64,000 bases of DNA from an uncultured Clostridia bacterium (GTDB lineage: Bacteria; Bacillota; Clostridia; UMGS1883): positions 1-64,000 of the forward strand of contig CANRCD010000004.1 of the NCBI GenBank assembly GCA_947629005.1. The letters run 5' to 3'. The notes below the pieces were generated by a model. That model saw only the letters and a program-made list of their open reading frames with translations, was not told the origin of the DNA and searched no databases. This document shows positions 1-64,000 of the stretch, in pieces. A program made the position numbers and the translations under genes. Each line of letters begins with the position of its first letter. The first letter of the stretch is position 1.

Positions 1-184
1 ATAATACTTCTCCTTTCGTGTCTATTATTTTATACCACTTCCTATTTTTTGTCCACTTTTTTAGTATACATCCAAATCGTCCGAGTCTAAAATGGATGGG
101 AAAATTTTTAAATGGTTAGACCGCTGCAGCGGTTTGAGAATGTGTAGTGTAGGCTCGAAAGGGCTACTAATCGTATATTGGTAA

Positions 185-216
185 AAAATGAGAAGTCCTT
201 TTCGGCTTCTCATTTT
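185..216 (+). terminator. hairpin terminator
   Basis: An 11-bp perfect inverted repeat (AAAATGAGAAG at 185-195, CTTCTCATTTT at 206-216) with a 10-nt loop and an A-run before/T-run after the stem, so it could work in either direction. It would end transcription from a gene left of the window. Confidence 0.6.
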
Positions 217-351
217 GGTTAAATCAAGGCAATAAGGGCGCGTTCTCTCATTGCCTTAAATATTGTTATTGAAGAATGTAGATGTTGTTCCTTGCGGGAA
301 AAGTCTGCATTCTTTTTGTCTGAAATCCTGTTTTGTTTTGAATAATCATCA

Positions 352-492
352 ATGCGTCTTATCGGCATAAAGCGGACTGTCATTCGCTTTCTTGTACAGA
401 TTAAAAAGTATGTGCAATCTGAAAAAGAAATTGCGCGAAGGTTCATAACAGGTTTCCGCGCGCTGAAATACCTAAAACCTACAGGCCTGTGA
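352..492 (+). CDS. possible small basic protein (46 codons)
   Basis: An ATG frame of 46 codons, stopped by TGA, encoding a basic peptide that starts MRLIGIKRTVIRFLVQIKKY and ends LKPTGL. Arg and Lys alternate with hydrophobic residues, which could form an amphipathic helix. No clear Shine-Dalgarno sequence precedes it, and an in-frame TAA lies at 343-345. I do not recognise the family. Its place in the mobile segment makes a small element-encoded protein plausible, but chance is equally plausible. Confidence 0.2.
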   Translation: MRLIGIKRTVIRFLVQIKKYVQSEKEIARRFITGFRALKYLKPTGL

Positions 493-662
493 CAGCAGGC
501 CGACACAGCGGCGGCTGTGAAAATTTAATATGCGTCACCGTCAATCTGGCGCATTTCAGCATCGGCATAGGCAGCCTGAGTTTAGCAGGTATGATGCTAC
601 CGCAGGGCAATGACCCAACCACAATTTGCGGGAATATTACTAACCGAACAATATGTTGTGCC

Positions 663-771
663 TCCCGAAAAATGTGTAAACATTTTTCGGGAAAAAGGAG
701 CCGCAAGGAAGCGGACGCAGCTCCTGCCAAACGGGCGGGAGCGGAGTCCAACGGACTTTGCGGCGACGTGG
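663..771 (+). repeat. structured repeat copy A (hairpin + GAAAAAGGAG + TTGCGGCGACGTGG)
   Basis: A 13-bp stem (from TCCCGAAAAATGT at 663) closes on a GTAA tetraloop and ends at 692. It is followed at once by GAAAAAGGAG (691-700), then GCCAAACG (726-733) and TTGCGGCGACGTGG (758-771). The same order of motifs recurs at 3281-3406 with a different stem sequence. An open frame (489-851) crosses this region, but the hairpins explain the sequence better than coding does. Confidence 0.45.
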
Positions 772-903
772 AGACAGGAATAAAGAATTTGCAGGAAAAC
801 ACCTTTAACATGCGGTTTCTATTCCTACCTGACCGGGAATTTTGGAGGTAATTGTACCAAACCCCACGCCATAACTATGCCTTGCTGAAGGAAAGGATTT
901 CAG

Positions 904-1770
904 ATGTCAAACATATATAAAAACTTGGAGGTACAGTACGATAAGCTGTTCCGACACATAAAGACCGGCAGCTTCAAGACACGTGAGCGCTACGGAAAGG
1001 CTTTCAAGAGATTTATGGCCTTCCTCGCGGAGAGGTACCGTCTGCAAAAACTCGCCAACATTTCGGGAAAGCACGTCTTCGCATATCTGGAATATATGCA
1101 AGGGAAGGGGCTGTCAGCCTCCACAATCAAGACCGAGCTTGCCGCAATAAGGTTTTTCCATGACAGTATGCCGTACACAAGACACAAACTGCCTACAAAT
1201 AATGAGCTGACCTTGGAGAAACGTAGCTTTGGCGGAGTGGATAGGACATGGAACAATCGGGAGTTTAACTTGATGCTGGCGGCTGCAATGGGTGCCGGAC
1301 ATCAAGATTATGTCGCCATTCTGTCATTGGCCCGGTATGCCGGACTGCGACTTGAAGAATGTTTCCGCATCGATACCAACGACGCAAAAAATGCCCTTGA
1401 CACAAGTAAGCTGTTTGTCAAGGGAAAGGGCGGACTTACGAGATATGCGCCAATTAACGAGACAATAAATATAGTACTTTCCGAAGCGCTTAAAATCACT
1501 CCCACCGGGCAAAAACTGTTCGTCAAGCCGGAGGACAAAACCCATCTCGCCATGAAGCGGTTACAATGCTTTATCGCATATCACCGCAAGAGCTTTACGG
1601 ATGAGCGAATCACCTTCCACGGATTAAGGCACACCTATGCTCATGAGCAGTATGAAAAATTCAAGCGAGAAGGCTACTCGGACTATGAGGCGAGGAAAAA
1701 GGTGTCCGAGCTTCTCGGTCATCACCGCGATGATGTGACGAGAATTTACCTTGCGGGCGGTGACGACTAA
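904..1770 (+). CDS. tyrosine recombinase / integrase (288 aa)
   Basis: A phage-integrase-family site-specific recombinase. It has an N-terminal SAM-like core-binding domain (about residues 15-95) and a C-terminal catalytic domain. The full catalytic set is visible: Arg149 (in ARYAGLRLEE), a Lys in the beta-hairpin (FVKGKGG, 172-178), His239 and Arg242 (HGLRHTY), His273 (LLGHH) and the Tyr282 nucleophile (RIYL). GAAAGG lies upstream of the ATG. Its stop codon overlaps the start of the excisionase-like gene by one base (TAATG), so the two are co-translated. It differs clearly from the second integrase at 2034 in length and sequence, so the element carries two distinct tyrosine recombinases. Confidence 0.93.
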   Translation: MSNIYKNLEVQYDKLFRHIKTGSFKTRERYGKAFKRFMAFLAERYRLQKLANISGKHVFAYLEYMQGKGLSASTIKTELAAIRFFHDSMPYTRHKLPTNNELTLEKRSFGGVDRTWNNREFNLMLAAAMGAGHQDYVAILSLARYAGLRLEECFRIDTNDAKNALDTSKLFVKGKGGLTRYAPINETINIVLSEALKITPTGQKLFVKPEDKTHLAMKRLQCFIAYHRKSFTDERITFHGLRHTYAHEQYEKFKREGYSDYEARKKVSELLGHHRDDVTRIYLAGGDD

Positions 1771-1955
1771 TGTTGGAGAAATACAGGGACGTGCTGACTG
1801 TTGGTGAATTATGTGAAATTCTCCATATAGGCCGAAACACGGCATATAAGCTGCTTCGGTCACAACAAATTCCGAATAAACGTATAGGAAATAAAAAGTA
1901 CATCATTCCAAAATTAGGCGTTATCCGATATATTAAGGACTGTATAAATTCATAA
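1770..1955 (+). CDS. excisionase-like helix-turn-helix protein (61 aa)
   Basis: A small DNA-binding protein of the excisionase/MerR-like HTH type. The segment LTVGELCEILHIGRNTAYKL is a typical winged-HTH recognition unit, followed by a basic wing (NKRIGNKKYIIPK). It overlaps the stop of the upstream recombinase by one base and precedes the second integrase, the usual recombination directionality factor arrangement. Length and composition fit the family. Its likely job is to bind arms near the att site and bias recombination towards excision, and it may also repress the integrase promoter just downstream. That role is inferred from context. Confidence 0.85.
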   Translation: MLEKYRDVLTVGELCEILHIGRNTAYKLLRSQQIPNKRIGNKKYIIPKLGVIRYIKDCINS

Positions 1956-1963
1956 TTTATACC

Positions 1964-2017
1964 TTGAAATGGCAGCCTGTTTAATGTTATAATATTTTTG
2001 TACATCAACAGGCTGCC
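1964..2017 (+). promoter_or_regulatory. integrase promoter inside an 11-bp inverted repeat (candidate operator)
   Basis: TTGAAA (1964-1969), an 18-bp spacer and TATAAT (1988-1993) form a good sigma-A promoter. An 11-bp perfect inverted repeat, GGCAGCCTGTT (1971-1981) and AACAGGCTGCC (2007-2017), brackets the -10 box. The left arm lies upstream of the expected start site, so the repeat is a DNA operator and not an RNA hairpin. The adjacent excisionase-like protein is a natural candidate ligand. Confidence 0.6.
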
Positions 2018-2033
2018 GAGAAAGGAGACAAAA

Positions 2034-3194
2034 ATGTTAAAAGGCAGCTTACAAATCAAAAATGGTATATATCAAGCCGTATTTTACACAACAGATCAGT
2101 TCGGGAAACAGAAAACGATCTGGAAAAGCACCGGCATATCTGCTGTACGCGGCAATAAGCGTAGGGCGGAACAAAGATTGTCCGAAATCAGGGAGGAGCT
2201 TGAGGCCGCTCCATTGACTGAGGATGTTTTATTTGCGGATTTCGCCATGCAATGGCTTGAATGCGAGAAAGACAAAGTAGATCCGGTCACATTTCAGGGA
2301 TATAAGCAGTATGTGTTAAAGCACATTATCCCGTATTTTAAGCCTAAAAAACTTACTCTGCGCGAAATTGATGTAAACTTTATTGAAGGTTACTATAAAC
2401 ATGAGAGTGCAAAAGGGCGGTTGGACGGCAAAGGCGGTCTGAGCAAAAGCAGTCTCAGGCGGCAGAGCGTAGTTTTAAATCTTATGTTCAGAGAGGCAAT
2501 AAAAAACAGGCTTATAAATGTAAACCCGTGTACTTATGCCGACATACCCAAGCAAAAGGGAGATCCTGCGAAATCGGTCAGCTTTTATTCAGCGGAGCAG
2601 TGCGCAAAGCTGCTTGAGTTGATAGAAGGAACGCCGCTCCACGATATGGTTTACATAACCTTTATCTATGGACTGCGCCGGAGCGAACTCATGGGACTTA
2701 AGTGGTGCGATGTGGATTTTAAGAGCAATACTCTCACAATTCAGCACACAAGAGTTGCCAACGGCGATTTAGTGGTAGAAAAGAACTCCACAAAAACAAA
2801 ATCCAGCAACAGGACCTACCCCTTACTGCCGGAGGTAAAGGATATTCTTGAAAGCATCAGGAAATCACAAACTGACAACAGGAAGCTGTTCGGGAATTGT
2901 TATATTAACAGCGACTATGTATTTGTCAGGGAGGACGGCAAGCTTTACCATCCATCGTATCCGACGCATACGCTCAGAAAAGTCATTGAGAAAAATAAAA
3001 TGCCTGTGATACGCTGGCATGATCTCAGGCACTCCTGTGCGTCCATGCTCATATTGAAGGGCTGGCAGATGAAGGATATTTCTGACTGGTTGGGGCACAG
3101 CGGGATAGGGATAACCATGAATCTGTACACTCATTTGGATATATCTCACAAGAGGGAAATGTCAAAGAGTATCGAAGGAATACTTGACCTTTAA
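2034..3194 (+). CDS. ICE/phage-type tyrosine integrase (386 aa)
   Basis: A tyrosine integrase of the kind found in Firmicute integrative elements. It has an N-terminal arm-binding domain (about 1-50), a SAM-like core-binding domain (about 63-165) and a catalytic domain (about 180-386). Catalytic residues seen are Arg215 (YGLRRSEL), His329 and Arg332 (HDLRHS), His355 (LGHS) and the Tyr365 nucleophile (NLYTH). The ATG at 2034 is chosen because AAAGGAG sits 8 bases upstream. A TTG further upstream lies in the operator repeat. It reads towards the 3' end of a tRNA-Lys gene 210 bp away, the common geometry for an element inserted at a tRNA 3' end. Confidence 0.95.
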   Translation: MLKGSLQIKNGIYQAVFYTTDQFGKQKTIWKSTGISAVRGNKRRAEQRLSEIREELEAAPLTEDVLFADFAMQWLECEKDKVDPVTFQGYKQYVLKHIIPYFKPKKLTLREIDVNFIEGYYKHESAKGRLDGKGGLSKSSLRRQSVVLNLMFREAIKNRLINVNPCTYADIPKQKGDPAKSVSFYSAEQCAKLLELIEGTPLHDMVYITFIYGLRRSELMGLKWCDVDFKSNTLTIQHTRVANGDLVVEKNSTKTKSSNRTYPLLPEVKDILESIRKSQTDNRKLFGNCYINSDYVFVREDGKLYHPSYPTHTLRKVIEKNKMPVIRWHDLRHSCASMLILKGWQMKDISDWLGHSGIGITMNLYTHLDISHKREMSKSIEGILDL

Positions 3195-3280
3195 AACCGT
3201 TTCTTTAGATGTTTCTTTAGATGCGGAGAAAACATTGTCAATTTTTCCCAAAGTAAAAACCCCGCAAGCCGAATAAAGCT

Positions 3281-3406
3281 CAATCACAAAATCTGCAAAG
3301 CGGAGTTTGTGATTGAAAAGGAGGAGCAACGGCGCGAGCCAAACGACGGCTTTTTTGTAAAACAAAAAAAGCCGTCGCAAGCGAAGCAACGCTTGCGACG
3401 ACGTGG
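3281..3406 (+). repeat. structured repeat copy B next to tRNA-Lys
   Basis: An outer stem, CAATCACAAA (3281-3290) with TTTGTGATTG (3306-3315), continues inward to an AAA loop. It is followed by GAAAAGGAGGAGC (3315-3327), GCCAAACG (3338-3345), a hairpin GACGGCTTTTTTG/CAAAAAAAGCCGTC (3345-3376), a 10-bp hairpin (3374-3383 with 3390-3399) and TTGCGACGACGTGG (3393-3406). The last three bases are the complement of the tRNA-Lys CCA. The layout matches copy A at 663-771. Confidence 0.5.
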
Positions 3407-3479
3407 TGAGCCATCGGAGATTCGAACCCCGGACAACTTGATTAAAAGTCAAGTGCTCTGCCAACTGAGCTAATGGCCC
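3404..3479 (-). tRNA. tRNA-Lys (anticodon TTT)
   Basis: Cloverleaf on the minus strand with acceptor GGGCCAT/ATGGCTC, anticodon loop CTTTTAA, T-loop TTCGAAT and an encoded CCA. Its 3' end faces the integrase, so it is the probable integration target. It is the last gene of a five-tRNA operon. Confidence 0.97.
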
Positions 3480-3482
3480 GTA

Positions 3483-3559
3483 TGGCTGGGCTGGCAGGAT
3501 TTGAACCTGCGTATGCCAGAGTCAAAGTCTGGTGCCTTAACCGACTTGGCTACAGCCCA
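3483..3559 (-). tRNA. tRNA-Gln (anticodon TTG)
   Basis: Cloverleaf on the minus strand with acceptor TGGGCTG/CAGCCCA, discriminator G, encoded CCA and anticodon loop CTTTGAC within stem CCAGA/TCTGG. Confidence 0.97.
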
Positions 3560-3620
3560 AAATTGATTTGGCCGCAGGAATAATCCCTGCCCGCTATGGC
3601 GTTATCCGCCATAAAAAAAG

Positions 3621-3698
3621 TGGGGTGGATACTGGGACTCGAACCCAGGGCCTCCAGAGCCACAATCTGGCGCGCTAACCAACTGCGCTATACCCACC
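3621..3698 (-). tRNA. tRNA-His (anticodon GTG)
   Basis: Cloverleaf on the minus strand with acceptor GTGGGTA/TATCCAC, an encoded extra 5' G pairing with C73 (the His-tRNA hallmark), CCA and anticodon loop TTGTGGC. Confidence 0.97.
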
Positions 3699-3729
3699 AT
3701 ATCCCGCACCCCGCCGCGCGGAGCGCCTT

Positions 3730-3806
3730 TGGCGTGCCTGCGGGGACTCGAACCCAGGACCTACTGCTTAGAAGGCAGTTGCTCTATCCAGCTGAGCTAC
3801 AGGCAC
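3730..3806 (-). tRNA. tRNA-Arg (anticodon TCT)
   Basis: Cloverleaf on the minus strand with acceptor GTGCCTG/CAGGCAC, discriminator G, encoded CCA and anticodon loop CTTCTAA within stem ACTGC/GCAGT. Confidence 0.97.
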
Positions 3807-3844
3807 ATATAAAAGCCGCCGGTTGCAGCGGACGGCAGACAGCT

Positions 3845-3918
3845 TGGAGCGGGTGATGGGAGTCGAACCCACCTGACCAGCTTGGAAGGCTGGTATTCTA
3901 CCGATGAACTACACCCGC
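3845..3918 (-). tRNA. tRNA-Gly (anticodon TCC)
   Basis: Cloverleaf on the minus strand with acceptor GCGGGTG/CACCCGC, discriminator T, encoded CCA and anticodon loop CTTCCAA within stem CCAGC/GCTGG. It is the first gene of the tRNA operon. Confidence 0.97.
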
Positions 3919-3930
3919 GCGTCACGGTTT

Positions 3931-3959
3931 ATTATAGCAGACATACCTCTGTTTGTCAA
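3931..3959 (-). promoter_or_regulatory. tRNA operon promoter
   Basis: Read on the minus strand, TTGACA (3959-3954) and TATAAT (3936-3931) are exact sigma-A consensus boxes 17 bp apart, just upstream of tRNA-Gly. This is as expected for a strongly expressed stable-RNA operon. Confidence 0.9.
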
Positions 3960-4024
3960 TACCTTTTTGGAATTTTTTTATTCTTTACAGCTTATGCGCC
4001 AGAAGTCTCCCAGAAAAAGAAGCA

Positions 4025-4053
4025 TTGACAAACTGACCGAGGCATGGTAAAAT
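4025..4053 (+). promoter_or_regulatory. sigma-A promoter of stalk/beta-trefoil gene
   Basis: TTGACA (4025-4030), 17-bp spacer, TAAAAT (4048-4053), about 38 bp before the ATG at 4091. Confidence 0.75.
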
Positions 4054-4090
4054 ACAGATATAAGCGATAATTTTATCGGGAGGGAAAAAC

Positions 4091-5362
4091 ATGAAAAAAA
4101 CAGTTGTAATGATTCTGATTTTACTGTTGGCCCTTGCTGTGGCCGCCTCGGCCGCGGGAGTAACTGTGGCGGTAAACGGCTCTCCAATACCGACCGTTGA
4201 CGCTAACGGGGCCGTCGCTGAGCCTTTTATTGAGGACGGCACTACTTACGTCCCCGTGAGAGCCGTTGCAACGGCGCTTAACGTAGCTGTGGACTGGGAT
4301 AACGACGCAAGAACCGTTATCCTTGGCGAAAGGGGAGAGGCTGCGCCTGAACTCGGCGAAAATGTGAATGTGTTCATAAACGGCAAAAAATTCAACCCTA
4401 CCGACGCGAACGGGAAGGCGGTACATCCCTTGATAAAGGATGGCACGACCTACCTGCCCGTCCGCGCCATAGCTCAGGCCTTTGCCCGCAAGGTAAGCTG
4501 GGACGGGGCAAGCTCGACCGTACTCATTGAGGATACCGCCCGCGTGGACGGCGGCAAGACCTATAAAATCGTGCTCAGCGGCACCGAAAGCGTGATAGCT
4601 CCATCGGGGGACGGCAGCGGCAGCGCTCTTGTGACGGAACTGTTTACCGGCGACGAAAGACAACTTTGGCGCTTTGTTCCTGTGGTCGGTGAGGACGGCT
4701 TCTATCAGATAGTAAACGCCGCCAGCGGCTGCGCCATGGACGTAAACGTGGCCAGCCGCTCCGCCGGAGCGAAGATTTTGCAGTATAATGTCGGCGATGG
4801 TGAAAATCAAAAGTTCATGCTTTATGCCCTTGAGGACGGCGCGTATAAGATAGTTTCCAAAAATTCCGTGCTTCCGGTGGAGGCCTCCGCCGGCGAGGTT
4901 AAGCAGAACATCGACCGCAACAGCCCCGTTCAGAGCTGGCTGCTTATCCCCGACGAGGCCGTATCCAAGGAGCCCGTGGCCAAGACGTATAAAACGCTCT
5001 CGACCAAGGACGGCTCCGCGCTTACCTACAGCGAAGGCGGCAATGACCTCGCCGCCGAAAGGCTCACCGACGCTGAAACCCAGCAGTGGGAGCTTGTTCC
5101 CAACGCCGGCGGCTTCTACTATATCCAGACCAAAAACGGCGGCAAGAGCATAGACGTGGCCAATAACTCCACCACCGACGGCGACCCGCTCATAACATAC
5201 GACCACAGCGGAGATGATAATCAGCGCTGGATTTTTGAAAAGCAGGACGACGGCGCGTATAAGATAATGAGCGTTCATTCCGGCCTGTACATAAAGGTGA
5301 AGGACGGCGGAGTTGTACATTCAGCCGACGGAGACGAATTTATAATTGGTGACATAAAATAA
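4091..5362 (+). CDS. secreted protein: two stalk domains plus ricin-like beta-trefoil repeats (423 aa)
   Basis: A secreted protein with an N-terminal signal peptide (MKKTVVMILILLLALAVAAS, cleavage near 22). Two tandem copper-amine-oxidase-N-like stalk domains follow (about 23-75 and 90-148), each with the hallmark DGTTYxPVRAxAxAF and a SWD/DWD ending. The C-terminal 270 residues hold two ricin-type beta-trefoil units, recognised by repeated QxW motifs (RQLWRF, QQWELV, QRWIF) and GFYYI/GAYKI strands. A carbohydrate- or cell-surface-binding role is likely; no catalytic domain is seen. Three other proteins in this window share the stalk. SD GGGAGGG precedes the ATG. The gene has its own promoter and ends at a bidirectional terminator. 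Confidence 0.88.
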   Translation: MKKTVVMILILLLALAVAASAAGVTVAVNGSPIPTVDANGAVAEPFIEDGTTYVPVRAVATALNVAVDWDNDARTVILGERGEAAPELGENVNVFINGKKFNPTDANGKAVHPLIKDGTTYLPVRAIAQAFARKVSWDGASSTVLIEDTARVDGGKTYKIVLSGTESVIAPSGDGSGSALVTELFTGDERQLWRFVPVVGEDGFYQIVNAASGCAMDVNVASRSAGAKILQYNVGDGENQKFMLYALEDGAYKIVSKNSVLPVEASAGEVKQNIDRNSPVQSWLLIPDEAVSKEPVAKTYKTLSTKDGSALTYSEGGNDLAAERLTDAETQQWELVPNAGGFYYIQTKNGGKSIDVANNSTTDGDPLITYDHSGDDNQRWIFEKQDDGAYKIMSVHSGLYIKVKDGGVVHSADGDEFIIGDIK

Positions 5363-5370
5363 GCGACATA

Positions 5371-5396
5371 AAACAGGCGGCCGCGGCCGCCTGTTT
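5371..5396. terminator. bidirectional terminator between convergent genes
   Basis: A 26-bp perfect palindrome, AAACAGGCGGCCG followed by its complement, with A-run and T-run ends. It lies between the convergent genes ending at 5362 and 5416. Confidence 0.85.
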
Positions 5397-5415
5397 TCGC
5401 ATACTTCGATATTAC

Positions 5416-6021
5416 TTACTCTTCGTCCTGTTTTTGCATAAGGTTCACTACGGCGAGCAAGGCGTCCACGCTCTTTTCCACGCCCAGCAGGCTGCTGTTG
5501 ATTGAAATATCATACCCGCGGGTATCGCCCCACTTTATGTCTGAGTAGTAGTCATGATAAAGCTTGCGCATTTTGTCGCTGCGCTTCATCATTTCAAGGG
5601 CCTTGCGCGGGCTCACATTGTAAATCTCACATATACGCTTTTCTTTGTCTTTGCGTTCGCCGCGCACAAAAACCCTCAGCACGTTTCCTCGCTCCCTAAG
5701 CACATAATCGGCACAACGGCCAACCACAACGAACGATTCTCCGCTTTCGGCCGTCTTTCTGATAAATGCGAACATTTTGTGGGCGAGGTTTTCCTCAATG
5801 GAATTTGAAAAATCGCGGACTCGGCGCGAGGCCAGAACGTTCACGGGCCTTTCGTCGTAGCGGCGCATTACCTCCTCGCTGTAGCCGTGGTGAGTGGCGA
5901 GCTCGTAGAGCAGCTCCTTGTCATAGAGCTTCACTCCCATCCGCTCGGCCAGAAGGCGAGCTATTTCGTGCCCGCCGCTGCCGAACTCACGGCCTATGGT
6001 TACGATGATTTGTTTTTTCAT
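5416..6021 (-). CDS. cytidylate kinase-like family protein (201 aa)
   Basis: A P-loop NTPase of the cytidylate-kinase-like family. The N-terminus IVTIGREFGSGGHEIARLLA is the characteristic glycine-rich loop in which GREFGSGG replaces the classic GxxxxGKS. YDKELL, VVVGRCADYVL and an Arg-rich lid (RGERKDKEKR) follow, all typical of the family. The cellular substrate of this family is not established; it is distinct from the true Cmk. The gene starts 20 bp after the permease stop and has SD GGAGGGG, so it is the second gene of a permease-kinase operon. It ends at the shared terminator. Confidence 0.85.
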   Translation of the reverse strand: MKKQIIVTIGREFGSGGHEIARLLAERMGVKLYDKELLYELATHHGYSEEVMRRYDERPVNVLASRRVRDFSNSIEENLAHKMFAFIRKTAESGESFVVVGRCADYVLRERGNVLRVFVRGERKDKEKRICEIYNVSPRKALEMMKRSDKMRKLYHDYYSDIKWGDTRGYDISINSSLLGVEKSVDALLAVVNLMQKQDEE

Positions 6022-6041
6022 TTGCTTCCCCTCCGTCTATA

Positions 6042-7406
6042 TTAAATGTATTTCACAAACAAGCAAATCATGCTTATCAGCACCACCAGCACCGTCGCGG
6101 GCGCGCAGTACCGGCAGTATTTTCCCCAGCCTATGGGATGGCCTTCTTTGGCGGCCACCGAGGTACCCACAACATTGGCCGAGGCCCCGATTGGCGTGGC
6201 GTTCCCGCCCACATCGGCCCCGAGTGAAAGCGTCCACGCGAGGGTTCTGATGTCGAGCCCCATGGTTTCGGACATGGCGCGTATCACAGGCACCATTGTG
6301 GCGGCGAAGGGAATATTGTCAACAAAGGCGCTGGCTCCTGCCGAAAACCAGATTATGACGGCAACGACAATGTAAGGATTGCCGCCGCTTATCTTTGCGA
6401 TTATTTCAGCCACAAGGTCAAGCACGCCGGTCTGTTCAAGGCCGCCCACGGCCACAAACAGCCCGATGAAAAACAGCAGCGTCTTATAGTCGAGGTGCGA
6501 ATAAATGTGCTTGACCGCGGCGGGACCGGCAGTAAGCAGCATGGCGACAGTCATCAGCGCGGCGATGAAAAGGCCGATAAAGGCCACGGAAAGGCCTGTC
6601 TGGGCGTGCGTCACCAAAAGCGCTACCGCGAGGACAAATACCGCGGCCGAGGCGGCAAAGGCCTTTTTACTTTTGATAGAATCCTTCGGGTCGGGGTAGA
6701 CAATGCCCTCGGGGCGTTCGGCCTCGCTCTTTTTGAGGCCCTTCCTAAAGCAGAGCCAAAAATAGATAACCGTGAAAATGAAGCATATACCGACGATTAC
6801 GCCGGTGTTGGTCAGAAAGTCGAAGAAAGTGAAGCCAAGCGATGTGCCGATGATTATGTTTGGCGGGTCGCCGCACATCGTGGCGCTGCCGCCAAGGTTG
6901 GCGCAGAAGATTTCGGAAACTATCATCGGCAGGGGGTTAAATTTAAGTATCTTTGAAAGCTCGACCGTGACGGTGGCGAGGAACAGCACAACGGTGATGC
7001 TGTCAATAAACATCGCAAGCACGCCGCTCATTATCATAAAGCACACCAAAAGCGGTACCGTATGGTAATGTACGGCGCGGGCAAGCGTCATGCAAAGCCA
7101 GTGGAAAAAGCCGGCCTTGCCCATGCCCTCCACCATGACCATCATTCCGGCGATGAAAAATATCGTAGCCCAGTTTATGCCTGAGGTTCCCTCGTCTGCC
7201 CCGCCTACCCAGAAGGTGGGGGTAAATATGCTTTCAACATTCAGCGTCTGGCGCACGGCGGTGAAGCTGTGCATCGCGAAGCCAAAAACCAGAATCAGCA
7301 CCAGCGCGCCGCAAACCAGCGTTATGTGGTGGCGTTCAAACTTTTCCAGCACCATCATTATAAACATGACTACAAAAATAACGATGGCAAGTACTTGTGC
7401 GTTCAT
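6042..7406 (-). CDS. SLC13/ArsB-NhaD superfamily anion or cation permease (454 aa)
   Basis: A polytopic inner-membrane transporter of the ion transporter superfamily (ArsB/NhaD/DASS type) with about 11-12 hydrophobic segments. Diagnostic stretches are INWATIFFIAGMM, FIDSITVVLFLATVTVEL, ANLGGSATMCGDPPNIIIG (the first hairpin loop with the NPP-like motif) and SAFVDNIPFAATMVPVI plus GANVGGNATPIGASANVVG-type residues near the C-terminus. The substrate cannot be told from sequence; Na+/H+ exchange or a carboxylate are the usual options. The ATG at 7406 is preferred over an upstream GTG at 7427, which lies inside a leader hairpin, although the SD AAAGGA is 12 bases away. Confidence 0.85.
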   Translation of the reverse strand: MNAQVLAIVIFVVMFIMMVLEKFERHHITLVCGALVLILVFGFAMHSFTAVRQTLNVESIFTPTFWVGGADEGTSGINWATIFFIAGMMVMVEGMGKAGFFHWLCMTLARAVHYHTVPLLVCFMIMSGVLAMFIDSITVVLFLATVTVELSKILKFNPLPMIVSEIFCANLGGSATMCGDPPNIIIGTSLGFTFFDFLTNTGVIVGICFIFTVIYFWLCFRKGLKKSEAERPEGIVYPDPKDSIKSKKAFAASAAVFVLAVALLVTHAQTGLSVAFIGLFIAALMTVAMLLTAGPAAVKHIYSHLDYKTLLFFIGLFVAVGGLEQTGVLDLVAEIIAKISGGNPYIVVAVIIWFSAGASAFVDNIPFAATMVPVIRAMSETMGLDIRTLAWTLSLGADVGGNATPIGASANVVGTSVAAKEGHPIGWGKYCRYCAPATVLVVLISMICLFVKYI

Positions 7407-7426
7407 AAAAATGTCAGATCCTTTCA

Positions 7427-7446
7427 CGTCCGCCGCGCTGCGGACG
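7427..7446 (-). promoter_or_regulatory. leader hairpin before permease start
   Basis: A 7-bp GC stem (CGTCCGC/GCGGACG, six-base loop) ends two bases before the SD AAAGGA of the permease on the minus strand. It could restrict ribosome access. No ligand or protein partner is apparent. Confidence 0.35.
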
Positions 7447-7461
7447 TTTTTAACTCAACAT

Positions 7462-7490
7462 ATAGTAGCAGATTTTGCCGTATTTTGCAA
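7462..7490 (-). promoter_or_regulatory. permease-kinase operon promoter
   Basis: On the minus strand, TTGCAA (7490-7485), 17-bp spacer, TACTAT (7467-7462), about 60 bp before the permease ATG. Confidence 0.6.
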
Positions 7491-7534
7491 CGAATAGAGG
7501 CAAATGTTCACAGTTTATTCACAAATATTAATGC

Positions 7535-7563
7535 TTTACAACAGCGGTATTATGTGGTATAAT
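7535..7563 (+). promoter_or_regulatory. promoter of clostripain-like protease operon
   Basis: TTTACA (7535-7540), 17-bp spacer, TATAAT (7558-7563), divergent from the permease promoter. A 91-bp leader follows before the ATG at 7655. Confidence 0.75.
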
Positions 7564-7654
7564 TAACGTAGATATACTAAATGCGGGATAAATCGGAAGA
7601 AATATTAAAATAAAACAGATTCCCGTACGTGATGTTGTTACGGGAGGTGAAAAT

Positions 7655-10180
7655 ATGCAGAGAAATAACAGACCACCGCGCCGCGTAAAGCGGCCAGTTT
7701 CGGGCTCAAGTCCGGTGCGCCGCAGGGGCTCGGGGCTCGGCCTCGGTGGGCCGGTGGGCCGCGGAAGGCCGCAGGATATGCCTCCGTCCATGGGCGGGGG
7801 AGAAACTCCGCAGCAACTGTCCGAGGACGGACGCGGTCTGCTTGACGGCGGCATGGGCAATTTTGGAAACACCGGCGGCATGGGCGGCGGGATGCTGCCC
7901 CAAGCGCTTTTGAGCCTGCTTGGCGGCTTTATGAGTCAGAGCGGCTCGCCGCAGGGGCAGGGCGTCCCGAGGCGCGGAGGCTGCGGCTGCCTGCTGATTG
8001 CCGTCGTTTTGATAGGCGCCGTTGTGCTGTTTTCTACGGTGGGCGGGCTCGGCGGACTTGGCGGGCTTATGGGCGGCTACGGCATAGATTCCGAACATAC
8101 GCTCTACAGCCAGTACGGAGATATGCTCGACCTTGCGGGCGGATACGTGAACACATCCTCTGCGTCTGTGGACGCGGCCTACGGCGGGCAGCAGTTAAAC
8201 CTCACCTCCGCGCCCAAGCGCACGGTGATAAAGGGCGGCGGGGCCGACGCGGTGACCGTGATGGTATATATGTGCGGCGCCGACCTTGAGGCAAAGAGCG
8301 GAGCGGCAACGGCCGACCTTCAGGAAATGCTTCAGGCCCGCCTGTCGGACAAGGTAAACGTCCTTATCGAGACGGGCGGCGCGTCTCAGTGGCGCAACAA
8401 TATAGTCAGCGCAGATACGAACCAGATATACCGCCTGTCCTCGCGCGGGCTTGATTGCGCCGTGCCGAGCCTCGGCTCTAAGCCGATGACCGACCCCGAC
8501 ACTCTCAGCGAGTTTATCCGCTGGTGCAAGGGCAGCTATCCCGCCGACCGTTACGAGCTCATTCTCTGGGACCACGGCGGCGGCTCAACAGGCGGCTACG
8601 GTTATGATATGAAGTACCCGAGCGCGGGCTCCATGACGCTCGATAAGCTTAACGAGGCCCTTAAGGACGGTGGCTGCGCCTTTGATTTCATCGGCTTTGA
8701 CGCCTGCCTCATGGCGACGCTCGAAACCGGCCTAACCCTTGAAAAATACGGCGATTACATGATAGCTTCCGAGGAGACTGAGCCCGGCAGCGGCTGGTAC
8801 TATACCGATTGGCTGAACGCGCTTTCGCAGAACTCCTCGCTCAGCACGCCGGAGCTTGGCAAGCTCGTTGCCGACAGCTTTATAGAGAGAACTCCAAGCG
8901 GGCAGACCACCCTTTCGGTGCTCGACCTTTCGCAGCTCAAGTCGGCCTCCGCTGGAAGGCTGGCGGACTTTGCCGGCAGCGTTTCCGAGATGATAAAGGG
9001 CGGAGACTACGCCGCCGTTTCCAATGCGAGAAGCGGCGTGCGCGAGTTCGCCCGCTCCACCCACATAGATCAGGTAGACCTCATCGACCTTGCCGAAAGG
9101 ATAGGCACAAACGAGGCCGAAGCCCTTGCCAAAGCGCTTGAGACGGCTGTGGTATATAACCGCACGGGGCGCGGCATGGGCAATTCGAGGGGCATTTCGG
9201 TCTATTTCCCATACGCGAACCCCCCCAAGGTTGGCGCCATGCTTTCCACCTATGACAAAATTGATATGGACGAGGAATACGGCGAGTGTATCCGCGCCTT
9301 TGCCAGCCTCCAGCTCGGCGGCCAGATGACGGCGGGCGGCTCGGGAGCCTCGCTCACGTCGCTCCTTGGCCAGCTCATGGGCGAGGGGGCGCAGTTTCAG
9401 CAGCCCACCGGCACGGGGGCCATAGGCAGCCTGCTCTCGTCGCTGCTCGACGGCGGCGACCTCAGTATGCTCTCCGGCTTTGAGGCCGGAAGCGACACAA
9501 GCTGGCTTGACGGCAGAATGATAGAGGATAACGCCTCTTATTACGCGAAAAACATGATAAACCCCGAGGATTTGACCTTCACCGAAAACCGCGGCGGCGA
9601 CAAGGTCCTGCGCCTTAAGGAGAGCCAGTGGGACCTTGTGCGCAGCGCGGAGCTCAGTGTGTTTATCGACGACGGCGAGGGCTATATTGACCTCGGGCTT
9701 GATAACTCCGTCAGCTTTGACGACGACGGCAACCTTCTCGCCGACTGGGACGGCGCTTGGATTTCCATCGACGGTCGGCCCGTCAGCTACTATCTCGTCT
9801 CCGCCGATTCGCACGAGGACGGCGGTTATACCATCAGGGGCCGCGTACCCGCCATGCTGAACGGAGAGCTTGTTGACCTTATGCTTGAATTCACCGAGGA
9901 CGACCCGTACGGCAAAGTTCTCGGCGCGCAGCCGAACTACGGCGATGAGACCGATACCGTGGCGAAGGGGCTGATTGAACTTTGTGACGGCGATAAAATA
10001 GACTTTGTATGCGACTACTACACCTATGAAGGCGAGTATAACGACAGTTACTTCCTCGGCGAGCCGCTCATTGTGAGCGGAGAGCCCGAGATAGGCACAA
10101 TTTCCGTCGAAGGCGAGGGCACGGCCCTTCTGCGCTTGACGGATATCTACAACAACACTTACTGGACGCCGGCGGTTTAG
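7655..10180 (+). CDS. membrane-anchored clostripain-like cysteine peptidase, family C11 (841 aa)
   Basis: A large C11-type protease. Residues 1-110 are a basic, Gly/Pro/Met-rich low-complexity cytoplasmic tail. Residues 112-130 form one membrane segment (CLLIAVVLIGAVVLF), so the rest is extracellular. The peptidase domain starts at VTVMVYMCGADLEAKSG (about 200). It has the catalytic dyad His307 (LWDHGGGS) and Cys351 (GFDACLM), with the S1 environment ASEETEPGSGW. The C-terminal 250 residues have no domain I can name. C11 enzymes cleave after basic residues. SD GGGAGG precedes the ATG. It is 30 bp upstream of the aldo-keto reductase pair. The Gly-rich tail could mediate self-assembly, but that is inference. 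Confidence 0.88.
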   Translation: MQRNNRPPRRVKRPVSGSSPVRRRGSGLGLGGPVGRGRPQDMPPSMGGGETPQQLSEDGRGLLDGGMGNFGNTGGMGGGMLPQALLSLLGGFMSQSGSPQGQGVPRRGGCGCLLIAVVLIGAVVLFSTVGGLGGLGGLMGGYGIDSEHTLYSQYGDMLDLAGGYVNTSSASVDAAYGGQQLNLTSAPKRTVIKGGGADAVTVMVYMCGADLEAKSGAATADLQEMLQARLSDKVNVLIETGGASQWRNNIVSADTNQIYRLSSRGLDCAVPSLGSKPMTDPDTLSEFIRWCKGSYPADRYELILWDHGGGSTGGYGYDMKYPSAGSMTLDKLNEALKDGGCAFDFIGFDACLMATLETGLTLEKYGDYMIASEETEPGSGWYYTDWLNALSQNSSLSTPELGKLVADSFIERTPSGQTTLSVLDLSQLKSASAGRLADFAGSVSEMIKGGDYAAVSNARSGVREFARSTHIDQVDLIDLAERIGTNEAEALAKALETAVVYNRTGRGMGNSRGISVYFPYANPPKVGAMLSTYDKIDMDEEYGECIRAFASLQLGGQMTAGGSGASLTSLLGQLMGEGAQFQQPTGTGAIGSLLSSLLDGGDLSMLSGFEAGSDTSWLDGRMIEDNASYYAKNMINPEDLTFTENRGGDKVLRLKESQWDLVRSAELSVFIDDGEGYIDLGLDNSVSFDDDGNLLADWDGAWISIDGRPVSYYLVSADSHEDGGYTIRGRVPAMLNGELVDLMLEFTEDDPYGKVLGAQPNYGDETDTVAKGLIELCDGDKIDFVCDYYTYEGEYNDSYFLGEPLIVSGEPEIGTISVEGEGTALLRLTDIYNNTYWTPAV

Positions 10181-10210
10181 GTCGGCGATTAGGCAATTGA
10201 AGGAGGAAAA

Positions 10211-11389
10211 ATGCAGTACAGACGCGGTGAAAAAAACGGCGACAGCCTTTCAGCGCTGGGCTTCGGCTGTATGCGCTTCCCGAGGAAGGGCGGCGCCATT
10301 GATCGGGAGGCGGTCGAGCGGCTCATCGTCCGCGCGGCGGAGGCCGGAGTGAACTACTTCGACACGGCCTATATCTACCCCGGCAGCGAGGAGGCGCTCG
10401 GCGCCGTCCTCAGCAAAAACGGCCTGCGCGAGAAGGTTATGATAGCGACTAAGCTCCCCCACTATCTGATAAAAAACGTGGCCGGCGCGGAAAAATGCTT
10501 CCGCCAGCAGCTCTCCCGCCTCAAGACCGATTATGTGGACTACTACCTCATGCACATGCTCCCCGACGTGACCGTCTGGGAAAGGCTCAAAGCCATGGGT
10601 ATTGTGGAGTGGCTTGAAGAAAAGAAGCGAAGCGGCGAAATAAAACGCGTGGGCTTTTCCTACCATGGCGACAGCGGACGGTTTATCGAGCTTCTGGACG
10701 CCTACGGCTGGGACTTCTGCCAAATTCAGTATAACTATCTCGACGAAAACAGCCAAGCCGGCAGGCGCGGCCTCATGGCCGCCGCCGAAAGGGGCCTGCC
10801 CGTAATAATAATGGAGCCGCTGCGCGGAGGACGGCTGGCCGCGGGCCTGCCCGAAAAGGCCCGCGAGGCGTTCGCCTCGGCCGAACCGAAGCGCAGCCCC
10901 GCCGAGTGGGCGCTGCGCTGGCTGTGGAACCAGCCGCAGGTCACGGTGGTACTTTCGGGCATGAACTCCATGGAAATGCTCGAGGAAAACATCGCCGCCG
11001 CCTGCTCCGCGCGGGCAGGCGAGCTTGAAGGAAAGGAACGGCTTTTTGCGGACGCCGTCGCGGCCATTAACGAAAAGATTAAGGTGCCCTGCACCGGCTG
11101 CGCCTACTGTATGCCCTGCCCGAGGGGCGTGGATATCCCCGGCTGTTTCCGCTGCCTGAACGTGAAAAGTCAGGACGGAGCCTTTGCGGGGCTTAGGGAG
11201 TACTTCATGTGTACTACGATAAAGCGAAAAAAGAGCAACGCCTCGCTCTGCGTGAAGTGCGGCAAATGCGAGGCCCATTGCCCGCAGGGCATAGCCATAA
11301 GAAACGAGCTCGACAGCGTCAGAAAAGAGCTCGAGACCCCGCTCTACAGGGCGGCGGCCAAATTTGTGAAATTATTTGCTAAGCTGTAA
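10211..11389 (+). CDS. aldo/keto reductase with C-terminal [4Fe-4S] ferredoxin domain (392 aa)
   Basis: A TIM-barrel aldo-keto reductase fused to a ferredoxin-like tail. The AKR tetrad is visible: Asp and Tyr in NYFDTAYIYPGSEEA, Lys in IATKLPH and His in YLMHML. The C-terminus carries two cysteine clusters, CTGCAYCMPCPRGVD (about 296-310) and CVKCGKCEAHCPQG (about 345-360), enough for iron-sulfur binding. This AKR-ferredoxin class is typical of strict anaerobes; the substrate is unknown. SD GGAGG precedes the ATG. It lies 10 bp upstream of a paralogue of almost the same architecture, so the pair probably arose by tandem duplication. Confidence 0.92.
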   Translation: MQYRRGEKNGDSLSALGFGCMRFPRKGGAIDREAVERLIVRAAEAGVNYFDTAYIYPGSEEALGAVLSKNGLREKVMIATKLPHYLIKNVAGAEKCFRQQLSRLKTDYVDYYLMHMLPDVTVWERLKAMGIVEWLEEKKRSGEIKRVGFSYHGDSGRFIELLDAYGWDFCQIQYNYLDENSQAGRRGLMAAAERGLPVIIMEPLRGGRLAAGLPEKAREAFASAEPKRSPAEWALRWLWNQPQVTVVLSGMNSMEMLEENIAAACSARAGELEGKERLFADAVAAINEKIKVPCTGCAYCMPCPRGVDIPGCFRCLNVKSQDGAFAGLREYFMCTTIKRKKSNASLCVKCGKCEAHCPQGIAIRNELDSVRKELETPLYRAAAKFVKLFAKL

Positions 11390-11399
11390 GGAGGACGTT

Positions 11400-12524
11400 A
11401 TGGAAAAGTATTTCGGAGAAAGCACCCCCAAGCTGGGCTTCGGCCTTATGCGCCTGCCCAAAGACGCCGACGGCAAGATTGATATTGCCGAGACCTCAAA
11501 AATGGTGGATAAGTTCATGGACGCGGGACTGACGTATTTCGACACCGCCTTCGTTTACGACGGCGGGGATTCGGAGAAGGCCGCCAAGGCCGCCCTTGTC
11601 GACCGCTATCCGAGGGAGAGCTTTACACTTGCGACGAAGCTGTGCTCGTGGATGGCCAAGGGCGTGGACGACGCGAAAAATCAGTTTTACACCAGTCTCG
11701 AACGCACCGGCGCGGGCTATTTCGACTACTACCTGCTGCACGCGCTTCAAGCGGGCAACTACAAGCAGTACGACGAATATAAAATTTGGGATTTTGTCAG
11801 GGAGCAGAAGGCCAAGGGGCTGATAAAGCATTGGGGCTTTTCGTTCCACGCCTCGCCCGAGATACTGGACGAGATACTCACCGCCCATCCGGACGCGGAG
11901 TTCGTCCAGCTTCAGCTCAACTATGCCGATTGGGAAAATCCCGACGTAGCCGCCCGCGCCAACTACGAGGTAGCTCGCCGTCACGGCAAGTCCATTGTGG
12001 TAATGGAACCCGTCAAGGGCGGCGCTCTGGCAAACCCGCCCGAGGCTGTGCAGCGGATTCTTAAGGAAGCGAACCCCGACGTCTCCTTCGCCTCGTGGGC
12101 CATACGCTACGCCGCCTCGCTGGAAGGCATAATAACGGTGCTTTCGGGTATGAGCAGCATGGCGCAGATGGAGGATAATCTTTCGTACATGAAGGACTTC
12201 CGCCCGCTCGACGCGGAGGAGATGGCCGCCATAAGGAAGGCTCAGGAGGCCATAAACGGCGTAAAGTCGATTCCCTGCACCGCCTGCCGCTACTGTGTGG
12301 CCGGCTGCCCGATGGGCATACCCATCCCCGACATTTTTGCCGCCCGCAACCGTCAGCTTGTCTGGGGCCGGCTCGAGGGCGGGGCCGAGGACTACGCAAA
12401 GGCCGTCGCCGGCAAGAGTCCGGCCTCCGCCTGCGTGGAGTGCGGCCAGTGCGAAAGCGCCTGCCCGCAGCAGATAAAGGTTATCGAGCGGCTCAAGGAC
12501 TGCGCCGCCGCGTTCGGGGAATAA
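11400..12524 (+). CDS. aldo/keto reductase with C-terminal [4Fe-4S] ferredoxin domain, paralogue (374 aa)
   Basis: The second AKR-ferredoxin protein of the pair. Tetrad residues are seen in TYFDTAFVYDGGDSE (Asp, Tyr), LATKLCS (Lys) and YLLHALQ (His). Cysteine clusters CTACRYCVAGCPMGI and CVECGQCESACPQQI near the C-terminus replace those of its neighbour. The ATG at 11400 is chosen for the strong SD AAGGAGG seven bases upstream; an earlier in-frame ATG would overlap the previous gene. Sequence differs enough from the upstream copy that the two probably have different substrates. No electron-transfer partner is encoded nearby. Confidence 0.92.
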   Translation: MEKYFGESTPKLGFGLMRLPKDADGKIDIAETSKMVDKFMDAGLTYFDTAFVYDGGDSEKAAKAALVDRYPRESFTLATKLCSWMAKGVDDAKNQFYTSLERTGAGYFDYYLLHALQAGNYKQYDEYKIWDFVREQKAKGLIKHWGFSFHASPEILDEILTAHPDAEFVQLQLNYADWENPDVAARANYEVARRHGKSIVVMEPVKGGALANPPEAVQRILKEANPDVSFASWAIRYAASLEGIITVLSGMSSMAQMEDNLSYMKDFRPLDAEEMAAIRKAQEAINGVKSIPCTACRYCVAGCPMGIPIPDIFAARNRQLVWGRLEGGAEDYAKAVAGKSPASACVECGQCESACPQQIKVIERLKDCAAAFGE

Positions 12525-12579
12525 GTACATAAGGGGCGGCGGAGCGGGCCGCGTACCGCAGTTTCGGTTTTTCAAAACC

Positions 12580-12644
12580 AAAACAGAGTTCTCTTGGCCG
12601 CTCCTCCTTTTCCCCGCAAAATTGGCTTTGCCAATTTTGCGGGG
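12580..12644 (-). repeat. structured repeat copy C (hairpin + GGAAAAGGAGGAGC)
   Basis: A perfect 15-bp stem (12612-12626 with 12630-12644, AAA loop on the minus strand) is followed on the minus strand by GGAAAAGGAGGAGC (about 12613-12600). This is the arrangement seen in copies A and B. No T-run follows the stem, so a simple terminator is not a good explanation. It fills most of the 190-bp gap before the acyl-CoA ligase. Confidence 0.4.
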
Positions 12645-12713
12645 GGCCCGTATTACCGGTGATATTATAAAATAGAAATTTCATAATTTTTCAAAAAACG
12701 GAGGGAAGCCGAA

Positions 12714-14333
12714 TTGGAGGATTTCAAAAGCGTTTTCGAACGCGAATACACATGGATTGAGGGCTTTATGCGCAACGTGCGCCGTTTTGCGGACAAGCCC
12801 GCTGTTATCGACCCCGAATCGGGCCGCGAGTGGAGCTACGCCGCGCTGAACTGCGAGGTCAACGCTCTCGCCGCCGCGTTCCGCGAGGACGGAGTGGGCA
12901 AGGGGGACGTGGTGATGTATCAGCTGCTGAACTGTCCGGCCTTTGTGTTCGCGTATATCGCCACGCAAAAGCTCGGCGCGGTGAGCTGCCCGCAGAATTA
13001 CAGGCTCAGCGCGGGCGAAATAGCAATGAACATCGACGATTCCCGCCCGACGGTTTTCATGTTTGAAGCCGAGCGGGCCGACGTTATCCGCCTCGCGGTG
13101 GAGATGGCGCGCTTTAAGCCCAAACGCCTTGTCTGCGTAAACGGAGAGGCCGAGGGCGCCGTGAAGTACGAGGCATACGTCGCGGGGCGCGCGGCGGCGG
13201 AGCAAAGCGTCGAACACTCTATCTACGACGAGACCACCCGTCTTTACACCTCGGGTACCACCGGCCGCCAGAAGGGAGTGCCTCTTACAAGCATAAACGA
13301 GGTGCTTTCCGCTCATGACGTTATGATACATTTCCCCATGAACCACACCGATAAAACTATGAATACCACCCCGTGGTTCCACCGCGGGGGTCTGCATTGC
13401 GCGGGCCCCTGTCCGGCGCTATACGCCGGAGCCACGCTTTATATAATGCGGCGCTTCAATGCCGAAAAATGCCTTGAATACATTGAAAAATACGGCCTCA
13501 CCTTCGTTGTCGGGGTGCCCACGGTGCTGGAGGCGCTCTCCGACGCGCAGGACAGGGAGGGCCGCGACTTAAGCTCCCTTCGCGGCATAGTCACCATGGG
13601 CAGCGCCCTTGAGCGCGCCGCCTGTATACGCTACCAAAAAACGCTTACGCCGAACATCTTCAACGGCTACGGCACTACCGAAACCTTCTGGAACACCTTC
13701 CTGCGCCCGTTCGACCTGCCCGAGAATGCCGGCACCGCCGGCGGCTCCTGCGTGGACGACGAGGTGCGCGTGGTTCGTCTGCCCGAGGGCCGTAGGGCCG
13801 AGCCGGACGAGCTCGCCGCAATGGACGGCGCGGAGGTGGGCGAGGTCATCATAAAATCGCCAGCCAAGTCGCCCTACGCTTATTTCGCAAATGAGGCCGA
13901 GACCGAGGCTAAGTTCCACGACGGCTTCATCTATACCAACGACCTTGCCACGTGGGACGAAAACCGATACGTTACCATAGTCGGGCGAAAGGACGATATG
14001 ATAATTTCCTCCGGCGAGAACATCTACCCCGTTCAGGTAGAGGAGGTGCTGAATTCCCACCCCAAGGTGAAGGACTGCATCGTCACCTCCGCGCCCGACA
14101 GGACAAGGGGCGAGATAGTGACGGCTTACGTCGTGAAAAAGGACGAAACGCTTTCTCCCGAGGAGCTTGACGAGTTCTGCCGCGAAAGCCCGATGATAGC
14201 CAATTACAAGCGTCCGCGCTACTATCGCTTCGTCAGCGAGATACCGCTGAACCTTTCCGGCAAAAAGCTGCACTACAGGGCCAAGAAAATGGCGGCGGAG
14301 GATCTTAAGAACGGATTTTTATACAGAGTGTGA
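12714..14333 (+). CDS. acyl-CoA synthetase / AMP-dependent ligase (539 aa)
   Basis: An ANL-superfamily adenylating enzyme that activates a carboxylic acid with ATP and transfers it to CoA. Motifs are the P-loop TRLYTSGTTGRQKGVPLT (about 177-194), FNGYGTTETFW (A5), YTNDLATWDENRY (A7, hinge Asp), GRKDDMIISSGENIYPVQVE (A8) and the catalytic Lys in the C-terminal lid (LSGKKLHYRAKK). The acid substrate is unclear; fatty, aryl and 2-succinylbenzoate types share these motifs. The start is a TTG at 12714 with GGAGGG eight bases upstream; the first ATG would remove 18 residues. It is 20 bp upstream of the arabinofuranosidase gene. Confidence 0.9.
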   Translation: MEDFKSVFEREYTWIEGFMRNVRRFADKPAVIDPESGREWSYAALNCEVNALAAAFREDGVGKGDVVMYQLLNCPAFVFAYIATQKLGAVSCPQNYRLSAGEIAMNIDDSRPTVFMFEAERADVIRLAVEMARFKPKRLVCVNGEAEGAVKYEAYVAGRAAAEQSVEHSIYDETTRLYTSGTTGRQKGVPLTSINEVLSAHDVMIHFPMNHTDKTMNTTPWFHRGGLHCAGPCPALYAGATLYIMRRFNAEKCLEYIEKYGLTFVVGVPTVLEALSDAQDREGRDLSSLRGIVTMGSALERAACIRYQKTLTPNIFNGYGTTETFWNTFLRPFDLPENAGTAGGSCVDDEVRVVRLPEGRRAEPDELAAMDGAEVGEVIIKSPAKSPYAYFANEAETEAKFHDGFIYTNDLATWDENRYVTIVGRKDDMIISSGENIYPVQVEEVLNSHPKVKDCIVTSAPDRTRGEIVTAYVVKKDETLSPEELDEFCRESPMIANYKRPRYYRFVSEIPLNLSGKKLHYRAKKMAAEDLKNGFLYRV

Positions 14334-14352
14334 GTAAAAAAGGAGAATGAAA

Positions 14353-17300
14353 ATGAAAAGAGCTGTCTGCATGGCGTTGGCGCTGTGCCTCGCGTTCCCC
14401 GCGTTTTCATCGGCGACCGAGGAGACCGAGCCTTTGACCGAGATACTCATATTTGATGACGCGCCCTACCTTCTGGTGGGGGACAATCTTTACTTGAGCC
14501 CCGACTTCGGCGGACCGGAGGGCCGCGAGGCTCCGCAGTGGTATGTCGGCGTGAACGGCGGCACGGATTGGGACGGCAAGGCGCCCGACCCTAAGACCGA
14601 GGCGAATCTTGTCCCGCTTGAAAGCGTTGTCAAGGGGAGCGAGGGCGAGGCCAACGGCAAGCAGGCCTTTTACTATTCCACCGGCTCGGCCCTCGGCCCC
14701 ACCGGCAGCGATTATTTTCTTTGCGAATTCATTACCGACGCGCAGGGCTCCTACTGGAACGGCAGCAGGGCTCTGCTCGGCTACGTGCCCGTGGAGCCGA
14801 ATAAGACCTATTATTTCTCGTACTGCGTTTCCTCGTGGAGCAGCGTGGCCAATTCCTCGGTGCGCTACGGAGCGATAAACTCCGAAAACTACTGCGAAAA
14901 CGCCGCGAGCGGTAAAATAAAGTGGAGCGGCGAAGGCGGGGTGAACGTCGACCAGTACGGCGGCGAAAACATGACGCAAAAGGGCAGTTGGACGAAGAAA
15001 GAGGCAATAATAACGACCGGACCCGACGCGGACTACTTTTTCTTTAACCTTTACTGGCTCCAGGATACAAACTACGTGTGCGTGAACCGGTTTACCCTGC
15101 GCGAGGCCGAGCCCGCGTCCGTGGACGGCATAGAGACGCCGCAGCCCTCCCGCGTTTATGCCGGAGAGGCTCCGGCCCTGCCCTCGAGGCTTGCCGTGAA
15201 TTTCGCGGGCGGGTCCGCTTCGGCTTCGGCAGAACTCCCCGTAAAGTGGGGCCCCGCCGATACCTCTCGCGACGGTGAAATAATCGTCTCGGGCGAGGTA
15301 GCCGTGGGCGGCTCGGTATACCCCGTCGAGGCCTCCGTCACGGTCTACAGCGACAGCCTCAGCCCCGACTACACCATAACCAAGTCCCTGCGCGAGCGGG
15401 AAGGAGAGCTTGCGGCGGACATCGGCATAAGAACCGATAAAACCGGCGGCTTGCTCGCCGCGTTGGCGCTTTACGACGCTTCCGGCAGGCTTTCCGGCGT
15501 GGACGCCGCCTCTGCGGAGGGCGAAAGCGAGCTGACGCTTGCGCTGCCGCTCCCTATAGAGTACGGCTATACCGCCCGAGCCTTTGTGCTTGACAAAACA
15601 TCGCTGGCCCCGCTTTCCTCCGCGGAGAGCGAGGAGGTCAAAATAAAGGAGGGAGGACAGTTTATGTCCGTGTCAGACGTCGCCCTGCTTGACGGTATGT
15701 TCAAAACCGCCCGTGATAAAAATGAGGATTATCTGATGGCGATAAACCCTGACCGCCTGCTGGCTCCCTGCCTCGAATCGGTGGGAATGGAGCCGAAGGC
15801 GGAGCGTTACGGCGGCTGGGAATCTCAGGGCTGGGCAGGCTGGCCCGCGAATATGGGTATCAGCGGCCATTCGCTGGGCCATTGGCTCAGCGCGGTGAGT
15901 ACCGCCTGCGTTGAGTCGGAAAGATACGGCGCGGAGCTCCGCCGCCGCCTCGACTATGCCGTCGGCGAGCTGGCCCGTATTCAGCAAACCACCGGCAACG
16001 GCTATATCGGCGGCCTCAGCCCCGTACCCTTTGAGGAAGTATTTGCAGGAAACATCGGAGCGTCCGGAGGCTTCGATCTCAACGGAGCTTGGGTGCCGTG
16101 GTACAGCGTTCACAAAATATATCAGGGCCTTATCGACGCCTACTCCGTGGCCGGTAACGAGCAGGCCCTTGATGTGGTGAAAAAATTTGCCGACTGGGCC
16201 GTCGAGGGCACGAAAAACCTCTCCGACGAGCAAATGCAGCAGATGCTTGGCGTCGAGCACGGCGGCATGAACGACGTGTTTGCTCAGCTTTACGCCTTAA
16301 CCGGCAGGGAGGAATACCTCGCCGCCGCCGTCCGCTTCACTCATAACGCTATTCTTGGCCCGCTGGCCGCGAAGCGCGACGAGCTCTCCGGCAAGCACGC
16401 CAATACCCAGATACCCAAAATCATCGGCGCTGCCGCCATTTACGAGCAGGACGGCTCCCGCTCGGACTATAAGGCGGCCTCGGAGTTTTTCTGGGACAGG
16501 GTGGTCAATCACCGTTCCTTCGTAATCGGCGGCAACAGCAACGGTGAGCATTTTGAGAACGACGGCCTTGAGACCCTTAGCATCAAGGACGCCGAAACCT
16601 GCAACACCTTCAACATGATAAAGCTCACCGAGCATTTGTTCTCATGGGAGCATAAGGCCGAATATATGGACTATGTGGAAAATGCCCTGTATAACGATAT
16701 TCTCGGCTCGCAGGATCCCGAGACCGGCAACAAGATGTACTTCACCTCCATGCTGCCCGGCCATTTCAGAATTTACGGCACGCCCGAAAACTCGTGGTGG
16801 TGCTGTACCGGCAGCGGCATGGAAAACCCGGGCCGCTACGCCAAGTGTATCTACTATAAGGACAGGGACGAGCTCTATGTAAACCTTTATATCCCCTCGC
16901 AGGCCGTTTGGCGCGAGACCGGCCTCACGCTCCGCATGGAGACCGAGTTTCCCTACGGTGATACCGTTAAAATCAGGGTTGAAAAGGGCTCCGCGAACGC
17001 CGCGCTCCATTTCCGCACCCCAAGCTGGCTCGCCGGCGATATGGGCGTTAGCTTAAACGGAGAGGCCGTGGAGGCAGCGGCAGTTGACGGCTATGTTACG
17101 CTCCGCCGCGACTGGAACGAGGGCGACGAGATAGAGCTCACGCTGCCTATGGCTCTTTCGACCTACGTCTCCCGCGACGAAGAGAATAAGGTGGCCTTTA
17201 AGTACGGCCCCGCTGTGCTCGCGGCGTCGTTCGGCGAGGAGGCCGTCGGCCTTAACGTCAGGGACATGGATACCCGCGTGAGCGAGCTCAATCTCCCCGC

Positions 17301-17991
17301 GAACGCCGTACCCGTGCCGAATATCCTCGGCGACGCCTCCAACCCCGAGAGCTTTATAACCCCTGTGGACGTTTCCGCGCTGACGTTTAAAATAGACGGT
17401 TCGCACACCTCTAACGGCAAAGAGCTCACCCTTGTGCCGTTTTGGTCGGTGCACCACCAATTCCACAGCGTTTATTGGTACATGAACAGCGGCGGCGTTG
17501 ATGAATATGATATAAGGTTATACAAAGCGACGGTGGACTCCGTCGAGCCCGACGGCCAGCAGGACGAAGGGGGCCATAATGTGCAATATAAGGCCAATAA
17601 TGATAAGCATAACGGCGTGATTGACGGCGAGCGCTATTTCTGGCGCGACGCATGGGGAGTGGAGGGGGCCTTCTTCTCCTACGATATGGACGTTTTGCCT
17701 GAGGGGCAAAATTACCTCTACGCGGCCTACTGGGGCAGCGATGAGCCGTTCACGAAAGGCGGCGTCCTCTACGAGCGCGATTTTTCCATCTATATCGACG
17801 GCGAAAAAATTGCCTCGCAGACCATAAACAAAAATAAACCTGGCCGCCTTTACCGCGTGTTTTACGATATACCCGAAAGCCTCACCGCAGGCAAGGAAAA
17901 GGTGACCGTCAAATTCGCCGCGAACGGCGCGGATAAGTGCGCCGGCGGAATAACAAACCTGAGAATTGTAAAGGAAAAAATTGAGCAATAA
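14353..17991 (+). CDS. secreted beta-L-arabinofuranosidase, GH127/GH146-like (1212 aa)
   Basis: A secreted glycoside hydrolase removing beta-L-arabinofuranose from plant glycans. After a signal peptide (MKRAVCMALALCLAFPAFSS) comes a carbohydrate-binding-like module (about 40-255) and an Ig-like domain (about 258-335). The catalytic (alpha/alpha)6 region (about 435-1000) carries the zinc/nucleophile set: Glu748 and Cys750 (DAETCNTF), then Cys817-Cys818 (WWCCTGSGMENPG), one cysteine acting as nucleophile in the family. A DUF6805-like beta domain ends the protein (about 1065-1205). The ATG at 14353 has GGAG seven bases upstream; another lies two codons before. The binding and Ig modules recur in the glycosidase at 29490. 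A GC hairpin follows the stop. Confidence 0.9.
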   Translation: MKRAVCMALALCLAFPAFSSATEETEPLTEILIFDDAPYLLVGDNLYLSPDFGGPEGREAPQWYVGVNGGTDWDGKAPDPKTEANLVPLESVVKGSEGEANGKQAFYYSTGSALGPTGSDYFLCEFITDAQGSYWNGSRALLGYVPVEPNKTYYFSYCVSSWSSVANSSVRYGAINSENYCENAASGKIKWSGEGGVNVDQYGGENMTQKGSWTKKEAIITTGPDADYFFFNLYWLQDTNYVCVNRFTLREAEPASVDGIETPQPSRVYAGEAPALPSRLAVNFAGGSASASAELPVKWGPADTSRDGEIIVSGEVAVGGSVYPVEASVTVYSDSLSPDYTITKSLREREGELAADIGIRTDKTGGLLAALALYDASGRLSGVDAASAEGESELTLALPLPIEYGYTARAFVLDKTSLAPLSSAESEEVKIKEGGQFMSVSDVALLDGMFKTARDKNEDYLMAINPDRLLAPCLESVGMEPKAERYGGWESQGWAGWPANMGISGHSLGHWLSAVSTACVESERYGAELRRRLDYAVGELARIQQTTGNGYIGGLSPVPFEEVFAGNIGASGGFDLNGAWVPWYSVHKIYQGLIDAYSVAGNEQALDVVKKFADWAVEGTKNLSDEQMQQMLGVEHGGMNDVFAQLYALTGREEYLAAAVRFTHNAILGPLAAKRDELSGKHANTQIPKIIGAAAIYEQDGSRSDYKAASEFFWDRVVNHRSFVIGGNSNGEHFENDGLETLSIKDAETCNTFNMIKLTEHLFSWEHKAEYMDYVENALYNDILGSQDPETGNKMYFTSMLPGHFRIYGTPENSWWCCTGSGMENPGRYAKCIYYKDRDELYVNLYIPSQAVWRETGLTLRMETEFPYGDTVKIRVEKGSANAALHFRTPSWLAGDMGVSLNGEAVEAAAVDGYVTLRRDWNEGDEIELTLPMALSTYVSRDEENKVAFKYGPAVLAASFGEEAVGLNVRDMDTRVSELNLPANAVPVPNILGDASNPESFITPVDVSALTFKIDGSHTSNGKELTLVPFWSVHHQFHSVYWYMNSGGVDEYDIRLYKATVDSVEPDGQQDEGGHNVQYKANNDKHNGVIDGERYFWRDAWGVEGAFFSYDMDVLPEGQNYLYAAYWGSDEPFTKGGVLYERDFSIYIDGEKIASQTINKNKPGRLYRVFYDIPESLTAGKEKVTVKFAANGADKCAGGITNLRIVKEKIEQ

Positions 17992-17996
17992 GCCGA

Positions 17997-18018
17997 GGGG
18001 CGGCCCGCAGGCCGCCCC
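17997..18018 (+). terminator. GC-rich hairpin between GH146-like gene and addB
   Basis: A 9-bp GC stem (GGGGCGGCC/GGCCGCCCC, CGCA loop) lies 5 bp after the glycosidase stop. With no U-run it may act as a processing or attenuation hairpin and not a full terminator. Confidence 0.4.
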
Positions 18019-18046
18019 GCCTGCTGTAAAGAAAGGAGGCGGAGCC

Positions 18047-21000
18047 GTGAAAATAACTGTAATAACCTCGCCCGACCCGCGCGCCCTCGAGGCCGAAACC
18101 ATGCGGCTGATGAAACGCAGTTCCGCCGCGTCGAAGAACGGCGTCGTCGCCATCGTTCCCGACCAAAGCTCCTTTTCCGAGGAGGAGCGGCTGATAGGTG
18201 AATTCGGAGTTACGGGCCTCGGCAACCCCGAGGCGCTCAGCTTCAAGCGTCTGTTTTACAAGCTGCGCCCCTCGTTTCCCTCGGGGCGGCGGCGGCTGAC
18301 CGCCTCCGCGAGGGAAATGGCCGTAATGCACGCGCTCGCGGACATAAAGGCCGAGGATTTCCGCCTGTTCAGGGGCGTTGTAAAAAAGCGCGACCTGACC
18401 TCCACCGTAAGCGCCATGATAGCCGGTTTCAAGCGTTACGGAGTCACCGGCGAAAAGCTGCGCGCCGCCGAGGAAGGGCTCGAGAACGCCATGCCGCTTA
18501 AGCGCAAGCTGCATGACTGCGTTCTCGCCCTTGAAAGCTACAATTCGCTCATGGACAGCGGCTCCCTATGCGACGCCGACGACGATATGCAGGAACTGCT
18601 GCGTATACTGAGTCTGCCCAAGTGCCGCTTCTTTGAGGGGAAAACCGTGTGCATAAGCCATTTTTCCGACCTAAACGTACTTCAGCGCCGCTGCGTGGGG
18701 CTCATGGCCGCCCGCGCCGACAATGTGTTTGCGGCCGTCTGCTGGGACGACAGGCCCGAGTTCGCCACCACCGGCAAGCTCATCGACGGACTTGCCCGCG
18801 CCGCATACGATGTTGGCGCCGACTTTGCCCGTGTGGCCGTGCCCGCCGCGTCGGGCCGTCCGCCGCAGCTCGCCTTTCTTTCGGAGCATTTCTACGGCGG
18901 AGCCGAAGTCTGCCCCGTCCCCGCCGCCCCCGCAATCAGCCTGCACATTTCCCGCAACCCGTTCGAGGAGGTGCGCCGCCTTGCGGCGTCCATCTCAAGG
19001 GCCGTCCGCGGTGGGCTGCGTTACCGCGACATAACCGTGGCCGCCCGCAATGTGGAGGCGTACTCCGGTTATATAAAGCGCATTTTTCCAATTTACTCCA
19101 TTCCTGTCTTTCTTGACATGAAACGTCCGCTCGAACGCCACAGCGCGGCGCGGTTTCTGCTTTCGGCAATGGAGCTTGCGATTTACGGCTTCCGTCACGA
19201 AAATGTGTTTGCCTTTGCAAAGAACCCCTTCGCGCCCCACGGGGGCCGCTGCGGAGAGCTGGAGGACTACTGCGTCGAGGCGGGCGTGCGCTCGTGGAAC
19301 TGGGGCGAGGATTTCACCTTTATCCGCGGCTCGTATAATTCCAAAAGCTACGGCGCGGCCCCGCCCGCCGAAAACCTTGACGCGCTGAACGAGCGACGCC
19401 GCGAAATATGGGAACTCATCGAGCCTCTGCGGCTTTGCCTTTCAAAGGAGCGCGCCGGCGAGGATTTTGCCCGCGGCCTTTACGACTTTATTCTTAAAAG
19501 CGGCCTGCCCGAGAATTCCGAAAAGGCCGCCGTCTCTCAGGAGGAAAACGGCGACCCGCGCGGGGCCGCCGAGACGAGACAGGTTTACGACCTTCTGATA
19601 GATATTCTGGACGATATATACACCGTGTTCGGGAGCGCAACATTAACTCCCGAAGAGCTTTACGACGCCGTGAAAACGGCCTGCTCCGCCGTGCAGATAG
19701 GCGTTGTGCCGCCATCGGCGGACAGCGTCATCTTTGGCGACCCAGAACGCATGAAGGGCAGCAGCGACCGCGTGGTCTTTCTGCTGGGCCTTAACGAGGA
19801 CGTATTTCCGCGCAGCTTCTCCAACACCTCGATTTTTACCGAGGCCGAGGCCGAGCTCCTCAGCCGTGACTTTGGCGTGGAGCTGCCGCCGGGCGTGGCC
19901 GCCAAAACCGAAAATGAGAACTTCCTCGTCTACGAGGCGCTGTCCTCGGCAAAGGAGCGTCTTTGCCTGAGCTGCCCGATTGCCTCCGCCGACGGCGGCA
20001 GCCTGCGTCCGAGCCGCATAGTCAAGCGGGTGAGGGAGCTTTTCCCCAAGCTTATTGAGACCGAGGACGTCAGCTCTCCAGACGGCGAATATCTTTGCGT
20101 ATCCAAGCCCGCCGCCTTTCTCGAACTCGGCGCCGCCGTGGGCGAGGAGAGGCAGGGCGGCTTCTGGAACGCTCTGCGCGGCGTGCTTGCCGCCGACGCC
20201 GAGTACGGCCCGAGGCTCAGGGCAATTTTTGCCGCCCACAGCGCCGACGGCTCCGAGACCGAGCCCCTTGACGCGGAACTGCTAAAAAAAGCGCTTGGCG
20301 GCGAGCTCGCGCTCAGTCCCTCGTCGCTGGAGGCCTACGCCTCGTGCCCGTTCTCGTATTTCGCGCACAACGTACTGCGTCTGCGCGAGCTCACGCCAAT
20401 GAACATCAACCCGACCGACAGCGGTAATCTGCTGCATAACATCATTGACGGCTTCTGCGCCGTAGTGGCGCGCGAAAAGCATGGCGACTGGTCGGCTGTC
20501 AGCGACGATTACGCCGAAACGGCTTTTAAATCCGTCTGCGCCGAGATACGGCTCGGCCTGAGTCGTCAGATAGCCGCCGACCCGCGGCTTGCCGTGTCGG
20601 TTGCGAGAATAGAGCGAATGGCGAGGAAGTGTATAGAGGAAATACGCACCCAGATAGAGGAGGAGCTTTTCGTCCCCACAGGCGCAGAGGTAGTAATCGA
20701 CGAAAACGGCAGCGTCCCGCCCTCGCGCTTTGTCCTGCCCGACGGTAAAAGCGTGCGCTTTCGCGGCCGCATTGACCGCGCCGACATCCGACGGGGCGTT
20801 AAAATCGAGGAGGACGGCCGGACGAAGATTGTTGATCTTGTGCGGATAGTGGACTATAAGAGCAGCGGCAAGGAAATAAGCTTTAATAAGGTGCTGCACG
20901 GCCTTCAGCTTCAGCTTTTCGCCTATATGGACAGCTATCTTGAAGCCGAACCGCAAAGCCGTCCCGCGGCGGCGCTGTATTTCAACCTCACCGAAACGCC

Positions 21001-21358
21001 GGTCGAGGCCGAGATAGGCGGAGAGCCGCCCGAAAAGCGCGGCCGCTTTACCGGCGTCAGCGTCAAAGGCCGTATGGCCGAACGCAGGGGCGTGGCCGCT
21101 CTTGAGGAGAGAGAAATGAAAACCCTGCTGCGCTACGTGAAAAAAAGTATCAAGCGCACCGCCGAGCGAATATACGCCGGTGAGGTACCTGTTTCGCCGG
21201 TCCGCGCCGGCGGGAGGCTCAACTGCGACTTTTGCCCATACATGGGCGTATGCAAAATCGAGGACGGAGCCAAAGCGCGCAATATATCAAAGGATAACGG
21301 CCATGAGGCCATAGAGGAAATGGAAAAGGAACTGGAGGCGGACAGCTATGAAGCTTAA
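18047..21358 (+). CDS. addB: ATP-dependent helicase/nuclease subunit B, AddB (1103 aa)
   Basis: The AddB subunit of the AddAB double-strand-break resection enzyme (RecBCD equivalent). Visible are VAIVPDQSSFSEEERLI near the N-terminus, the helicase-like core with RVVFLLGLNEDVFPRSFS, and a C-terminal RecB-type nuclease (RIVDYKSSGKEISFN, then LQLQLFAYMDS). Cysteines in SLEAYASCPFSY and CDFCPYMGVC form the family [4Fe-4S] clasp. The GTG at 18047 is chosen because AAAGGAGG sits seven bases upstream. Unlike typical AddB, the N-terminus has no GxxGSGKT Walker A loop (it reads TSPDPRALEAETMRLM), so ATP binding here may be lost. It overlaps addA by 11 bp. Confidence 0.94.
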   Translation: MKITVITSPDPRALEAETMRLMKRSSAASKNGVVAIVPDQSSFSEEERLIGEFGVTGLGNPEALSFKRLFYKLRPSFPSGRRRLTASAREMAVMHALADIKAEDFRLFRGVVKKRDLTSTVSAMIAGFKRYGVTGEKLRAAEEGLENAMPLKRKLHDCVLALESYNSLMDSGSLCDADDDMQELLRILSLPKCRFFEGKTVCISHFSDLNVLQRRCVGLMAARADNVFAAVCWDDRPEFATTGKLIDGLARAAYDVGADFARVAVPAASGRPPQLAFLSEHFYGGAEVCPVPAAPAISLHISRNPFEEVRRLAASISRAVRGGLRYRDITVAARNVEAYSGYIKRIFPIYSIPVFLDMKRPLERHSAARFLLSAMELAIYGFRHENVFAFAKNPFAPHGGRCGELEDYCVEAGVRSWNWGEDFTFIRGSYNSKSYGAAPPAENLDALNERRREIWELIEPLRLCLSKERAGEDFARGLYDFILKSGLPENSEKAAVSQEENGDPRGAAETRQVYDLLIDILDDIYTVFGSATLTPEELYDAVKTACSAVQIGVVPPSADSVIFGDPERMKGSSDRVVFLLGLNEDVFPRSFSNTSIFTEAEAELLSRDFGVELPPGVAAKTENENFLVYEALSSAKERLCLSCPIASADGGSLRPSRIVKRVRELFPKLIETEDVSSPDGEYLCVSKPAAFLELGAAVGEERQGGFWNALRGVLAADAEYGPRLRAIFAAHSADGSETEPLDAELLKKALGGELALSPSSLEAYASCPFSYFAHNVLRLRELTPMNINPTDSGNLLHNIIDGFCAVVAREKHGDWSAVSDDYAETAFKSVCAEIRLGLSRQIAADPRLAVSVARIERMARKCIEEIRTQIEEELFVPTGAEVVIDENGSVPPSRFVLPDGKSVRFRGRIDRADIRRGVKIEEDGRTKIVDLVRIVDYKSSGKEISFNKVLHGLQLQLFAYMDSYLEAEPQSRPAAALYFNLTETPVEAEIGGEPPEKRGRFTGVSVKGRMAERRGVAALEEREMKTLLRYVKKSIKRTAERIYAGEVPVSPVRAGGRLNCDFCPYMGVCKIEDGAKARNISKDNGHEAIEEMEKELEADSYEA

Positions 21359-24300
21359 CGAATTTCAGCGGGCCGCCGTCGCAGAGCCCCCAAAAAACAT
21401 AACCGTAAGCGCTGCCGCCGGCAGCGGCAAAACTCAGGTGCTTGGCGAAAGAGTGCTTGCCCGCGTAACGGGCGAGCGCCCCGTGGATGTGAACCGTCTG
21501 CTCATTGTGACCTTTACCCGCTCCGCCGCGGCGGAGCTGCGCTCCCGCGTGGGCGCCTCGCTTAGCGAGGCCCTGCGCGCCGAGGCCGACCCCGACCGCC
21601 GCCGCGCCCTCGAAAGGCAGCTTGCCCTTCTGGGAGGGGCCGACGTCTGCACTATAGACTCGTTCTGCTACCGCCTTTTAAGGCAGAATTTCTTCAAAAT
21701 ACCGAATCTTTCCGGCGATTTTTCCGTCGGCGACGAGGAGGCAGTGCGCTCGCTCCGTGCCGACGTTCTGCGCGGGATAGTTGAAATGTTCAGCGCCGCC
21801 GCGGCCGAGAAAAGGGGAGAGGAACTCATTCCCGCCTACGCCGAAAAGGCCGCCGAGTTTGCCCGCCTTTACCCCGACGGCTCGGGCGACGGGATACTGG
21901 TCGGCTTCGAGCGGCTCAGCATGAACTACGGCTCGCCCAAGCGGGCTAACGACTTTACCGCCTCGAGGACGTCGGGAAAAAGCGACTATATAGACCTTGT
22001 CTACGAGCTCAAGCGCGGTATCGAGGCCGTGCCCGATCCCGAAAAATGGCTCGCGGACTGCGCCGCCGCCTGCGGCAAGGATTTTTCCGAAACGGCTCTC
22101 GGACGATACGCTGCCGAGGCGGCCTCCTCCATGGCCGCCGACGTGCTCTTTATGCTGAAAAACGCCGCGGGAGAGCTGAAAAATCCGAAAAACGCCGGTG
22201 TTTTCGCTTCCGCCATTGCCGCCATTGAAGCCCTGCCCCGCCCCGAAACCTACGCCGAGGCGCGGAAAATGCTTATGTCGAGGCCGCTGCTCGGCCTGCG
22301 CGTATCCGCCAAGGACACCAAAACCGCCAAGGGCGATCCCGCCGCGGCCGAGGTCATGAGCGGCGCGAGAAAAATATGGGACAAAACGGCGGAGCTTTTC
22401 GCGCCGGAACCCGAAAAAATTGAGACCTTCCGCGCCGAGATAGCCCCCGCCGCGGCCGCCCTTTGCGAGATGACGCGGCTGCTCATCTCGGGCGAGATAG
22501 CCCGAATGATGGAGAAAAAGACGCTCAGCTTTTCCGCCTGCGTACAGTTGGCGCTGCGTCTGCTCGTGAACCGCGACGGTTCCCCCTCCGAGACCGCGCT
22601 CGAACTGAGGGAGCTTTACGACGAGATATACGTCGATGAAGCGCAGGACGTCGATCCCCGCCAGCTCGCCATTTTTGAGGCCGTCAGCCGTGGCAGGCTG
22701 TTCATGGTCGGCGATGTGAAACAGAGCATTTACGGCTTCCGCCACGCCGAACCGGCGATTTTTAACAGCCGCTGCGCCGCTTCGGACGAGGGCAGCCGTC
22801 TTATACCCATGAATTTGAATTACCGTAGCTGCGCGGAGGTAATTAACACAGTGAACGGCGTTTTCCGCCGCCTGATAAACGAGAGCACCATGGACTCCGA
22901 CTATGCCTCGAGCCATGAAATGCTCCACGGCGAGGATTGGCTGCCCGAGGGAGGCGGGGCCGAGTTTATCTCCGTTGTGGACGCTGACAAGTCGGCGCGC
23001 AGCTATGACTTCGCGCTCGAGGCGCAGGCCGCCGCGAACAGGATAAACGAGCTGCTCGTATCGGGAATGACCGTATTTGATAAGGCCGCCGGCAGGATAC
23101 GCCCCATAATGAAAAAAGACATAATCGTGCTTATGCGCGCCGTGAAGGATGACGGCCCCCTGATGAGGAGAGCTTTGGAGGATAACGGTATCGCCGCTTA
23201 TTTTGACGGCGGCGAGGGATTGTATTCCAAGGCCGAGATATCTCCCGTCGTTGACGTGCTGACTCTGCTCGATAACGACGGCAGGGACATACCTCTTGCC
23301 GGAGCGCTCAGGAGCGTGATGTTCGGCTTTACCGAGAACGAGCTTCTCAAAATCCGCGCCGCGGGCGACGGTGGCTTCAGCGATGTGTTCCGCTCCCTTG
23401 CCGACCCGAACGACCCTCTCCACGCCGAGACGGCCGCGTCTCTCGACGACGCCGCCCTGCTCGAACGCTGCCTTGACTTCGGAGAAAAGCTTCGCCGCTG
23501 GCGGCGGGCCGCCGATTTCAGCCCTATCAGCGAGGTTGTCAACATGATTACCGCCGAAACAGGTTACTACTCCTCCGTGGGCGCAATGAAGGGCGGCGCG
23601 GGCCGCGCCAACCTTGACGCCCTCACCGACGCAGCCGAGGCTTTTGAGGCATCGGGACAGGGCGGACTTTACGGCTTCCTTGAGCACATTAAGCGTCAGA
23701 ATCTTTCGCCCACGCCCTCCGCCACGGAGGCAAAAACCCTTTCCGAGGCGATGGACGTGGTTCGCGTCATGTCAATACATAAATCCAAGGGCCTTGAGGC
23801 CCCAGTGGTTATGCTTGTGAAATGCTCCAAGCCGTTTGCGGCGCGCTCTCCGGACTGCGCCGTCAGCGCACGGCTGGGCTTTTCCATGGATTATGTGGAC
23901 GAGGAGGCCGGCTTCCTCCACCGCTCGCCGCTTTCGGCCCTGATTGGCCTTGAGCGCCGCATGAGGGAGCGCCGCGAGGAGATACGCTTGCTGTATGTGG
24001 CTATGACGCGCCCGAGACAGCGCCTTATCCTGACCGGATATTTCCCGAATGAAAAAGCCCTTGAGGCCGCGCTCGCGTACAGCGGCAGTCTTACCTCGGC
24101 GGGAGCTGTGTTTCTGACCGATAGCTACGCCAAAATGCTCGGTTCCTCCCTGGCAGATGAGTCGCTCTTTGCATTTAAGCGGCTTTCCGCCTCGGATGTT
24201 CGGCCGCCATCCCTTGCCAAAAAGCTCGGCTCCGCGCCGCTGGGCGAGGATGTGGCCGCGAATTTTGCCTCGCTTATGGGCTTCGACTACGAGTACCCTT

Positions 24301-24941
24301 ATCCGACAGATGTCCCCGCGAAGGTGAGCGTTTCGGCTCTTAGGGCCGCCCCGCCGGACGAGGACGCCGCCGAAAGCGAGTTCAGCGCGGCGCAGACGTA
24401 CTTCCCGCCGCTTAAAAAGCCTGCATTTCTGGTGGGCGAGCGTCCGCCCACACCGGCTGAAATGGGCACGGCTTATCACTCCGTCATGGAGCGGCTGGAC
24501 TTCTCCCGTCCCGCCCGAGAGCAAATCGACGCTTTGGCTAAGCTTGGCATAATTTCCGAAGCGGAGCATAAGCTAATCAATGTGGAAAGCGTGGACGCTC
24601 TGCTTAACAGCCCTCTCGGCGCGCGTATGCGGGCGGCCGAGCTTCGCCGAGAAGCTCCGTTTATGATAAATCTGCCCGCGGGAGAGCTGGGCGAGGGCTT
24701 CCCCGCGGCTTCGGGCGAAACCGTGGCTGTGCAGGGAATTATTGACTGCTGGTTCATTGAGGGCGATACCGCCGTGATTGTGGACTATAAAACCGACCGA
24801 TACGAATCGCCGTCCGAGGTTGCGCAAAAATATAAAAAGCAGTTGGAATATTACTCGAAAGCTATTAAAATGAAATTTTCTGACAAAAAAATTCAAAAAT
24901 ATCTTTACTTATTTTATAAAGGTGATATAATAGAGGTATAA
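21348..24941 (+). CDS. addA: ATP-dependent helicase/nuclease subunit A, AddA (1197 aa)
   Basis: The UvrD-type helicase and nuclease subunit of AddAB. It has Walker A AAAGSGKT (residues 22-29), motif Ia LLIVTFTRSAAAELRSR, Walker B YVDEAQDVD (about 427-435), FMVGDVKQSIYGFR (motif III), MSIHKSKGLEAPVVML (motif V) and LLYVAMTRPRQRL (motif VI). The C-terminal RecB nuclease is complete: TAYHSVMERLDF, then VQGIIDCWFIEGDTAVIVDYKTDR (catalytic Asp and Lys) and QLEYYSKAI. Length matches the family. Its start overlaps addB, as in most Firmicutes. A 43-bp gap follows before the Ser/Asp-rich membrane protein. Confidence 0.97.
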   Translation: MKLNEFQRAAVAEPPKNITVSAAAGSGKTQVLGERVLARVTGERPVDVNRLLIVTFTRSAAAELRSRVGASLSEALRAEADPDRRRALERQLALLGGADVCTIDSFCYRLLRQNFFKIPNLSGDFSVGDEEAVRSLRADVLRGIVEMFSAAAAEKRGEELIPAYAEKAAEFARLYPDGSGDGILVGFERLSMNYGSPKRANDFTASRTSGKSDYIDLVYELKRGIEAVPDPEKWLADCAAACGKDFSETALGRYAAEAASSMAADVLFMLKNAAGELKNPKNAGVFASAIAAIEALPRPETYAEARKMLMSRPLLGLRVSAKDTKTAKGDPAAAEVMSGARKIWDKTAELFAPEPEKIETFRAEIAPAAAALCEMTRLLISGEIARMMEKKTLSFSACVQLALRLLVNRDGSPSETALELRELYDEIYVDEAQDVDPRQLAIFEAVSRGRLFMVGDVKQSIYGFRHAEPAIFNSRCAASDEGSRLIPMNLNYRSCAEVINTVNGVFRRLINESTMDSDYASSHEMLHGEDWLPEGGGAEFISVVDADKSARSYDFALEAQAAANRINELLVSGMTVFDKAAGRIRPIMKKDIIVLMRAVKDDGPLMRRALEDNGIAAYFDGGEGLYSKAEISPVVDVLTLLDNDGRDIPLAGALRSVMFGFTENELLKIRAAGDGGFSDVFRSLADPNDPLHAETAASLDDAALLERCLDFGEKLRRWRRAADFSPISEVVNMITAETGYYSSVGAMKGGAGRANLDALTDAAEAFEASGQGGLYGFLEHIKRQNLSPTPSATEAKTLSEAMDVVRVMSIHKSKGLEAPVVMLVKCSKPFAARSPDCAVSARLGFSMDYVDEEAGFLHRSPLSALIGLERRMRERREEIRLLYVAMTRPRQRLILTGYFPNEKALEAALAYSGSLTSAGAVFLTDSYAKMLGSSLADESLFAFKRLSASDVRPPSLAKKLGSAPLGEDVAANFASLMGFDYEYPYPTDVPAKVSVSALRAAPPDEDAAESEFSAAQTYFPPLKKPAFLVGERPPTPAEMGTAYHSVMERLDFSRPAREQIDALAKLGIISEAEHKLINVESVDALLNSPLGARMRAAELRREAPFMINLPAGELGEGFPAASGETVAVQGIIDCWFIEGDTAVIVDYKTDRYESPSEVAQKYKKQLEYYSKAIKMKFSDKKIQKYLYLFYKGDIIEV

Positions 24942-24984
24942 TATCCAAGGTCTGCGCTCTGCGCGGGCCGGAAAGGTAAGAGAT

Positions 24985-25815
24985 ATGGCGACAAAAAGAA
25001 AGAAAAGGAAAAAGAACAAGGGCCTTATCGGCGTAATGATCGTGCTTGGGGCGCTGCTGGTATTTATGATATCATTCATAATTGCCTATATGGTGTTCTC
25101 AAGCCGCGACGCTCAGGAACTTCACATGGACGATGAGGGCGGCGCCACGATAAAGCTCAGCCAGACAGTCGGCGGCGATGACGACGTCATTGCCGCCGCC
25201 GATGGCGGCGAGGCTGCCGGTGACGATATGGAGGAGCTCTTTGCCGACAGCACGGGCGGCGATCTCATATCCAAGGCCTCCGCTTCTTCCGCTAAAACAG
25301 GCGGCGCCTCCTCGTCAAACAACAGCTCGAAAAACAGTTCAAATACATCAAAAAAAAGCGGCGACAATGACGACGATGATGACGACAGGCCGTCCTCAAG
25401 CAAAAAATCGTCCTCATCCTCCGGCTCGGGCAGTTCTTCGTCAGGCCGTTCTTCGGGCGGCGATGACGACGACGGCAATGACGGCAGGACCTCGGCGTCC
25501 TCCAAGTCGGGCTCGTCCGCGGCGGCGAAGGCGGTAGAGTCGAGGAACGGCGACGACGATGATGACGGCGAAAAAGCGTCCTCGTCCAAGGCTTCATCCT
25601 CGAAGGCTTCATCGGAGGATTCGCAGAGCTCAGCCGACAGGAGCTCGTCCTCCTCGTCCGGCTCATCACGTGAAAGCTCGTCATCCGAGAGAAACGACAG
25701 CTCGGACAGAGACGATGGCTCGTCATCTTATGAAAGCAGCTCGTCCTCTTCTTCGTCCTCCTCGTCTTCCTCGTCCTCAGACGAAGGAGCCGGTGACAGC
25801 GGTGACGGAGAATAA
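24985..25815 (+). CDS. Ser/Asp-rich single-pass membrane protein (276 aa)
   Basis: I do not recognise a family. A short, very basic cytoplasmic N-terminus (ATKRKKRKKNKG) precedes one membrane segment (about 15-36, IGVMIVLGALLVFMISFIIAY), so about 235 residues should lie outside. The exterior is low complexity: long Ser runs alternate with Asp/Asn/Glu-rich patches and some Lys/Arg, much like Sdr-type stalks of Gram-positive surface proteins, but with no LPXTG signal. Highly charged disordered spacer, cell-wall-spanning or calcium-binding roles are possible. It sits just downstream of addA and ends at a strong terminator. Repetitive DNA makes length changes likely. Confidence 0.7.
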   Translation: MATKRKKRKKNKGLIGVMIVLGALLVFMISFIIAYMVFSSRDAQELHMDDEGGATIKLSQTVGGDDDVIAAADGGEAAGDDMEELFADSTGGDLISKASASSAKTGGASSSNNSSKNSSNTSKKSGDNDDDDDDRPSSSKKSSSSSGSGSSSSGRSSGGDDDDGNDGRTSASSKSGSSAAAKAVESRNGDDDDDGEKASSSKASSSKASSEDSQSSADRSSSSSSGSSRESSSSERNDSSDRDDGSSSYESSSSSSSSSSSSSSSDEGAGDSGDGE

Positions 25816-25838
25816 ACCTTACATAAATCAGAAAATCA

Positions 25839-25874
25839 GCGCGGCAGCCCGCATTGGGCCGCCGCGCTTTTGCT
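25839..25874 (+). terminator. terminator after Ser/Asp-rich gene
   Basis: A GC-rich imperfect stem (GCGCGGC-GCCC with GGGC-GCCGCGC around GCATT) is followed by TTTTGCTTT. Confidence 0.75.
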
Positions 25875-25880
25875 TTATTA

Positions 25881-25909
25881 TTGAAAAAAATATCGAAATT
25901 TGATATAAT
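25881..25909 (+). promoter_or_regulatory. invertase promoter
   Basis: TTGAAA (25881-25886), 17-bp spacer, TATAAT (25904-25909), 39 bp before the recombinase ATG. Confidence 0.75.
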
Positions 25910-25947
25910 GACATATTGCAGCCCGAAATAAATAAGGAGGGATAAGT

Positions 25948-26565
25948 ATGACTTACGGCTACATAAGAGTGAGCTCCGACAAGCAGACGGTTGAAAACCA
26001 GCGGTTTGAAATCAAAAATTTTGCGGCAAAAAACGGACTTGAAATTGACGGCTGGATAGAGGAAACCATCAGCGGAACAAAAAGCTATAACAAGCGCGAA
26101 CTGGGCAAGCTTTTAAAGCGCGTCAAAAAGGGCGACCTTGTTATATGCGCCGAGCTTTCGCGCATAGGGCGCAATCTGTTCATGATAATGGAGGTGCTCA
26201 ATATATGTATGAGCAAGGAATGCCGCGTGTGGACCATCAAGGACAATTACCGTCTGGGCGAGGACATTCAGAGCAAGGTGCTTGCCTTCGCCTTCGGCCT
26301 CAGCGCCGAAATCGAAAGAAATCTCATCAGCCAGCGAACCAAGGAGGCGCTTGCCCGCAAAAAAGCTGAGGGAATGGTGCTTGGCCGCCCCGTGGGCGCT
26401 AAGAGCGGCCACGTGAAGCTTTCCGGCAAGGAGGACGCCATTCGCGAGCTTCTCAGAAAGGGCGTTCCCAAGGCGAAAATTGCCCGCAAATATAAGGTCT
26501 GCCGCAGCACCGTTTACAAATTTATCGCGGATAACGGCCTTGCCGACCAGACAAAAACGTTTTGA
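25948..26565 (+). CDS. serine recombinase, Mpi-like DNA invertase/resolvase (205 aa)
   Basis: A small serine recombinase. The catalytic domain begins YGYIRVSSDKQTVENQRFEI, with Ser9 as the nucleophile, and continues with LVICAELSRIGRN and LAFAFGLSAEIERNLISQRT (the long E helix at the dimer interface). A C-terminal HTH (AIRELLRKGVPKAKIARKYK, then CRSTVYKFI) binds DNA. The sequence strongly recalls the master DNA invertase Mpi of Bacteroides fragilis and its relatives, which flip promoters at many sites; this is from memory of the family. It stands alone between terminators with its own promoter and SD GGAGGG. No invertible segment was found beside it. Confidence 0.88.
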   Translation: MTYGYIRVSSDKQTVENQRFEIKNFAAKNGLEIDGWIEETISGTKSYNKRELGKLLKRVKKGDLVICAELSRIGRNLFMIMEVLNICMSKECRVWTIKDNYRLGEDIQSKVLAFAFGLSAEIERNLISQRTKEALARKKAEGMVLGRPVGAKSGHVKLSGKEDAIRELLRKGVPKAKIARKYKVCRSTVYKFIADNGLADQTKTF

Positions 26566-26592
26566 AACCAAATCGGGCTGCCAAGTAACAAT

Positions 26593-26621
26593 AAAAGCTC
26601 AGGCAAACGCCTGAGCTTTTT
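26593..26621. terminator. bidirectional terminator
   Basis: A 12-bp stem (AAAAGCTCAGGC/GCCTGAGCTTTT, AAAC loop) lies between the convergent invertase and LamG genes. Confidence 0.9.
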
Positions 26622-26643
26622 ATTCCAATTTTTAAGCTTCTTC

Positions 26644-28278
26644 CTATTCCTCAACAAAGACGGCGTTGTCGGCTTTAAGCTCGATAGCAAGGCTTTCGAG
26701 GGAGGAATATTCGCTCTCGTTAAGGGAAACGGTAACCTCGCCGTGACTGTCGGCGGGAGCGCCGACCGCGTCGCCGAGCGTCACGACGTTATCGGGGCCG
26801 AGAGTAATGCTGCGGTAAACCGTGCCTTCGTCGCCGCTGCCGACTTCAGTGTCGCCGACATAAAGCTTTCCCTTGGAGTAAAGAAAACCAATGCCGAGGC
26901 TGTGGAACGGCTCCGTTATGGTTATAACCGTTTTGCCGCTGCCGTCGGCTTCGGCCTTCATAATTTTTGCCCGCACCTCGTCAAGACTGCCTGCAATATC
27001 GGCCAGCCCGCCCGCCGCGATGACCGCGTTCGCAAGCCGCAGCCTGCTTTGGCTGAGCGCGCTGCCCTCGCCGTAGGCTCCTGGCCGCGCAAGGTCGCTT
27101 ATAACCTCCTCGTAAAGCGTTGTGCCGTTGTCAGTCACAATCGAGAAGGTTTGATCCTCGGTTTCATGGAACGTAACCGAGGCCTTGATACGGCACGGAA
27201 CATTTGGGTTGCTGGGCGACAGCTCCACAGTGACGCGCCGACCGCTGTCGGGGGCGGAGACGGTTTCGGTCACATCGGCGTCATTGCCTGCGGACGTCCA
27301 TTTGCCGTCACTATTTAAATACTCAGCCTCCACAAGATATTTCTTGCCGCTGACGCCTGAGCCCTCCATAGCGTTAATTGCCTCAAAGGCGTCGCTGAAA
27401 TCGACGGTATACTCAACGGAAAGAGCCTCGCCCTGTTCCGCTCCCGCATTGGCAAGGCCGAGGGACGGCTCTCCTATACTGATTAAATCCGCACAATCTA
27501 CGGGCGGATTTTCCGCCAGAGCCTTAATTTGCTCTGCGGTAAGCGCCTTATCGTAAATCCTGAAATCGTCTACAAAGCCGTCGAAGCAGTTGAAGCCGTA
27601 GCCGGAAAGGCCGATATAGTTGTCTGTACCCTTAAAAATGTCTATTCCGTACCCGTCGGGAAGGGGGTCGGGCGCGTTCGTATTTCTTTCCTCTCCGTCA
27701 AGGTAGGCGTGGAATTTGTTTTCACTGTCGAGCGAAATTGCGAGGTGGTGCCATTTGCCGATAAGGACGGGACTGCTGTTTATAGAGACTGCAAGCTCGT
27801 CGTTCCATACGCCGCTTTTTCTCAGACCAAACTTTTGCGTGTCATTTTTATTATCCACACTGTAGAAAACACGTCTCGAGCTATCTTGACCAAACGAGAA
27901 CAGAGTCGCGTTTGTATCATTTTCGTAAATGGATCTGTAAACCCACGCCGCAACGGTAAGCTCGGTTTGGCCGTCCGCAATCATTTCCTTATTGAGCCTG
28001 ACGCACGAGCCGCCGTCGTTTGCGGGAAACAGCAGCTTATTCTTGTAAATTTTGGCGCTTCCTTCTATATTAAAGGTATCGTTTGTAATTTTGTCCGTCG
28101 CCGTTTTTTGATTGGAGTCGCTTTCATTGAAGTCAAAATAGTGCGTCAGATTCGCATTGCTGTCCCAATCCTCGGCAAAAACCGAAGCGGGCGCGGCGGT
28201 TATGGCGGCGGCCGCGCCGAGCGCCAGTGTCAACGCCGCAAGCCGCGCGGAAAAATGCAATGCAGGCAGTTTTTTCAT
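26644..28278 (-). CDS. secreted LamG (concanavalin-like) domain protein (544 aa)
   Basis: A secreted protein with a long signal peptide (about 1-35, ALTLALGAAAAITAAPASVF). Residues about 40-255 form a LamG/jelly-roll lectin-like domain: LTHYFDFNESD, LTVAAWVYRS, KWHHLAISLD, AYLDGEERN and DGFVDDFRIYDKALTAEQIKAL are all classic for the fold. The C-terminal 285 residues are mostly beta-strand-like and not assignable to a family. No catalytic motif is seen, so glycan binding is the likely role. It has its own promoter and lies downstream of the AraC gene on the same strand. It may belong to the same glycan-use set as the glycosidase at 29490. Confidence 0.82.
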   Translation of the reverse strand: MKKLPALHFSARLAALTLALGAAAAITAAPASVFAEDWDSNANLTHYFDFNESDSNQKTATDKITNDTFNIEGSAKIYKNKLLFPANDGGSCVRLNKEMIADGQTELTVAAWVYRSIYENDTNATLFSFGQDSSRRVFYSVDNKNDTQKFGLRKSGVWNDELAVSINSSPVLIGKWHHLAISLDSENKFHAYLDGEERNTNAPDPLPDGYGIDIFKGTDNYIGLSGYGFNCFDGFVDDFRIYDKALTAEQIKALAENPPVDCADLISIGEPSLGLANAGAEQGEALSVEYTVDFSDAFEAINAMEGSGVSGKKYLVEAEYLNSDGKWTSAGNDADVTETVSAPDSGRRVTVELSPSNPNVPCRIKASVTFHETEDQTFSIVTDNGTTLYEEVISDLARPGAYGEGSALSQSRLRLANAVIAAGGLADIAGSLDEVRAKIMKAEADGSGKTVITITEPFHSLGIGFLYSKGKLYVGDTEVGSGDEGTVYRSITLGPDNVVTLGDAVGAPADSHGEVTVSLNESEYSSLESLAIELKADNAVFVEE

Positions 28279-28313
28279 GTCATTTTCCTCCCTTTTTTAT
28301 ATTTCATATTACA

Positions 28314-28342
28314 ATTATGGCACCGGTATATATGGCGGTCAA
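28314..28342 (-). promoter_or_regulatory. LamG gene promoter with upstream TTGTCAA-type site
   Basis: On the minus strand, TTGACC (28342-28337), 17-bp spacer, CATAAT (28319-28314). A TTGTCAA word on the plus strand (28363-28369), just upstream of the -35, matches words in the AraC/glycosidase intergenic region. Confidence 0.55.
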
Positions 28343-28452
28343 TACCGTTTTGGAATATAAATTTGTCAAAATGTCATTGTGCGATAAATATAATAATAAA
28401 ATAGGGAGAAATAAAGTCAATTTAGTTATAATAAAGTAAAAATAGTTATAAT

Positions 28453-29349
28453 CTAATTTTTGTCAGCCGAATCTTTTGCGATGCGGTGGAGCTTGCGGTA
28501 TTCCAGCGGAGTGGAGCCCATGGCTGCGGCGAACTTTTTGGAAAAATAGCTGAAGCCGTTGAACCCGCACCGAGACGCCACCTCTCCTATAGGCAGATCT
28601 GTCGTTTGAAGCAGGCGGCAGCTATTGTCTATGCGTGTCCGCAGCAGATATTCAAAGGGAGTCATGTGCATTATGGCTGAAAATCTGCGGCAAAAATATC
28701 CTTGGCTCATATTGACTCTGTCGGCCATGATTTTGAGCGTCAGCGGAGAGGCGTACTCGGCGCGGATAAACTCCATAGCCCGCACCATTTCGTCCGCGGC
28801 GGCGGCCCGCGGCCGGTCCGCGGCGGAACTGTGGCTCACGGCCAGACGCCACAGCTCCAGCATTTCGGCCTTGATAGAAAGCTCTTTGCAGTAGATAGCT
28901 TCGCTGTTCAGACTGTTTACGTCGCGTGCTCTTTGCACCAGCTCGCGCTCCCATTCCTCCTTGCCGGAGTAGAAGGCGGGCAGCGTTATCTTGCCGCTCA
29001 GAACAGGCAGAACAAACCTTTTAAAAACGTCGTCGTCTCCGCCGGCGCCGAGGAACTCCGGCGCAAAAACCAACGCAAAAAAGCGGCATGGCGAGCTGTC
29101 GGCGCTCACGCCGAGATGAAGCGCCTTCGAGCCCGCAAACACCGCCTGTCCCGCGGCGATGGGGTATTCCTCGCCGTTTATGTACATAACCCCTCGGCCC
29201 TCCTCCATCACCAGAAACTCAAATTCGCGGTGTATGTGCGGATAGAGCCTGAAGCCGTCGTTGTACGCGGTGTTGTGTATGCCTATAGGAAAGCCCGCGC
29301 TTCCGTGGGGTATTGTTTCGTAACTTTGCACGGCTTTGTTTTCAGACAT
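28453..29349 (-). CDS. AraC family transcriptional regulator with cupin sensor (298 aa)
   Basis: An AraC/XylS regulator. The N-terminal cupin (about 20-115; FRLYPHIHREFEFLVMEEGR, GEEYPIAAGQAVFAG) should bind a sugar effector. The C-terminal 100 residues hold two HTH motifs (LTLKIMADRVNMSQGYFCRRF and GEVASRCGFNGFSYFSKKF), ending with the family signature TPLEYRK. It is divergently transcribed from the 1414-residue glycosidase gene over a 140-bp AT-rich region containing repeated TTGTCAA words. The LamG gene lies downstream on the same strand. It probably controls both neighbours in response to a plant sugar; the effector is not known. Confidence 0.93.
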   Translation of the reverse strand: MSENKAVQSYETIPHGSAGFPIGIHNTAYNDGFRLYPHIHREFEFLVMEEGRGVMYINGEEYPIAAGQAVFAGSKALHLGVSADSSPCRFFALVFAPEFLGAGGDDDVFKRFVLPVLSGKITLPAFYSGKEEWERELVQRARDVNSLNSEAIYCKELSIKAEMLELWRLAVSHSSAADRPRAAAADEMVRAMEFIRAEYASPLTLKIMADRVNMSQGYFCRRFSAIMHMTPFEYLLRTRIDNSCRLLQTTDLPIGEVASRCGFNGFSYFSKKFAAAMGSTPLEYRKLHRIAKDSADKN

Positions 29350-29367
29350 AATTGCCTCATCCCCCGA

Positions 29368-29395
29368 TTGTCAAAATAATTATAATTGTTGTCAA
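29368..29395. promoter_or_regulatory. candidate AraC-type operator: TTGTCAA direct repeat, 21-bp period
   Basis: TTGTCAA occurs at 29368-29374 and 29389-29395, exactly 21 bp (two helical turns) apart on the same face. This fits AraC-type tandem half-sites between the divergent regulator and glycosidase genes. The reverse complement TTGACAA resembles a -35 box, so overlap with an araC-gene promoter is possible. Confidence 0.45.
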
Positions 29396-29403
29396 TATTT
29401 TAT

Positions 29404-29432
29404 TAGACAGACACAAATTATTGTAGTATAAT
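29404..29432 (+). promoter_or_regulatory. promoter of multi-CBM glycosidase
   Basis: TAGACA (29404-29409), 17-bp spacer, TATAAT (29427-29432), next to the candidate AraC operator. Confidence 0.7.
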
Positions 29433-29489
29433 TATACCATAGCAGAGAAATAAAATCAATATAATTTTATTGTTTAACGGAGGGAAACC

Positions 29490-32400
29490 ATGAAAAAAAT
29501 ATTGTCTTTGATTGTTGCGCTCGCTCTTTTGCCGCTTTCCTCTTTCGGAGCCGCCGCGGCAGGCGAGCAGCCGCCGGCGCTGATTGTCAACATGACGGCT
29601 GAAAACCATGATATACTTCACGGCAGCGCGGGCTTTCTTTACGGAATATCCAATGAGGGCGTGCCCGACGTGAACACCCTTACTCCGCTCAAGCCCAAGG
29701 TGCTTGCCACCAAGGGCGCTCTCGGCACCGAGCATCCCTACGGCGACGCGCTTGACGTGGCCGAGGAATTCTTTGAGGCCGGCGGCGAGCAGGTGCAGAT
29801 GTATACCTCGAATTATTACGGAGTTTTCGGCGTAACCGCTGACGCCAACGATTACGGCAGGGCTCTCAGGGAAGTGATCGCCCCCGCCGTTGCCGAGTGG
29901 AAGGACGGTATGCGGGAAAAATATCCCGATATTGACAAGCGAATCGTTTACATACCCATAAACGAGCACACACCTGCCAATATTAACGGCGGCTATAATT
30001 ACAACGAGGCGTGGAAGATATACTACGAGGCCATTAAAGCCTCCGATCCCGAAGCCGTCATTGCCGGCCCCAACGACGAGGACTACCGCGCGGAAAACGA
30101 CTGGCGCGGGAGTACGAGGAGTTTCCTCGCTTTCTGCCGCGATAATAACTGCCTGCCCGATATTGCCACCTGGCACGAGCTTCAGGTTTCCGACCTCAAA
30201 GACATGAATATGCACATCGCCGATTACCGCGCCGTTTGCGCCGAACTCGGCATAGAGCCGAGGCAGGTCGTCATAAATGAATATGCCGATTTTGCCGACT
30301 GCGGCGTTCCGGGCAGGCTGGTGAACTGGATTGCCCGCCTTGAGGACAATCAGGTTTATGGCTGCCTGCCCTTCTGGCACCAGGCCAACAACCTTAACGA
30401 CCTTGCCGCCGACGCCAATCAGGGCAACGGCGCGTGGCAGGTTTATAAGTGGTACGGCGATATGAGCGGCAAAACCCTTGACCTTACCGCCGAAAACACC
30501 ACATTCGACGGCTTTTACGGCCTTGCCTCCATTGACGAAAACAAACGCACCGCCGCCGTGCTCTGCGGCGGCGTGGACGGCGAGGCCTCGGTGACGCTGG
30601 AAAATATTGCCGATACCTCCGCGTTTGCGGGCGCAGATAGGGTGAACGTAAAGGTGGAGGCCACGTACTTTACGGGCTATCACGGCGCAGCTTATGAGCC
30701 CGAGACCGTAATGGAGGGAGTTTTCCCCGTGGTTGACGGCAGCGTGAAAATAAACCTGAGCGATATGCTGTTCTCCGCTGCGTACCGCATAACCGTGACC
30801 GAAACCGGCTCTCCCGTAAGCTCGCCAACGGTGGGCGGCTTCCGCGCGACATACGAGGCCGAGGACGCCAACCTCCTCGGTGACCTGATAATCGACACGC
30901 AGGACACTCCCCTCGAGCAGCCGCGCTATTTCTGCTCCGGCGGAAAGCGCGTGGGCGGAATCGACGCGGAGGGCGAGGGTATAGAATATTTCATCGACAT
31001 CCCCTTCGACGCGCTGTATAAGCTCAGCTTCATATACGGCAACGGCGTGGGCTCCGCCCGCAACAACGCGGCTGCCCACAGGCCGCTTAACATCACGCAG
31101 AGGCTTGTCATAGACGGCGAGGAAAGGCCCTTGCTGCTGCCCAACACTCTGTTCTATTCCATGGAGGGGATGGCGGAGGAATACGTCAGCCTCAGCGCCG
31201 GCAGGCATAAGGTCGCCCTCATGTATGGCGGCGAGGCAGGAGGCTTCCACGATGCGCTTTACGTGACCTGCGCCGGAGCCTACGGCGGGGAGCGGCCGGC
31301 CTTTAACAGGCTGTATCAGGCCGAGGAGGCCGATTTTAACGCCTTTGCGGGCGAGACCCTTGTGCGTGCGGAAACGGCTGTTCCGCTATACAGCGGCAGC
31401 GGCTACGTGACAGGCCTTGAAAAGCGCTCGGTGGAAGAAGGCGGCGGCATACGCTGGATAGTGGACGTGGAAAAAAGCGGCTTCTATCATCTCAGCTTTC
31501 GCTGTTCCCCCGAGGCGGACGGGAGCCTCGGCGTTTATCTTGACAATACTAATCTGACCTACTCCAACAAAATAGCCGATATCGAAATTTCAGCGTCGGA
31601 CGAATGGGCCGATTTCCACACCACGGCGTTCCTGCGCAGGGGTATTAATATTGTGGATATTGATACCGACTGTCCCGCTGCGGTGGACTATATGCGCGTG
31701 CTGTGGGCGGGTATAGACGGCGCGTCGCAGACGTTCGAGGCCGAGGAAGCGGACGGCAGCTATCATACCGCCGCCGCTGCGGGAGGCGAGGTATACGTGA
31801 CCGAAATGGCCGGCGCGAGCGAGCCCGAGGAATATCTTGAACTCAACGTGACGGCGCCCGAGGACGGCCTCTACAGAATGCAGGTGTTCCAGTCCAACAA
31901 CGATCTCTGCGGCACGCATACTTACAATATCAAGATTATCGACCGCTATGCCTCGTTTGAGGTAAACGGCGACCGCGAGGGCGCAAAGCGCTATTTCTTT
32001 CCGAACACCTTCTCCGACGATACCTTTATGGAACGCACCGTGCCCATAAGCCTCAGAGCCGGTGAAAATACAATAAAAATTTATAACGACGATAGCTGGC
32101 ACGTGCTCTGGGGCGGCTCAACATCCGAGCCCGGAACAAACGAACTCAAGAACTTTACCCCGAATTTTGACAGGTTTATTATTTCGCCCGCCGTAATCGA
32201 CGCGGAAATAGGCGATATGGCATATCCGATAAGCCTTTCATCCACCGGCGGCGGCTATATTTACTGCGATAAGAACGAGGCCCGCTTCGGCGAGACTGTC
32301 ACGGTATATCTGCTCCCTGACGGCGCGGTGCGGCGGCTTGCCGTCAACGGCGAGGATGTGACAGAGCTCGTATCCACTGCCGACGGCAGCATATATACCG

Positions 32401-33734
32401 CCGAAATAACCGTGACCGGCGATACGGACGTATTTGCCGAGTTTACTTCGGCCGAGGAAGGCGGCTTCGAATGGCCGGAGATCCCCGCCGACGGTACGGT
32501 TGCTTATAATGGACGGAGGTATAAAATTGCCGGCGGCAACCTGTTCGATAACGGCGATTTCAGCGACAATTCAAGCAAGGAGAAGATGAGCGAGTGGTAC
32601 GTCGGCAAGCATACCGGCGGCCACCCCGATAGCGGCAGCGATATGCCGCCGAGGATAAAGCCGGACGGCTCGCTTGAAAATCTCTTGCCGCTGACCGAAA
32701 GCGGCCGCCTCATAATGAACGCCTTTGAGCCTCCGCACGGGAACAACGTGTTTTACTTCGGTACTGACGGCTCCCGTCCCGAGGGCCTTAAGCATTATCT
32801 TGTAGAGAATATTGTTTCCGAGCCGAATCCGTGGGAAAGCTGCGCATGGAACGGGGAATACTCACTGCTGGCCTTTGTTCCCTTAAAGTCGAATACAAAG
32901 TACTATTTTCGCTTTAACGCCTACACTCAGAGAGGGCAGGCCTCCGTGCGCTTCGGCGCGATAAAAATGGACAGCTATATTCCCGATGAATATTCCGAGG
33001 GCGGCACGCTCAACTTCAGCGGAAGCGGCTATATGGACTGTCATAACGGCGGCCAGCAGAATGTGGGCGGAGGCTGGACCACTCACGAGACCGTTATTGA
33101 CAGCGGCGACGGAGACTATTTCCTTTTTAACGCCTACTGGCTGCAAATGGCCGAATTTCTTTGCATGGGCGGTTTTGAGCTCTATGAGCTCGAGGGCGGG
33201 CCCTTGGTGAGGATAAATGAAATTAAGAATCCCGACGCCCAAACCCTCATGGCCGGTGAAAGACTTTCGCTTCCGGAGGCCGTCGAAGCCGTGGACGAGA
33301 ACGGACAGAGTCTCTCTTTGCCGGTGGAGTGGCTCAACGCGGACGGCGTTAATACCGACGCCCCGGGAGTATACGCGGTGACGGGTCTTGTAAAGACGCC
33401 CGAGGGCTACTACTATGACGGCGTGAGCTATGTCCGCCTGAGAGTTGTGGTTAAAGCCGAACGCCCCGCCCTGATAACGGTCGCAAAGCTCGAGCCCGAT
33501 TCCGTGACGGTTGAGCTTACGGCTTATGAGCCCGTTAAGGGCAGACTTTACGCGGCCACTGGCCTTAAAATTGCCGGTGAAAGCGTGAAGCTCACCGTGG
33601 GCGAGACCGCCGGCTTCACCTTCCCGCTGACCGGCGCGGCCGGCAGCTTGAAACTAATGCTTTGGAACGACGCCTTGGAGCCCCTCGCGGACGCTGTTGT
33701 GCGGGATATCTCTCCCGATTCAGGTGAGCAGTAG
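29490..33734 (+). CDS. secreted clan GH-A-like glycoside hydrolase with multiple carbohydrate-binding modules (1414 aa)
   Basis: A very large secreted enzyme. Signal peptide about 1-24. The catalytic region (about 30-350) looks like a clan GH-A TIM barrel, nearest in feel to GH39/GH5-type enzymes. Glu159 follows Asn in YIPINEH (acid/base position) and Glu264 lies in VVINEYADF (nucleophile position). Three CBM6/35-like modules follow, each opening with an EAED/AEEAD motif (about 455-605, 610-745, 750-905), then a beta-repeat domain (about 915-990). The C-terminus holds the carbohydrate-binding-like plus Ig-like pair shared with the GH146-like enzyme (about 1010-1325). Strong SD GGAGGG and promoter. 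The exact GH family is uncertain. It diverges from an AraC regulator. Confidence 0.8.
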   Translation: MKKILSLIVALALLPLSSFGAAAAGEQPPALIVNMTAENHDILHGSAGFLYGISNEGVPDVNTLTPLKPKVLATKGALGTEHPYGDALDVAEEFFEAGGEQVQMYTSNYYGVFGVTADANDYGRALREVIAPAVAEWKDGMREKYPDIDKRIVYIPINEHTPANINGGYNYNEAWKIYYEAIKASDPEAVIAGPNDEDYRAENDWRGSTRSFLAFCRDNNCLPDIATWHELQVSDLKDMNMHIADYRAVCAELGIEPRQVVINEYADFADCGVPGRLVNWIARLEDNQVYGCLPFWHQANNLNDLAADANQGNGAWQVYKWYGDMSGKTLDLTAENTTFDGFYGLASIDENKRTAAVLCGGVDGEASVTLENIADTSAFAGADRVNVKVEATYFTGYHGAAYEPETVMEGVFPVVDGSVKINLSDMLFSAAYRITVTETGSPVSSPTVGGFRATYEAEDANLLGDLIIDTQDTPLEQPRYFCSGGKRVGGIDAEGEGIEYFIDIPFDALYKLSFIYGNGVGSARNNAAAHRPLNITQRLVIDGEERPLLLPNTLFYSMEGMAEEYVSLSAGRHKVALMYGGEAGGFHDALYVTCAGAYGGERPAFNRLYQAEEADFNAFAGETLVRAETAVPLYSGSGYVTGLEKRSVEEGGGIRWIVDVEKSGFYHLSFRCSPEADGSLGVYLDNTNLTYSNKIADIEISASDEWADFHTTAFLRRGINIVDIDTDCPAAVDYMRVLWAGIDGASQTFEAEEADGSYHTAAAAGGEVYVTEMAGASEPEEYLELNVTAPEDGLYRMQVFQSNNDLCGTHTYNIKIIDRYASFEVNGDREGAKRYFFPNTFSDDTFMERTVPISLRAGENTIKIYNDDSWHVLWGGSTSEPGTNELKNFTPNFDRFIISPAVIDAEIGDMAYPISLSSTGGGYIYCDKNEARFGETVTVYLLPDGAVRRLAVNGEDVTELVSTADGSIYTAEITVTGDTDVFAEFTSAEEGGFEWPEIPADGTVAYNGRRYKIAGGNLFDNGDFSDNSSKEKMSEWYVGKHTGGHPDSGSDMPPRIKPDGSLENLLPLTESGRLIMNAFEPPHGNNVFYFGTDGSRPEGLKHYLVENIVSEPNPWESCAWNGEYSLLAFVPLKSNTKYYFRFNAYTQRGQASVRFGAIKMDSYIPDEYSEGGTLNFSGSGYMDCHNGGQQNVGGGWTTHETVIDSGDGDYFLFNAYWLQMAEFLCMGGFELYELEGGPLVRINEIKNPDAQTLMAGERLSLPEAVEAVDENGQSLSLPVEWLNADGVNTDAPGVYAVTGLVKTPEGYYYDGVSYVRLRVVVKAERPALITVAKLEPDSVTVELTAYEPVKGRLYAATGLKIAGESVKLTVGETAGFTFPLTGAAGSLKLMLWNDALEPLADAVVRDISPDSGEQ

Positions 33735-33739
33735 ACAAT

Positions 33740-33774
33740 AAAAAATCGCACCGCCATCGGCGGTGCGATTTTTT
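33740..33774. terminator. bidirectional terminator shared by glycosidase and tRNA-Arg
   Basis: A 16-bp stem (AAAAAATCGCACCGCC/GGCGGTGCGATTTTTT) with an ATC loop lies between convergent transcripts. Its right edge touches the CCA of the tRNA. Confidence 0.9.
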
Positions 33775-33848
33775 GGCACTCCCAGCGCGAGTCGAACGCG
33801 CGACTAGCCCTTAGGAGGGGCTTATTATATCCACTTAACTATGGGAGC
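33774..33848 (-). tRNA. tRNA-Arg (anticodon CCT)
   Basis: Cloverleaf on the minus strand with acceptor GCTCCCA/TGGGAGT (G-U first pair), anticodon loop CTCCTAA within stem AGCCC/GGGCT, T-loop TTCGACT and encoded CCA. A terminator begins directly at the CCA. Confidence 0.93.
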
Positions 33849-33918
33849 ATACTTGTTTTTTAGGGGGCGCAGGCCGCCCGACGACCGGCGTCGGGCGGAA
33901 ACAAATGCGGCGAATGAA

Positions 33919-34101
33919 TTACGCCTCTTTTTTAGCCACGACCTGCACACCCTTGTAGAAGCCGCAGTGCTTGCATACTACGTGAGACTTGATAAGCTCG
34001 CCGCAGTTGGGGCACTTTACCATTCCGGGAACGGTAAGCTTCCAGTTGGCGCGCCTTTTGTGCTTTCTTTCCTTAGATGTTCTTCTCTTAGGAACTGCCA
34101 T
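33919..34101 (-). CDS. rpmF: 50S ribosomal protein bL32 (60 aa)
   Basis: The large-subunit protein bL32. The N-terminus [18 protein letters not shown] is diagnostic. The protein keeps the zinc ribbon with four cysteines (CPNCG at 30-34 and CKHCG at 43-47), so this is the zinc-binding (C+) form. It follows the YceD-like gene by 38 bp in the conserved yceD-rpmF order. The usual downstream plsX/fab genes are absent; a tRNA-Arg gene follows. Confidence 0.98.
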
Positions 34102-34139
34102 TTTTTACACCTCGCTGTTCTGTGATTGATGGGGAGGCC

Positions 34140-34640
34140 TCAGTTTTCCTCAGCCCTCTCCCTGAATATAGCCAGACGCGGATCTAAAATCCCCGTCTCG
34201 CAATTACAAACCGTTTCGTTCAGATTGCAGCCGCATACGCTGCAAAGCCCCTTGCAATCCTCGCGGCACAGCACCTTCATGGGCAGATTGCTCCATATAA
34301 GGGTGTTTATAAGGCCGGAAATATCAAGAGTAGCGCCGTTCAAGGCGAAACATTCCTCGTCGCAGCCATGAAGGTCATCGCTGAGGCGTTCGTCAAAATC
34401 TGCGTAAAGCGTGCCGCTGACAGGCGCGCCGCAAAGGTCGCAGAGGGAGGTATACTCACCGCTGACGGAGCCTGTAAGCTCCAGTGTGCCGCCGACGCTT
34501 TGCAGCCTTCCCTCGACTTTTACAGGCGAGGCGAAGGTGAAGCTGTTGCCAAGGTAATTGAGCACGCCAATCTCAACAGCGCCGCTGACAGGAAGGACGG
34601 CGCCCTCATTTTTTAGAACGGAGGAAATGTTGATTTTCAT
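34140..34640 (-). CDS. YceD/DUF177 family protein (166 aa)
   Basis: A conserved DUF177 protein that almost always precedes rpmF and is implicated in 23S rRNA/ribosome metabolism. The family pattern CDLCGAPVSG, then CREDCKGLCSVCGCNLNE and CNCE, is present and could bind metal. The ATG at 34640 is chosen because GGGAGGG lies upstream; an earlier in-frame start would lie in the promoter region. It is co-transcribed with rpmF from a consensus promoter (34694-34666). Confidence 0.92.
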   Translation of the reverse strand: MKINISSVLKNEGAVLPVSGAVEIGVLNYLGNSFTFASPVKVEGRLQSVGGTLELTGSVSGEYTSLCDLCGAPVSGTLYADFDERLSDDLHGCDEECFALNGATLDISGLINTLIWSNLPMKVLCREDCKGLCSVCGCNLNETVCNCETGILDPRLAIFRERAEEN

Positions 34641-34665
34641 ACTTATCCCTCCCACATACTTTAAC

Positions 34666-34694
34666 ATTATAATATAGAATTTTTGGTTTGTCAA
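34666..34694 (-). promoter_or_regulatory. yceD-rpmF promoter
   Basis: On the minus strand, TTGACA (34694-34689), 17-bp spacer, TATAAT (34671-34666): exact consensus. Confidence 0.88.
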
Positions 34695-34760
34695 GGGATT
34701 TTTGAAAAAATACCTCTTTAAAAGAATTTTTCCGCTTTAAATGCTATTTGGAAAAATTTC

Positions 34761-34789
34761 TTGCATTTAGTGCAAATCTGTGTTAAAAT
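34761..34789 (+). promoter_or_regulatory. promoter of D-Asp ligase/racemase/murE operon
   Basis: TTGCAT (34761-34766), 17-bp spacer, TAAAAT (34784-34789). A small inverted repeat TTGCA/TGCAA (34761-34775) overlaps the -35 box. Confidence 0.65.
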
Positions 34790-34825
34790 ATTATGTTAGA
34801 TAATATATACGGAAGGATGTTGCAG

Positions 34826-36037
34826 ATGGAATTCAAGGAGCAGGGGTTTACGCCCCTTTTGCTGGGCAACGATATAAATGTATACAGCGTGGCGCGGGCC
34901 TTTCACGAGGCCTACGGCCTTAAATCGTATTCGATAGGGAAGAAGGGCGGCGCGCCCTGCGCCGAAAGCCGCATGATAGTCCAGAGCGTGGAACCAAAAA
35001 TCGACGAGCCCGAGGTCTTTATAAGACGCGTGCGGGAGTTTGCCGAGGGGCGGGGCACGGTGCTGCTTATCGGCTGCGGCGACAATTATGTCCGCCTTAT
35101 CGCAAATAACAAGGCTTCCCTTCCGGATAACGTCGTCGCTCCTTATGCCGACGGTGAGTTTCTCGAGGGACTCATGGACAAGCAGCGCTTTTACGAGCTC
35201 TGCGAAAAACACGGCATTGCCTACCCGAAAACTCATGTCTGCACCATGCGCGACCTCGAGGTCAGTCCCGAGTTCGGCGCGCCGTATATTCTCAAGCCGT
35301 GCAACGGGCCCGAATACTTTGCCCACCCCTTTGAGGGGCAGAAAAAGGTGTTTAAGCTCGATACTCTTGCCGAGCTTCGCGAGACGGTGGCTGCCGTCTA
35401 TAACAGCGGCTATAAGGATAACCTCATCGTGCAGGAATTCGTCCCCGGCGACGACACCTATATGCGCGTCCTCACCAATTATTCCGACAAAAACGGCAAA
35501 GTGAAGCTGATGTGCCTCGGCCATGTGCTGCTCGAGGAGCATACCCCTTACGGCATAGGCAACCACGCCGTAATTATAAACGAGGCCGACCGCGCTCTTA
35601 TGGACAGATTTAAGGCTCTGCTTGAGGATATCGGCTACACAGGCTTTTCCAATTTTGACATAAAGTATGACAGCCGCGACAACACTTTCAAGGTGTTCGA
35701 GATAAATGTCCGTCAGGGGCGCAGCAACTTTTACGTGACGGGCGCGGGCTATAATATTGCCGAATATGTGGTTAAGGACCATATCCTCGGCGAGGAGCTT
35801 GGCGATACCGTTTATGCCGACAAAGAAAACCTTTGGCTCGTCGTGCCCGAGAAAGTGGCCTTCGACTATATTCGTCCCACCGAATACAAAACGCGCATGA
35901 AATCGCTCATCCGCAGGGGCAAGGCGGTCAACCCGCTGTTTTATAAGGGCGACAACAAGCCCGGCAGGCTGCTTAGGCTGATGAAGCAGCACCTGTCGCA
36001 CTTCGCGAAATACAAAAAATACCTCGGTAAAAACTAA
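34826..36037 (+). CDS. D-aspartate ligase-like ATP-grasp enzyme (403 aa)
   Basis: An ATP-grasp carboxylate-amine ligase closely resembling the D-aspartate ligase of Enterococcus faecium, which adds D-Asp to the side-chain amine of Lys in UDP-MurNAc-pentapeptide for the cross-bridge. Shared landmarks are PLLLGNDINVYSVARAFHEA (about 8-27), LLIGCGDNYVRLI, IVQEFVPGDDTYMRVL (about 205-220) and GFSNFDIKYD with FEINVRQGRSNF (metal-binding Glu/Asn of the ATP-grasp). The match is from memory of that protein. The ATG at 34826 has GGAAGG nine bases upstream; an ATG 33 bases earlier lacks an SD. The next gene, 20 bp on, encodes the racemase that would supply D-Asp. Confidence 0.88.
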   Translation: MEFKEQGFTPLLLGNDINVYSVARAFHEAYGLKSYSIGKKGGAPCAESRMIVQSVEPKIDEPEVFIRRVREFAEGRGTVLLIGCGDNYVRLIANNKASLPDNVVAPYADGEFLEGLMDKQRFYELCEKHGIAYPKTHVCTMRDLEVSPEFGAPYILKPCNGPEYFAHPFEGQKKVFKLDTLAELRETVAAVYNSGYKDNLIVQEFVPGDDTYMRVLTNYSDKNGKVKLMCLGHVLLEEHTPYGIGNHAVIINEADRALMDRFKALLEDIGYTGFSNFDIKYDSRDNTFKVFEINVRQGRSNFYVTGAGYNIAEYVVKDHILGEELGDTVYADKENLWLVVPEKVAFDYIRPTEYKTRMKSLIRRGKAVNPLFYKGDNKPGRLLRLMKQHLSHFAKYKKYLGKN

Positions 36038-36056
36038 GCCGAAAGCAGGTGACTTT

Positions 36057-36767
36057 ATGCTCAAGCTCGGAATAATAGGCGGCATGGGGCCGGAGGCCAC
36101 CCGACTGATGTACGGCGGCATAATCGACGCCACCGACGCCAAAACCGACCAAGAACATATCGACATGATAATTCTTAACCACGCCTCCATGCCCGACAGA
36201 ACCGCCGCGATAAAGAGCGGCGATACCGCCGAGGTGGTGCGGCTGCTGCGCGAGGATGCGCAAATGCTGGAGCGGTGCGGCGCGGGGCTTATCGCCATAC
36301 CCTGCAACACCAGCCACGTTTTTCTGGACGAGGTACGCTCCGCCGTGAGCGTGCCCGTGCTTGACATGATAGGCGAAACGGCGCGATACATAGCGGAAAA
36401 TCGGCCCGACATAAAAAAAGCGGGCATACTTGCCACCGACGGCACAATCTCGCAGGGGCTTTATCATCGGGCGCTCGAAAAATACGGCATTGAGCCTTTC
36501 GCGCCGGAGGGCGATATACAGAAAACAGTTATGGATATAATCTACGGCCAGATAAAGGCCGGCAAAAAGGGCAATATCGAGGATTTTGCCGTTGTGGACA
36601 CCTTTCTCAAGAAAAACGGCTGCGACGGCGCGGTGCTCGCCTGTACGGAGCTAAGTGTGTTTCGGACTAATCACGAGCTGAACAGCTATTATGTCGACGC
36701 CATGCAGGCGCTTGTTGAACGCTGCGTCACGCTCTGCGGAGGCAAGCTGAAGGAGGAAAAGAAATGA
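36057..36767 (+). CDS. aspartate/glutamate racemase family protein (236 aa)
   Basis: A PLP-independent amino-acid racemase of the Asp/Glu racemase family. The paired catalytic cysteines are Cys83 (IPCNTSH) and Cys196 (LACTELS); the N-terminus LGIIGGMGPEAT is typical. Placed between a D-aspartate ligase and murE, aspartate is the likely substrate, making D-Asp for the peptidoglycan cross-bridge. Glutamate racemase (MurI) activity cannot be ruled out from sequence. It overlaps the next gene by 4 bp (ATGA), so translation is coupled. Confidence 0.9.
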   Translation: MLKLGIIGGMGPEATRLMYGGIIDATDAKTDQEHIDMIILNHASMPDRTAAIKSGDTAEVVRLLREDAQMLERCGAGLIAIPCNTSHVFLDEVRSAVSVPVLDMIGETARYIAENRPDIKKAGILATDGTISQGLYHRALEKYGIEPFAPEGDIQKTVMDIIYGQIKAGKKGNIEDFAVVDTFLKKNGCDGAVLACTELSVFRTNHELNSYYVDAMQALVERCVTLCGGKLKEEKK

Positions 36768-39115
36768 TACTGAGGGATTATATAGACCTGTTTGAGAACG
36801 GTGGCCTAAAAACCGAGGCCTGCTGCGAACCGGAGAGGCGGGTGGACTATATCTCCTGCGACTCAAAGAACGTCAGGAATAACACTCTGTTCCTCTGCAA
36901 GGGGGCCCATTTTAAGAGCGAGTACCTCAGAGCCGCGCAGGAGAAGGGGGCCGTGTGCTATGTGGCGGAGAACAAGCAGGAGGTTAAGGGGGAGTATATC
37001 CTCGTAGACGATGTGCGCCGCGCCATGGCGCTCATGGCAAATTACTACTATGCCTACGCATGGGACAAGCTCAACCTCATCGGGATAACGGGAACCAAGG
37101 GAAAGAGCACCACGGCATATTTTGTGAAATACATTCTTGACGAGGCGCAAAAAGCCAAGGGCGGCAGAGAGAGCGCGATTATCTCGTCTATTGACACATA
37201 CGACGGCGTGGAGCGCTTCGAGAGCCATCTTACCACGCCCGAGCCCTTCGATTTGCACCGCCATTTCGACAACGCCGTAAAAAGCGGCATAGACTACCTC
37301 ACGATGGAGGTTTCGAGCCAAGCCCTCAAGTATGACCGCGTTTTCGGCGTGGGATTCAAGGTGGGGTGCTTCCTCAACATCGGCGCCGACCACATCAGCC
37401 CCGTCGAGCACGCGGACTTCGCCGACTATTTTGGCTCTAAGCTGAGGCTTTTTGAAAGCTGCGAAACCGCCGTCATAAACATGGACTGCGACCACGCCGA
37501 CGAGGTCGCTGCGGCCGCCGCCGAGGCGAAAAGGGTGATAACCTTCTCGTCAAAGCGCTCCGACGCCGACATCTACGGCTATGGCATACACAAGCGCGGG
37601 GCCGACACCGTGTTCAACGTAAAAACCGCGGACTTCGACATGGAGTTCACCCTTACCATACCCGGCCTTTTCAACGTGGAAAACGCCCTTGCCGCCATCG
37701 GTATATGTACGGCTCTGGGGATAGATAAGCGCTATATGCTCACCGGCCTGATGAAGGCGCGCAGCAAGGGGCGCATGGAGGTCTACCAGAACGCCGACAA
37801 GAGCGTTACCGCCATTGTTGACTACGCTCACAACAAGCTCAGCTTTGAAAACCTGTTCGAGTCCGTCCGCCGCGAGTACGAGGGCAAGCGCATTGTTATC
37901 GTGTTTGGCTGCCCGGGCTATAAGGCCTACGACCGCCGCCGCGACCTCGGTTCCATCGCCGGACGGTTCGCGCAGATGGTCTATATCACGGAGGAGGACC
38001 CCGGCGAGGAGCCCGTGGGCGATATTTCGCGGGAGATAGCCGGTTACGTCGAGGCGCAGGGCTGCCCATACGAGATAATTGACGACCGCGGCGAGGCCAT
38101 ACGCCGCGCTATTATGGACAGCGGCGAGCCGACTGTGGTGCTCGTTACCGGAAAGGGTGACGAGACCCGTCAAAAGCGCGGAACCGAATATATTGACTGC
38201 CCCAGCGATGTGGAGTACGTGAAAAAATTCCTCGATGAGTACGACGTCGAGACCGGCATTGACCGAACCGAGAAGATACACGGCTTTCAGGACATTCTTC
38301 CCGCCCTGCACAGGCTTTACGGCCGCAATGTAGTCGTCAAGCTGGGCGGCAGCGTGCTTGAGGACGAGGCTCTCATCGGCCCGCTGCTCGAGGATATTTC
38401 CCTCCTTGCCATGGTGGGCGCGAGGGTAACTGTTGTCCACGGCGGCGGCAAGGAGATAAATTCCACCCTTAAAGCCCTCGGCATAGAGCCAAAATTTGAG
38501 GACGGCTACCGCGTCACCGGCGAAAGGGAGATTAAGGTAGTGGAGATGGTATTGAGCGGCAGCGTGAACAAACGCCTCGTGGGCGAGATAGCCTCGCGCG
38601 GGGTGAAGGCCGTGGGTGTCAGCGGCAAGGACGGCCGCATACTTACGGCGGAGAAAAAGCTCGCCGGCGGTCGCGATATCGGCCTTGTTGGGCAGATAAC
38701 CGCCGTCGATGTCTCCCTTATCAACAGCCTGCTCGACAGCGGCTGCGTGGTTGTGCTTTCGCCCGTCGGCGCGGGCAAGGACGGCGAAACCTTCAACATT
38801 AACGCCGATGACGCCGCCACCGAGGCGGCCCGCGCCCTTAAAGCGGACAAGCTGGTCTTTATCACCGACGTGAACGGCTTAATGCTCGATCCTGACAATG
38901 AAAAAACCGTCATTGACACCATGAACGCAGACCGCGCCCGAATGCTGCTGGACAACGGCTTTGTGGGCGGCGGAATGATACCCAAGCTCAGCAATATACT
39001 TTCCGCGTTGAAGGACGGCGTAAGTCAGGTCGAGATACTGAGCGGCAAGGTCAGGAACAACCTTATCTCCTGTCTTATCTCCGCAAAAAAGGTCGGCACC
39101 ACTATAAAGAGATAA
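36764..39115 (+). CDS. MurE tripeptide ligase fused to acetylglutamate kinase-like domain (783 aa)
   Basis: One continuous frame joining two complete enzymes. Residues 1-495 are a MurE-type ligase adding the third residue to UDP-MurNAc-L-Ala-D-Glu: P-loop GITGTKGKST (107-116), SHLTTPE (154-160), MEVSSQAL, YFGSK (likely carbamoyl-Lys226) and DYAHN. The selectivity loop reads TEEDPGEEP (409-417), like streptococcal/enterococcal L-Lys MurE and unlike the DNPR of DAP enzymes. Residues 510-783 are a full ArgB-like kinase: VVVKLGGSV (523-531), HGGGKEI (559-565), SVNKRLV, GVSGKDG (618-624), FNINADDAA (677-685), GGMIPK (736-741). No internal stop or SD-Met start separates them. The fusion is unusual; the role of the kinase half is unknown. 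Confidence 0.9.
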   Translation: MILRDYIDLFENGGLKTEACCEPERRVDYISCDSKNVRNNTLFLCKGAHFKSEYLRAAQEKGAVCYVAENKQEVKGEYILVDDVRRAMALMANYYYAYAWDKLNLIGITGTKGKSTTAYFVKYILDEAQKAKGGRESAIISSIDTYDGVERFESHLTTPEPFDLHRHFDNAVKSGIDYLTMEVSSQALKYDRVFGVGFKVGCFLNIGADHISPVEHADFADYFGSKLRLFESCETAVINMDCDHADEVAAAAAEAKRVITFSSKRSDADIYGYGIHKRGADTVFNVKTADFDMEFTLTIPGLFNVENALAAIGICTALGIDKRYMLTGLMKARSKGRMEVYQNADKSVTAIVDYAHNKLSFENLFESVRREYEGKRIVIVFGCPGYKAYDRRRDLGSIAGRFAQMVYITEEDPGEEPVGDISREIAGYVEAQGCPYEIIDDRGEAIRRAIMDSGEPTVVLVTGKGDETRQKRGTEYIDCPSDVEYVKKFLDEYDVETGIDRTEKIHGFQDILPALHRLYGRNVVVKLGGSVLEDEALIGPLLEDISLLAMVGARVTVVHGGGKEINSTLKALGIEPKFEDGYRVTGEREIKVVEMVLSGSVNKRLVGEIASRGVKAVGVSGKDGRILTAEKKLAGGRDIGLVGQITAVDVSLINSLLDSGCVVVLSPVGAGKDGETFNINADDAATEAARALKADKLVFITDVNGLMLDPDNEKTVIDTMNADRARMLLDNGFVGGGMIPKLSNILSALKDGVSQVEILSGKVRNNLISCLISAKKVGTTIKR

Positions 39116-39167
39116 AAATGTGATAAAAAATATTAGATGATTTGAAAAATAATAGTAAAAAATTGAA

Positions 39168-39196
39168 TTGAAAACTTTTTGCCGCGATGATATAAT
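39168..39196 (+). promoter_or_regulatory. glnA operon promoter
   Basis: TTGAAA (39168-39173), 17-bp spacer, TATAAT (39191-39196). A 100-nt leader follows before glnA. Confidence 0.85.
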
Positions 39197-39235
39197 AGAG
39201 CTGTGGGCAAAGGCGTCCGCACAAACTTCACAAAA

Positions 39236-39285
39236 TCCGGCTCCCGCCGGACGGGCCGCGCGGCCCGTGCCGCCATAACGGCGGC
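39236..39285 (+). promoter_or_regulatory. three tandem GC hairpins in the glnA leader
   Basis: Three back-to-back stems lie between the promoter and the glnA SD: TCCGGC/GCCGGA (39236-39251), an 18-bp self-complementary ACGGGCC/GGCCCGT (39251-39268) and GCCGCC/GGCGGC with loop ATAAC (39269-39285). An ANTAR RNA-binding regulator is encoded right after glnA, so an RNA-level switch is plausible. The loops are not the canonical six-base ANTAR loops. Confidence 0.5.
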
Positions 39286-39302
39286 GGAACGGAGGCTTTA
39301 AT

Positions 39303-40637
39303 ATGAGCAAGTATACCAAGGCCGACATTGTGCGCCTCGTCGAGGAAAACGACGTGCGCTTTATACGGCTTCAGTTCACCGATATGTTTGGCCAGCTAAA
39401 GAACATGGCCATCACCAACAGCCAGCTTAAAAAGGCGCTGGACAATCAGTGTATGTTCGACGGCTCGTCCATTGACGGCTTCGCGCGGATAGAGGAATCC
39501 GATATGTTCCTTTATCCCGACCTCGACACCTTTGCCATTTTTCCGTGGAGGCCGCAGCAGGGCAAGGTGGCCCGCCTTATATGCGACGTTTATAAGCCCG
39601 ACGGCGCTCCCTTTGAGGGCGATCCCAGATATGTGCTTAAGCGCGCCGTAAGTAAGGCCGCCGAAATGGGCTATGCCTTTAATGTGGGCCCCGAGTGCGA
39701 GTTTTTCCTTTTCCACACAGACGAGGAGGGCCGTCCCACTACAAAAACCAACGACAAGGGCGGGTATTTTGACCTTGCCCCCGTGGACGGCGGCGAGAAC
39801 TGCCGCCGCGATATCGGCCTCGCGCTTGAGGAAATGGGCTTCGAGATCGAGGCCTCGCACCATGAGGTGGCGCAGGGCCAGCACGAGATCGATTTCCGCT
39901 ACGGAACGGCGCTCCGTGCCGCCGATAATATTATAACCTTCAAGCTTGTCGTTAAGTCCATAGCGCAGCGTCACGGTCTGCACGCCACCTTTATGCCCAA
40001 GCCGATTTTCGGCATAAACGGCAGCGGTATGCACACCAACATGAGCCTTATGCGTGAGGACGGCGCCAACGCTTTTTATGACGAGACTAAGCCTAACGGT
40101 CTCAGTGACCTTGCCCTCAGCTTTATTGCCGGCATTCTCGGGCACGTCAAGGCCACAACGGCCGTGACTAACCCCACGGTAAACTCATATAAGCGGCTGG
40201 TGCCCGGCTACGAGGCCCCCTGCTATATTTCGTGGAGCGAGTCGAACCGCAGCGCCCTCATTCGTATTCCCTCCTCGAGGGGCGCATCCACAAGAATCGA
40301 GCTCCGCAGCCCCGACCCTACCTGCAACCCCTATCTGGCTCTCGCCGTTATGCTTATGGCCGGCCTTGACGGAGTTAAGCGAGGCCTTGTGCCCCAACCC
40401 GCGATAAAGGAATCCATATTCAGCCTTACCCCCGCGCAGAGGGCGGAAAAAGGCATTGAAAGCCTGCCCGGAACACTGGAGGCCGCTATAAAAGAAACCG
40501 AAAATGACGCTATCGTCCGCGAGACCCTTGGCGACGAGCTCTTTAAACGCTATGTGGCCGCGAAGAAGGACGAGTGGAACGAGTACCGCACACAGGTCAC
40601 TCGCTGGGAAATTGAAAAATATCTGGGTAATTTCTAA
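39303..40637 (+). CDS. glnA: glutamine synthetase, type I (444 aa)
   Basis: GSI enzyme making glutamine from glutamate, ammonia and ATP. Signatures are [31 protein letters not shown] (the DGSS signature), [20 protein letters not shown] (active-site His), [20 protein letters not shown] and [12 protein letters not shown]. At 444 residues it is the short GSI-alpha form of Firmicutes, without the adenylylation-loop insertion, so control is likely by feedback or by the ANTAR protein next door. SD GGAGG precedes the ATG. It heads an operon extending to purF, whose amidotransferase consumes glutamine. Confidence 0.97.
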
Positions 40638-40673
40638 GCCTCTCGCGAAGCTATAGGGAGGAGTAGAAATCAG

Positions 40674-41234
40674 ATGAAAAGTGTTATACTGGCTTTTCAG
40701 AACGCCGACGCGGCGGCAACTATCAGTCGGGCTGTACAGCTCGGCGGCTACGGCGTCAGCGGCGTCTGTGCCAGCGGGGCTGAGGTGCTGAGAATGCTCG
40801 GATGGACGTCGGCCTCGGCGGTTATCTGTGGGTATAGGCTCAAGGACGTCACCGCAGCAGAGCTTTTCTATAGCCTGCCGCAGGGGATGGGAATGCTTGT
40901 CCTTCTCTCCCAGAGCCAGTCGGGCAGCGTGGAGCTGCCCTACGGCATACAGAGCCTAAATCTGCCCGTCAGCCGCACCGCCATGCTGGACGCGCTGAAA
41001 ACGGTTATAATGATAAACGACAGGCCAAGTACGAAAAAGAGCGGCGAGGACCTTCGTCCCGACCGTACCGGCGCTGATAAGGAGGCTATCTCGCGGGCAA
41101 AGGCCCTGCTTATGGAGCAGGGAAATATGACTGAGGATCAGGCCCACCGCTTCATACAGAGGGTGAGCATGAACAACGGCAGCAAAATGGCCGATACAGC
41201 GAGGGGCATCCTCGCAGGTGAAATTCTTTATTAG
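40674..41234 (+). CDS. ANTAR-domain RNA-binding regulator with degenerate receiver (186 aa)
   Basis: An ANTAR-type antiterminator candidate. Residues about 1-115 resemble a response-regulator receiver, but the usual phospho-Asp position reads VICGYRLKD, with Gly in place of Asp, so phosphorylation is doubtful. The C-terminal ANTAR three-helix domain (about 132-183: [20 protein letters not shown], then [20 protein letters not shown]) should bind paired hairpins in RNA. It follows glnA by 37 bp, the known arrangement in Clostridia, and could act on the hairpin-rich glnA leader. SD GGGAGGAG precedes the ATG. Confidence 0.9.
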
Positions 41235-41245
41235 AAGGTGAAAAG

Positions 41246-42082
41246 TTGAAAATCACGAAGATGCACGGCATAGGCAACGATTATATCTATGTCAACTGCT
41301 TTGAGGAGAGCGTTCCCGACCCCTCCCGCGCCGCGCGCGAGCTGAGCGACAGACATTTCTGGATAGGCAGCGACGGGCTGGTGCTGATTAAACCAAGCGA
41401 TATCGCCGATTTTGAAATGGATATGTACAACTCTGACGGCTCGCGGGCCGAGATGTGCGGCAATGCAATCCGCTGCGTGGGCAAGTACGTTTACGATAGC
41501 GGACTTACCGATAAAACCGAGATATCCGTCGCCACCGGCGCGGGAATCAAGCGCCTTGTGATGAGCGAGGAGGGCGGCAAAATAATCTCCGTCCGCGTTG
41601 ATATGGGCGAGCCCATCCTTGAGCCCGCGAAAATCCCCTGCCTGTTCGAGGGTGAAACCGCCGTTGACAGGCCTATAACCGTGAATGGCAAGGATTACCG
41701 CGTTACCTGCGTGTCTATGGGCAATCCTCACGCCGTGGTTTACGTGGACGACGTGGACGGCCTTGAAATTGAAAAAATCGGTCCTTGCTTCGAGAAACAC
41801 GAGTTTTTTCCCAACAAGACAAACACCGAGTTTGCGAAGGTCCTTTCTCCGTCAGAGGTTCAGATGCGCGTGTGGGAGAGGGGAGCGGGCGAGACTTGGG
41901 CCTGCGGCACCGGCGCGTGCGCGGTTCTCGTTTCCACCGTGCTTAACGGCCTTTGCGAGCGCAAATCAGTGATAAAGCTGCGCGGAGGCGACCTTCTTGT
42001 CGAGTGGGACGAAAAGACAAATCACGTCTTTATGACCGGCCCCGCCGCAACGGTTTTCACCGCGGAAATAGACTATAAATAA
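41246..42082 (+). CDS. dapF: diaminopimelate epimerase (278 aa)
   Basis: Converts LL- to meso-diaminopimelate, a cofactor-independent two-cysteine epimerase. Cys71 ([12 protein letters not shown]) and Cys220 ([10 protein letters not shown]) are the acid/base pair. [12 protein letters not shown] at the N-terminus and GNPHAVV are also diagnostic. It starts with TTG at 41246 behind AAGGTG, 12 bp after the ANTAR gene. Together with dapL directly downstream it forms the late lysine/DAP pathway. Since MurE here looks Lys-specific, the meso-DAP is probably destined mainly for lysine, not wall cross-linking. Confidence 0.97.
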
Positions 42083-42092
42083 GGAGCTCATT

Positions 42093-43316
42093 ATGGTTAA
42101 GATCAACGAAAACTACCTGAAGCTGCCCGGCAGCTACCTTTTCAGCACCATCGCCCGCAAGGTTAAAGAGTATAAGGAAGCAAACCCTGCCGCGAACGTC
42201 ATCAGTCTCGGAATCGGCGACGTTACGCTGCCGCTGCCCGCGGCCGTAATTTCCGCAATGCACAGGGCCGTTGACGAAATGGCGGATAAGTCCACCTTCC
42301 GCGGCTACGGTCCCGAACAGGGCTACGACTTTTTGAGGAACGCCATCGCCGAGAACGATTACAAAGCGAGGGGCGTGGACATTTCTCCCGACGAGATTTT
42401 CATTTCCGACGGCGCTAAAAGTGACAGCGGCAACATCGGCGACATATTCTCCGCCGATAACGTGGTCGCCGTCTGCGATCCGGTTTATCCGGTTTATGTG
42501 GACACAAACGCCATGGCCGGACGCGCCGGCGACTATGACGAAAAAACCGGAATGTGGACGAATATCGTCTATATGCCCTGCCTTGAGGAAAACGGCTTTC
42601 TGCCTCAGCTTCCCGAGCGCAGGCCCGATATAATATACCTATGCTTTCCCAACAATCCCTCCGGAGCGGCGGCTACCAAGGCGGAGCTTAAAAAATGGGT
42701 CGATTACGCCCTTGAAAACGGCTCTGTCATCTTCTTCGACGCCGCCTACGAGGCATATATAACCGAGGACGACGTTCCCCACAGCATTTTCGAAATAGAT
42801 GGAGCAAAACGCTGCGCTATAGAGTTCCGCTCCTTCAGCAAAAACGCCGGCTTTACCGGCACTCGCTGCGCCTTCACTGTCATTCCCGACGAGCTTAAAA
42901 TCGGCGGGGTGAGCGTGAAATCCCTTTGGAACCGCCGCCACACCACCAAGTTCAACGGCGTGCCGTATATCGTCCAGCGCGGTGCGGAGGCCGTTTACAC
43001 ACCGGAGGGCAGGGAGCAGACGAGGGCGCTCGTCGCGTATTATCAGAGCAACGCCCGCCTCATTAAAAGCGAGCTTGCGGCGGCCGGCTTCAGTGTCAGC
43101 GGCGGGGTAAATTCGCCTTACGTGTGGCTTAAAACTCCCGATGGTATGACGAGCTGGGAATTTTTTGACGAGCTCCTTGAAAAGGCCAATGTTGTCGGCA
43201 CGCCCGGCAGCGGCTTCGGCCCAAGCGGCGAGGGCTATTTCCGCCTGACGGGCTTCGGCAGCGCCGAAAATACCCGCGAGGCCATCGAAAGGATAAAGGC
43301 TGTATTCTGTAAGTAA
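42093..43316 (+). CDS. dapL: LL-diaminopimelate aminotransferase (407 aa)
   Basis: A fold-type I PLP aminotransferase making LL-DAP directly from tetrahydrodipicolinate and glutamate. It begins [20 protein letters not shown], the DapL hallmark, with [10 protein letters not shown] and [14 protein letters not shown]. Lys250 ([12 protein letters not shown]) should hold PLP, and NNPSGA and FFDAAYEAY contact it. The enzyme bypasses the succinylase/acetylase route and feeds DapF, whose gene ends 11 bp upstream. SD AAGGAG precedes the ATG. Confidence 0.97.
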
Positions 43317-43347
43317 TTTAATAAAATTATATTTGGAGGTCAGTACT

Positions 43348-44049
43348 ATGAAGAAGGAAATGCTCTATGAGGGCAAGGCGAAAAAGGTATTCCTGACGGA
43401 CAACGAGGATCAGCTTATCGTTGACTACAAGGACGACGCCACCGCCTTTAACGGACTTAAGAAGGGCAGCATCGAGAACAAGGGCGTGGTGAACAACCGC
43501 ATGACGAATCTCATCTTCAAGATGCTTGAAAAAAAGGGTATCCCCACCCATTTGGTGGAGGAGATAAGCGATCGCGAAACCGTGGTTAAAAGGGTGGAGA
43601 TAGTTCCCCTCGAGGTCATTGTCCGCAACGTGGCCGCGGGCAGCTTTTCCAAGCGATTCGGCGTAGAGGAGGGCACAGCCCTGCTTTCGCCCACGCTGGA
43701 GTTCTGCTACAAAAACGACGACCTTGGCGACCCGATGATAAACGACTATCAGATATACGCTCTCGGTCTCGCCACAAAGGAGGAGATTGCCGCTATCACC
43801 GACCTCACTTTTAAGGTGAACGACGCGCTATGCGAGTTTTTCAAGCAGCTCAATATAAGGCTTATCGACTTCAAGATTGAGTTCGGCCGCTATCATGGCC
43901 AGATAATCCTTGCCGATGAGATATCGCCCGACACCTGCCGCCTTTGGGACGCCACGACCAATGAAAAGCTCGATAAGGACCGCTTCCGCAGGGACATGGG
44001 CAATGTAGAGGGCGCATACGCTGAAGTGTTCAAGCGCTTGGGCCTGTAA
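43348..44049 (+). CDS. purC: SAICAR synthetase, PurC (233 aa)
   Basis: Phosphoribosylaminoimidazole-succinocarboxamide synthase of de novo purine synthesis; it joins CAIR and aspartate using ATP. Motifs [10 protein letters not shown] (near the N-terminus), [33 protein letters not shown] and DKDRFRRD are diagnostic. Start ATG 43348 is preceded by GGAGG; an in-frame TTG 15 bases upstream is less likely. It sits 31 bp after dapL and 17 bp before purF. The rest of the pur pathway is not in this window. Confidence 0.97.
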
Positions 44050-44066
44050 CGGGAGCAGTTTGGCGA

Positions 44067-45482
44067 ATGGATAACCGTTGTAAGCCCGGTGAGGAGTGCG
44101 GCGTTTTCGGTATCTTTGACAATGACGGTCTTGATTGTGCGCAGCTCACGTATTACGGACTGTTTTCCCTCCAGCACAGGGGTCAGGAGAGCTGCGGCAT
44201 AGCCGTCAGCATGAACAGAGATATCAAGCACTTCAAAAACATGGGTTTGGTGAACGAGGTGTTCACCGGCGACGTGCTGGGGCTTCTCAAAGGGGAGATG
44301 GCCATCGGACACGTGCGTTATTCCACCACAGGCGAAAGCCGCCGCGAAAACGCCCAGCCTCTTGTGACGAAATACGCCAAAGGCACGCTGGCTATCGCGC
44401 ATAACGGCAATCTTACGAACGGTGCGCAGCTCCGCGATGATTTTGAAAAACGGGGTTTGATTTTCCAAACTACTATCGACTCCGAGGCCATAGCCTACGT
44501 CATAGCGGGCGAACGCATAAACTGCGGCAGCATCGAGGAAGCTGTCGTAAGGAGCATACCGCGTATCCACGGCGCATATTCGCTGCTTGTGATGAGCCCG
44601 CGAAAGCTCATCGCCGCGAGGGACGTCTATGGCCTGAGACCGCTTTCTATAGGCAAAATAGGCAATTCATGGGTGTTTGCCAGCGAAACCTGCGCTCTTG
44701 ACGCGGTCGGCGCGGAATTTGTCCGCGACGTGGAGCCCGGCGAGGTCGTGCTTTGCGACCGCGAGCGGGGATTGGTGTCATATAAGGACAACTGCGTTAG
44801 GCGTCGGCCCAAGATGTGCGCCTTTGAGTATATCTACATCGCCCGACCCGACAGTACCATAGCGGGCCTGAGCGTATATGAGGCGAGGAAGAACGCCGGC
44901 CGACTACTGGCGAAGTATTGTCCCGCCGATGCGGACGTTGTCGTCGGCGTGCCTGACAGCGGGGTGGACGCGGCCATCGGCTTCAGCGAAGCTTCGGGAA
45001 TACCGCTGGAGCACGGCCTTGTGCGCAATCGCTATATAGGGCGTACATTTATTCAGCCGGCGCAGGAAATGCGCGAGCGCAGCGTTCGGCTGAAGCTTAA
45101 CCCGCTTCAGGATATCGTCAAAGATAAAAGGGTAGTCATGATTGACGACTCAATCGTCCGCGGCACCACCTGCAAGCGGATAGTCAACCTGATGAAGGCC
45201 GCCGGAGCGCGGGAGGTACACATGAGGGTGGCCTCGCCGCCCTTCCTTTACCCATGCTACTTTGGCACCGACGTTCCCAGTCAGGAGCTTTTGGTATCTT
45301 GGCAGAGGACGGCGGAGGAGGTTCGTTCCATAATTAATGCCGATTCGCTTGGTTTTCTGCCCGTGGAGGCGCTTGGCGAAATGCTTGGCGGCGCCGCCGC
45401 GGACTTCTGCGACGCCTGCTTTACCGGCGATTATCCCATGCCGGTCCCTTATGACGAGATAAGGGAAAAAAGAGGTTATTAA
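44067..45482 (+). CDS. purF: amidophosphoribosyltransferase, PurF (471 aa)
   Basis: Commits PRPP and glutamine to purine synthesis. A ten-residue propeptide precedes the Ntn-hydrolase nucleophile Cys11 (ECGVFGIFDND), followed by LQHRGQESCGI and GHVRYSTTGES. The PRPP loop is VVMIDDSIVRGTT. Cysteines in YPCYFGTD and DFCDACFTGDYP suggest the [4Fe-4S] form known in Bacillus subtilis. It is the last gene of the glnA operon and uses the glutamine that GlnA makes. A strong terminator follows. Confidence 0.98.
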   Translation: MDNRCKPGEECGVFGIFDNDGLDCAQLTYYGLFSLQHRGQESCGIAVSMNRDIKHFKNMGLVNEVFTGDVLGLLKGEMAIGHVRYSTTGESRRENAQPLVTKYAKGTLAIAHNGNLTNGAQLRDDFEKRGLIFQTTIDSEAIAYVIAGERINCGSIEEAVVRSIPRIHGAYSLLVMSPRKLIAARDVYGLRPLSIGKIGNSWVFASETCALDAVGAEFVRDVEPGEVVLCDRERGLVSYKDNCVRRRPKMCAFEYIYIARPDSTIAGLSVYEARKNAGRLLAKYCPADADVVVGVPDSGVDAAIGFSEASGIPLEHGLVRNRYIGRTFIQPAQEMRERSVRLKLNPLQDIVKDKRVVMIDDSIVRGTTCKRIVNLMKAAGAREVHMRVASPPFLYPCYFGTDVPSQELLVSWQRTAEEVRSIINADSLGFLPVEALGEMLGGAAADFCDACFTGDYPMPVPYDEIREKRGY

Positions 45483-45486
45483 GACA

Positions 45487-45518
45487 AACACAGGGCGGCC
45501 CAAAGGCCGCCCTGTGTT
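45487..45518. terminator. bidirectional terminator after purF
   Basis: A 14-bp stem (AACACAGGGCGGCC/GGCCGCCCTGTGTT, CAAA loop) lies between the convergent purF and stalk-protease genes. Confidence 0.85.
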
Positions 45519-45527
45519 CTATGTCTT

Positions 45528-47687
45528 TTAATATGTCCAGTCACTGCCTGAGCTGCTCTGAACCGCGTCGCTGCCGCTGACAGCCAGATACAGTCCGCTG
45601 TGCTTGAAGCGGAGCTTAAAGGTTCCGTTGCCGTTGTCAATCTTGGTCATCTTTTCGTTGTCGCCGTTGCCGCCGTTCCACTGAATAATGCCCTTGCCGT
45701 TGTCGGCGCTGTTGCCCGGAACATTCAGGCAAAGGCCGCTGGCCTCATTGAAGGCCACGTAATAACCGTCGTTTGTGGGATAAAGCCTCCACTGGGAATT
45801 GAGCCCGTTTGCGGTTGGCGATACTTTAACTCCGCTGCCGCTGTTGCTGTCCGTAACGGTTAGGAATAGGCCGCCGCTCTTTATGGGCTTTGCCGTTACG
45901 CCGGCTGCCTGAATCCCGCTCGACTCGAAAAAGCTGTTCTTGTAGCCGCTGTAATAAACGCTGTCGCTCTTGTAGAGCATAGCCTGATACTCGCGTGAGC
46001 GGTTCGGGTATATTTGCTCGATAATGGCGAGCTTCTCAGGATCCTTCTTTACGCTGTGGTAAAGCCTCGAATATTCGGCCAAATCCTCTGTGCGGTTGGT
46101 GTTGCCGTAGCCCGAAACCGACACGCCGTCCGCCTCAATTGCCCTATCCCAAATCGTGCTGTCGCCTGCGCAGTTCTGGTCAAGCGTGTGGCCCAGCTCG
46201 TGGGCAAGCAGCACGGCGATGGTTTCCTCGTCGCGGGTACCCTGTATGCGCATATATACGTTGGCGTAGTCCGCGTTGAAGCTGTTGGCCTCGTCGTCGC
46301 GGTAGACCATGCGGGTGATGTATTTGCGCATGGCGTAAGGGAAGCGCGAGATGGCGTTAAGCGAATCCTTTATCATACTGGAGTTTTGGTCGGTGGAAAC
46401 CATGATAAATTCGTGCACCTGCCCGGGCACGTCGCCGGTCATGCGCACGTGATGTATCCACACGGGCTTCATGGTGCCGCGCCATACGTCGTAGGAGGGG
46501 TCGTAGTCGATGGCGGTTATCTCATAAGTGGCGTTGCTCTCGTTGGGAATGTTGTTTATCCACACCTGATTGTAGGCCGTAAGGTGCATACACTCCTCAA
46601 GCAGGGCCCGCTGAGCGTCCACGCCGAGGTTTAAATAGTCCGCAGCCTGAAGCTTCGCCGCAGCCTGAGCCTTGACGTTGCGGCTGAAGGAAATATCGGA
46701 GTAAAGATATGCGCGCAGACGTTCGGCTTTGTCGCCCAGTGCGAAGAAACCGGGCGAATTAGGCACCTTGTTCATTATGCCGTCCTCCACAAATTGAAGG
46801 GTGAAGCGCTGGCCGTCGCTTCCGTCAGGGTTTTCCTGAGTAACGTAGCGGCTGCCTGCCGTCAGGTAAAGCCCGCTGTGGCGGAACTGGAAGGAATAAG
46901 TGCCGTCGGCATTCTTTATGACTTTAACGGTCTGATTGCCGCCGCCGTTGGAATCATACTGCGTCACTCCGGTGCCGGCGTCCTTGTTTGAAGAGGGGAT
47001 ATCGAGGCTTTTACCGCTGGCACGGTTAATAACGGCGTAATAACCGTCGCCGAGAGAATCAAATTCCCACTGATCCGCGTTGCCTGTAACAGAGGCGTTT
47101 ACGACTATTTTTGCGCCGTTTTGTACGGAGCCGTCCTCGACAGTCAGGGGGAGATTAACGCCCTGCTGAACAACGCGGAAGAATTTGCCGTCTATTTCAT
47201 CGGAGGAAGCGGAAGTATCCGCTTTATCGGACGGTCCGCGGGTCAGCAGTACGGCGTTTGCCTCGGCGTCCCACTGAACGGTGCGGCCAAAGGCCTCGCC
47301 CACAGCTCGGACAGGAAGATAGGTCGTGCCGCTCTCTATGAACGGAGGAGCGGGATTGCCGTTAGCGTCGCGGGGGTCGAGTATACGTCCGTCAATGCTG
47401 ATTTTAACGGTTTCGGTATAGACGGGCGTGCCAAGGGGCTCGCCGATGTATACGGTATTAGTTGCGCCGTCCCAGCTTACAGCGCGGCCAAAGGCCTGTC
47501 CAACCGCGCGGACGGGAAGATAGGTCGTGCCGTTCAGTATAATTGGGTAGACGGCTTTGCCGTTGGCGTCCGACGCTTGAAGGGGGGTGCCATCAATAAT
47601 GATTTTGACCTCGCCCTCGGCCATCACGGCGGGCGCCGCCGTCATGATGAGCGCAAAGCAGAGTAACAATGAGAGAATTCTTTTCAT
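45528..47687 (-). CDS. secreted stalk / beta-trefoil / zinc metallopeptidase protein (719 aa)
   Basis: A modular secreted protein. Signal peptide about 1-23. Two stalk domains (about 25-75 and 90-140) each show GTTYLPVRAVGxAFGR. A ricin-like beta-trefoil region follows (about 160-310). The peptidase domain carries the zinc motif HELGH (496-500) and a downstream RTEDLAEYSRLY with Glu534/Glu538 as candidate third ligand. The layout resembles anthrax-lethal-factor-like (ATLF, M34-type) or Pro-Pro endopeptidases. A second beta-trefoil closes the protein. The ATG at 47687 is chosen because AAGGA lies nine bases upstream. A consensus promoter drives it. Peptidase family is uncertain; the metal site is clear. 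Confidence 0.85.
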   Translation of the reverse strand: MKRILSLLLCFALIMTAAPAVMAEGEVKIIIDGTPLQASDANGKAVYPIILNGTTYLPVRAVGQAFGRAVSWDGATNTVYIGEPLGTPVYTETVKISIDGRILDPRDANGNPAPPFIESGTTYLPVRAVGEAFGRTVQWDAEANAVLLTRGPSDKADTSASSDEIDGKFFRVVQQGVNLPLTVEDGSVQNGAKIVVNASVTGNADQWEFDSLGDGYYAVINRASGKSLDIPSSNKDAGTGVTQYDSNGGGNQTVKVIKNADGTYSFQFRHSGLYLTAGSRYVTQENPDGSDGQRFTLQFVEDGIMNKVPNSPGFFALGDKAERLRAYLYSDISFSRNVKAQAAAKLQAADYLNLGVDAQRALLEECMHLTAYNQVWINNIPNESNATYEITAIDYDPSYDVWRGTMKPVWIHHVRMTGDVPGQVHEFIMVSTDQNSSMIKDSLNAISRFPYAMRKYITRMVYRDDEANSFNADYANVYMRIQGTRDEETIAVLLAHELGHTLDQNCAGDSTIWDRAIEADGVSVSGYGNTNRTEDLAEYSRLYHSVKKDPEKLAIIEQIYPNRSREYQAMLYKSDSVYYSGYKNSFFESSGIQAAGVTAKPIKSGGLFLTVTDSNSGSGVKVSPTANGLNSQWRLYPTNDGYYVAFNEASGLCLNVPGNSADNGKGIIQWNGGNGDNEKMTKIDNGNGTFKLRFKHSGLYLAVSGSDAVQSSSGSDWTY

Positions 47688-47717
47688 TTTCATCATTCCT
47701 TTTCTATTTATATATAA

Positions 47718-47746
47718 ATTATACAATATAAAAGACGATAAGTCAA
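47718..47746 (-). promoter_or_regulatory. promoter of stalk metallopeptidase gene
   Basis: On the minus strand, TTGACT (47746-47741), 17-bp spacer, TATAAT (47723-47718). Confidence 0.82.
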
Positions 47747-47791
47747 TATAATTTATGTAGAATTAACAGAGCGCAGTTTGTCACCTATATG

Positions 47792-47820
47792 TTGACATTT
47801 TTTCCTGATTAGTATATAAT
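47792..47820 (+). promoter_or_regulatory. ddl-murF promoter
   Basis: TTGACA (47792-47797), 17-bp spacer, TATAAT (47815-47820): exact consensus, 34 bp before the ddl ATG. Confidence 0.9.
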
Positions 47821-47853
47821 ATATGGTAGATTTAGCAAATTCGGAGGTGCCTT

Positions 47854-48906
47854 ATGAATATAGTAGTTTTGTGCGGCGGGCTCAGCCCCGAGCGCAATGT
47901 TTCTCTCAGCACCGGAGCGATGGTGCGCAACGCGCTTGTGGAGCGCGGACACCACGCCGTGTGCGCCGATTTGTTCTTGGGCTATGAGCTTGCCGGCAGC
48001 ATAGAGGAAGCGTTTGCTTCTGCGGTTGAGCCTATCCCCGTGCCTGCCGTAACCGATGAGGTTCCCGACCTTGAGCTCCTCCGCGCTGAAAGGGGAGGGG
48101 CAGGCATTTTTGGCAAGAATATAATTGAGCTTTGCATGAAGGCCGACGTTGTATTCATGGCCCTCCACGGCGCCGACGGCGAAAACGGCCGTATTCAGGC
48201 GGCCTTTGACCTGCTTGGTATAAAATATACGGGCAGCGGCTACCTCGGCAGCGCGGTGGCGATGAATAAAAGTCTTACAAAGTACATATTCCTAAACGAG
48301 GGTATTCTTACACCTAAGAGCGTACACCTCAAAAGGGGCGACGATATTGGCGTATGCGAGGCCGAGGGGCTGAGCCTTCCCCTTGTTGCAAAAACTTGCA
48401 GCGGCGGCTCGTCCATCGGGGTCTACATAGCCTCGACCAAGGAGGAGTTCAAAAACGCCGTGGACGGCGCGTTTAAATACGAGGACGAAATTCTTGTCGA
48501 GGAGTACATCAAGGGACGCGAGATTACCTGCGGCATTATCGGTGGCAGCCCTCTGCCGCCGGTGGAGATTATTCCCCGCGAGGGTTGGTATGATTATACT
48601 AATAAGTACCAGCCCGGTAAAACCATCGAGATTTGTCCGGCCAATCTTACTCCCGAGGATGAAGCAGCCGTGCGCGAGGCCACAAGGAAGGCCTTCCGCG
48701 CGCTCCGGCTCAAGGGCTACGCGAGGATGGACTTTATCCTCACCGAGGACGGCAGGCCCTACTGCCTCGAGGCTAACACCCTTCCCGGCATGACGCCTAC
48801 CAGCCTTGTCCCGCAGGAGGCCGCAGCCATCGGCATGAGCTACGGCGAGCTCTGCGATGAGCTTATCCGCGTTTCGCTCGGGGAAAGCGAGGCCGCCGAT
48901 GCTTAA
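47854..48906 (+). CDS. ddl: D-alanine-D-alanine ligase (350 aa)
   Basis: An ATP-grasp ligase making D-Ala-D-Ala for peptidoglycan. Seen are VLCGGLSPERNVSLSTGAMV (N-terminal loop), MALHGADGENGRIQAAFDLL, GIKYTGSGYLGSAVAMNK, KTCSGGSSIGVY (ATP loop) and YCLEANTLPGMTPTSLVPQEA (metal-binding Glu/Asn). The residues TGSGYLGSA in the D-Ala site are of the D-Ala type, and no vancomycin-resistance neighbours are present. Its last codons overlap murF by 8 bp, giving the conserved ddl-murF pair. Confidence 0.95.
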   Translation: MNIVVLCGGLSPERNVSLSTGAMVRNALVERGHHAVCADLFLGYELAGSIEEAFASAVEPIPVPAVTDEVPDLELLRAERGGAGIFGKNIIELCMKADVVFMALHGADGENGRIQAAFDLLGIKYTGSGYLGSAVAMNKSLTKYIFLNEGILTPKSVHLKRGDDIGVCEAEGLSLPLVAKTCSGGSSIGVYIASTKEEFKNAVDGAFKYEDEILVEEYIKGREITCGIIGGSPLPPVEIIPREGWYDYTNKYQPGKTIEICPANLTPEDEAAVREATRKAFRALRLKGYARMDFILTEDGRPYCLEANTLPGMTPTSLVPQEAAAIGMSYGELCDELIRVSLGESEAADA

Positions 48907-50239
48907 AATGACGTTTGCCGAGGCTGCCGCCGCTTGCGGCGGAAAGTACAGCGGCCCCGAGGATATGCTTGCCTCTCCGCTTGCCTCGGTCTTTACCGAC
49001 AGCCGAAGCGCGTGCGAAAACGGGCTTTTTGTCTGCATAAAGGGCGAGAGGGCGGACGGCCATGACTTTGCCGCCGCCGCCGCCGAAAAGGGGGCCGTGT
49101 GCCTCGCTGAAAGGGAGCTTGACGTTCCAAATATTTTGGTTGAAAACACCGTGGAAGCTTTGCAAAAAATTGCCGCGGCCTACCGAAGTAGCCTTGGCGT
49201 GAAAATCGTCGGCATAACCGGAAGCGTGGGCAAAACCACCTGCAAGGAGATTGTCGCCTCGGTGTTGGCGCAAAAATACAGGGTGCATAAGACGCTTGGG
49301 AATTTCAATAACGAGATAGGCCTGCCGCTGACGCTGCTTGCCATGACGGCCGAGACCGAGGCCGCCGTCATCGAAATGGGTATGAGCGACTTTTGCGAAA
49401 TGCGGCTGTTGAGCTCCATTGCCCGCCCCGATATATGCGTTATGACCAATATCGGCTTTTCACACATGGAGATTCTCGGCTCACAGCAGGGCATACTTCA
49501 GGCCAAGTGCGAAATTTTTGAGTATATGGCTCCCGACGCACCCGCATTCCTTAACGGCGACGACGCTCTGCTTCGCACCGTAAAACGTGAAAACCTTCGG
49601 TTTTTCGGCTTCGGGGAGGATAACGATATCCGCGTGACCGACTTTACGGACTTCGGTCTCAAGGGCAGCGGCGGGGTAATTACCGCGGGCGGCAAAAACA
49701 TACCGTTCCGTCTTACTATACCGGGCCGCCACCTTGCGGGCTCCGCGGCGGCGGCAGCGGGTGTGGGGCTTGAGCTGGGCCTCACGACGGAGGAGATATC
49801 GGCGGGACTTTCCGCAGCAGAAACGATAAGCGGCCGTGTGAATATAGTCGAAAGAGGCGGCCTGCTGATAATTGACGACTGCTACAACGCCGCTCCGGCC
49901 TCGATGAAGGCGGGCATAGACCTTCTTGTCAGCTCGGGCAGGCCGACTGTCGCTATTCTTGGCGATATGGGCGAGCTCGGTCCGGCCGCACCCGTGCTCC
50001 ATGCCGAGGTCGGCGCATACGCCGCAAAGGCCGGCGTCGGTATCGTTCTCGCAGTAGGCCCCCTTTCCGAAAGTATTGCTCGCGCCTGCGCCGAAAACGG
50101 CGGCAAGGCCGCGCACTTCAAGGACATAGACTCCCTGCTCCTCGAGCTTGACGCATACTTGCCCGAGGGCTGTGCCGTTCTTGTTAAAGCCTCGCACTTT
50201 ATGGGCTTCCCCCGTGTGGTAGAGGCTCTTGGAAAATAA
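48899..50239 (+). CDS. murF: UDP-MurNAc-tripeptide-D-alanyl-D-alanine ligase, MurF (446 aa)
   Basis: Adds the D-Ala-D-Ala dipeptide to the nucleotide-linked tripeptide, the last cytoplasmic stem-peptide step. P-loop GITGSVGKTT (105-114), HKTLGNFNNEIGLPLTLL, EMGMSDFCEM, CVMTNIGFSHMEILGS, IDDCYNAAPASM and ILGDMGELG are all MurF hallmarks. The ATG at 48899 lies inside the end of ddl, so translation is coupled. It should accept the tripeptide made by the MurE fusion encoded at 36.8 kb. Confidence 0.96.
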   Translation: MLKMTFAEAAAACGGKYSGPEDMLASPLASVFTDSRSACENGLFVCIKGERADGHDFAAAAAEKGAVCLAERELDVPNILVENTVEALQKIAAAYRSSLGVKIVGITGSVGKTTCKEIVASVLAQKYRVHKTLGNFNNEIGLPLTLLAMTAETEAAVIEMGMSDFCEMRLLSSIARPDICVMTNIGFSHMEILGSQQGILQAKCEIFEYMAPDAPAFLNGDDALLRTVKRENLRFFGFGEDNDIRVTDFTDFGLKGSGGVITAGGKNIPFRLTIPGRHLAGSAAAAAGVGLELGLTTEEISAGLSAAETISGRVNIVERGGLLIIDDCYNAAPASMKAGIDLLVSSGRPTVAILGDMGELGPAAPVLHAEVGAYAAKAGVGIVLAVGPLSESIARACAENGGKAAHFKDIDSLLLELDAYLPEGCAVLVKASHFMGFPRVVEALGK

Positions 50240-50291
50240 GAATTGTTCACGATTTATTAATGAAATGTTGTTAAGCAGTTAACAAAAGACC

Positions 50292-50320
50292 TTGACTTTT
50301 TTTTCAGAATATGTTAATAT
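50292..50320 (+). promoter_or_regulatory. promoter of small HTH gene
   Basis: TTGACT (50292-50297), 17-bp spacer, TAATAT (50315-50320), in an AT-rich gap after murF. Confidence 0.55.
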
Positions 50321-50356
50321 AATTATTAAGTTAAAAAATAATTAGGGGGTGCAGTG

Positions 50357-50719
50357 ATGAACAGTGATTATTTGACAAGTCTTATTGTTGATGAGGTAAA
50401 GAAGCAGTACCGCAGCGTGCGCCGCTTTGCCATGCATCTGGGCATACCGCAGACTACGGTGGCCAGCGCACTTAAGAACGGCGTCGGAGGGACCGCTTAT
50501 ACAACGGTAGTACTTATGTGTAAGGAGCTTAATATTAAGCTTGTGAACTATGATACGCCGCTTCCCATGGACGATAAAACTGTTAAGATGATAGAAACCT
50601 ATCATTCGCTTGACGAAAAGGGCCGTCATTGCATCGACACTCTTGTAAAAATGGAGTACGAGCGCTGCAAGCAGGAAGGCTCTATTCAAAGCGTTTGCGA
50701 TTCTAAGGAAGCCGAGTAA
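50357..50719 (+). CDS. small helix-turn-helix regulator (120 aa)
   Basis: A Cro/C1-like DNA-binding protein. The N-terminal half (about 10-65) contains SVRRFAMHLGIPQTTVASAL, a clear HTH in which the second helix recognises DNA. The second half (about 72-105; VKMIETYHSLDEKGRHCIDT) is helical and probably dimerises, as in many XRE-type proteins of Clostridia. The ATG at 50357 has a GGGGG tract seven bases upstream; a GTG lies directly before it. It is monocistronic between its own promoter and a strong terminator. Target genes are unknown. Confidence 0.8.
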   Translation: MNSDYLTSLIVDEVKKQYRSVRRFAMHLGIPQTTVASALKNGVGGTAYTTVVLMCKELNIKLVNYDTPLPMDDKTVKMIETYHSLDEKGRHCIDTLVKMEYERCKQEGSIQSVCDSKEAE

Positions 50720-50726
50720 GAAAAGA

Positions 50727-50751
50727 AAAAGGGGCCGATTAGGCCCCTTTT
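50727..50751 (+). terminator. terminator after HTH gene
   Basis: A 10-bp stem (AAAAGGGGCC/GGCCCCTTTT, GATTA loop) just after the stop codon. Confidence 0.88.
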
Positions 50752-50769
50752 ATGTTGATTCTTGTATAG

Positions 50770-50806
50770 AAATAAACGCCCCGAGCCACGCTCGGGGCGT
50801 TTATTT
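50770..50806 (-). terminator. terminator of stalk/discoidin gene
   Basis: A 16-bp perfect stem (AAATAAACGCCCCGAG/CTCGGGGCGTTTATTT) around CCACG lies just after the minus-strand stop at 50819. Confidence 0.88.
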
Positions 50807-50818
50807 AATGGCGTGCGT

Positions 50819-53638
50819 TTATCTGATAGACCACTTGGAAGCGGCGTCAAAAGTTCTTTGACGAACGCCGGTCTCATCGTAAGCGATATAGAGCTCGCTG
50901 GCTGCGTTCTTGATATAGTAGAAGCCTCCGAGCTTTTCAAGCACCCAAGTCTGGTGTGCGCCGCCGTTTGCCTCCCACAGGCCAAGCTTTCTGCCGGAAT
51001 CAACAGACTCGCCGGGAATTTCAAGCACTTCGCCGGTGTCAACACTTTTGATGAGGAAGCCGCCGTCGGCAGGCTCCATCGTCCACTTCTGGTTGGCAAG
51101 ACCCTGATTTCGGGAAAGGATAATGTTTTTATCGCTGGAAATGGTTATGGCATTGTTGGTGCCGTAAAGAGCGATTCTGAATTCGCCGCCGACAGGCTCG
51201 GTAATGGGGGTGGGAACATTGGGCCGTTCAACCTCGACAACCTCAACCTCGGCTCCGAGAACATCCCACTTGGTTGCGGAGGACTTGGCAAGCTGCTGAA
51301 CCGCGCCGTTTACATTGGAGAGGTAAAGCCCGCTCATGGCGCTCTTAATATAGTAACTGCCGCCGTCCTTTTCAAGTATCCATGTCTGGTTAGTGCCGCC
51401 GTTGCCTTCCCAAACGCCTATCTGGCCGCCCTCGTTCATTGACTGCTCAAATACGTCAACGAAATAGCCGCAGGATACGCTCTTGATACCGCTGCCATCA
51501 AGCGTCCAAAGCTGAGAGTTGGAGGAAGACGCTTCTGATACGCTGAGAGTCGTGGAGTCATCGCCAACGGTAAGCACATCTTTGGTGCCGGCTACGGCAA
51601 GCTGAAATTCACCGGTGATGGTCGCGCCGGCGGAAATCGTCGCATCGCGATTGGCTATAACCCACTTGGTGGCGCTGCCCCTGTCGAGCTGAACGATATT
51701 GCCGCCGCTGTTGGAAAGGTAAAGGCCGCTCATTATGTTCTTCACATAATAGCCGTTACCGTCGAGCTCAAGGGCCCATGCCTGATTGTTGCCGTCGTTG
51801 CCTTCCCATACGCCTATCTGGCCGCCGGAAGCCGTGGACTGTTCAAATACGTCCATAACAACATTTGCGGCGCTGTTCTGGAAGGTGCTGCCGTAGGAGT
51901 TGTTGCCAAGCGTCCATATCTGGTTGCTGGCCTTGGTGTTGGCGGAAACGGTAAGCGTGGTGTTGTCGCTTGCCATGGTAAGCACATTATTGGTGGCGGG
52001 GTCGGCTATAATAAACTCGCCGGTCACGCTGGAAAGGTTGGGATATGTGGCTCCGCCGGCAGAACCGCTGCCGACGGCGGCTGCGGAGCCGGAGCCGGTG
52101 TATACAGAAACCTCTGCAACGGAAGCCCAGCCGTTGGTGCTGCTGCCGTTTACGTTAATTCTGACATATCTGGCGTTTTTGCCGCCGGCGTCAACATATT
52201 CGTAAACCGCGCCGCCGGCAGCGCACGCGCCGTTATAAATCTGGTTGTATGTGCTGCCGTCCTCGGAGAGGGAAACGCCATAGTTTACTGATCTGCCGTC
52301 ATCGTAGGAGCGCATCTGTACGCCTACGCAGCTAATGGGCTGAGCGCTGCCAAGGTCAATCGTCATGCTGTTTGCATTCTCGACGGCCCAGAAGGTGCTT
52401 GCATTGCCGTCAAGAGCGTTTCTGCCGGGATTTGCGGACTCGGGCTCGGCGGTAAACGTAGCATTGGTAACTTCAAGCTTTGTTCCGGAGGGAGTGGAGG
52501 ACTTCGCGGCAGAGGCGGACTGAGAGCCGCTGTTTTGAGCCGCGCCGGAGGAAAGAGTACCGTTGTAAACCTCAACTTCCGCAACGGAGGCCCAGTCGCC
52601 CACGCTGCTGCCCGCTGTCGTCATTCTTACATATCTGGCCGTAACGCCGACGGTGTGGTACTCGAACTGTCCGCCGCCGGCGGCGCAGGCGCCGTCAAAT
52701 ACGGAACGGAAGGTGACGCCGTCAGAGGAAACGAGGATACCGTAATTTACTGTTCTTGAATCGTCATAGGCCTTCATTTGAACGCCCACGCACGCGATAG
52801 GAGTAGGGGCGCCAAGGTCAATATTCATCTCCTGTAAACCCTGAGTGGCCCAAACCGAGCTCGGGCTTCCGTCCACGCAGTTGATGCCTGGGTTGTTTTC
52901 CTCAGGCTCGGAGGAGAACTTGAGCATGGAGGCATTGAGAGTTATTTTGGTGCCGATAGCGGAGCCCGACATGGAAGAGTCGATGGGGCCGGTCTCGGCA
53001 GCCGCGGAGGAACCGGAGGAACCGCTGCCTATGGTCTGCTCCTCGGGAATGCTCCAGTCAAGCTCATACGAAGTGGGAACGCTTATCTCGGGAAGGTCGC
53101 CGGACTGAATGGCGCCTACGATAGTGGAAAGCACCGCGCCTTCTGCGGCCGCGTCACGGATAACGGTGCGGTGAGAGGTGATAGCGAGTTTTCTCGACGC
53201 ATCGTAAAAATAAACCTGACCGATGATATTCTGTACAAGATCCTGTAAGGGAATGAAGGCCTGCCCGCCCTGAACCGCCGGAGCGGCCGAAAGGGTACGG
53301 CCATAGCCGTTAAGCGTGTAGTTGGTTGTTCCGGCCTTAAGTACGGCAACCTTGTCGGAGCCGAAGGAAAGGTCGATAAAGCCGGTGGACGCGTCGTAAA
53401 CCGCCGTGCCGCTGTAAAGCGAGGCGATGGCGCTCACCGGTATCATTACAACGCCGTCAATCTCCGTGGGGGCGGCGGGGAGCGTTTTCAGGGCATTGCC
53501 CGAAACCGCCGACGTACTGCCGACAAGAATCGCGACATTGTTGTTGAGAACCGTTCCGTAATCGGCGGCGGACACGCTTACGGAGAAGCAGCCCAAAGCC
53601 ATAACAAGAGCGGTCAAAAGGCAAAGTACCTTTTTCAT
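50819..53638 (-). CDS. secreted stalk / double discoidin / beta-trefoil surface protein (939 aa)
   Basis: A large non-enzymatic secreted protein. Signal peptide about 1-24 (LCLLTALVMALGCFSVSVSA). A stalk-like region follows (about 25-155), with MIPVSAIASLY and AFIPLQDLVQNI. Two F5/8-type C (discoidin) domains come next (about 225-355 and 375-500), each with a NPG-N-x-DG motif, IACVGVQM/ISCVGVQM and RYVRM-WASVAEVEVY endings. Three ricin-type beta-trefoil units complete it, marked by NQIWTL, NQAWALE, SQLWTL, NQTWILE, NQKWTME and HQTWVLE (QxW). Glycan binding at the cell surface is likely. The two discoidin copies are close relatives, so recent duplication is likely. No catalytic motif is seen. 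Confidence 0.87.
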   Translation of the reverse strand: MKKVLCLLTALVMALGCFSVSVSAADYGTVLNNNVAILVGSTSAVSGNALKTLPAAPTEIDGVVMIPVSAIASLYSGTAVYDASTGFIDLSFGSDKVAVLKAGTTNYTLNGYGRTLSAAPAVQGGQAFIPLQDLVQNIIGQVYFYDASRKLAITSHRTVIRDAAAEGAVLSTIVGAIQSGDLPEISVPTSYELDWSIPEEQTIGSGSSGSSAAAETGPIDSSMSGSAIGTKITLNASMLKFSSEPEENNPGINCVDGSPSSVWATQGLQEMNIDLGAPTPIACVGVQMKAYDDSRTVNYGILVSSDGVTFRSVFDGACAAGGGQFEYHTVGVTARYVRMTTAGSSVGDWASVAEVEVYNGTLSSGAAQNSGSQSASAAKSSTPSGTKLEVTNATFTAEPESANPGRNALDGNASTFWAVENANSMTIDLGSAQPISCVGVQMRSYDDGRSVNYGVSLSEDGSTYNQIYNGACAAGGAVYEYVDAGGKNARYVRINVNGSSTNGWASVAEVSVYTGSGSAAAVGSGSAGGATYPNLSSVTGEFIIADPATNNVLTMASDNTTLTVSANTKASNQIWTLGNNSYGSTFQNSAANVVMDVFEQSTASGGQIGVWEGNDGNNQAWALELDGNGYYVKNIMSGLYLSNSGGNIVQLDRGSATKWVIANRDATISAGATITGEFQLAVAGTKDVLTVGDDSTTLSVSEASSSNSQLWTLDGSGIKSVSCGYFVDVFEQSMNEGGQIGVWEGNGGTNQTWILEKDGGSYYIKSAMSGLYLSNVNGAVQQLAKSSATKWDVLGAEVEVVEVERPNVPTPITEPVGGEFRIALYGTNNAITISSDKNIILSRNQGLANQKWTMEPADGGFLIKSVDTGEVLEIPGESVDSGRKLGLWEANGGAHQTWVLEKLGGFYYIKNAASELYIAYDETGVRQRTFDAASKWSIR

Positions 53639-53704
53639 GATTGGAAATCCCTCCTTAGATTAAACGCACGGCTAACACATTAGCCCACACGTTACTATGA
53701 TATT

Positions 53705-53733
53705 ATTATATAGCTTTTTTACCAATTTGTAAA
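53705..53733 (-). promoter_or_regulatory. promoter of stalk/discoidin gene
   Basis: On the minus strand, TTTACA (53733-53728), 17-bp spacer, TATAAT (53710-53705). A leader hairpin GGCTAA/TTAGCC (53670-53685) precedes the SD AAGGAGGG. Confidence 0.72.
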
Positions 53734-53827
53734 TAGTAAAATTAAATTTGGGCAAATTGCATAAAAATAATGACGAAAATTCCGCAAATTTACCAAAGAA
53801 AAATTAAGAAAAAATTCAAAAAAATAC

Positions 53828-53856
53828 TTGACAAGGCGCCGGTTATCATGTAAAAT
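53828..53856 (+). promoter_or_regulatory. ylxM-ffh operon promoter
   Basis: TTGACA (53828-53833), 17-bp spacer, TAAAAT (53851-53856), 44 bp before ylxM. Confidence 0.8.
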
Positions 53857-53900
53857 ATAAAAGGTGTAAAGCTGAATGACTTTACAGGTGGTAAAGAGCT

Positions 53901-54242
53901 ATGGAAAAGGATTTTCATTTCAGCGCGCTTTTGGATATTTACTCCGGACTGCTGACGGAAAAGCAGGCCGAGGCGCTGGATTATTATTATAATGAAGATT
54001 ACTCCCTTGCTGAGATATCCGAGCTCATGGACGTTACGCGCCAAGGAGCGAGGGATTTCATCAAGCGGGGCGAGACGCTGCTTCTTTCAGCCGAGGGCAG
54101 GCTGCGCCTCGGCGAAAGGTTTGCCGCGCTCGACGAAATACGCCGCTGCGCCGATGAGATCAAGGAAATGGGCGGCGAGGCCGCCGCGCTTGCCGAAAGG
54201 ATAACCGCTGCGGCGGACTATGTTCAGAACGGAGAAAAATAA
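53901..54242 (+). CDS. ylxM: YlxM/p13 family SRP-associated HTH protein (113 aa)
   Basis: A sigma-factor-like HTH protein that accompanies ffh in Firmicutes and modulates SRP GTPase function in some species. The sequence LLDIYSGLLTEKQAEALDYY, then EDYSLAEISELMDVTRQGAR and DFIKRGE, is diagnostic. Its last base overlaps the ffh start (AATAATG), so the two are translationally linked. Length is typical. Confidence 0.95.
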   Translation: MEKDFHFSALLDIYSGLLTEKQAEALDYYYNEDYSLAEISELMDVTRQGARDFIKRGETLLLSAEGRLRLGERFAALDEIRRCADEIKEMGGEAAALAERITAAADYVQNGEK

Positions 54243-55567
54243 TGGCATTTGAATCTTTGGGCGAGAAGCTACAGGAAACCTTTAAAAAGCTTAAGGGACA
54301 GGGCGTTGTTTCCGAGAAGGACATCAAGAACGCCATGCGCGAGGTTCGCATGGCCCTGCTTGAGGCGGACGTCAGCTTTAAGGTCGTAAAGGAATTTGAA
54401 AAGCGCGTTTTTGAAAAAGCCACCGGCGCTGAGGTTATGGAAAGCCTCACTCCGGGCCAGCAGATTATAAAGATCGTTCGTGACGAGCTTACGTGGCTCA
54501 TGGGCGGCGCGCAGGCCAAGCTTGCCGTGTCGCCGAAGCCGCCGACGGTCTATATGCTCGTCGGCCTTCAGGGCGCGGGCAAGACGACCATGGCCGCCAA
54601 GCTGGGCGGGCTGCTCAAAAAGCAGGGCAAAAAGGTAATGCTCGTCGGCTGCGACGTTTACCGACCCGCCGCCATAAAGCAGCTTCAAGTGGTGGGCGAG
54701 CAGCAGGGACTTAAGGTCTATGCCGATTTCGAGACAAAGGACCCAGTGGCCATAGCCAAAACGGCGGTTTCCGGCTGTGACACCACACTTTATGATACCG
54801 TTATCATTGATACCGCAGGCCGCCTCCACGTGGACGAGGCGCTTATGGACGAACTGCGCCGCATAAAGACGGAGGTCGCTCCAACCGAGATTTTACTCGT
54901 GGTGGACGCTATGACGGGCCAGGACGCGGTTACCGTTGCCGGCGCCTTTGACGGCGACCTCGGCATTGACGGCATAATCATGACGAAGCTCGACGGCGAC
55001 GCCCGAGGCGGAGCGGCGCTGAGCGTCCGTGCGGCCACCGGCAAAAGCATAAAATATGTCGGCGTGGGTGAAAAGCTCGGCGATGTGGAGCCATTCTACC
55101 CCGAGCGCATGGCCTCGCGTATCCTCGGCATGGGCGATATGCTCTCGCTCATAGATAAGGCGCAGGCCGCAATAGATGAGAAAAAGGCTGCGGAGCTCGA
55201 GAAAAAGCTCAAAAGCCAGCGATTTGACCTGAACGACTATCTTGACCAGCTTGATCAAATGCGCAACATGGGCCCGCTGGAGAATATAATGGGTATGCTC
55301 CCCGGCGTAAACGCAAAGGCCCTCAAAAACGTGAAGGTTGACGAAAGGCAGCTCGACCGCATCCGCGCCATAATCACCTCAATGACAAAGGAGGAGCGCG
55401 AGCGCCCCGAGATAATCAACTCCGGCCGCAAGCGGCGCATTGCCGCGGGTAGCGGCGTTCAGATACAGGACGTGAACGGCCTTTTGAGGCAGTTCGAGCA
55501 AATGCAGAAAATGCTTAAAATGTTTTCCGACCCGAAAAAGATGCGGAAAATGAAATTCCCGTTCTAA
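54242..55567 (+). CDS. ffh: signal recognition particle protein Ffh (441 aa)
   Basis: The SRP54 GTPase that directs nascent membrane proteins to FtsY. NG domain motifs are GLQGAGKTTMAAKLG (about 108-122), DVYRPAAIKQL, DTAGRLHVDE and TKLDGDARGGAAL. The C-terminal M domain is Met-rich and ends MQKMLKMFSDPKKMRKMKF, the signal-sequence groove. It follows ylxM directly and leads into rpsP, the common Firmicute order. Confidence 0.98.
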   Translation: MAFESLGEKLQETFKKLKGQGVVSEKDIKNAMREVRMALLEADVSFKVVKEFEKRVFEKATGAEVMESLTPGQQIIKIVRDELTWLMGGAQAKLAVSPKPPTVYMLVGLQGAGKTTMAAKLGGLLKKQGKKVMLVGCDVYRPAAIKQLQVVGEQQGLKVYADFETKDPVAIAKTAVSGCDTTLYDTVIIDTAGRLHVDEALMDELRRIKTEVAPTEILLVVDAMTGQDAVTVAGAFDGDLGIDGIIMTKLDGDARGGAALSVRAATGKSIKYVGVGEKLGDVEPFYPERMASRILGMGDMLSLIDKAQAAIDEKKAAELEKKLKSQRFDLNDYLDQLDQMRNMGPLENIMGMLPGVNAKALKNVKVDERQLDRIRAIITSMTKEERERPEIINSGRKRRIAAGSGVQIQDVNGLLRQFEQMQKMLKMFSDPKKMRKMKFPF

Positions 55568-55615
55568 GTTAATAACGAAAAGTTATTATATACATTTTAA
55601 TTGGAGGTAATAGAC

Positions 55616-55861
55616 ATGGCAGTAAAAATCAGACTCAGAAGAATGGGCGCTAAGAAGGCCCCCTTCTATCGCGTTGTGGTGGCCGATTCCCGCTATCCCC
55701 GCGACGGCCGCTTCATTGAGGAAATAGGCGTTTACGACCCGCTCCAGAACCCTTCAAGGTTCGAGGTTGACGGCGAAAAGGCCAAGAAGTGGATAAAGAA
55801 CGGCGCGCAGCCCACCGATACCGTTAAGAGCCTGCTTAAGAAGAACGGCATTATCGAATAA
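55616..55861 (+). CDS. rpsP: 30S ribosomal protein bS16 (81 aa)
   Basis: Small-subunit protein bS16, starting [19 protein letters not shown] and continuing with [20 protein letters not shown], the family signature. The ATG at 55616 is preceded by GGAGG; an upstream in-frame start adds five non-conserved residues. It is followed by khpA 29 bp on. Confidence 0.98.
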
Positions 55862-55890
55862 CAACTGTTTTTCTGAGAGGAAGGTACTTA

Positions 55891-56127
55891 ATGAAACAGC
55901 TTCTTGAAACCATCGTTAAGCCTTTGGTGGACGAGCCTGAACAGGTTGTTGTGACCGAAACCGAGACCGACGACACCCTTTTGCTTGAGCTCCGCGTGGC
56001 CCACGGCGACATGGGCAAGGTAATCGGCAAGCAGGGCCGCATAGCCAAGGCTATCCGCACTCTTATGAAGGGCGCGGCGAAAAAGCTCGGCAACGAGAAA
56101 AAAATCGTTGTTGATATTCTTGACTGA
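55891..56127 (+). CDS. khpA: KH-domain RNA-binding protein KhpA (78 aa)
   Basis: A single KH domain protein (YlqC/KhpA). The GxxG loop lies in MGKVIGKQGRIAKAIRTLMK (GKQG). In streptococci it pairs with KhpB to bind RNA and affect cell division. Length and its place between rpsP and rimM match the family. SD GAGAGGAAGG precedes the ATG. Confidence 0.96.
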   Translation: MKQLLETIVKPLVDEPEQVVVTETETDDTLLLELRVAHGDMGKVIGKQGRIAKAIRTLMKGAAKKLGNEKKIVVDILD

Positions 56128-56175
56128 GCGCGGGGGCCGGACCGGCCCCTTCGTCTTTTCGGAGGAGCGGAGGAT

Positions 56176-56682
56176 ATGATTTACGTTATTAAAATCGTCA
56201 ACACTCACGGCCTCGGAGGCGAGGTGCGCGCCCTGCACTACACCGACGGCGAGCCCTTCTTTGACGCCGTAGACACCCTCTATACCGCCGGCGGAGCAAA
56301 AAGCTTCAAGGTCGAGCGGTGGAGGCTGCACAAGGGAGCTGTACTGCTGAAGCTCTCCGGCGTGGACGATATGACGGCAGCCGAGGCCCTTAAGGGCGTC
56401 GAGCTTTACGCGCGGGAGGAGGATTTGCCGCCGCTCCCCGAGGGGCGGTACTACTATTTCCAGCTCACGGGTCTAAGGGCTGTGCTCGCGGACGGGGAGG
56501 AGATAGGGACGGTCAGTTCCGTGACAGAGGGCGGCGGGGGAGATCTGCTCGAAATAACCCGACAGGACGGAGGCGCAAGGTGCCTTATCCCCAAGTGCGA
56601 CGCCTTTGTGAAGGAAATTTCGCTCGAACGCGGTGAGCTCGTTATCGAACCTATAGAAGGGCTGATCGACTGGCATGAATAA
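56176..56682 (+). CDS. rimM: 16S rRNA processing protein RimM (168 aa)
   Basis: Helps 30S head assembly and binds uS19. The N-terminal barrel (IVNTHGLGGEVRALHYTD) and the C-terminal PRC barrel (EGRYYYFQLTGLRAVLADGE, then LIPKCDAFVKEI) are both recognisable. Its end overlaps trmD by 8 bp, the usual arrangement. It starts at ATG 56176 behind GGAGGAG. Confidence 0.95.
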   Translation: MIYVIKIVNTHGLGGEVRALHYTDGEPFFDAVDTLYTAGGAKSFKVERWRLHKGAVLLKLSGVDDMTAAEALKGVELYAREEDLPPLPEGRYYYFQLTGLRAVLADGEEIGTVSSVTEGGGGDLLEITRQDGGARCLIPKCDAFVKEISLERGELVIEPIEGLIDWHE

Positions 56683-57397
56683 GCTTAAGTTTTCCGTTCT
56701 GACACTGTTCCCGAATATGTTCGCTCCGCTCAAGGAGTCTATAATCGGCCGCGCCTCGGAAAAGGGGCTTATCGAGGTGGACTGCATAAATATACGCGAC
56801 TTTTCCGCCGACAAGCATCGCCGCGTGGACGACTATCCCTACGGCGCGGGCGGCGGCATGGTTATGCAGGCCCAGCCTATCTACGACGCATACAGGAGCG
56901 TCGCCGGCGACGACAGGCCGCTTGTGATCTATCTTTCGCCGCAGGGGCGGGCGCTCAGCCAGAAGCTGGCCCGAGACCTCAGCCGCGAGGAGCATATTAT
57001 TTTGCTCTGCGGCCACTACGAGGGCGTGGACGAGCGCGTGCTGGAGGAGATTGTCGATATGGAGGTATCCATAGGCGACTATGTGCTGACCGGCGGCGAG
57101 CTGCCCGCAATGGTGCTGATCGACTGCGTCAGCCGTATGCGCGAGGGCGTGCTTGACAGCCGCGAGACCGCCGAGACCGAAAGCCACTACAACGGCCTTT
57201 TGGAGTACCCTCAGTACACTCGCCCGCCCGAGTTCATGGGCCGCGCGGTGCCGGAGGTGCTTTTGGGCGGCAACCATAAGGAGATAGAAAAATGGCGGCG
57301 CGAGCAGTCGCTTCTTCGCACGCGCAGAAAACGTCCCGACCTTTTGAAAAGGGCCTTGCTAAGCGAGGAGGACAAAAAAATTCTTGAAAAGTTATAA
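56675..57397 (+). CDS. trmD: tRNA (guanine-N1)-methyltransferase TrmD (240 aa)
   Basis: Makes m1G37 in tRNAs reading CNN/GGG codons, preventing +1 frameshifts. The SPOUT trefoil knot shows as LSPQGRALSQ, LLCGHYEGVDERV and GDYVLTGGELPAMVLIDCVSR, and the C-terminal helix domain has YTRPPEFMG and VLLGGNHKEIEKWR. It closes the ffh block. A tRNA-Gly promoter overlaps the region just past its stop. Confidence 0.98.
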   Translation: MNKLKFSVLTLFPNMFAPLKESIIGRASEKGLIEVDCINIRDFSADKHRRVDDYPYGAGGGMVMQAQPIYDAYRSVAGDDRPLVIYLSPQGRALSQKLARDLSREEHIILLCGHYEGVDERVLEEIVDMEVSIGDYVLTGGELPAMVLIDCVSRMREGVLDSRETAETESHYNGLLEYPQYTRPPEFMGRAVPEVLLGGNHKEIEKWRREQSLLRTRRKRPDLLKRALLSEEDKKILEKL

Positions 57398-57404
57398 AAA
57401 GCCC

Positions 57405-57433
57405 TTGACAAACAGGCTCCGTTGTGGTATTAT
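57405..57433 (+). promoter_or_regulatory. tRNA-Gly promoter
   Basis: TTGACA (57405-57410), 17-bp spacer, TATTAT (57428-57433), beginning 7 bp after trmD. Confidence 0.82.
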
Positions 57434-57446
57434 AACACAGTGAGCT

Positions 57447-57521
57447 GCGGGAGTGACTCAGTGGTAGAGTGTCACCTTGCCAAGGTGAAAGTCGCGGGTT
57501 CGAATCCCGTCTTCCGCTCCA
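57447..57521 (+). tRNA. tRNA-Gly (anticodon GCC)
   Basis: Cloverleaf with acceptor GCGGGAG/CTTCCGC, anticodon loop TTGCCAA within stem CACC/GGTG, T-loop TTCGAAT and encoded CCA. A terminator hairpin begins 3 bp later. Confidence 0.96.
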
Positions 57522-57523
57522 TG

Positions 57524-57562
57524 GCGTCGGAGCAAAGCCTGTCTTTGCTCCGACGCTTTTTT
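57524..57562 (+). terminator. terminator of tRNA-Gly
   Basis: A 14-bp perfect stem (GCGTCGGAGCAAAG/CTTTGCTCCGACGC, CCTGT loop) followed by six T. Confidence 0.95.
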
Positions 57563-57607
57563 CTTGCTTTTATTTTACTCTACTCATTATAATTGAGGAA
57601 AAAAACA

Positions 57608-58708
57608 ATGAAAATTCTATCATTTATAAAGCGCGAGCCGGTGCTTTCGGCCTCGGCGGCGCTGGCCGCCGCGTCGATGATTCTTGTCCCGCCGGACACC
57701 GGATACGCGGACTATGTCAATCTTTCGGTGCTGGCGGTGCTGTTTTGTCTTATGTTGGTGGTGGCGGGGCTCTCGCGTTCGGGGATTTTTGGCGTGATGA
57801 CGGAGGCGCTCTCCTCCCGCTTCAGGCGTGAAAAATCCCTCGTAACGGCGCTGTGCCTTATATGTTTTTTTATTTCCGCCCTGATAACCAACGACGTCGC
57901 GCTGATAACCTTTGTGCCGTTCACGCTTGCAATGCTGCGCGGGAGTGATGAAAAAACCGTGATTTTTGCCGTGGTGATGGAGACGGTCGCCGCGAATCTC
58001 GGCAGCCTTATAACTCCGGTGGGCAACCCGCAAAATTTGTACCTTTACACGTATTTTGGCCTTTCGCCGGCGGAGTTTTTCGCCATCACGCTGCCGCTTG
58101 GCGCGCTCAGCCTCGCGCTGACTCTGGGGACGCTGCTTCTCCCTTGGGGAGGCGAGAGAGAGGTAGAGCCGCAGACGGCCTCGGCAGGGCTGAATAAGGG
58201 TATGGCCGCCGTCTGCGGCGTTTTGTTTGCCGTTTGTATGCTGACGGTGCTGCGCTTGCTGCCGTGGCCAGTTATGCTCGCTGTGGTCTGTGCGGCGGCA
58301 CTGTTCATGGATAGGAGGCTTTTCCTCGAGGCGGATTACATTCTGCTTTTGACCTTCGTCTGCTTCTTCATATTCGTGGGCAACGCCGCCCGCGTGGAAC
58401 GGATATCCGATGCGGTCTTTGGCGTTCTTGCGGGAAAGGAGACCTTTTTGAGCGCGGCGCTCAGCCAAATTATCAGCAATGTGCCCGCCGCGACTATGCT
58501 CTCAGCCTTTACGGATAACGCCCGCGGCCTCATAGTAGGTACTAACATCGGCGGCCTCGGCACGCTGATTGCCTCGATGGCAAGCCTAATATCCTATCGC
58601 CGCGTGTGCTCGGCCGGAATATCGCAGGGCCGCTACATAAAGACCTTTTCGCTCATTAATTTTGCTCTACTGGCGCTGCTCGGCACACTGTCATATATAT
58701 TTTTATAA
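57608..58708 (+). CDS. SLC13/ArsB-like anion permease (366 aa)
   Basis: A compact ion-transporter-superfamily permease with about ten membrane segments. Key stretches are FISALITNDVALITFVPF (the conserved TND motif), ETVAANLGSLITPVGNPQNL (NPQN helix hairpin) and LSQIISNVPAATMLSAF (second SNVPA hairpin). These resemble putative citrate/arsenite-type carriers of Firmicutes; substrate not assignable. It is unrelated in detail to the permease at 6042. The ATG at 57608 follows TTGAGG; an upstream in-frame alternative adds five residues. No clear partner gene lies nearby. Confidence 0.85.
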   Translation: MKILSFIKREPVLSASAALAAASMILVPPDTGYADYVNLSVLAVLFCLMLVVAGLSRSGIFGVMTEALSSRFRREKSLVTALCLICFFISALITNDVALITFVPFTLAMLRGSDEKTVIFAVVMETVAANLGSLITPVGNPQNLYLYTYFGLSPAEFFAITLPLGALSLALTLGTLLLPWGGEREVEPQTASAGLNKGMAAVCGVLFAVCMLTVLRLLPWPVMLAVVCAAALFMDRRLFLEADYILLLTFVCFFIFVGNAARVERISDAVFGVLAGKETFLSAALSQIISNVPAATMLSAFTDNARGLIVGTNIGGLGTLIASMASLISYRRVCSAGISQGRYIKTFSLINFALLALLGTLSYIFL

Positions 58709-58759
58709 AAAATGGCGCGCGAAAAATCGTGTGTTATTTTTAATAAAACCAAAAAACTA

Positions 58760-58788
58760 TTGACTTTTTCCACTGCGTCAGGTATAAT
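58760..58788 (+). promoter_or_regulatory. ispE promoter
   Basis: TTGACT (58760-58765), 17-bp spacer, TATAAT (58783-58788), 31 bp before ispE. Confidence 0.83.
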
Positions 58789-58819
58789 TTTTTTGGAAAT
58801 ACTCTTGGGAGGGCAACGA

Positions 58820-59677
58820 ATGAAAAGAGCTACATTTAAGTCATACGCTAAAATCAACCTCACGCTGGACGTTTTGGGCAAGAGGCCCGACGGTTATCAC
58901 GAGGTCGAAATGATAATGCACACAACCTCCTTAAGCGACACTGTCTCGGTGGAACTGGACGAGACGGGGGAGGGCATAACCGTCGAAACGAGCCTGCCCT
59001 TCCTGCCCGTGGGGGAGGACAACCTCGCCTATAAGGCGGCACGGCTGTTCCTCAGCGAAACAGGACTTCGCGGCGGCGTTAAGATAGTTTTAGAAAAACA
59101 TATTCCCGTGGGGGCGGGCCTTGCCGGCGGAAGCAGCAACTGCGCTGTGGTGCTTAAGGCTCTCGACCGCCTTGCAGGGGCAAACCTCGGTATAGAACGG
59201 CTGTGTGAAATGGGCGCCGCTCTCGGCGCGGACGTGCCCTACTGCCTTTTGGGCGGCGCGCGGCTGGCCCGAGGCATAGGGGAAAAGCTTTCGCCGCTCC
59301 CGCCGCTCATGCCATGCCATATATTGCTTGTTAAGCCGGCTTTTTCCATTAGTACCAAACAAGTGTACGAAAAAATTGACTCCCGCTCCGGCTTCCGCCG
59401 CCCCGATACCGAGGCCGTCATACGCGGCCTTGAGCAGGGCGATCTCGGCAAAATCGCGGCGGGTATGGCAAACGTGCTCGAGGAGGTCAGTATAAGCGAT
59501 TATCCCGTGCTGGCCGAGGTCAAGCAAAAGCTGGTGTCGCTTGGCGCGGTCGTTTCGCAGATGAGCGGAAGCGGCCCGACGGTTTTCGGCATATTTACCG
59601 ACCGCCGCAAGGCCGTCGCCGCGAAAAACGAACTCTGGGGCAAATATAAAACCGTATATCTTTGCAAGCCTGTATAA
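58820..59677 (+). CDS. ispE: 4-diphosphocytidyl-2-C-methyl-D-erythritol kinase IspE (285 aa)
   Basis: A GHMP kinase of the MEP (non-mevalonate) isoprenoid pathway. SYAKINLTLDVLGKRPDGYH at the N-terminus, the ATP loop VPVGAGLAGGSSNCAVVL and MSGSGPTVFGIF near the C-terminus are the family signatures. The ATG at 58820 is chosen because GGGAGGG lies six bases upstream and a consensus promoter lies inside the longer open frame. Isoprenoids feed undecaprenyl phosphate for the cell wall. spoIIR follows 55 bp on. Confidence 0.96.
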   Translation: MKRATFKSYAKINLTLDVLGKRPDGYHEVEMIMHTTSLSDTVSVELDETGEGITVETSLPFLPVGEDNLAYKAARLFLSETGLRGGVKIVLEKHIPVGAGLAGGSSNCAVVLKALDRLAGANLGIERLCEMGAALGADVPYCLLGGARLARGIGEKLSPLPPLMPCHILLVKPAFSISTKQVYEKIDSRSGFRRPDTEAVIRGLEQGDLGKIAAGMANVLEEVSISDYPVLAEVKQKLVSLGAVVSQMSGSGPTVFGIFTDRRKAVAAKNELWGKYKTVYLCKPV

Positions 59678-59732
59678 TTTATCATGGCATGGTCAATACT
59701 ACCCTAAAGAGAGTAATAAGGAAGTGTTGACT

Positions 59733-60320
59733 GTGAAAAAAATAATTGTCGCTGCGCTGACGCTGCTCTGCGCCCTTATGTGCGCCGTCAGCTACGCTTC
59801 CGGCGCGGGCGAACGCCTGAGCCGCGACGTGGTGCGGCTCCATATTATTGCGAACAGCGACAGCGACAGCGATCAGGCTCTTAAGCTAAAAGTCAGGGAC
59901 GCTATTCTCGCCGCCACAGACAGCGGCGTTACTAAGGAAAATATTCCCTCCATGCTGGATGTCTACCGAGACATAGCCGAGCGGACGCTCCGCGAAAACG
60001 GCTGCCAAATGCCCGTCAGCGCGGAGTATGGCCGCTTCAGCTTTCCCACTAAGAGCTACGGCGGGCTTACCTATCCTGCCGGAGAATACGACGCCGTAAG
60101 GATAGTCATCGGCGAGGGCAGGGGCGAAAACTGGTGGTGCGTGTTGTTTCCTCCGCTGTGCTACGTGCGCGGCAGCGTGGACAGCTCCGCCGCGGCCTCC
60201 CAGCTTAAGGAAATGCTGGCTCCTGCGGACTACGAGCTTCTGACCTCCGGCGCAGATGGGGCGCTGCCGGTCAGAGTGCGCTTCAAAATTGTGGAATGGT
60301 ATAATAAACTAAAGAATTGA
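59733..60320 (+). CDS. spoIIR: stage II sporulation protein R (195 aa)
   Basis: The forespore-secreted signal that triggers processing of pro-sigma-E by SpoIIGA. A signal segment (about 1-22, IIVAALTLLCALMCAVSYAS) precedes the highly conserved RLHIIANSDSDSDQALKLKV, VRDAIL and later GGLTYPAGEYDAVRIVIGEG with NWWCVLFPPLCYV. The GTG at 59733 with AAGGA ten bases upstream is preferred over a GTG at 59724. This gene is good evidence that the organism forms endospores. It usually has a sigma-F promoter; none was firmly identified. Confidence 0.93.
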   Translation: MKKIIVAALTLLCALMCAVSYASGAGERLSRDVVRLHIIANSDSDSDQALKLKVRDAILAATDSGVTKENIPSMLDVYRDIAERTLRENGCQMPVSAEYGRFSFPTKSYGGLTYPAGEYDAVRIVIGEGRGENWWCVLFPPLCYVRGSVDSSAAASQLKEMLAPADYELLTSGADGALPVRVRFKIVEWYNKLKN

Positions 60321-60329
60321 GGAATACCC

Positions 60330-60944
60330 ATGCGAATGAGAACTCGTAACAATCTCGAGGGGCGGCTCGCGGACTGCGCCGCCCTTTTTGCCGACCTCAA
60401 GACCCCTCTCCCCGAGGGCCCGCTCCACATAGAGGTGGGCTGCGGCAAGGGCCGCTTTATAAACGAGTGCGCCCGCCTTTTTCCGGAGGTGAACTTCCTT
60501 GCGGTGGAAAGGGTCTCGAACGTCATCGTTCTCGCAATGGAAAAGGCGCGTGACGCGGGGCTTAATAACATTAAATTTGTTCGGGACGATTTTGCCGCCG
60601 TCGCGCCCATGCTGCCCGACTCCTGCGCCGAGCGCATATACCTTAATTTCAGCGACCCGTGGCCAAAGAAGGGCAACGCCAAGCGTCGGCTTACATACGG
60701 CTCGTTTCTGGAACAATATAAACGCATACTTAAAAACGGCGGCGAAATCTACTTCAAAACAGATAACCGCCCGCTTTTCGATTTTTCACTCGAGACCTTT
60801 GCCGAAAACGGCTTCGAGCTGCGGGATGTAACGTTCGACCTTCACGCCGAGCGCCCCGAGGGTAATATTATGACGGAATATGAACAACGCTTCGTGGAAA
60901 TGGGGACTCCTATCTGCCGCCTTGTCGCAGCTGTCGAAAAATAA
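60330..60944 (+). CDS. trmB: tRNA (guanine-N7)-methyltransferase TrmB (204 aa)
   Basis: Makes m7G46 in tRNA. The Rossmann SAM site is HIEVGCGKGRFI (about 33-44), followed by FLAVERVSNVIV, the family motif LNFSDPWPKKGNAKRR (catalytic Asp) and TEYEQRF at the C-terminus. It starts 9 bp after spoIIR behind GAGGA. Confidence 0.96.
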   Translation: MRMRTRNNLEGRLADCAALFADLKTPLPEGPLHIEVGCGKGRFINECARLFPEVNFLAVERVSNVIVLAMEKARDAGLNNIKFVRDDFAAVAPMLPDSCAERIYLNFSDPWPKKGNAKRRLTYGSFLEQYKRILKNGGEIYFKTDNRPLFDFSLETFAENGFELRDVTFDLHAERPEGNIMTEYEQRFVEMGTPICRLVAAVEK

Positions 60945-60978
60945 TTAAAAAAATATTACAAAAATTTTAAAAAAACTA

Positions 60979-61007
60979 TTGCATTAATGGAAAAAGTGTG
61001 CTATAAT
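60979..61007 (+). promoter_or_regulatory. promoter of stalk C39-like peptidase gene
   Basis: TTGCAT (60979-60984), 17-bp spacer, TATAAT (61002-61007). Confidence 0.75.
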
Positions 61008-61059
61008 CTATTCATAAGCTACAAAAAAGCTTAAATAAGTTCGGAGAGGGGTATGCAAA

Positions 61060-62130
61060 ATGCACAAAATCGTAAGGTCAGCACTTTTTGTACTGATTTC
61101 CGTGCTGACCGTGCTCGGTTTATCGTGCGCCGCCTACGCGGCTGACGGTTCGGTGCTGTTCAATGGCCGCGAACTCCGCTTCGACAATGATCCCGTGGTT
61201 ATCGACGGCTCGACCCTTGTAGAGGTTCGTCCCCTTGCAAAGGCCTTCGGGGCCTCGGTTAAGTGGTCGAACAATACGCAAAGCGTCCGTCTGACGAAAA
61301 ATGACGTCGGCGTTGTGCTCAAGATGGATTATGACATCATGACAAAGAGCAGCCTCAGCAGCGAGGAGGACGATTTCGAGCAGCTTTCGCTCGCTGTGGC
61401 TCCCCAGCTCATAGACGACGTGGCTTATGTTCCGGTCCGTGACATTGCCGACGCATTTGGCGCCAGCGTCGATTGGGACGATGAGACCGGCGATATACTT
61501 ATCTCCACCGGCAGCTACGACTATTCCTCAAGGTCATCAGCTTCTCGCTCTTCAGATTTTAAGGGAAATTCAGGTCACACCTTCTTTTTCCAGAATCAGT
61601 CTGACTGGGAACTGCCCGATTACGGCAGCGGCTATTGCTGGACGTGCAGCTATGCAATGCTTATATCCGACGTTACCGGAAAGGTCGTAACTCCCAACGA
61701 TGTTGCCGACGTTAATGAGGAAAAGGGCGGCAGCGGCTCGTACTGCTATCATTGGGACATAGCCGACGAGTTTGGCGTGGAGTTTGTTCCGGCTCTCAGC
61801 GAGAGCAGCCCCTATTATGGCGGACGTGACAGTAACTCCGGCGGGACCCTTATAAATAATGAGAACGGCGACGAGTATGTTGCCATTGAGGCCATAAAAG
61901 AGGCCCTCGACCTTCATCCCGAGGGAGTTATGGTTCGCTATGCCGACTACCCCCACACAATGGTAGCCGTGGGCTATGACGGCGACGAGATATACTTTAA
62001 TGAGCCCATGCGTCTTGCGGGAGAGTATATGGACAGCAGCAATAAGGAAAACGTCACCTTTGACGAGACCTGCGTTGGGAAGAGAGGCATAAGTATCGCC
62101 GACATAACTTTTATCCAGGCGCTGGACTGA
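61060..62130 (+). CDS. secreted stalk-domain protein with C39-like papain-fold peptidase (356 aa)
   Basis: Signal peptide about 1-28. One split or two short stalk domains follow (about 30-80 and 112-150; VEVRPLAKAFGASVKWS and AYVPVRDIADAFGASVDWD). The C-terminal 180 residues form a papain-like fold close to the C39-like peptidase-2 family: GYCWTCSYAM with Cys193 as probable nucleophile, His299 (YPHTMVAVGYD) and Asn314 (IYFNEP). It is a fourth member of the stalk-domain set here and the second with a peptidase. It has its own promoter and terminator. Whether it cleaves peptides or is a transpeptidase-like enzyme is unknown. Confidence 0.85.
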   Translation: MHKIVRSALFVLISVLTVLGLSCAAYAADGSVLFNGRELRFDNDPVVIDGSTLVEVRPLAKAFGASVKWSNNTQSVRLTKNDVGVVLKMDYDIMTKSSLSSEEDDFEQLSLAVAPQLIDDVAYVPVRDIADAFGASVDWDDETGDILISTGSYDYSSRSSASRSSDFKGNSGHTFFFQNQSDWELPDYGSGYCWTCSYAMLISDVTGKVVTPNDVADVNEEKGGSGSYCYHWDIADEFGVEFVPALSESSPYYGGRDSNSGGTLINNENGDEYVAIEAIKEALDLHPEGVMVRYADYPHTMVAVGYDGDEIYFNEPMRLAGEYMDSSNKENVTFDETCVGKRGISIADITFIQALD

Positions 62131-62154
62131 GCATGAACAAATAACAGAAACAGT

Positions 62155-62181
62155 AAAAAGGCCCGCGATGCGGGCCTTTTT
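62155..62181 (+). terminator. terminator of C39-like peptidase gene
   Basis: A 12-bp stem (AAAAAGGCCCGC/GCGGGCCTTTTT, GAT loop). Confidence 0.9.
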
Positions 62182-62207
62182 ATATTGTAAAATATCAAAA
62201 ATCAGTA

Positions 62208-62236
62208 TGGACAAACCGCATAAAACGTGTTATTAT
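62208..62236 (+). promoter_or_regulatory. promoter of nucleotidyltransferase-like gene
   Basis: TGGACA (62208-62213), 17-bp spacer, TATTAT (62231-62236), 26 bp before the GTG start. Confidence 0.55.
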
Positions 62237-62261
62237 TATAATATTAAAAGGTGGTGTGGAA

Positions 62262-63443
62262 GTGGAGCAATACTATATTGACGCACTGTACCTTGTCGGC
62301 TGCGCCATACATAATAAAAAAGCCATTTTAAGGCCCGATATGGATATCGCGAGGGTAATTCGCGAATGTTACGGGCAATCGTGCGAGCTTTTGGCGCTGT
62401 CCGCAATTGTTTCGGCCGAGGGCAGCGACGCGGTAGAAAACCTGTCCGATATGAAAACCTACCTTATTAAAAGACGTGTGAAGGAAACCGTGCGCTCGCT
62501 TAATGTGAATAAGCTTCTCGGCGATCTTGAAGCCGCCGGTCATAGGCCTGTTGTTATAAAGGGCGCTGTTCTTGCGGATTTGTACCCCGATCCGGCGCTG
62601 CGCGAGTCCGTTGATACTGACCTTTTTTTCGTGCATACGGAGGACTGCGACGCCGCGGAGGCGTATCTTCTTGAACACGGCGGGACAGTAAAGGGACTGA
62701 AGGACACAGAAAAGCACAGCGCGGTTGAATATGCGGGCGTGGGGATGGTTGAGCTCCACAGGAACCTGTACGATGAGGATTTTCGTAAGCTTTGTTTAAA
62801 AAACGAAGAAATAATATGCCAGCCCCTTGAGCGAATTGTGCTGCGCGGCGGACAGCCGGTGGAAACTCTCGGCAAAACAGATGCGCTGAAATATATATTT
62901 TGCCACATGATTCAGCATTTCCTTTTCAGCCGCTGTGACCTTAAGCAAATATGTGATATTTTGCTGTATACGCGAAGGAACAGGGATGAAATCGACGCCG
63001 GCGAGCTGAGGAGATTCCTTGAAAAAACCGGTTGTCTGCGCGCCTTTGATACCGTTGTTGGAGCCGGGATTGAGTATTTGGGCTTTAAGGCGGAAGAGCT
63101 TCTGCCCGTCGAATACTCGCCCGAGACCGTGGAGCTTTTCCTTGCGGACTGTTTTAATGGCTGCACTAAGGGAGTGTGGGGAGAGAAGGCCATACCTCGG
63201 GGAACCGGAGTTTTTTCCTCGGAGCTGTACGGCGAGCGCGGCGGCATTATCAAGCGTATAGCAAGGGGATTTTTCCCGAAAAAACGCATGCTCGTGGATT
63301 TGTACCCGTATTGTGAAAAAAATCCGCTGCTTTTGCCGGCAGCGTGGGCGAATAATATATTCGACCTTGCGAAGGGCGTTATGGCTAATCGGGGCAAGTA
63401 CGGCGATAGGGAGCCGCTGCTGAAAAGGATGGATTTGATATAG
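62262..63443 (+). CDS. uncharacterised nucleotidyltransferase family protein (393 aa)
   Basis: Resembles the PF14907 (NTP_transf_5) family. The core is HRPVVIKGAVLADLYPDPAL, then RESVDTDLFF, where an Asp-x-Asp (DTD) pair could bind metal as in nucleotidyltransferases, followed by VGMVELHRNLYDEDF and DALKYIFCHMIQHFLFSRCDLKQICDILL. Such proteins often sit in polysaccharide or RiPP/lasso-peptide loci, but no such partner is visible before the window ends. GTG at 62262 has AAGGTGG seven bases upstream; another GTG lies two codons earlier. The gene just downstream (63643) has its own promoter. Confidence 0.78.
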   Translation: MEQYYIDALYLVGCAIHNKKAILRPDMDIARVIRECYGQSCELLALSAIVSAEGSDAVENLSDMKTYLIKRRVKETVRSLNVNKLLGDLEAAGHRPVVIKGAVLADLYPDPALRESVDTDLFFVHTEDCDAAEAYLLEHGGTVKGLKDTEKHSAVEYAGVGMVELHRNLYDEDFRKLCLKNEEIICQPLERIVLRGGQPVETLGKTDALKYIFCHMIQHFLFSRCDLKQICDILLYTRRNRDEIDAGELRRFLEKTGCLRAFDTVVGAGIEYLGFKAEELLPVEYSPETVELFLADCFNGCTKGVWGEKAIPRGTGVFSSELYGERGGIIKRIARGFFPKKRMLVDLYPYCEKNPLLLPAAWANNIFDLAKGVMANRGKYGDREPLLKRMDLI

Positions 63444-63555
63444 CTGAGGAGGACGTGGCGGCGGCTCCTGTTTTTGCTTGATTGTATGAAATTGAAATTT
63501 TTGACATGAGGTAGAAAAAATTGCGAAATTTTTTTCAAAAAATTCATATTTCCAC

Positions 63556-63584
63556 TTGACATTTTGATAAAATTGTGGTATTGT
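63556..63584 (+). promoter_or_regulatory. promoter of right-edge gene
   Basis: TTGACA (63556-63561), 17-bp spacer, TATTGT (63579-63584), 58 bp before the ATG at 63643. Confidence 0.65.
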
Positions 63585-63642
63585 AGAGTCGTGTAGTTGA
63601 GTGGAACGACATACAAGATGTAGGCCTCGAAAGGAATGGTCA

Positions 63643-64000
63643 ATGAAGCCTGACAAAATCTATTTAATTTCAGAATTTTTTCTGAAAATCGCTGGCGACT
63701 GCCCGGAAAAAACCCTTGACGGACTGAAAAGCTATGCTGCGGAGGGTGACTTTTTCGGGCAAAAGGACGTTATGCGGGTAAGCTGCTCGGTTGCGGAGCA
63801 TATTCCCGCTCGGGAGCTCAAGCCAATGTATGGCGTCAGGCACTTTATTGAGGAGTTTGGCTGCTTTGGCGGAAAATTTCTTTCGCAGGATAGGGCCGGC
63901 GATTCATCGCTCGCGACGCTGACGTATGATGACGATTTTCATAGCGTGAGTTGTGTGCTCACCGACGTGGAGGCGTCTGGCGGCAGCGGCCTCGATAGCC
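63643..64000 (+). CDS. unknown protein, 5' part only (119 codons seen)
   Basis: An open frame from ATG 63643 with AAAGGA seven bases upstream runs off the window end. It begins MKPDKIYLISEFFLKIAGDC and contains VRHFIEEFGCFGGKFLS and DDFHSVSCVLTDVEASG. I do not recognise the family. The start is well supported by a consensus promoter and an SD. The partial protein is mixed alpha/beta with no signal peptide or membrane segment. It may work with the nucleotidyltransferase-like protein upstream. Confidence 0.7.
   Translation, partial: MKPDKIYLISEFFLKIAGDCPEKTLDGLKSYAAEGDFFGQKDVMRVSCSVAEHIPARELKPMYGVRHFIEEFGCFGGKFLSQDRAGDSSLATLTYDDDFHSVSCVLTDVEASGGSGLDS

What the first reader, a model, noticed from the sequence alone, without database searches (positions are those of the whole stretch)
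36764..39115. MurE fused in frame to a complete acetylglutamate kinase-like domain
A single 783-codon frame carries all MurE motifs (P-loop 107-116, TTPE, likely carbamoyl-Lys, selectivity loop) and then all ArgB-type motifs (KLGG, HGGGKEI, GKDG, NINADD, GGMIPK) in the right order. Both halves look intact. ArgB normally phosphorylates N-acetyl-L-glutamate for arginine/ornithine synthesis and has no known place on a Mur ligase. Options: (a) the kinase phosphorylates the free alpha-carboxyl of the N-acylated D-Glu in the MurE substrate or product, priming amidation; (b) it commits flux to ornithine used at position 3; (c) an unrelated housekeeping ArgB was captured by fusion. All three are inference.
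Basis: partly seen in the sequence, partly recalled or inferred. Interest (0 to 1): 0.8.

Follow-up and report, generated by a model that had tools for sequence, protein, structure and literature searches.

The report
Wall-building enzyme fused to ornithine-pathway kinase
Dozens of gut-type Clostridia carry one protein that joins a second, non-standard cell-wall ligase (MurE2) to an enzyme that starts ornithine synthesis, beside genes for adding D-aspartate, which suggests a dedicated supply line for an alternative ornithine-containing cell wall that nobody seems to have described.

Summary
Window 36764-39115 encodes one 783-aa protein: a complete MurE-type ligase (1-495) joined to a complete acetylglutamate kinase (502-783). 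It is not an artefact: the same fusion is found in 54 distinct genomes, mostly Oscillospirales, and has a single origin. It sits in an operon asl (D-Asp-ligase-like ATP-grasp) - racD-like racemase - murE2-argB. The genome keeps a separate mDAP-type murE (DNPR) and a separate argB beside argC, so both halves are second copies. The ligase half lacks the mDAP motif (EEDPG instead of DNPR). Its stand-alone relatives lie beside arginase, diaminobutyrate transaminase or an ornithine-racemase-like gene. The kinase half keeps every catalytic residue (dN/dS 0.03-0.08) but has lost arginine-feedback residues that are 91-100% conserved in stand-alone ArgBs. Best reading: an accessory ligase for L-ornithine (or a similar short diamino acid) with its own arginine-insensitive NAG kinase, feeding an ornithine/D-Asp peptidoglycan. 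Substrate, arginine insensitivity and wall chemistry are inferred, not shown. One clade has degraded the kinase, so it is useful but not essential. No earlier description of the fusion was found.

The parts
34793..36037 (+). asl: ATP-grasp carboxylate-amine ligase, D-aspartate-ligase-like (414 aa)
   Evidence: 38-45% identity over at least 94% of its length to carboxylate--amine ligases of L. curvatus (beside an amino acid racemase), L. fermentum, L. crispatus and a Subdoligranulum record. No Pfam hit; weak CPS-like NCBIfam hits only.
36057..36767 (+). racD-like Asp/Glu-family amino acid racemase (236 aa); its stop overlaps the murE2 start by 4 bases (ATGA, 36764-36767)
   Evidence: TIGR00035 201.9 bits (cut-off 93.1); also passes cysteate racemase NF052483 205.4 (cut-off 190), so the exact substrate is ambiguous. 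Overlap read directly.
36764..38248 (+). MurE2 half, residues 1-495: UDP-MurNAc-tripeptide-synthetase-type Mur ligase, second copy in the genome
   Evidence: TIGR01085 above cut-off; not above any DAP or Lys equivalog cut-off. Housekeeping murE lies at G000:C11 in the dcw region.
37991..38005 (+). selectivity loop EEDPG (residues 410-414) in place of the mDAP motif DNPR
   Evidence: alignment with housekeeping and relative MurEs; role of DNPR from PMC3829189
38258..38314 (+). junction helix, residues 499-517: the MurE2 C-terminal helix (482-496) runs straight into the N-helix of the NAGK half
   Evidence: AlphaFold2 model, helices 482-496 and 499-517; block 501-510 pLDDT 54; alignment to 2bty
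38267..39112 (+). ArgB (N-acetyl-L-glutamate kinase) half, residues 502-783
   Evidence: TIGR00761 224.9 bits; catalytic/substrate residues K526, G528, G529, H559-G562, R583, N678, N680, D682, K741 conserved (95% or more) in fused and stand-alone ArgBs
38303..39091 (+). lost arginine-feedback positions: A514 (Y15 in T. maritima NAGK), C770 (E266), K776 (G272)
   Evidence: Y, E and G are 91, 100 and 100% conserved in 22 non-decayed stand-alone/reference ArgBs; in 54 fused ArgBs E is 43% and Gly is not among the residues found at the third position

Best explanation
The protein is a bifunctional enzyme of an accessory peptidoglycan-precursor pathway. MurE2 (a second MurE, not mDAP-type) adds a short diamino acid without a distal carboxylate, most likely L-ornithine, to UDP-MurNAc-L-Ala-D-Glu. 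The fused ArgB half phosphorylates N-acetyl-L-glutamate, the committed step to ornithine, but is not shut off by arginine, so ornithine for the wall is made even when the ordinary ArgB is inhibited. The ATP-grasp ligase and racemase encoded upstream make D-Asp and attach it to the side chain of residue 3, as AslA/RacD do in Lactococcus (A4-type cross-bridge). Shown here: architecture, conservation, operon, second copies, loss of DNPR and of the Arg-site residues, catalytic residues kept, neighbour genes. Inferred: substrates, arginine insensitivity, D-Asp addition, wall chemistry.
For: Selectivity loop EEDPG lacks the N and R that bind the mDAP carboxylate; the housekeeping MurE is DNPR in 28 of 30 sequences checked. 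Stand-alone MurE2 genes are directly followed by an arginase-like gene in 15 of 28 genomes of one genus, with other ureohydrolases in 3; by diaminobutyrate transaminase (EctB, above cut-off) in 3 genomes of 2 families; and one asl-racemase-murE2 operon carries an ornithine-racemase-like gene. Same asl-racemase-murE2 order across families. Fused ArgB is monophyletic (100/99), with catalytic residues kept and Arg-site residues lost; changes at C. glutamicum G287/H268/E19 give feedback-resistant NAGK and raise ornithine (PMC6962107, PMC10464499). dN/dS 0.03-0.09 for both halves. L. fermentum, which has L-Orn in its stem peptide (PMC4155827, PMC9371310), has an Asl 38% identical to this one. In most degraded-ArgB genomes checked a second type of argC-J-B-D set is present.
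Against: An mDAP-type MurE is also present, so why a second wall chemistry is needed is unknown. ArgB alone does not make ornithine; argC, argD and argJ must come from the ordinary operon, so the fusion cannot channel directly. One clade (12 loci) has degraded or strongly diverged kinase halves and other lineages lost it entirely, and two of eight checked degraded genomes have no extra arg operon, so the kinase is dispensable. Four class-specific positions (S530, K563, Y582, D683) could mean a changed substrate. Arginase calls are below the equivalog cut-off (197-208 vs 227.6 bits). No peptidoglycan analysis of a fusion carrier was found.
Confidence: 0.6

Rival explanations
1. MurE2 is a real alternative ligase (Lys, Orn or Dab) but the fused ArgB is just a second NAG kinase for arginine or polyamine synthesis that happens to be fused; the two activities are not linked in metabolism.
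For: A separate argB is nearly always present, so the fused one could be a spare isoenzyme; the kinase half has been degraded or lost several times without loss of MurE2.
Against: Single ancient fusion kept across at least 54 genomes with tight conservation; the independent MurE2-arginase and MurE2-diaminobutyrate-transaminase pairs follow the same logic.
Confidence: 0.15
2. The kinase half serves mainly as an oligomerisation or allosteric (arginine- or PII-type) module for MurE2: the N-helix and C-terminal part hold the ligase in an NAGK-like ring, and catalysis is secondary.
For: The degraded clade keeps the N-helix and the last ~70 residues while losing the catalytic core; the N-helix is what joins NAGK dimers into hexamers (PMC3329491); the MurE2 C-terminal helix runs straight into it.
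Against: Catalytic residues are conserved throughout the 54 fusions, which is not expected of a scaffold; the Arg-site residues are lost, so arginine sensing through the known site is unlikely.
Confidence: 0.1
3. The kinase has changed substrate and phosphorylates a cell-wall precursor or another N-acylated acidic amino acid.
For: Y582 and D683 are fixed in 54 of 54 fusions, K563 and S530 nearly so; stand-alone ArgBs mostly have L, T, P and N there.
Against: R583, N678, N680 and the HGGG loop, expected to hold N-acetyl-L-Glu (established NAGK structures), are unchanged; MurE already phosphorylates the gamma-carboxyl of D-Glu itself, so a kinase for that group would be redundant.
Confidence: 0.08
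4. MurE2 does not act in peptidoglycan but in a soluble amide or storage compound built from D-Asp and a diamino acid.
For: A normal MurE is present besides MurE2 in 30 of 33 checked genomes.
Against: MurE2 scores above the murE subfamily cut-off and keeps MurE motifs; in G279 and G121 (99% complete) MurE2 is the only MurE found; Asl/RacD act on wall precursors in lactic acid bacteria (PMC4155827).
Confidence: 0.07

Closest known systems
AslA/RacD of Lactococcus lactis and Aslfm of Enterococcus faecium (D-Asp cross-bridge)
   Same: ATP-grasp ligase plus amino-acid racemase in one operon (PMC4155827; L. curvatus pair seen)
   Different: here joined by a second, non-mDAP MurE and an ArgB fusion, in organisms that also have an mDAP-type MurE
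L-Orn peptidoglycan of Limosilactobacillus fermentum
   Same: organism with L-Orn at position 3 (PMC4155827, PMC9371310) and an Asl 38% identical to this one
   Different: no ArgB fusion known; its MurE was not available here for comparison
L-Lys-adding MurE (S. aureus 4c12/4c13; E. faecalis)
   Same: loss of the Arg of DNPR; acidic side-chain pocket in S. aureus; wall residue set partly by the free amino-acid pool (PMC3829189)
   Different: motif EEDPG instead of DNPA/DDPA; 36% identity to E. faecalis MurE; below the L-Lys ligase cut-off (343.6 vs 536 bits)
Arginine-inhibited hexameric NAG kinases (T. maritima 2bty, P. aeruginosa 2buf)
   Same: N-helix and full kinase core
   Different: arginine-site residues lost; fused to a Mur ligase
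Known fusions of the parts: MurE-MurF (8f5d, NF008896), NAGS-NAGK, yeast Arg5,6
   Same: each half is known to tolerate fusion with a pathway neighbour
   Different: those join steps of one pathway; this joins two different pathways

Membership tests
MurE (UDP-MurNAc-tripeptide synthetase) | sequence above the murE subfamily cut-off, with P-loop, TTPE and Mur ligase middle and C-terminal domains | tested here: met
   TIGR01085 305.7 vs 257.3; Pfam domains; motifs
MurE (UDP-MurNAc-tripeptide synthetase) | ligates a diamino acid to UDP-MurNAc-L-Ala-D-Glu | not testable with these tools
   needs enzyme assay
mDAP-adding MurE | DNPR motif | tested here: not met
   EEDPG at this place; the housekeeping paralogue has DNPR
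L-Lys-adding MurE (PRK14022) | equivalog cut-off 536 bits | tested here: not met
   343.6 bits
N-acetyl-L-glutamate kinase (ArgB) | sequence above the argB equivalog-domain cut-off and intact catalytic residues | tested here: met
   224.9 vs 151.3 bits; residues conserved
N-acetyl-L-glutamate kinase (ArgB) | phosphorylates N-acetyl-L-glutamate | not testable with these tools
   needs enzyme assay
Arginine-inhibited NAGK | N-helix plus arginine-site residues (Y15, E266, G272 in T. maritima numbering) | tested here: not met
   helix present, residues lost; equating G272 with C. glutamicum G287 rests on motif spacing
D-aspartate ligase (Asl) | full-length similarity to a lactobacillar carboxylate-amine ligase encoded with an amino acid racemase | tested here: met
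   38-40% identity, racemase adjacent in L. curvatus and here; no curated model in the libraries used, and D-Asp activity itself is untested
Aspartate racemase (RacD) | asp_race subfamily cut-off and Asp specificity | tested here: inconclusive
   above TIGR00035, but also above cysteate racemase NF052483
A4-beta (L-Orn-D-Asp) peptidoglycan | chemical composition of the wall | not testable with these tools
   no published analysis of a fusion carrier found

The most novel reading that the evidence does not exclude
These bacteria build two peptidoglycan precursors side by side, an mDAP one and an ornithine/D-Asp one, and have welded a feedback-proof ornithine-pathway kinase onto the ligase that makes the second, so that wall chemistry is set by a dedicated metabolic valve; in other lineages the same ligase is paired with arginase or with diaminobutyrate synthesis.
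Probability: 0.45. Interest if true: 0.8.

Novelty: new variant of a known kind. Interest (0 to 1): 0.64.

Why it matters
If right, dozens of common gut Clostridia carry an undescribed second peptidoglycan pathway whose third residue (Orn or Dab) and D-Asp branch would change cross-linking, endolysin sensitivity and host NOD1/NOD2 sensing. Wall types of many such genera are blank in a recent survey of the gut peptidoglycome (PMC11382707). It would also be a rare case in which an amino-acid-supply enzyme is fused to a wall ligase, making the idea that precursor pools decide wall chemistry (PMC3829189) directly testable.

Tried and rejected
Sequencing error or chimera: excluded by 54 genomes. 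Captured housekeeping argB: excluded by the second argB and the tree. Looking for fusion genomes without an arginine pathway, to uncouple the kinase from ornithine: G416 lacked separate argB/J/C hits but has argG at a contig end, so gaps are likelier than absence; not used. G445, which lacks argB/J/C/G, has MurE2 without ArgB: consistent, but one case. A shallow AlphaFold2 run (6 rows, pLDDT 66.6) was replaced by a 43-row one. Paper searches for a MurE-ArgB fusion found nothing relevant; the library holds only open-licence papers. The E. faecium Aslfm sequence as remembered was treated as a lead only; lactobacillar records fetched by search were used instead. Collinsella MurE (EDPA motif) was considered as an ornithine anchor, but its wall type could not be confirmed in the papers held, so it is not used.

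Full report
CHECK OF THE OBSERVATION. The frame 36764-39115 (+) is a single 783-codon gene. Pfam finds Mur_ligase_M, Mur_ligase_C and AA_kinase in that order. NCBIfam places the first half above the murE subfamily cut-off but below every DAP or Lys equivalog cut-off, and the second half well above the argB cut-off. PDB relatives are MurE for 23-475 and acetylglutamate kinase for 504-782.

GENOME CONTEXT. The window lies in a 2.04-Mb, 97% complete genome. That genome has a separate murE in the dcw region with the mDAP motif DNPR, and a separate argB next to argC. Both halves of the fusion are therefore second copies. argJ and argG are also present. Upstream lie an ATP-grasp ligase (34793-36037) and an Asp/Glu-type racemase (36057-36767) whose stop overlaps the murE2 start as ATGA. 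Downstream, 188 bases away, is glnA, then an ANTAR protein, dapF and LL-DAP aminotransferase.

DISTRIBUTION. Seven of eight genomes of the genus have the fusion. A scan of one genome per species and local annotation give 54 distinct genomes with an intact fusion, including Pseudoflavonifractor capillosus and P. phocaeensis, [Clostridium] viride DSM 6836, Evtepia, Lawsonibacter and Candidatus Avimonoglobus. Where the contig allows, the order is nearly always asl - racemase - murE2-argB. Stand-alone MurE2 occurs more widely in the class and in other classes of the phylum, often with asl and the racemase, for instance in Clostridium paraputrificum (L156). No fusion was found outside the class among 398 genomes drawn from the phylum. 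The 54 fused ArgB domains form one clade (support 100/99), so the fusion most likely arose once.

WHAT THE UPSTREAM GENES ARE. The ATP-grasp protein has no Pfam match but is 38-40% identical over nearly its whole length to carboxylate--amine ligases of lactobacilli. In L. curvatus that gene sits next to an amino acid racemase, like aslA-racD in Lactococcus (PMC4155827). L. fermentum, whose stem peptide carries L-ornithine (PMC4155827, PMC9371310), has such a ligase too. The racemase passes the asp_race cut-off but also the cysteate racemase cut-off, so Asp is likely, not proven.

THE LIGASE HALF. In MurE the DNPR motif binds the distal carboxylate of mDAP, and its Arg is replaced in the Lys enzyme (PMC3829189). 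The fusions and their closest stand-alone relatives sampled have E-[ED]-D-[PSA]-[GA]-type sequences there; E. faecalis Lys-MurE has DDPA. In 33 genomes with MurE2 checked, 30 also have a second MurE, and of the 30 non-MurE2 sequences fetched 28 show DNPR. In two 99%-complete genomes, G279 and G121, MurE2 is the only MurE found. So MurE2 is probably an accessory ligase for a diamino acid without a distal carboxylate.

WHICH DIAMINO ACID. Neighbours of stand-alone MurE2 genes are telling. In one genus 15 of 28 genomes have an arginase-like gene directly downstream, and three have another ureohydrolase. The arginase-like proteins match arginase best but stay below the equivalog cut-off. In three genomes from two families a diaminobutyrate transaminase, above its cut-off, follows within 35 bases. 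In another, an ornithine-racemase-like gene lies upstream of asl (351.6 bits, cut-off 480). Arginase yields ornithine, EctB yields diaminobutyrate, and ArgB is the committed step to ornithine. The simplest common theme is supply of the residue that MurE2 adds. Neighbourhood counts within one genus are not independent, but the different partner types are.

THE KINASE HALF. K526, G528, G529, H559-G562, R583, N678, N680, D682 and K741 are kept in fused and stand-alone ArgBs alike. dN/dS is 0.03-0.08. Three positions of the arginine-feedback site, 91-100% conserved in 22 non-decayed stand-alone or reference ArgBs, are lost or loosened in the fusions. At the third, a Gly that by motif spacing matches G287 of C. 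glutamicum, the fusions have S, V, K, T or A; G287D there relieves feedback and raises ornithine (PMC6962107, PMC10464499). Arginine insensitivity is therefore predicted, not shown. Y582, D683, K563 and S530 are fixed or nearly fixed only in fusions; what they do is unknown.

DECAY CASES. Twelve loci (Flintibacter muris and relatives) have kinase halves that lost the core but keep the N-helix and the last ~70 residues, or have diverged strongly. In six of eight such genomes checked an argC-J-B-D set of a different type is present, while the older stand-alone argB decays in those where it was still seen beside it. Other lineages dropped ArgB altogether. The kinase is thus useful but replaceable, which fits a supply role and does not fit an essential catalytic link with MurE2.

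STRUCTURE. A model from 43 sequences has mean pLDDT 89.4; the MurE2 C-terminal helix (482-496) is followed at once by the NAGK N-helix (499-517). Both halves match their crystal structures. The model says nothing on oligomer or activity.

CONCLUSION. A real, conserved, apparently undescribed fusion. Most likely it is an accessory ornithine-type MurE with its own arginine-insensitive NAG kinase in a D-Asp cross-bridge operon (confidence 0.6). The chemistry is inference until wall analysis or enzyme assays are done.

Noticed in passing
L178, L180, L182, L184, L186 versus L179, L181, L183, L185, L187: Relatives with a degraded fused ArgB carry a second argC-J-B-D set of another type (with an NhaC/ArcD-like transporter nearby in L178), while the argB of the older arg operon is itself losing its P-loop (for example RYDSGA for KYGGNA).
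   Followed up: partly
L083 11872-13116, L084 4344-5588 (-), L088 10191-11435: Diaminobutyrate--2-oxoglutarate transaminase (EctB family) directly downstream of MurE2; in G279 (L088) MurE2 is the only MurE found, hinting at diaminobutyrate peptidoglycan in Clostridia.
   Followed up: partly
L190-L206: Arginase-like or other ureohydrolase genes touching or overlapping MurE2 in a small-genome clostridial genus (family f40).
   Followed up: partly
L072 5804-6910: Ornithine-racemase-like protein (351.6 bits, cut-off 480) upstream of asl-racemase-murE2.
   Followed up: no
window 40674-41234: ANTAR-domain protein right after glnA, a possible antiterminator of nitrogen genes.
   Followed up: no
window 47854-50239: D-Ala-D-Ala-ligase-like and MurF-like genes about 9 kb downstream of the fusion, so several wall genes cluster here away from the dcw region.
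   Followed up: no
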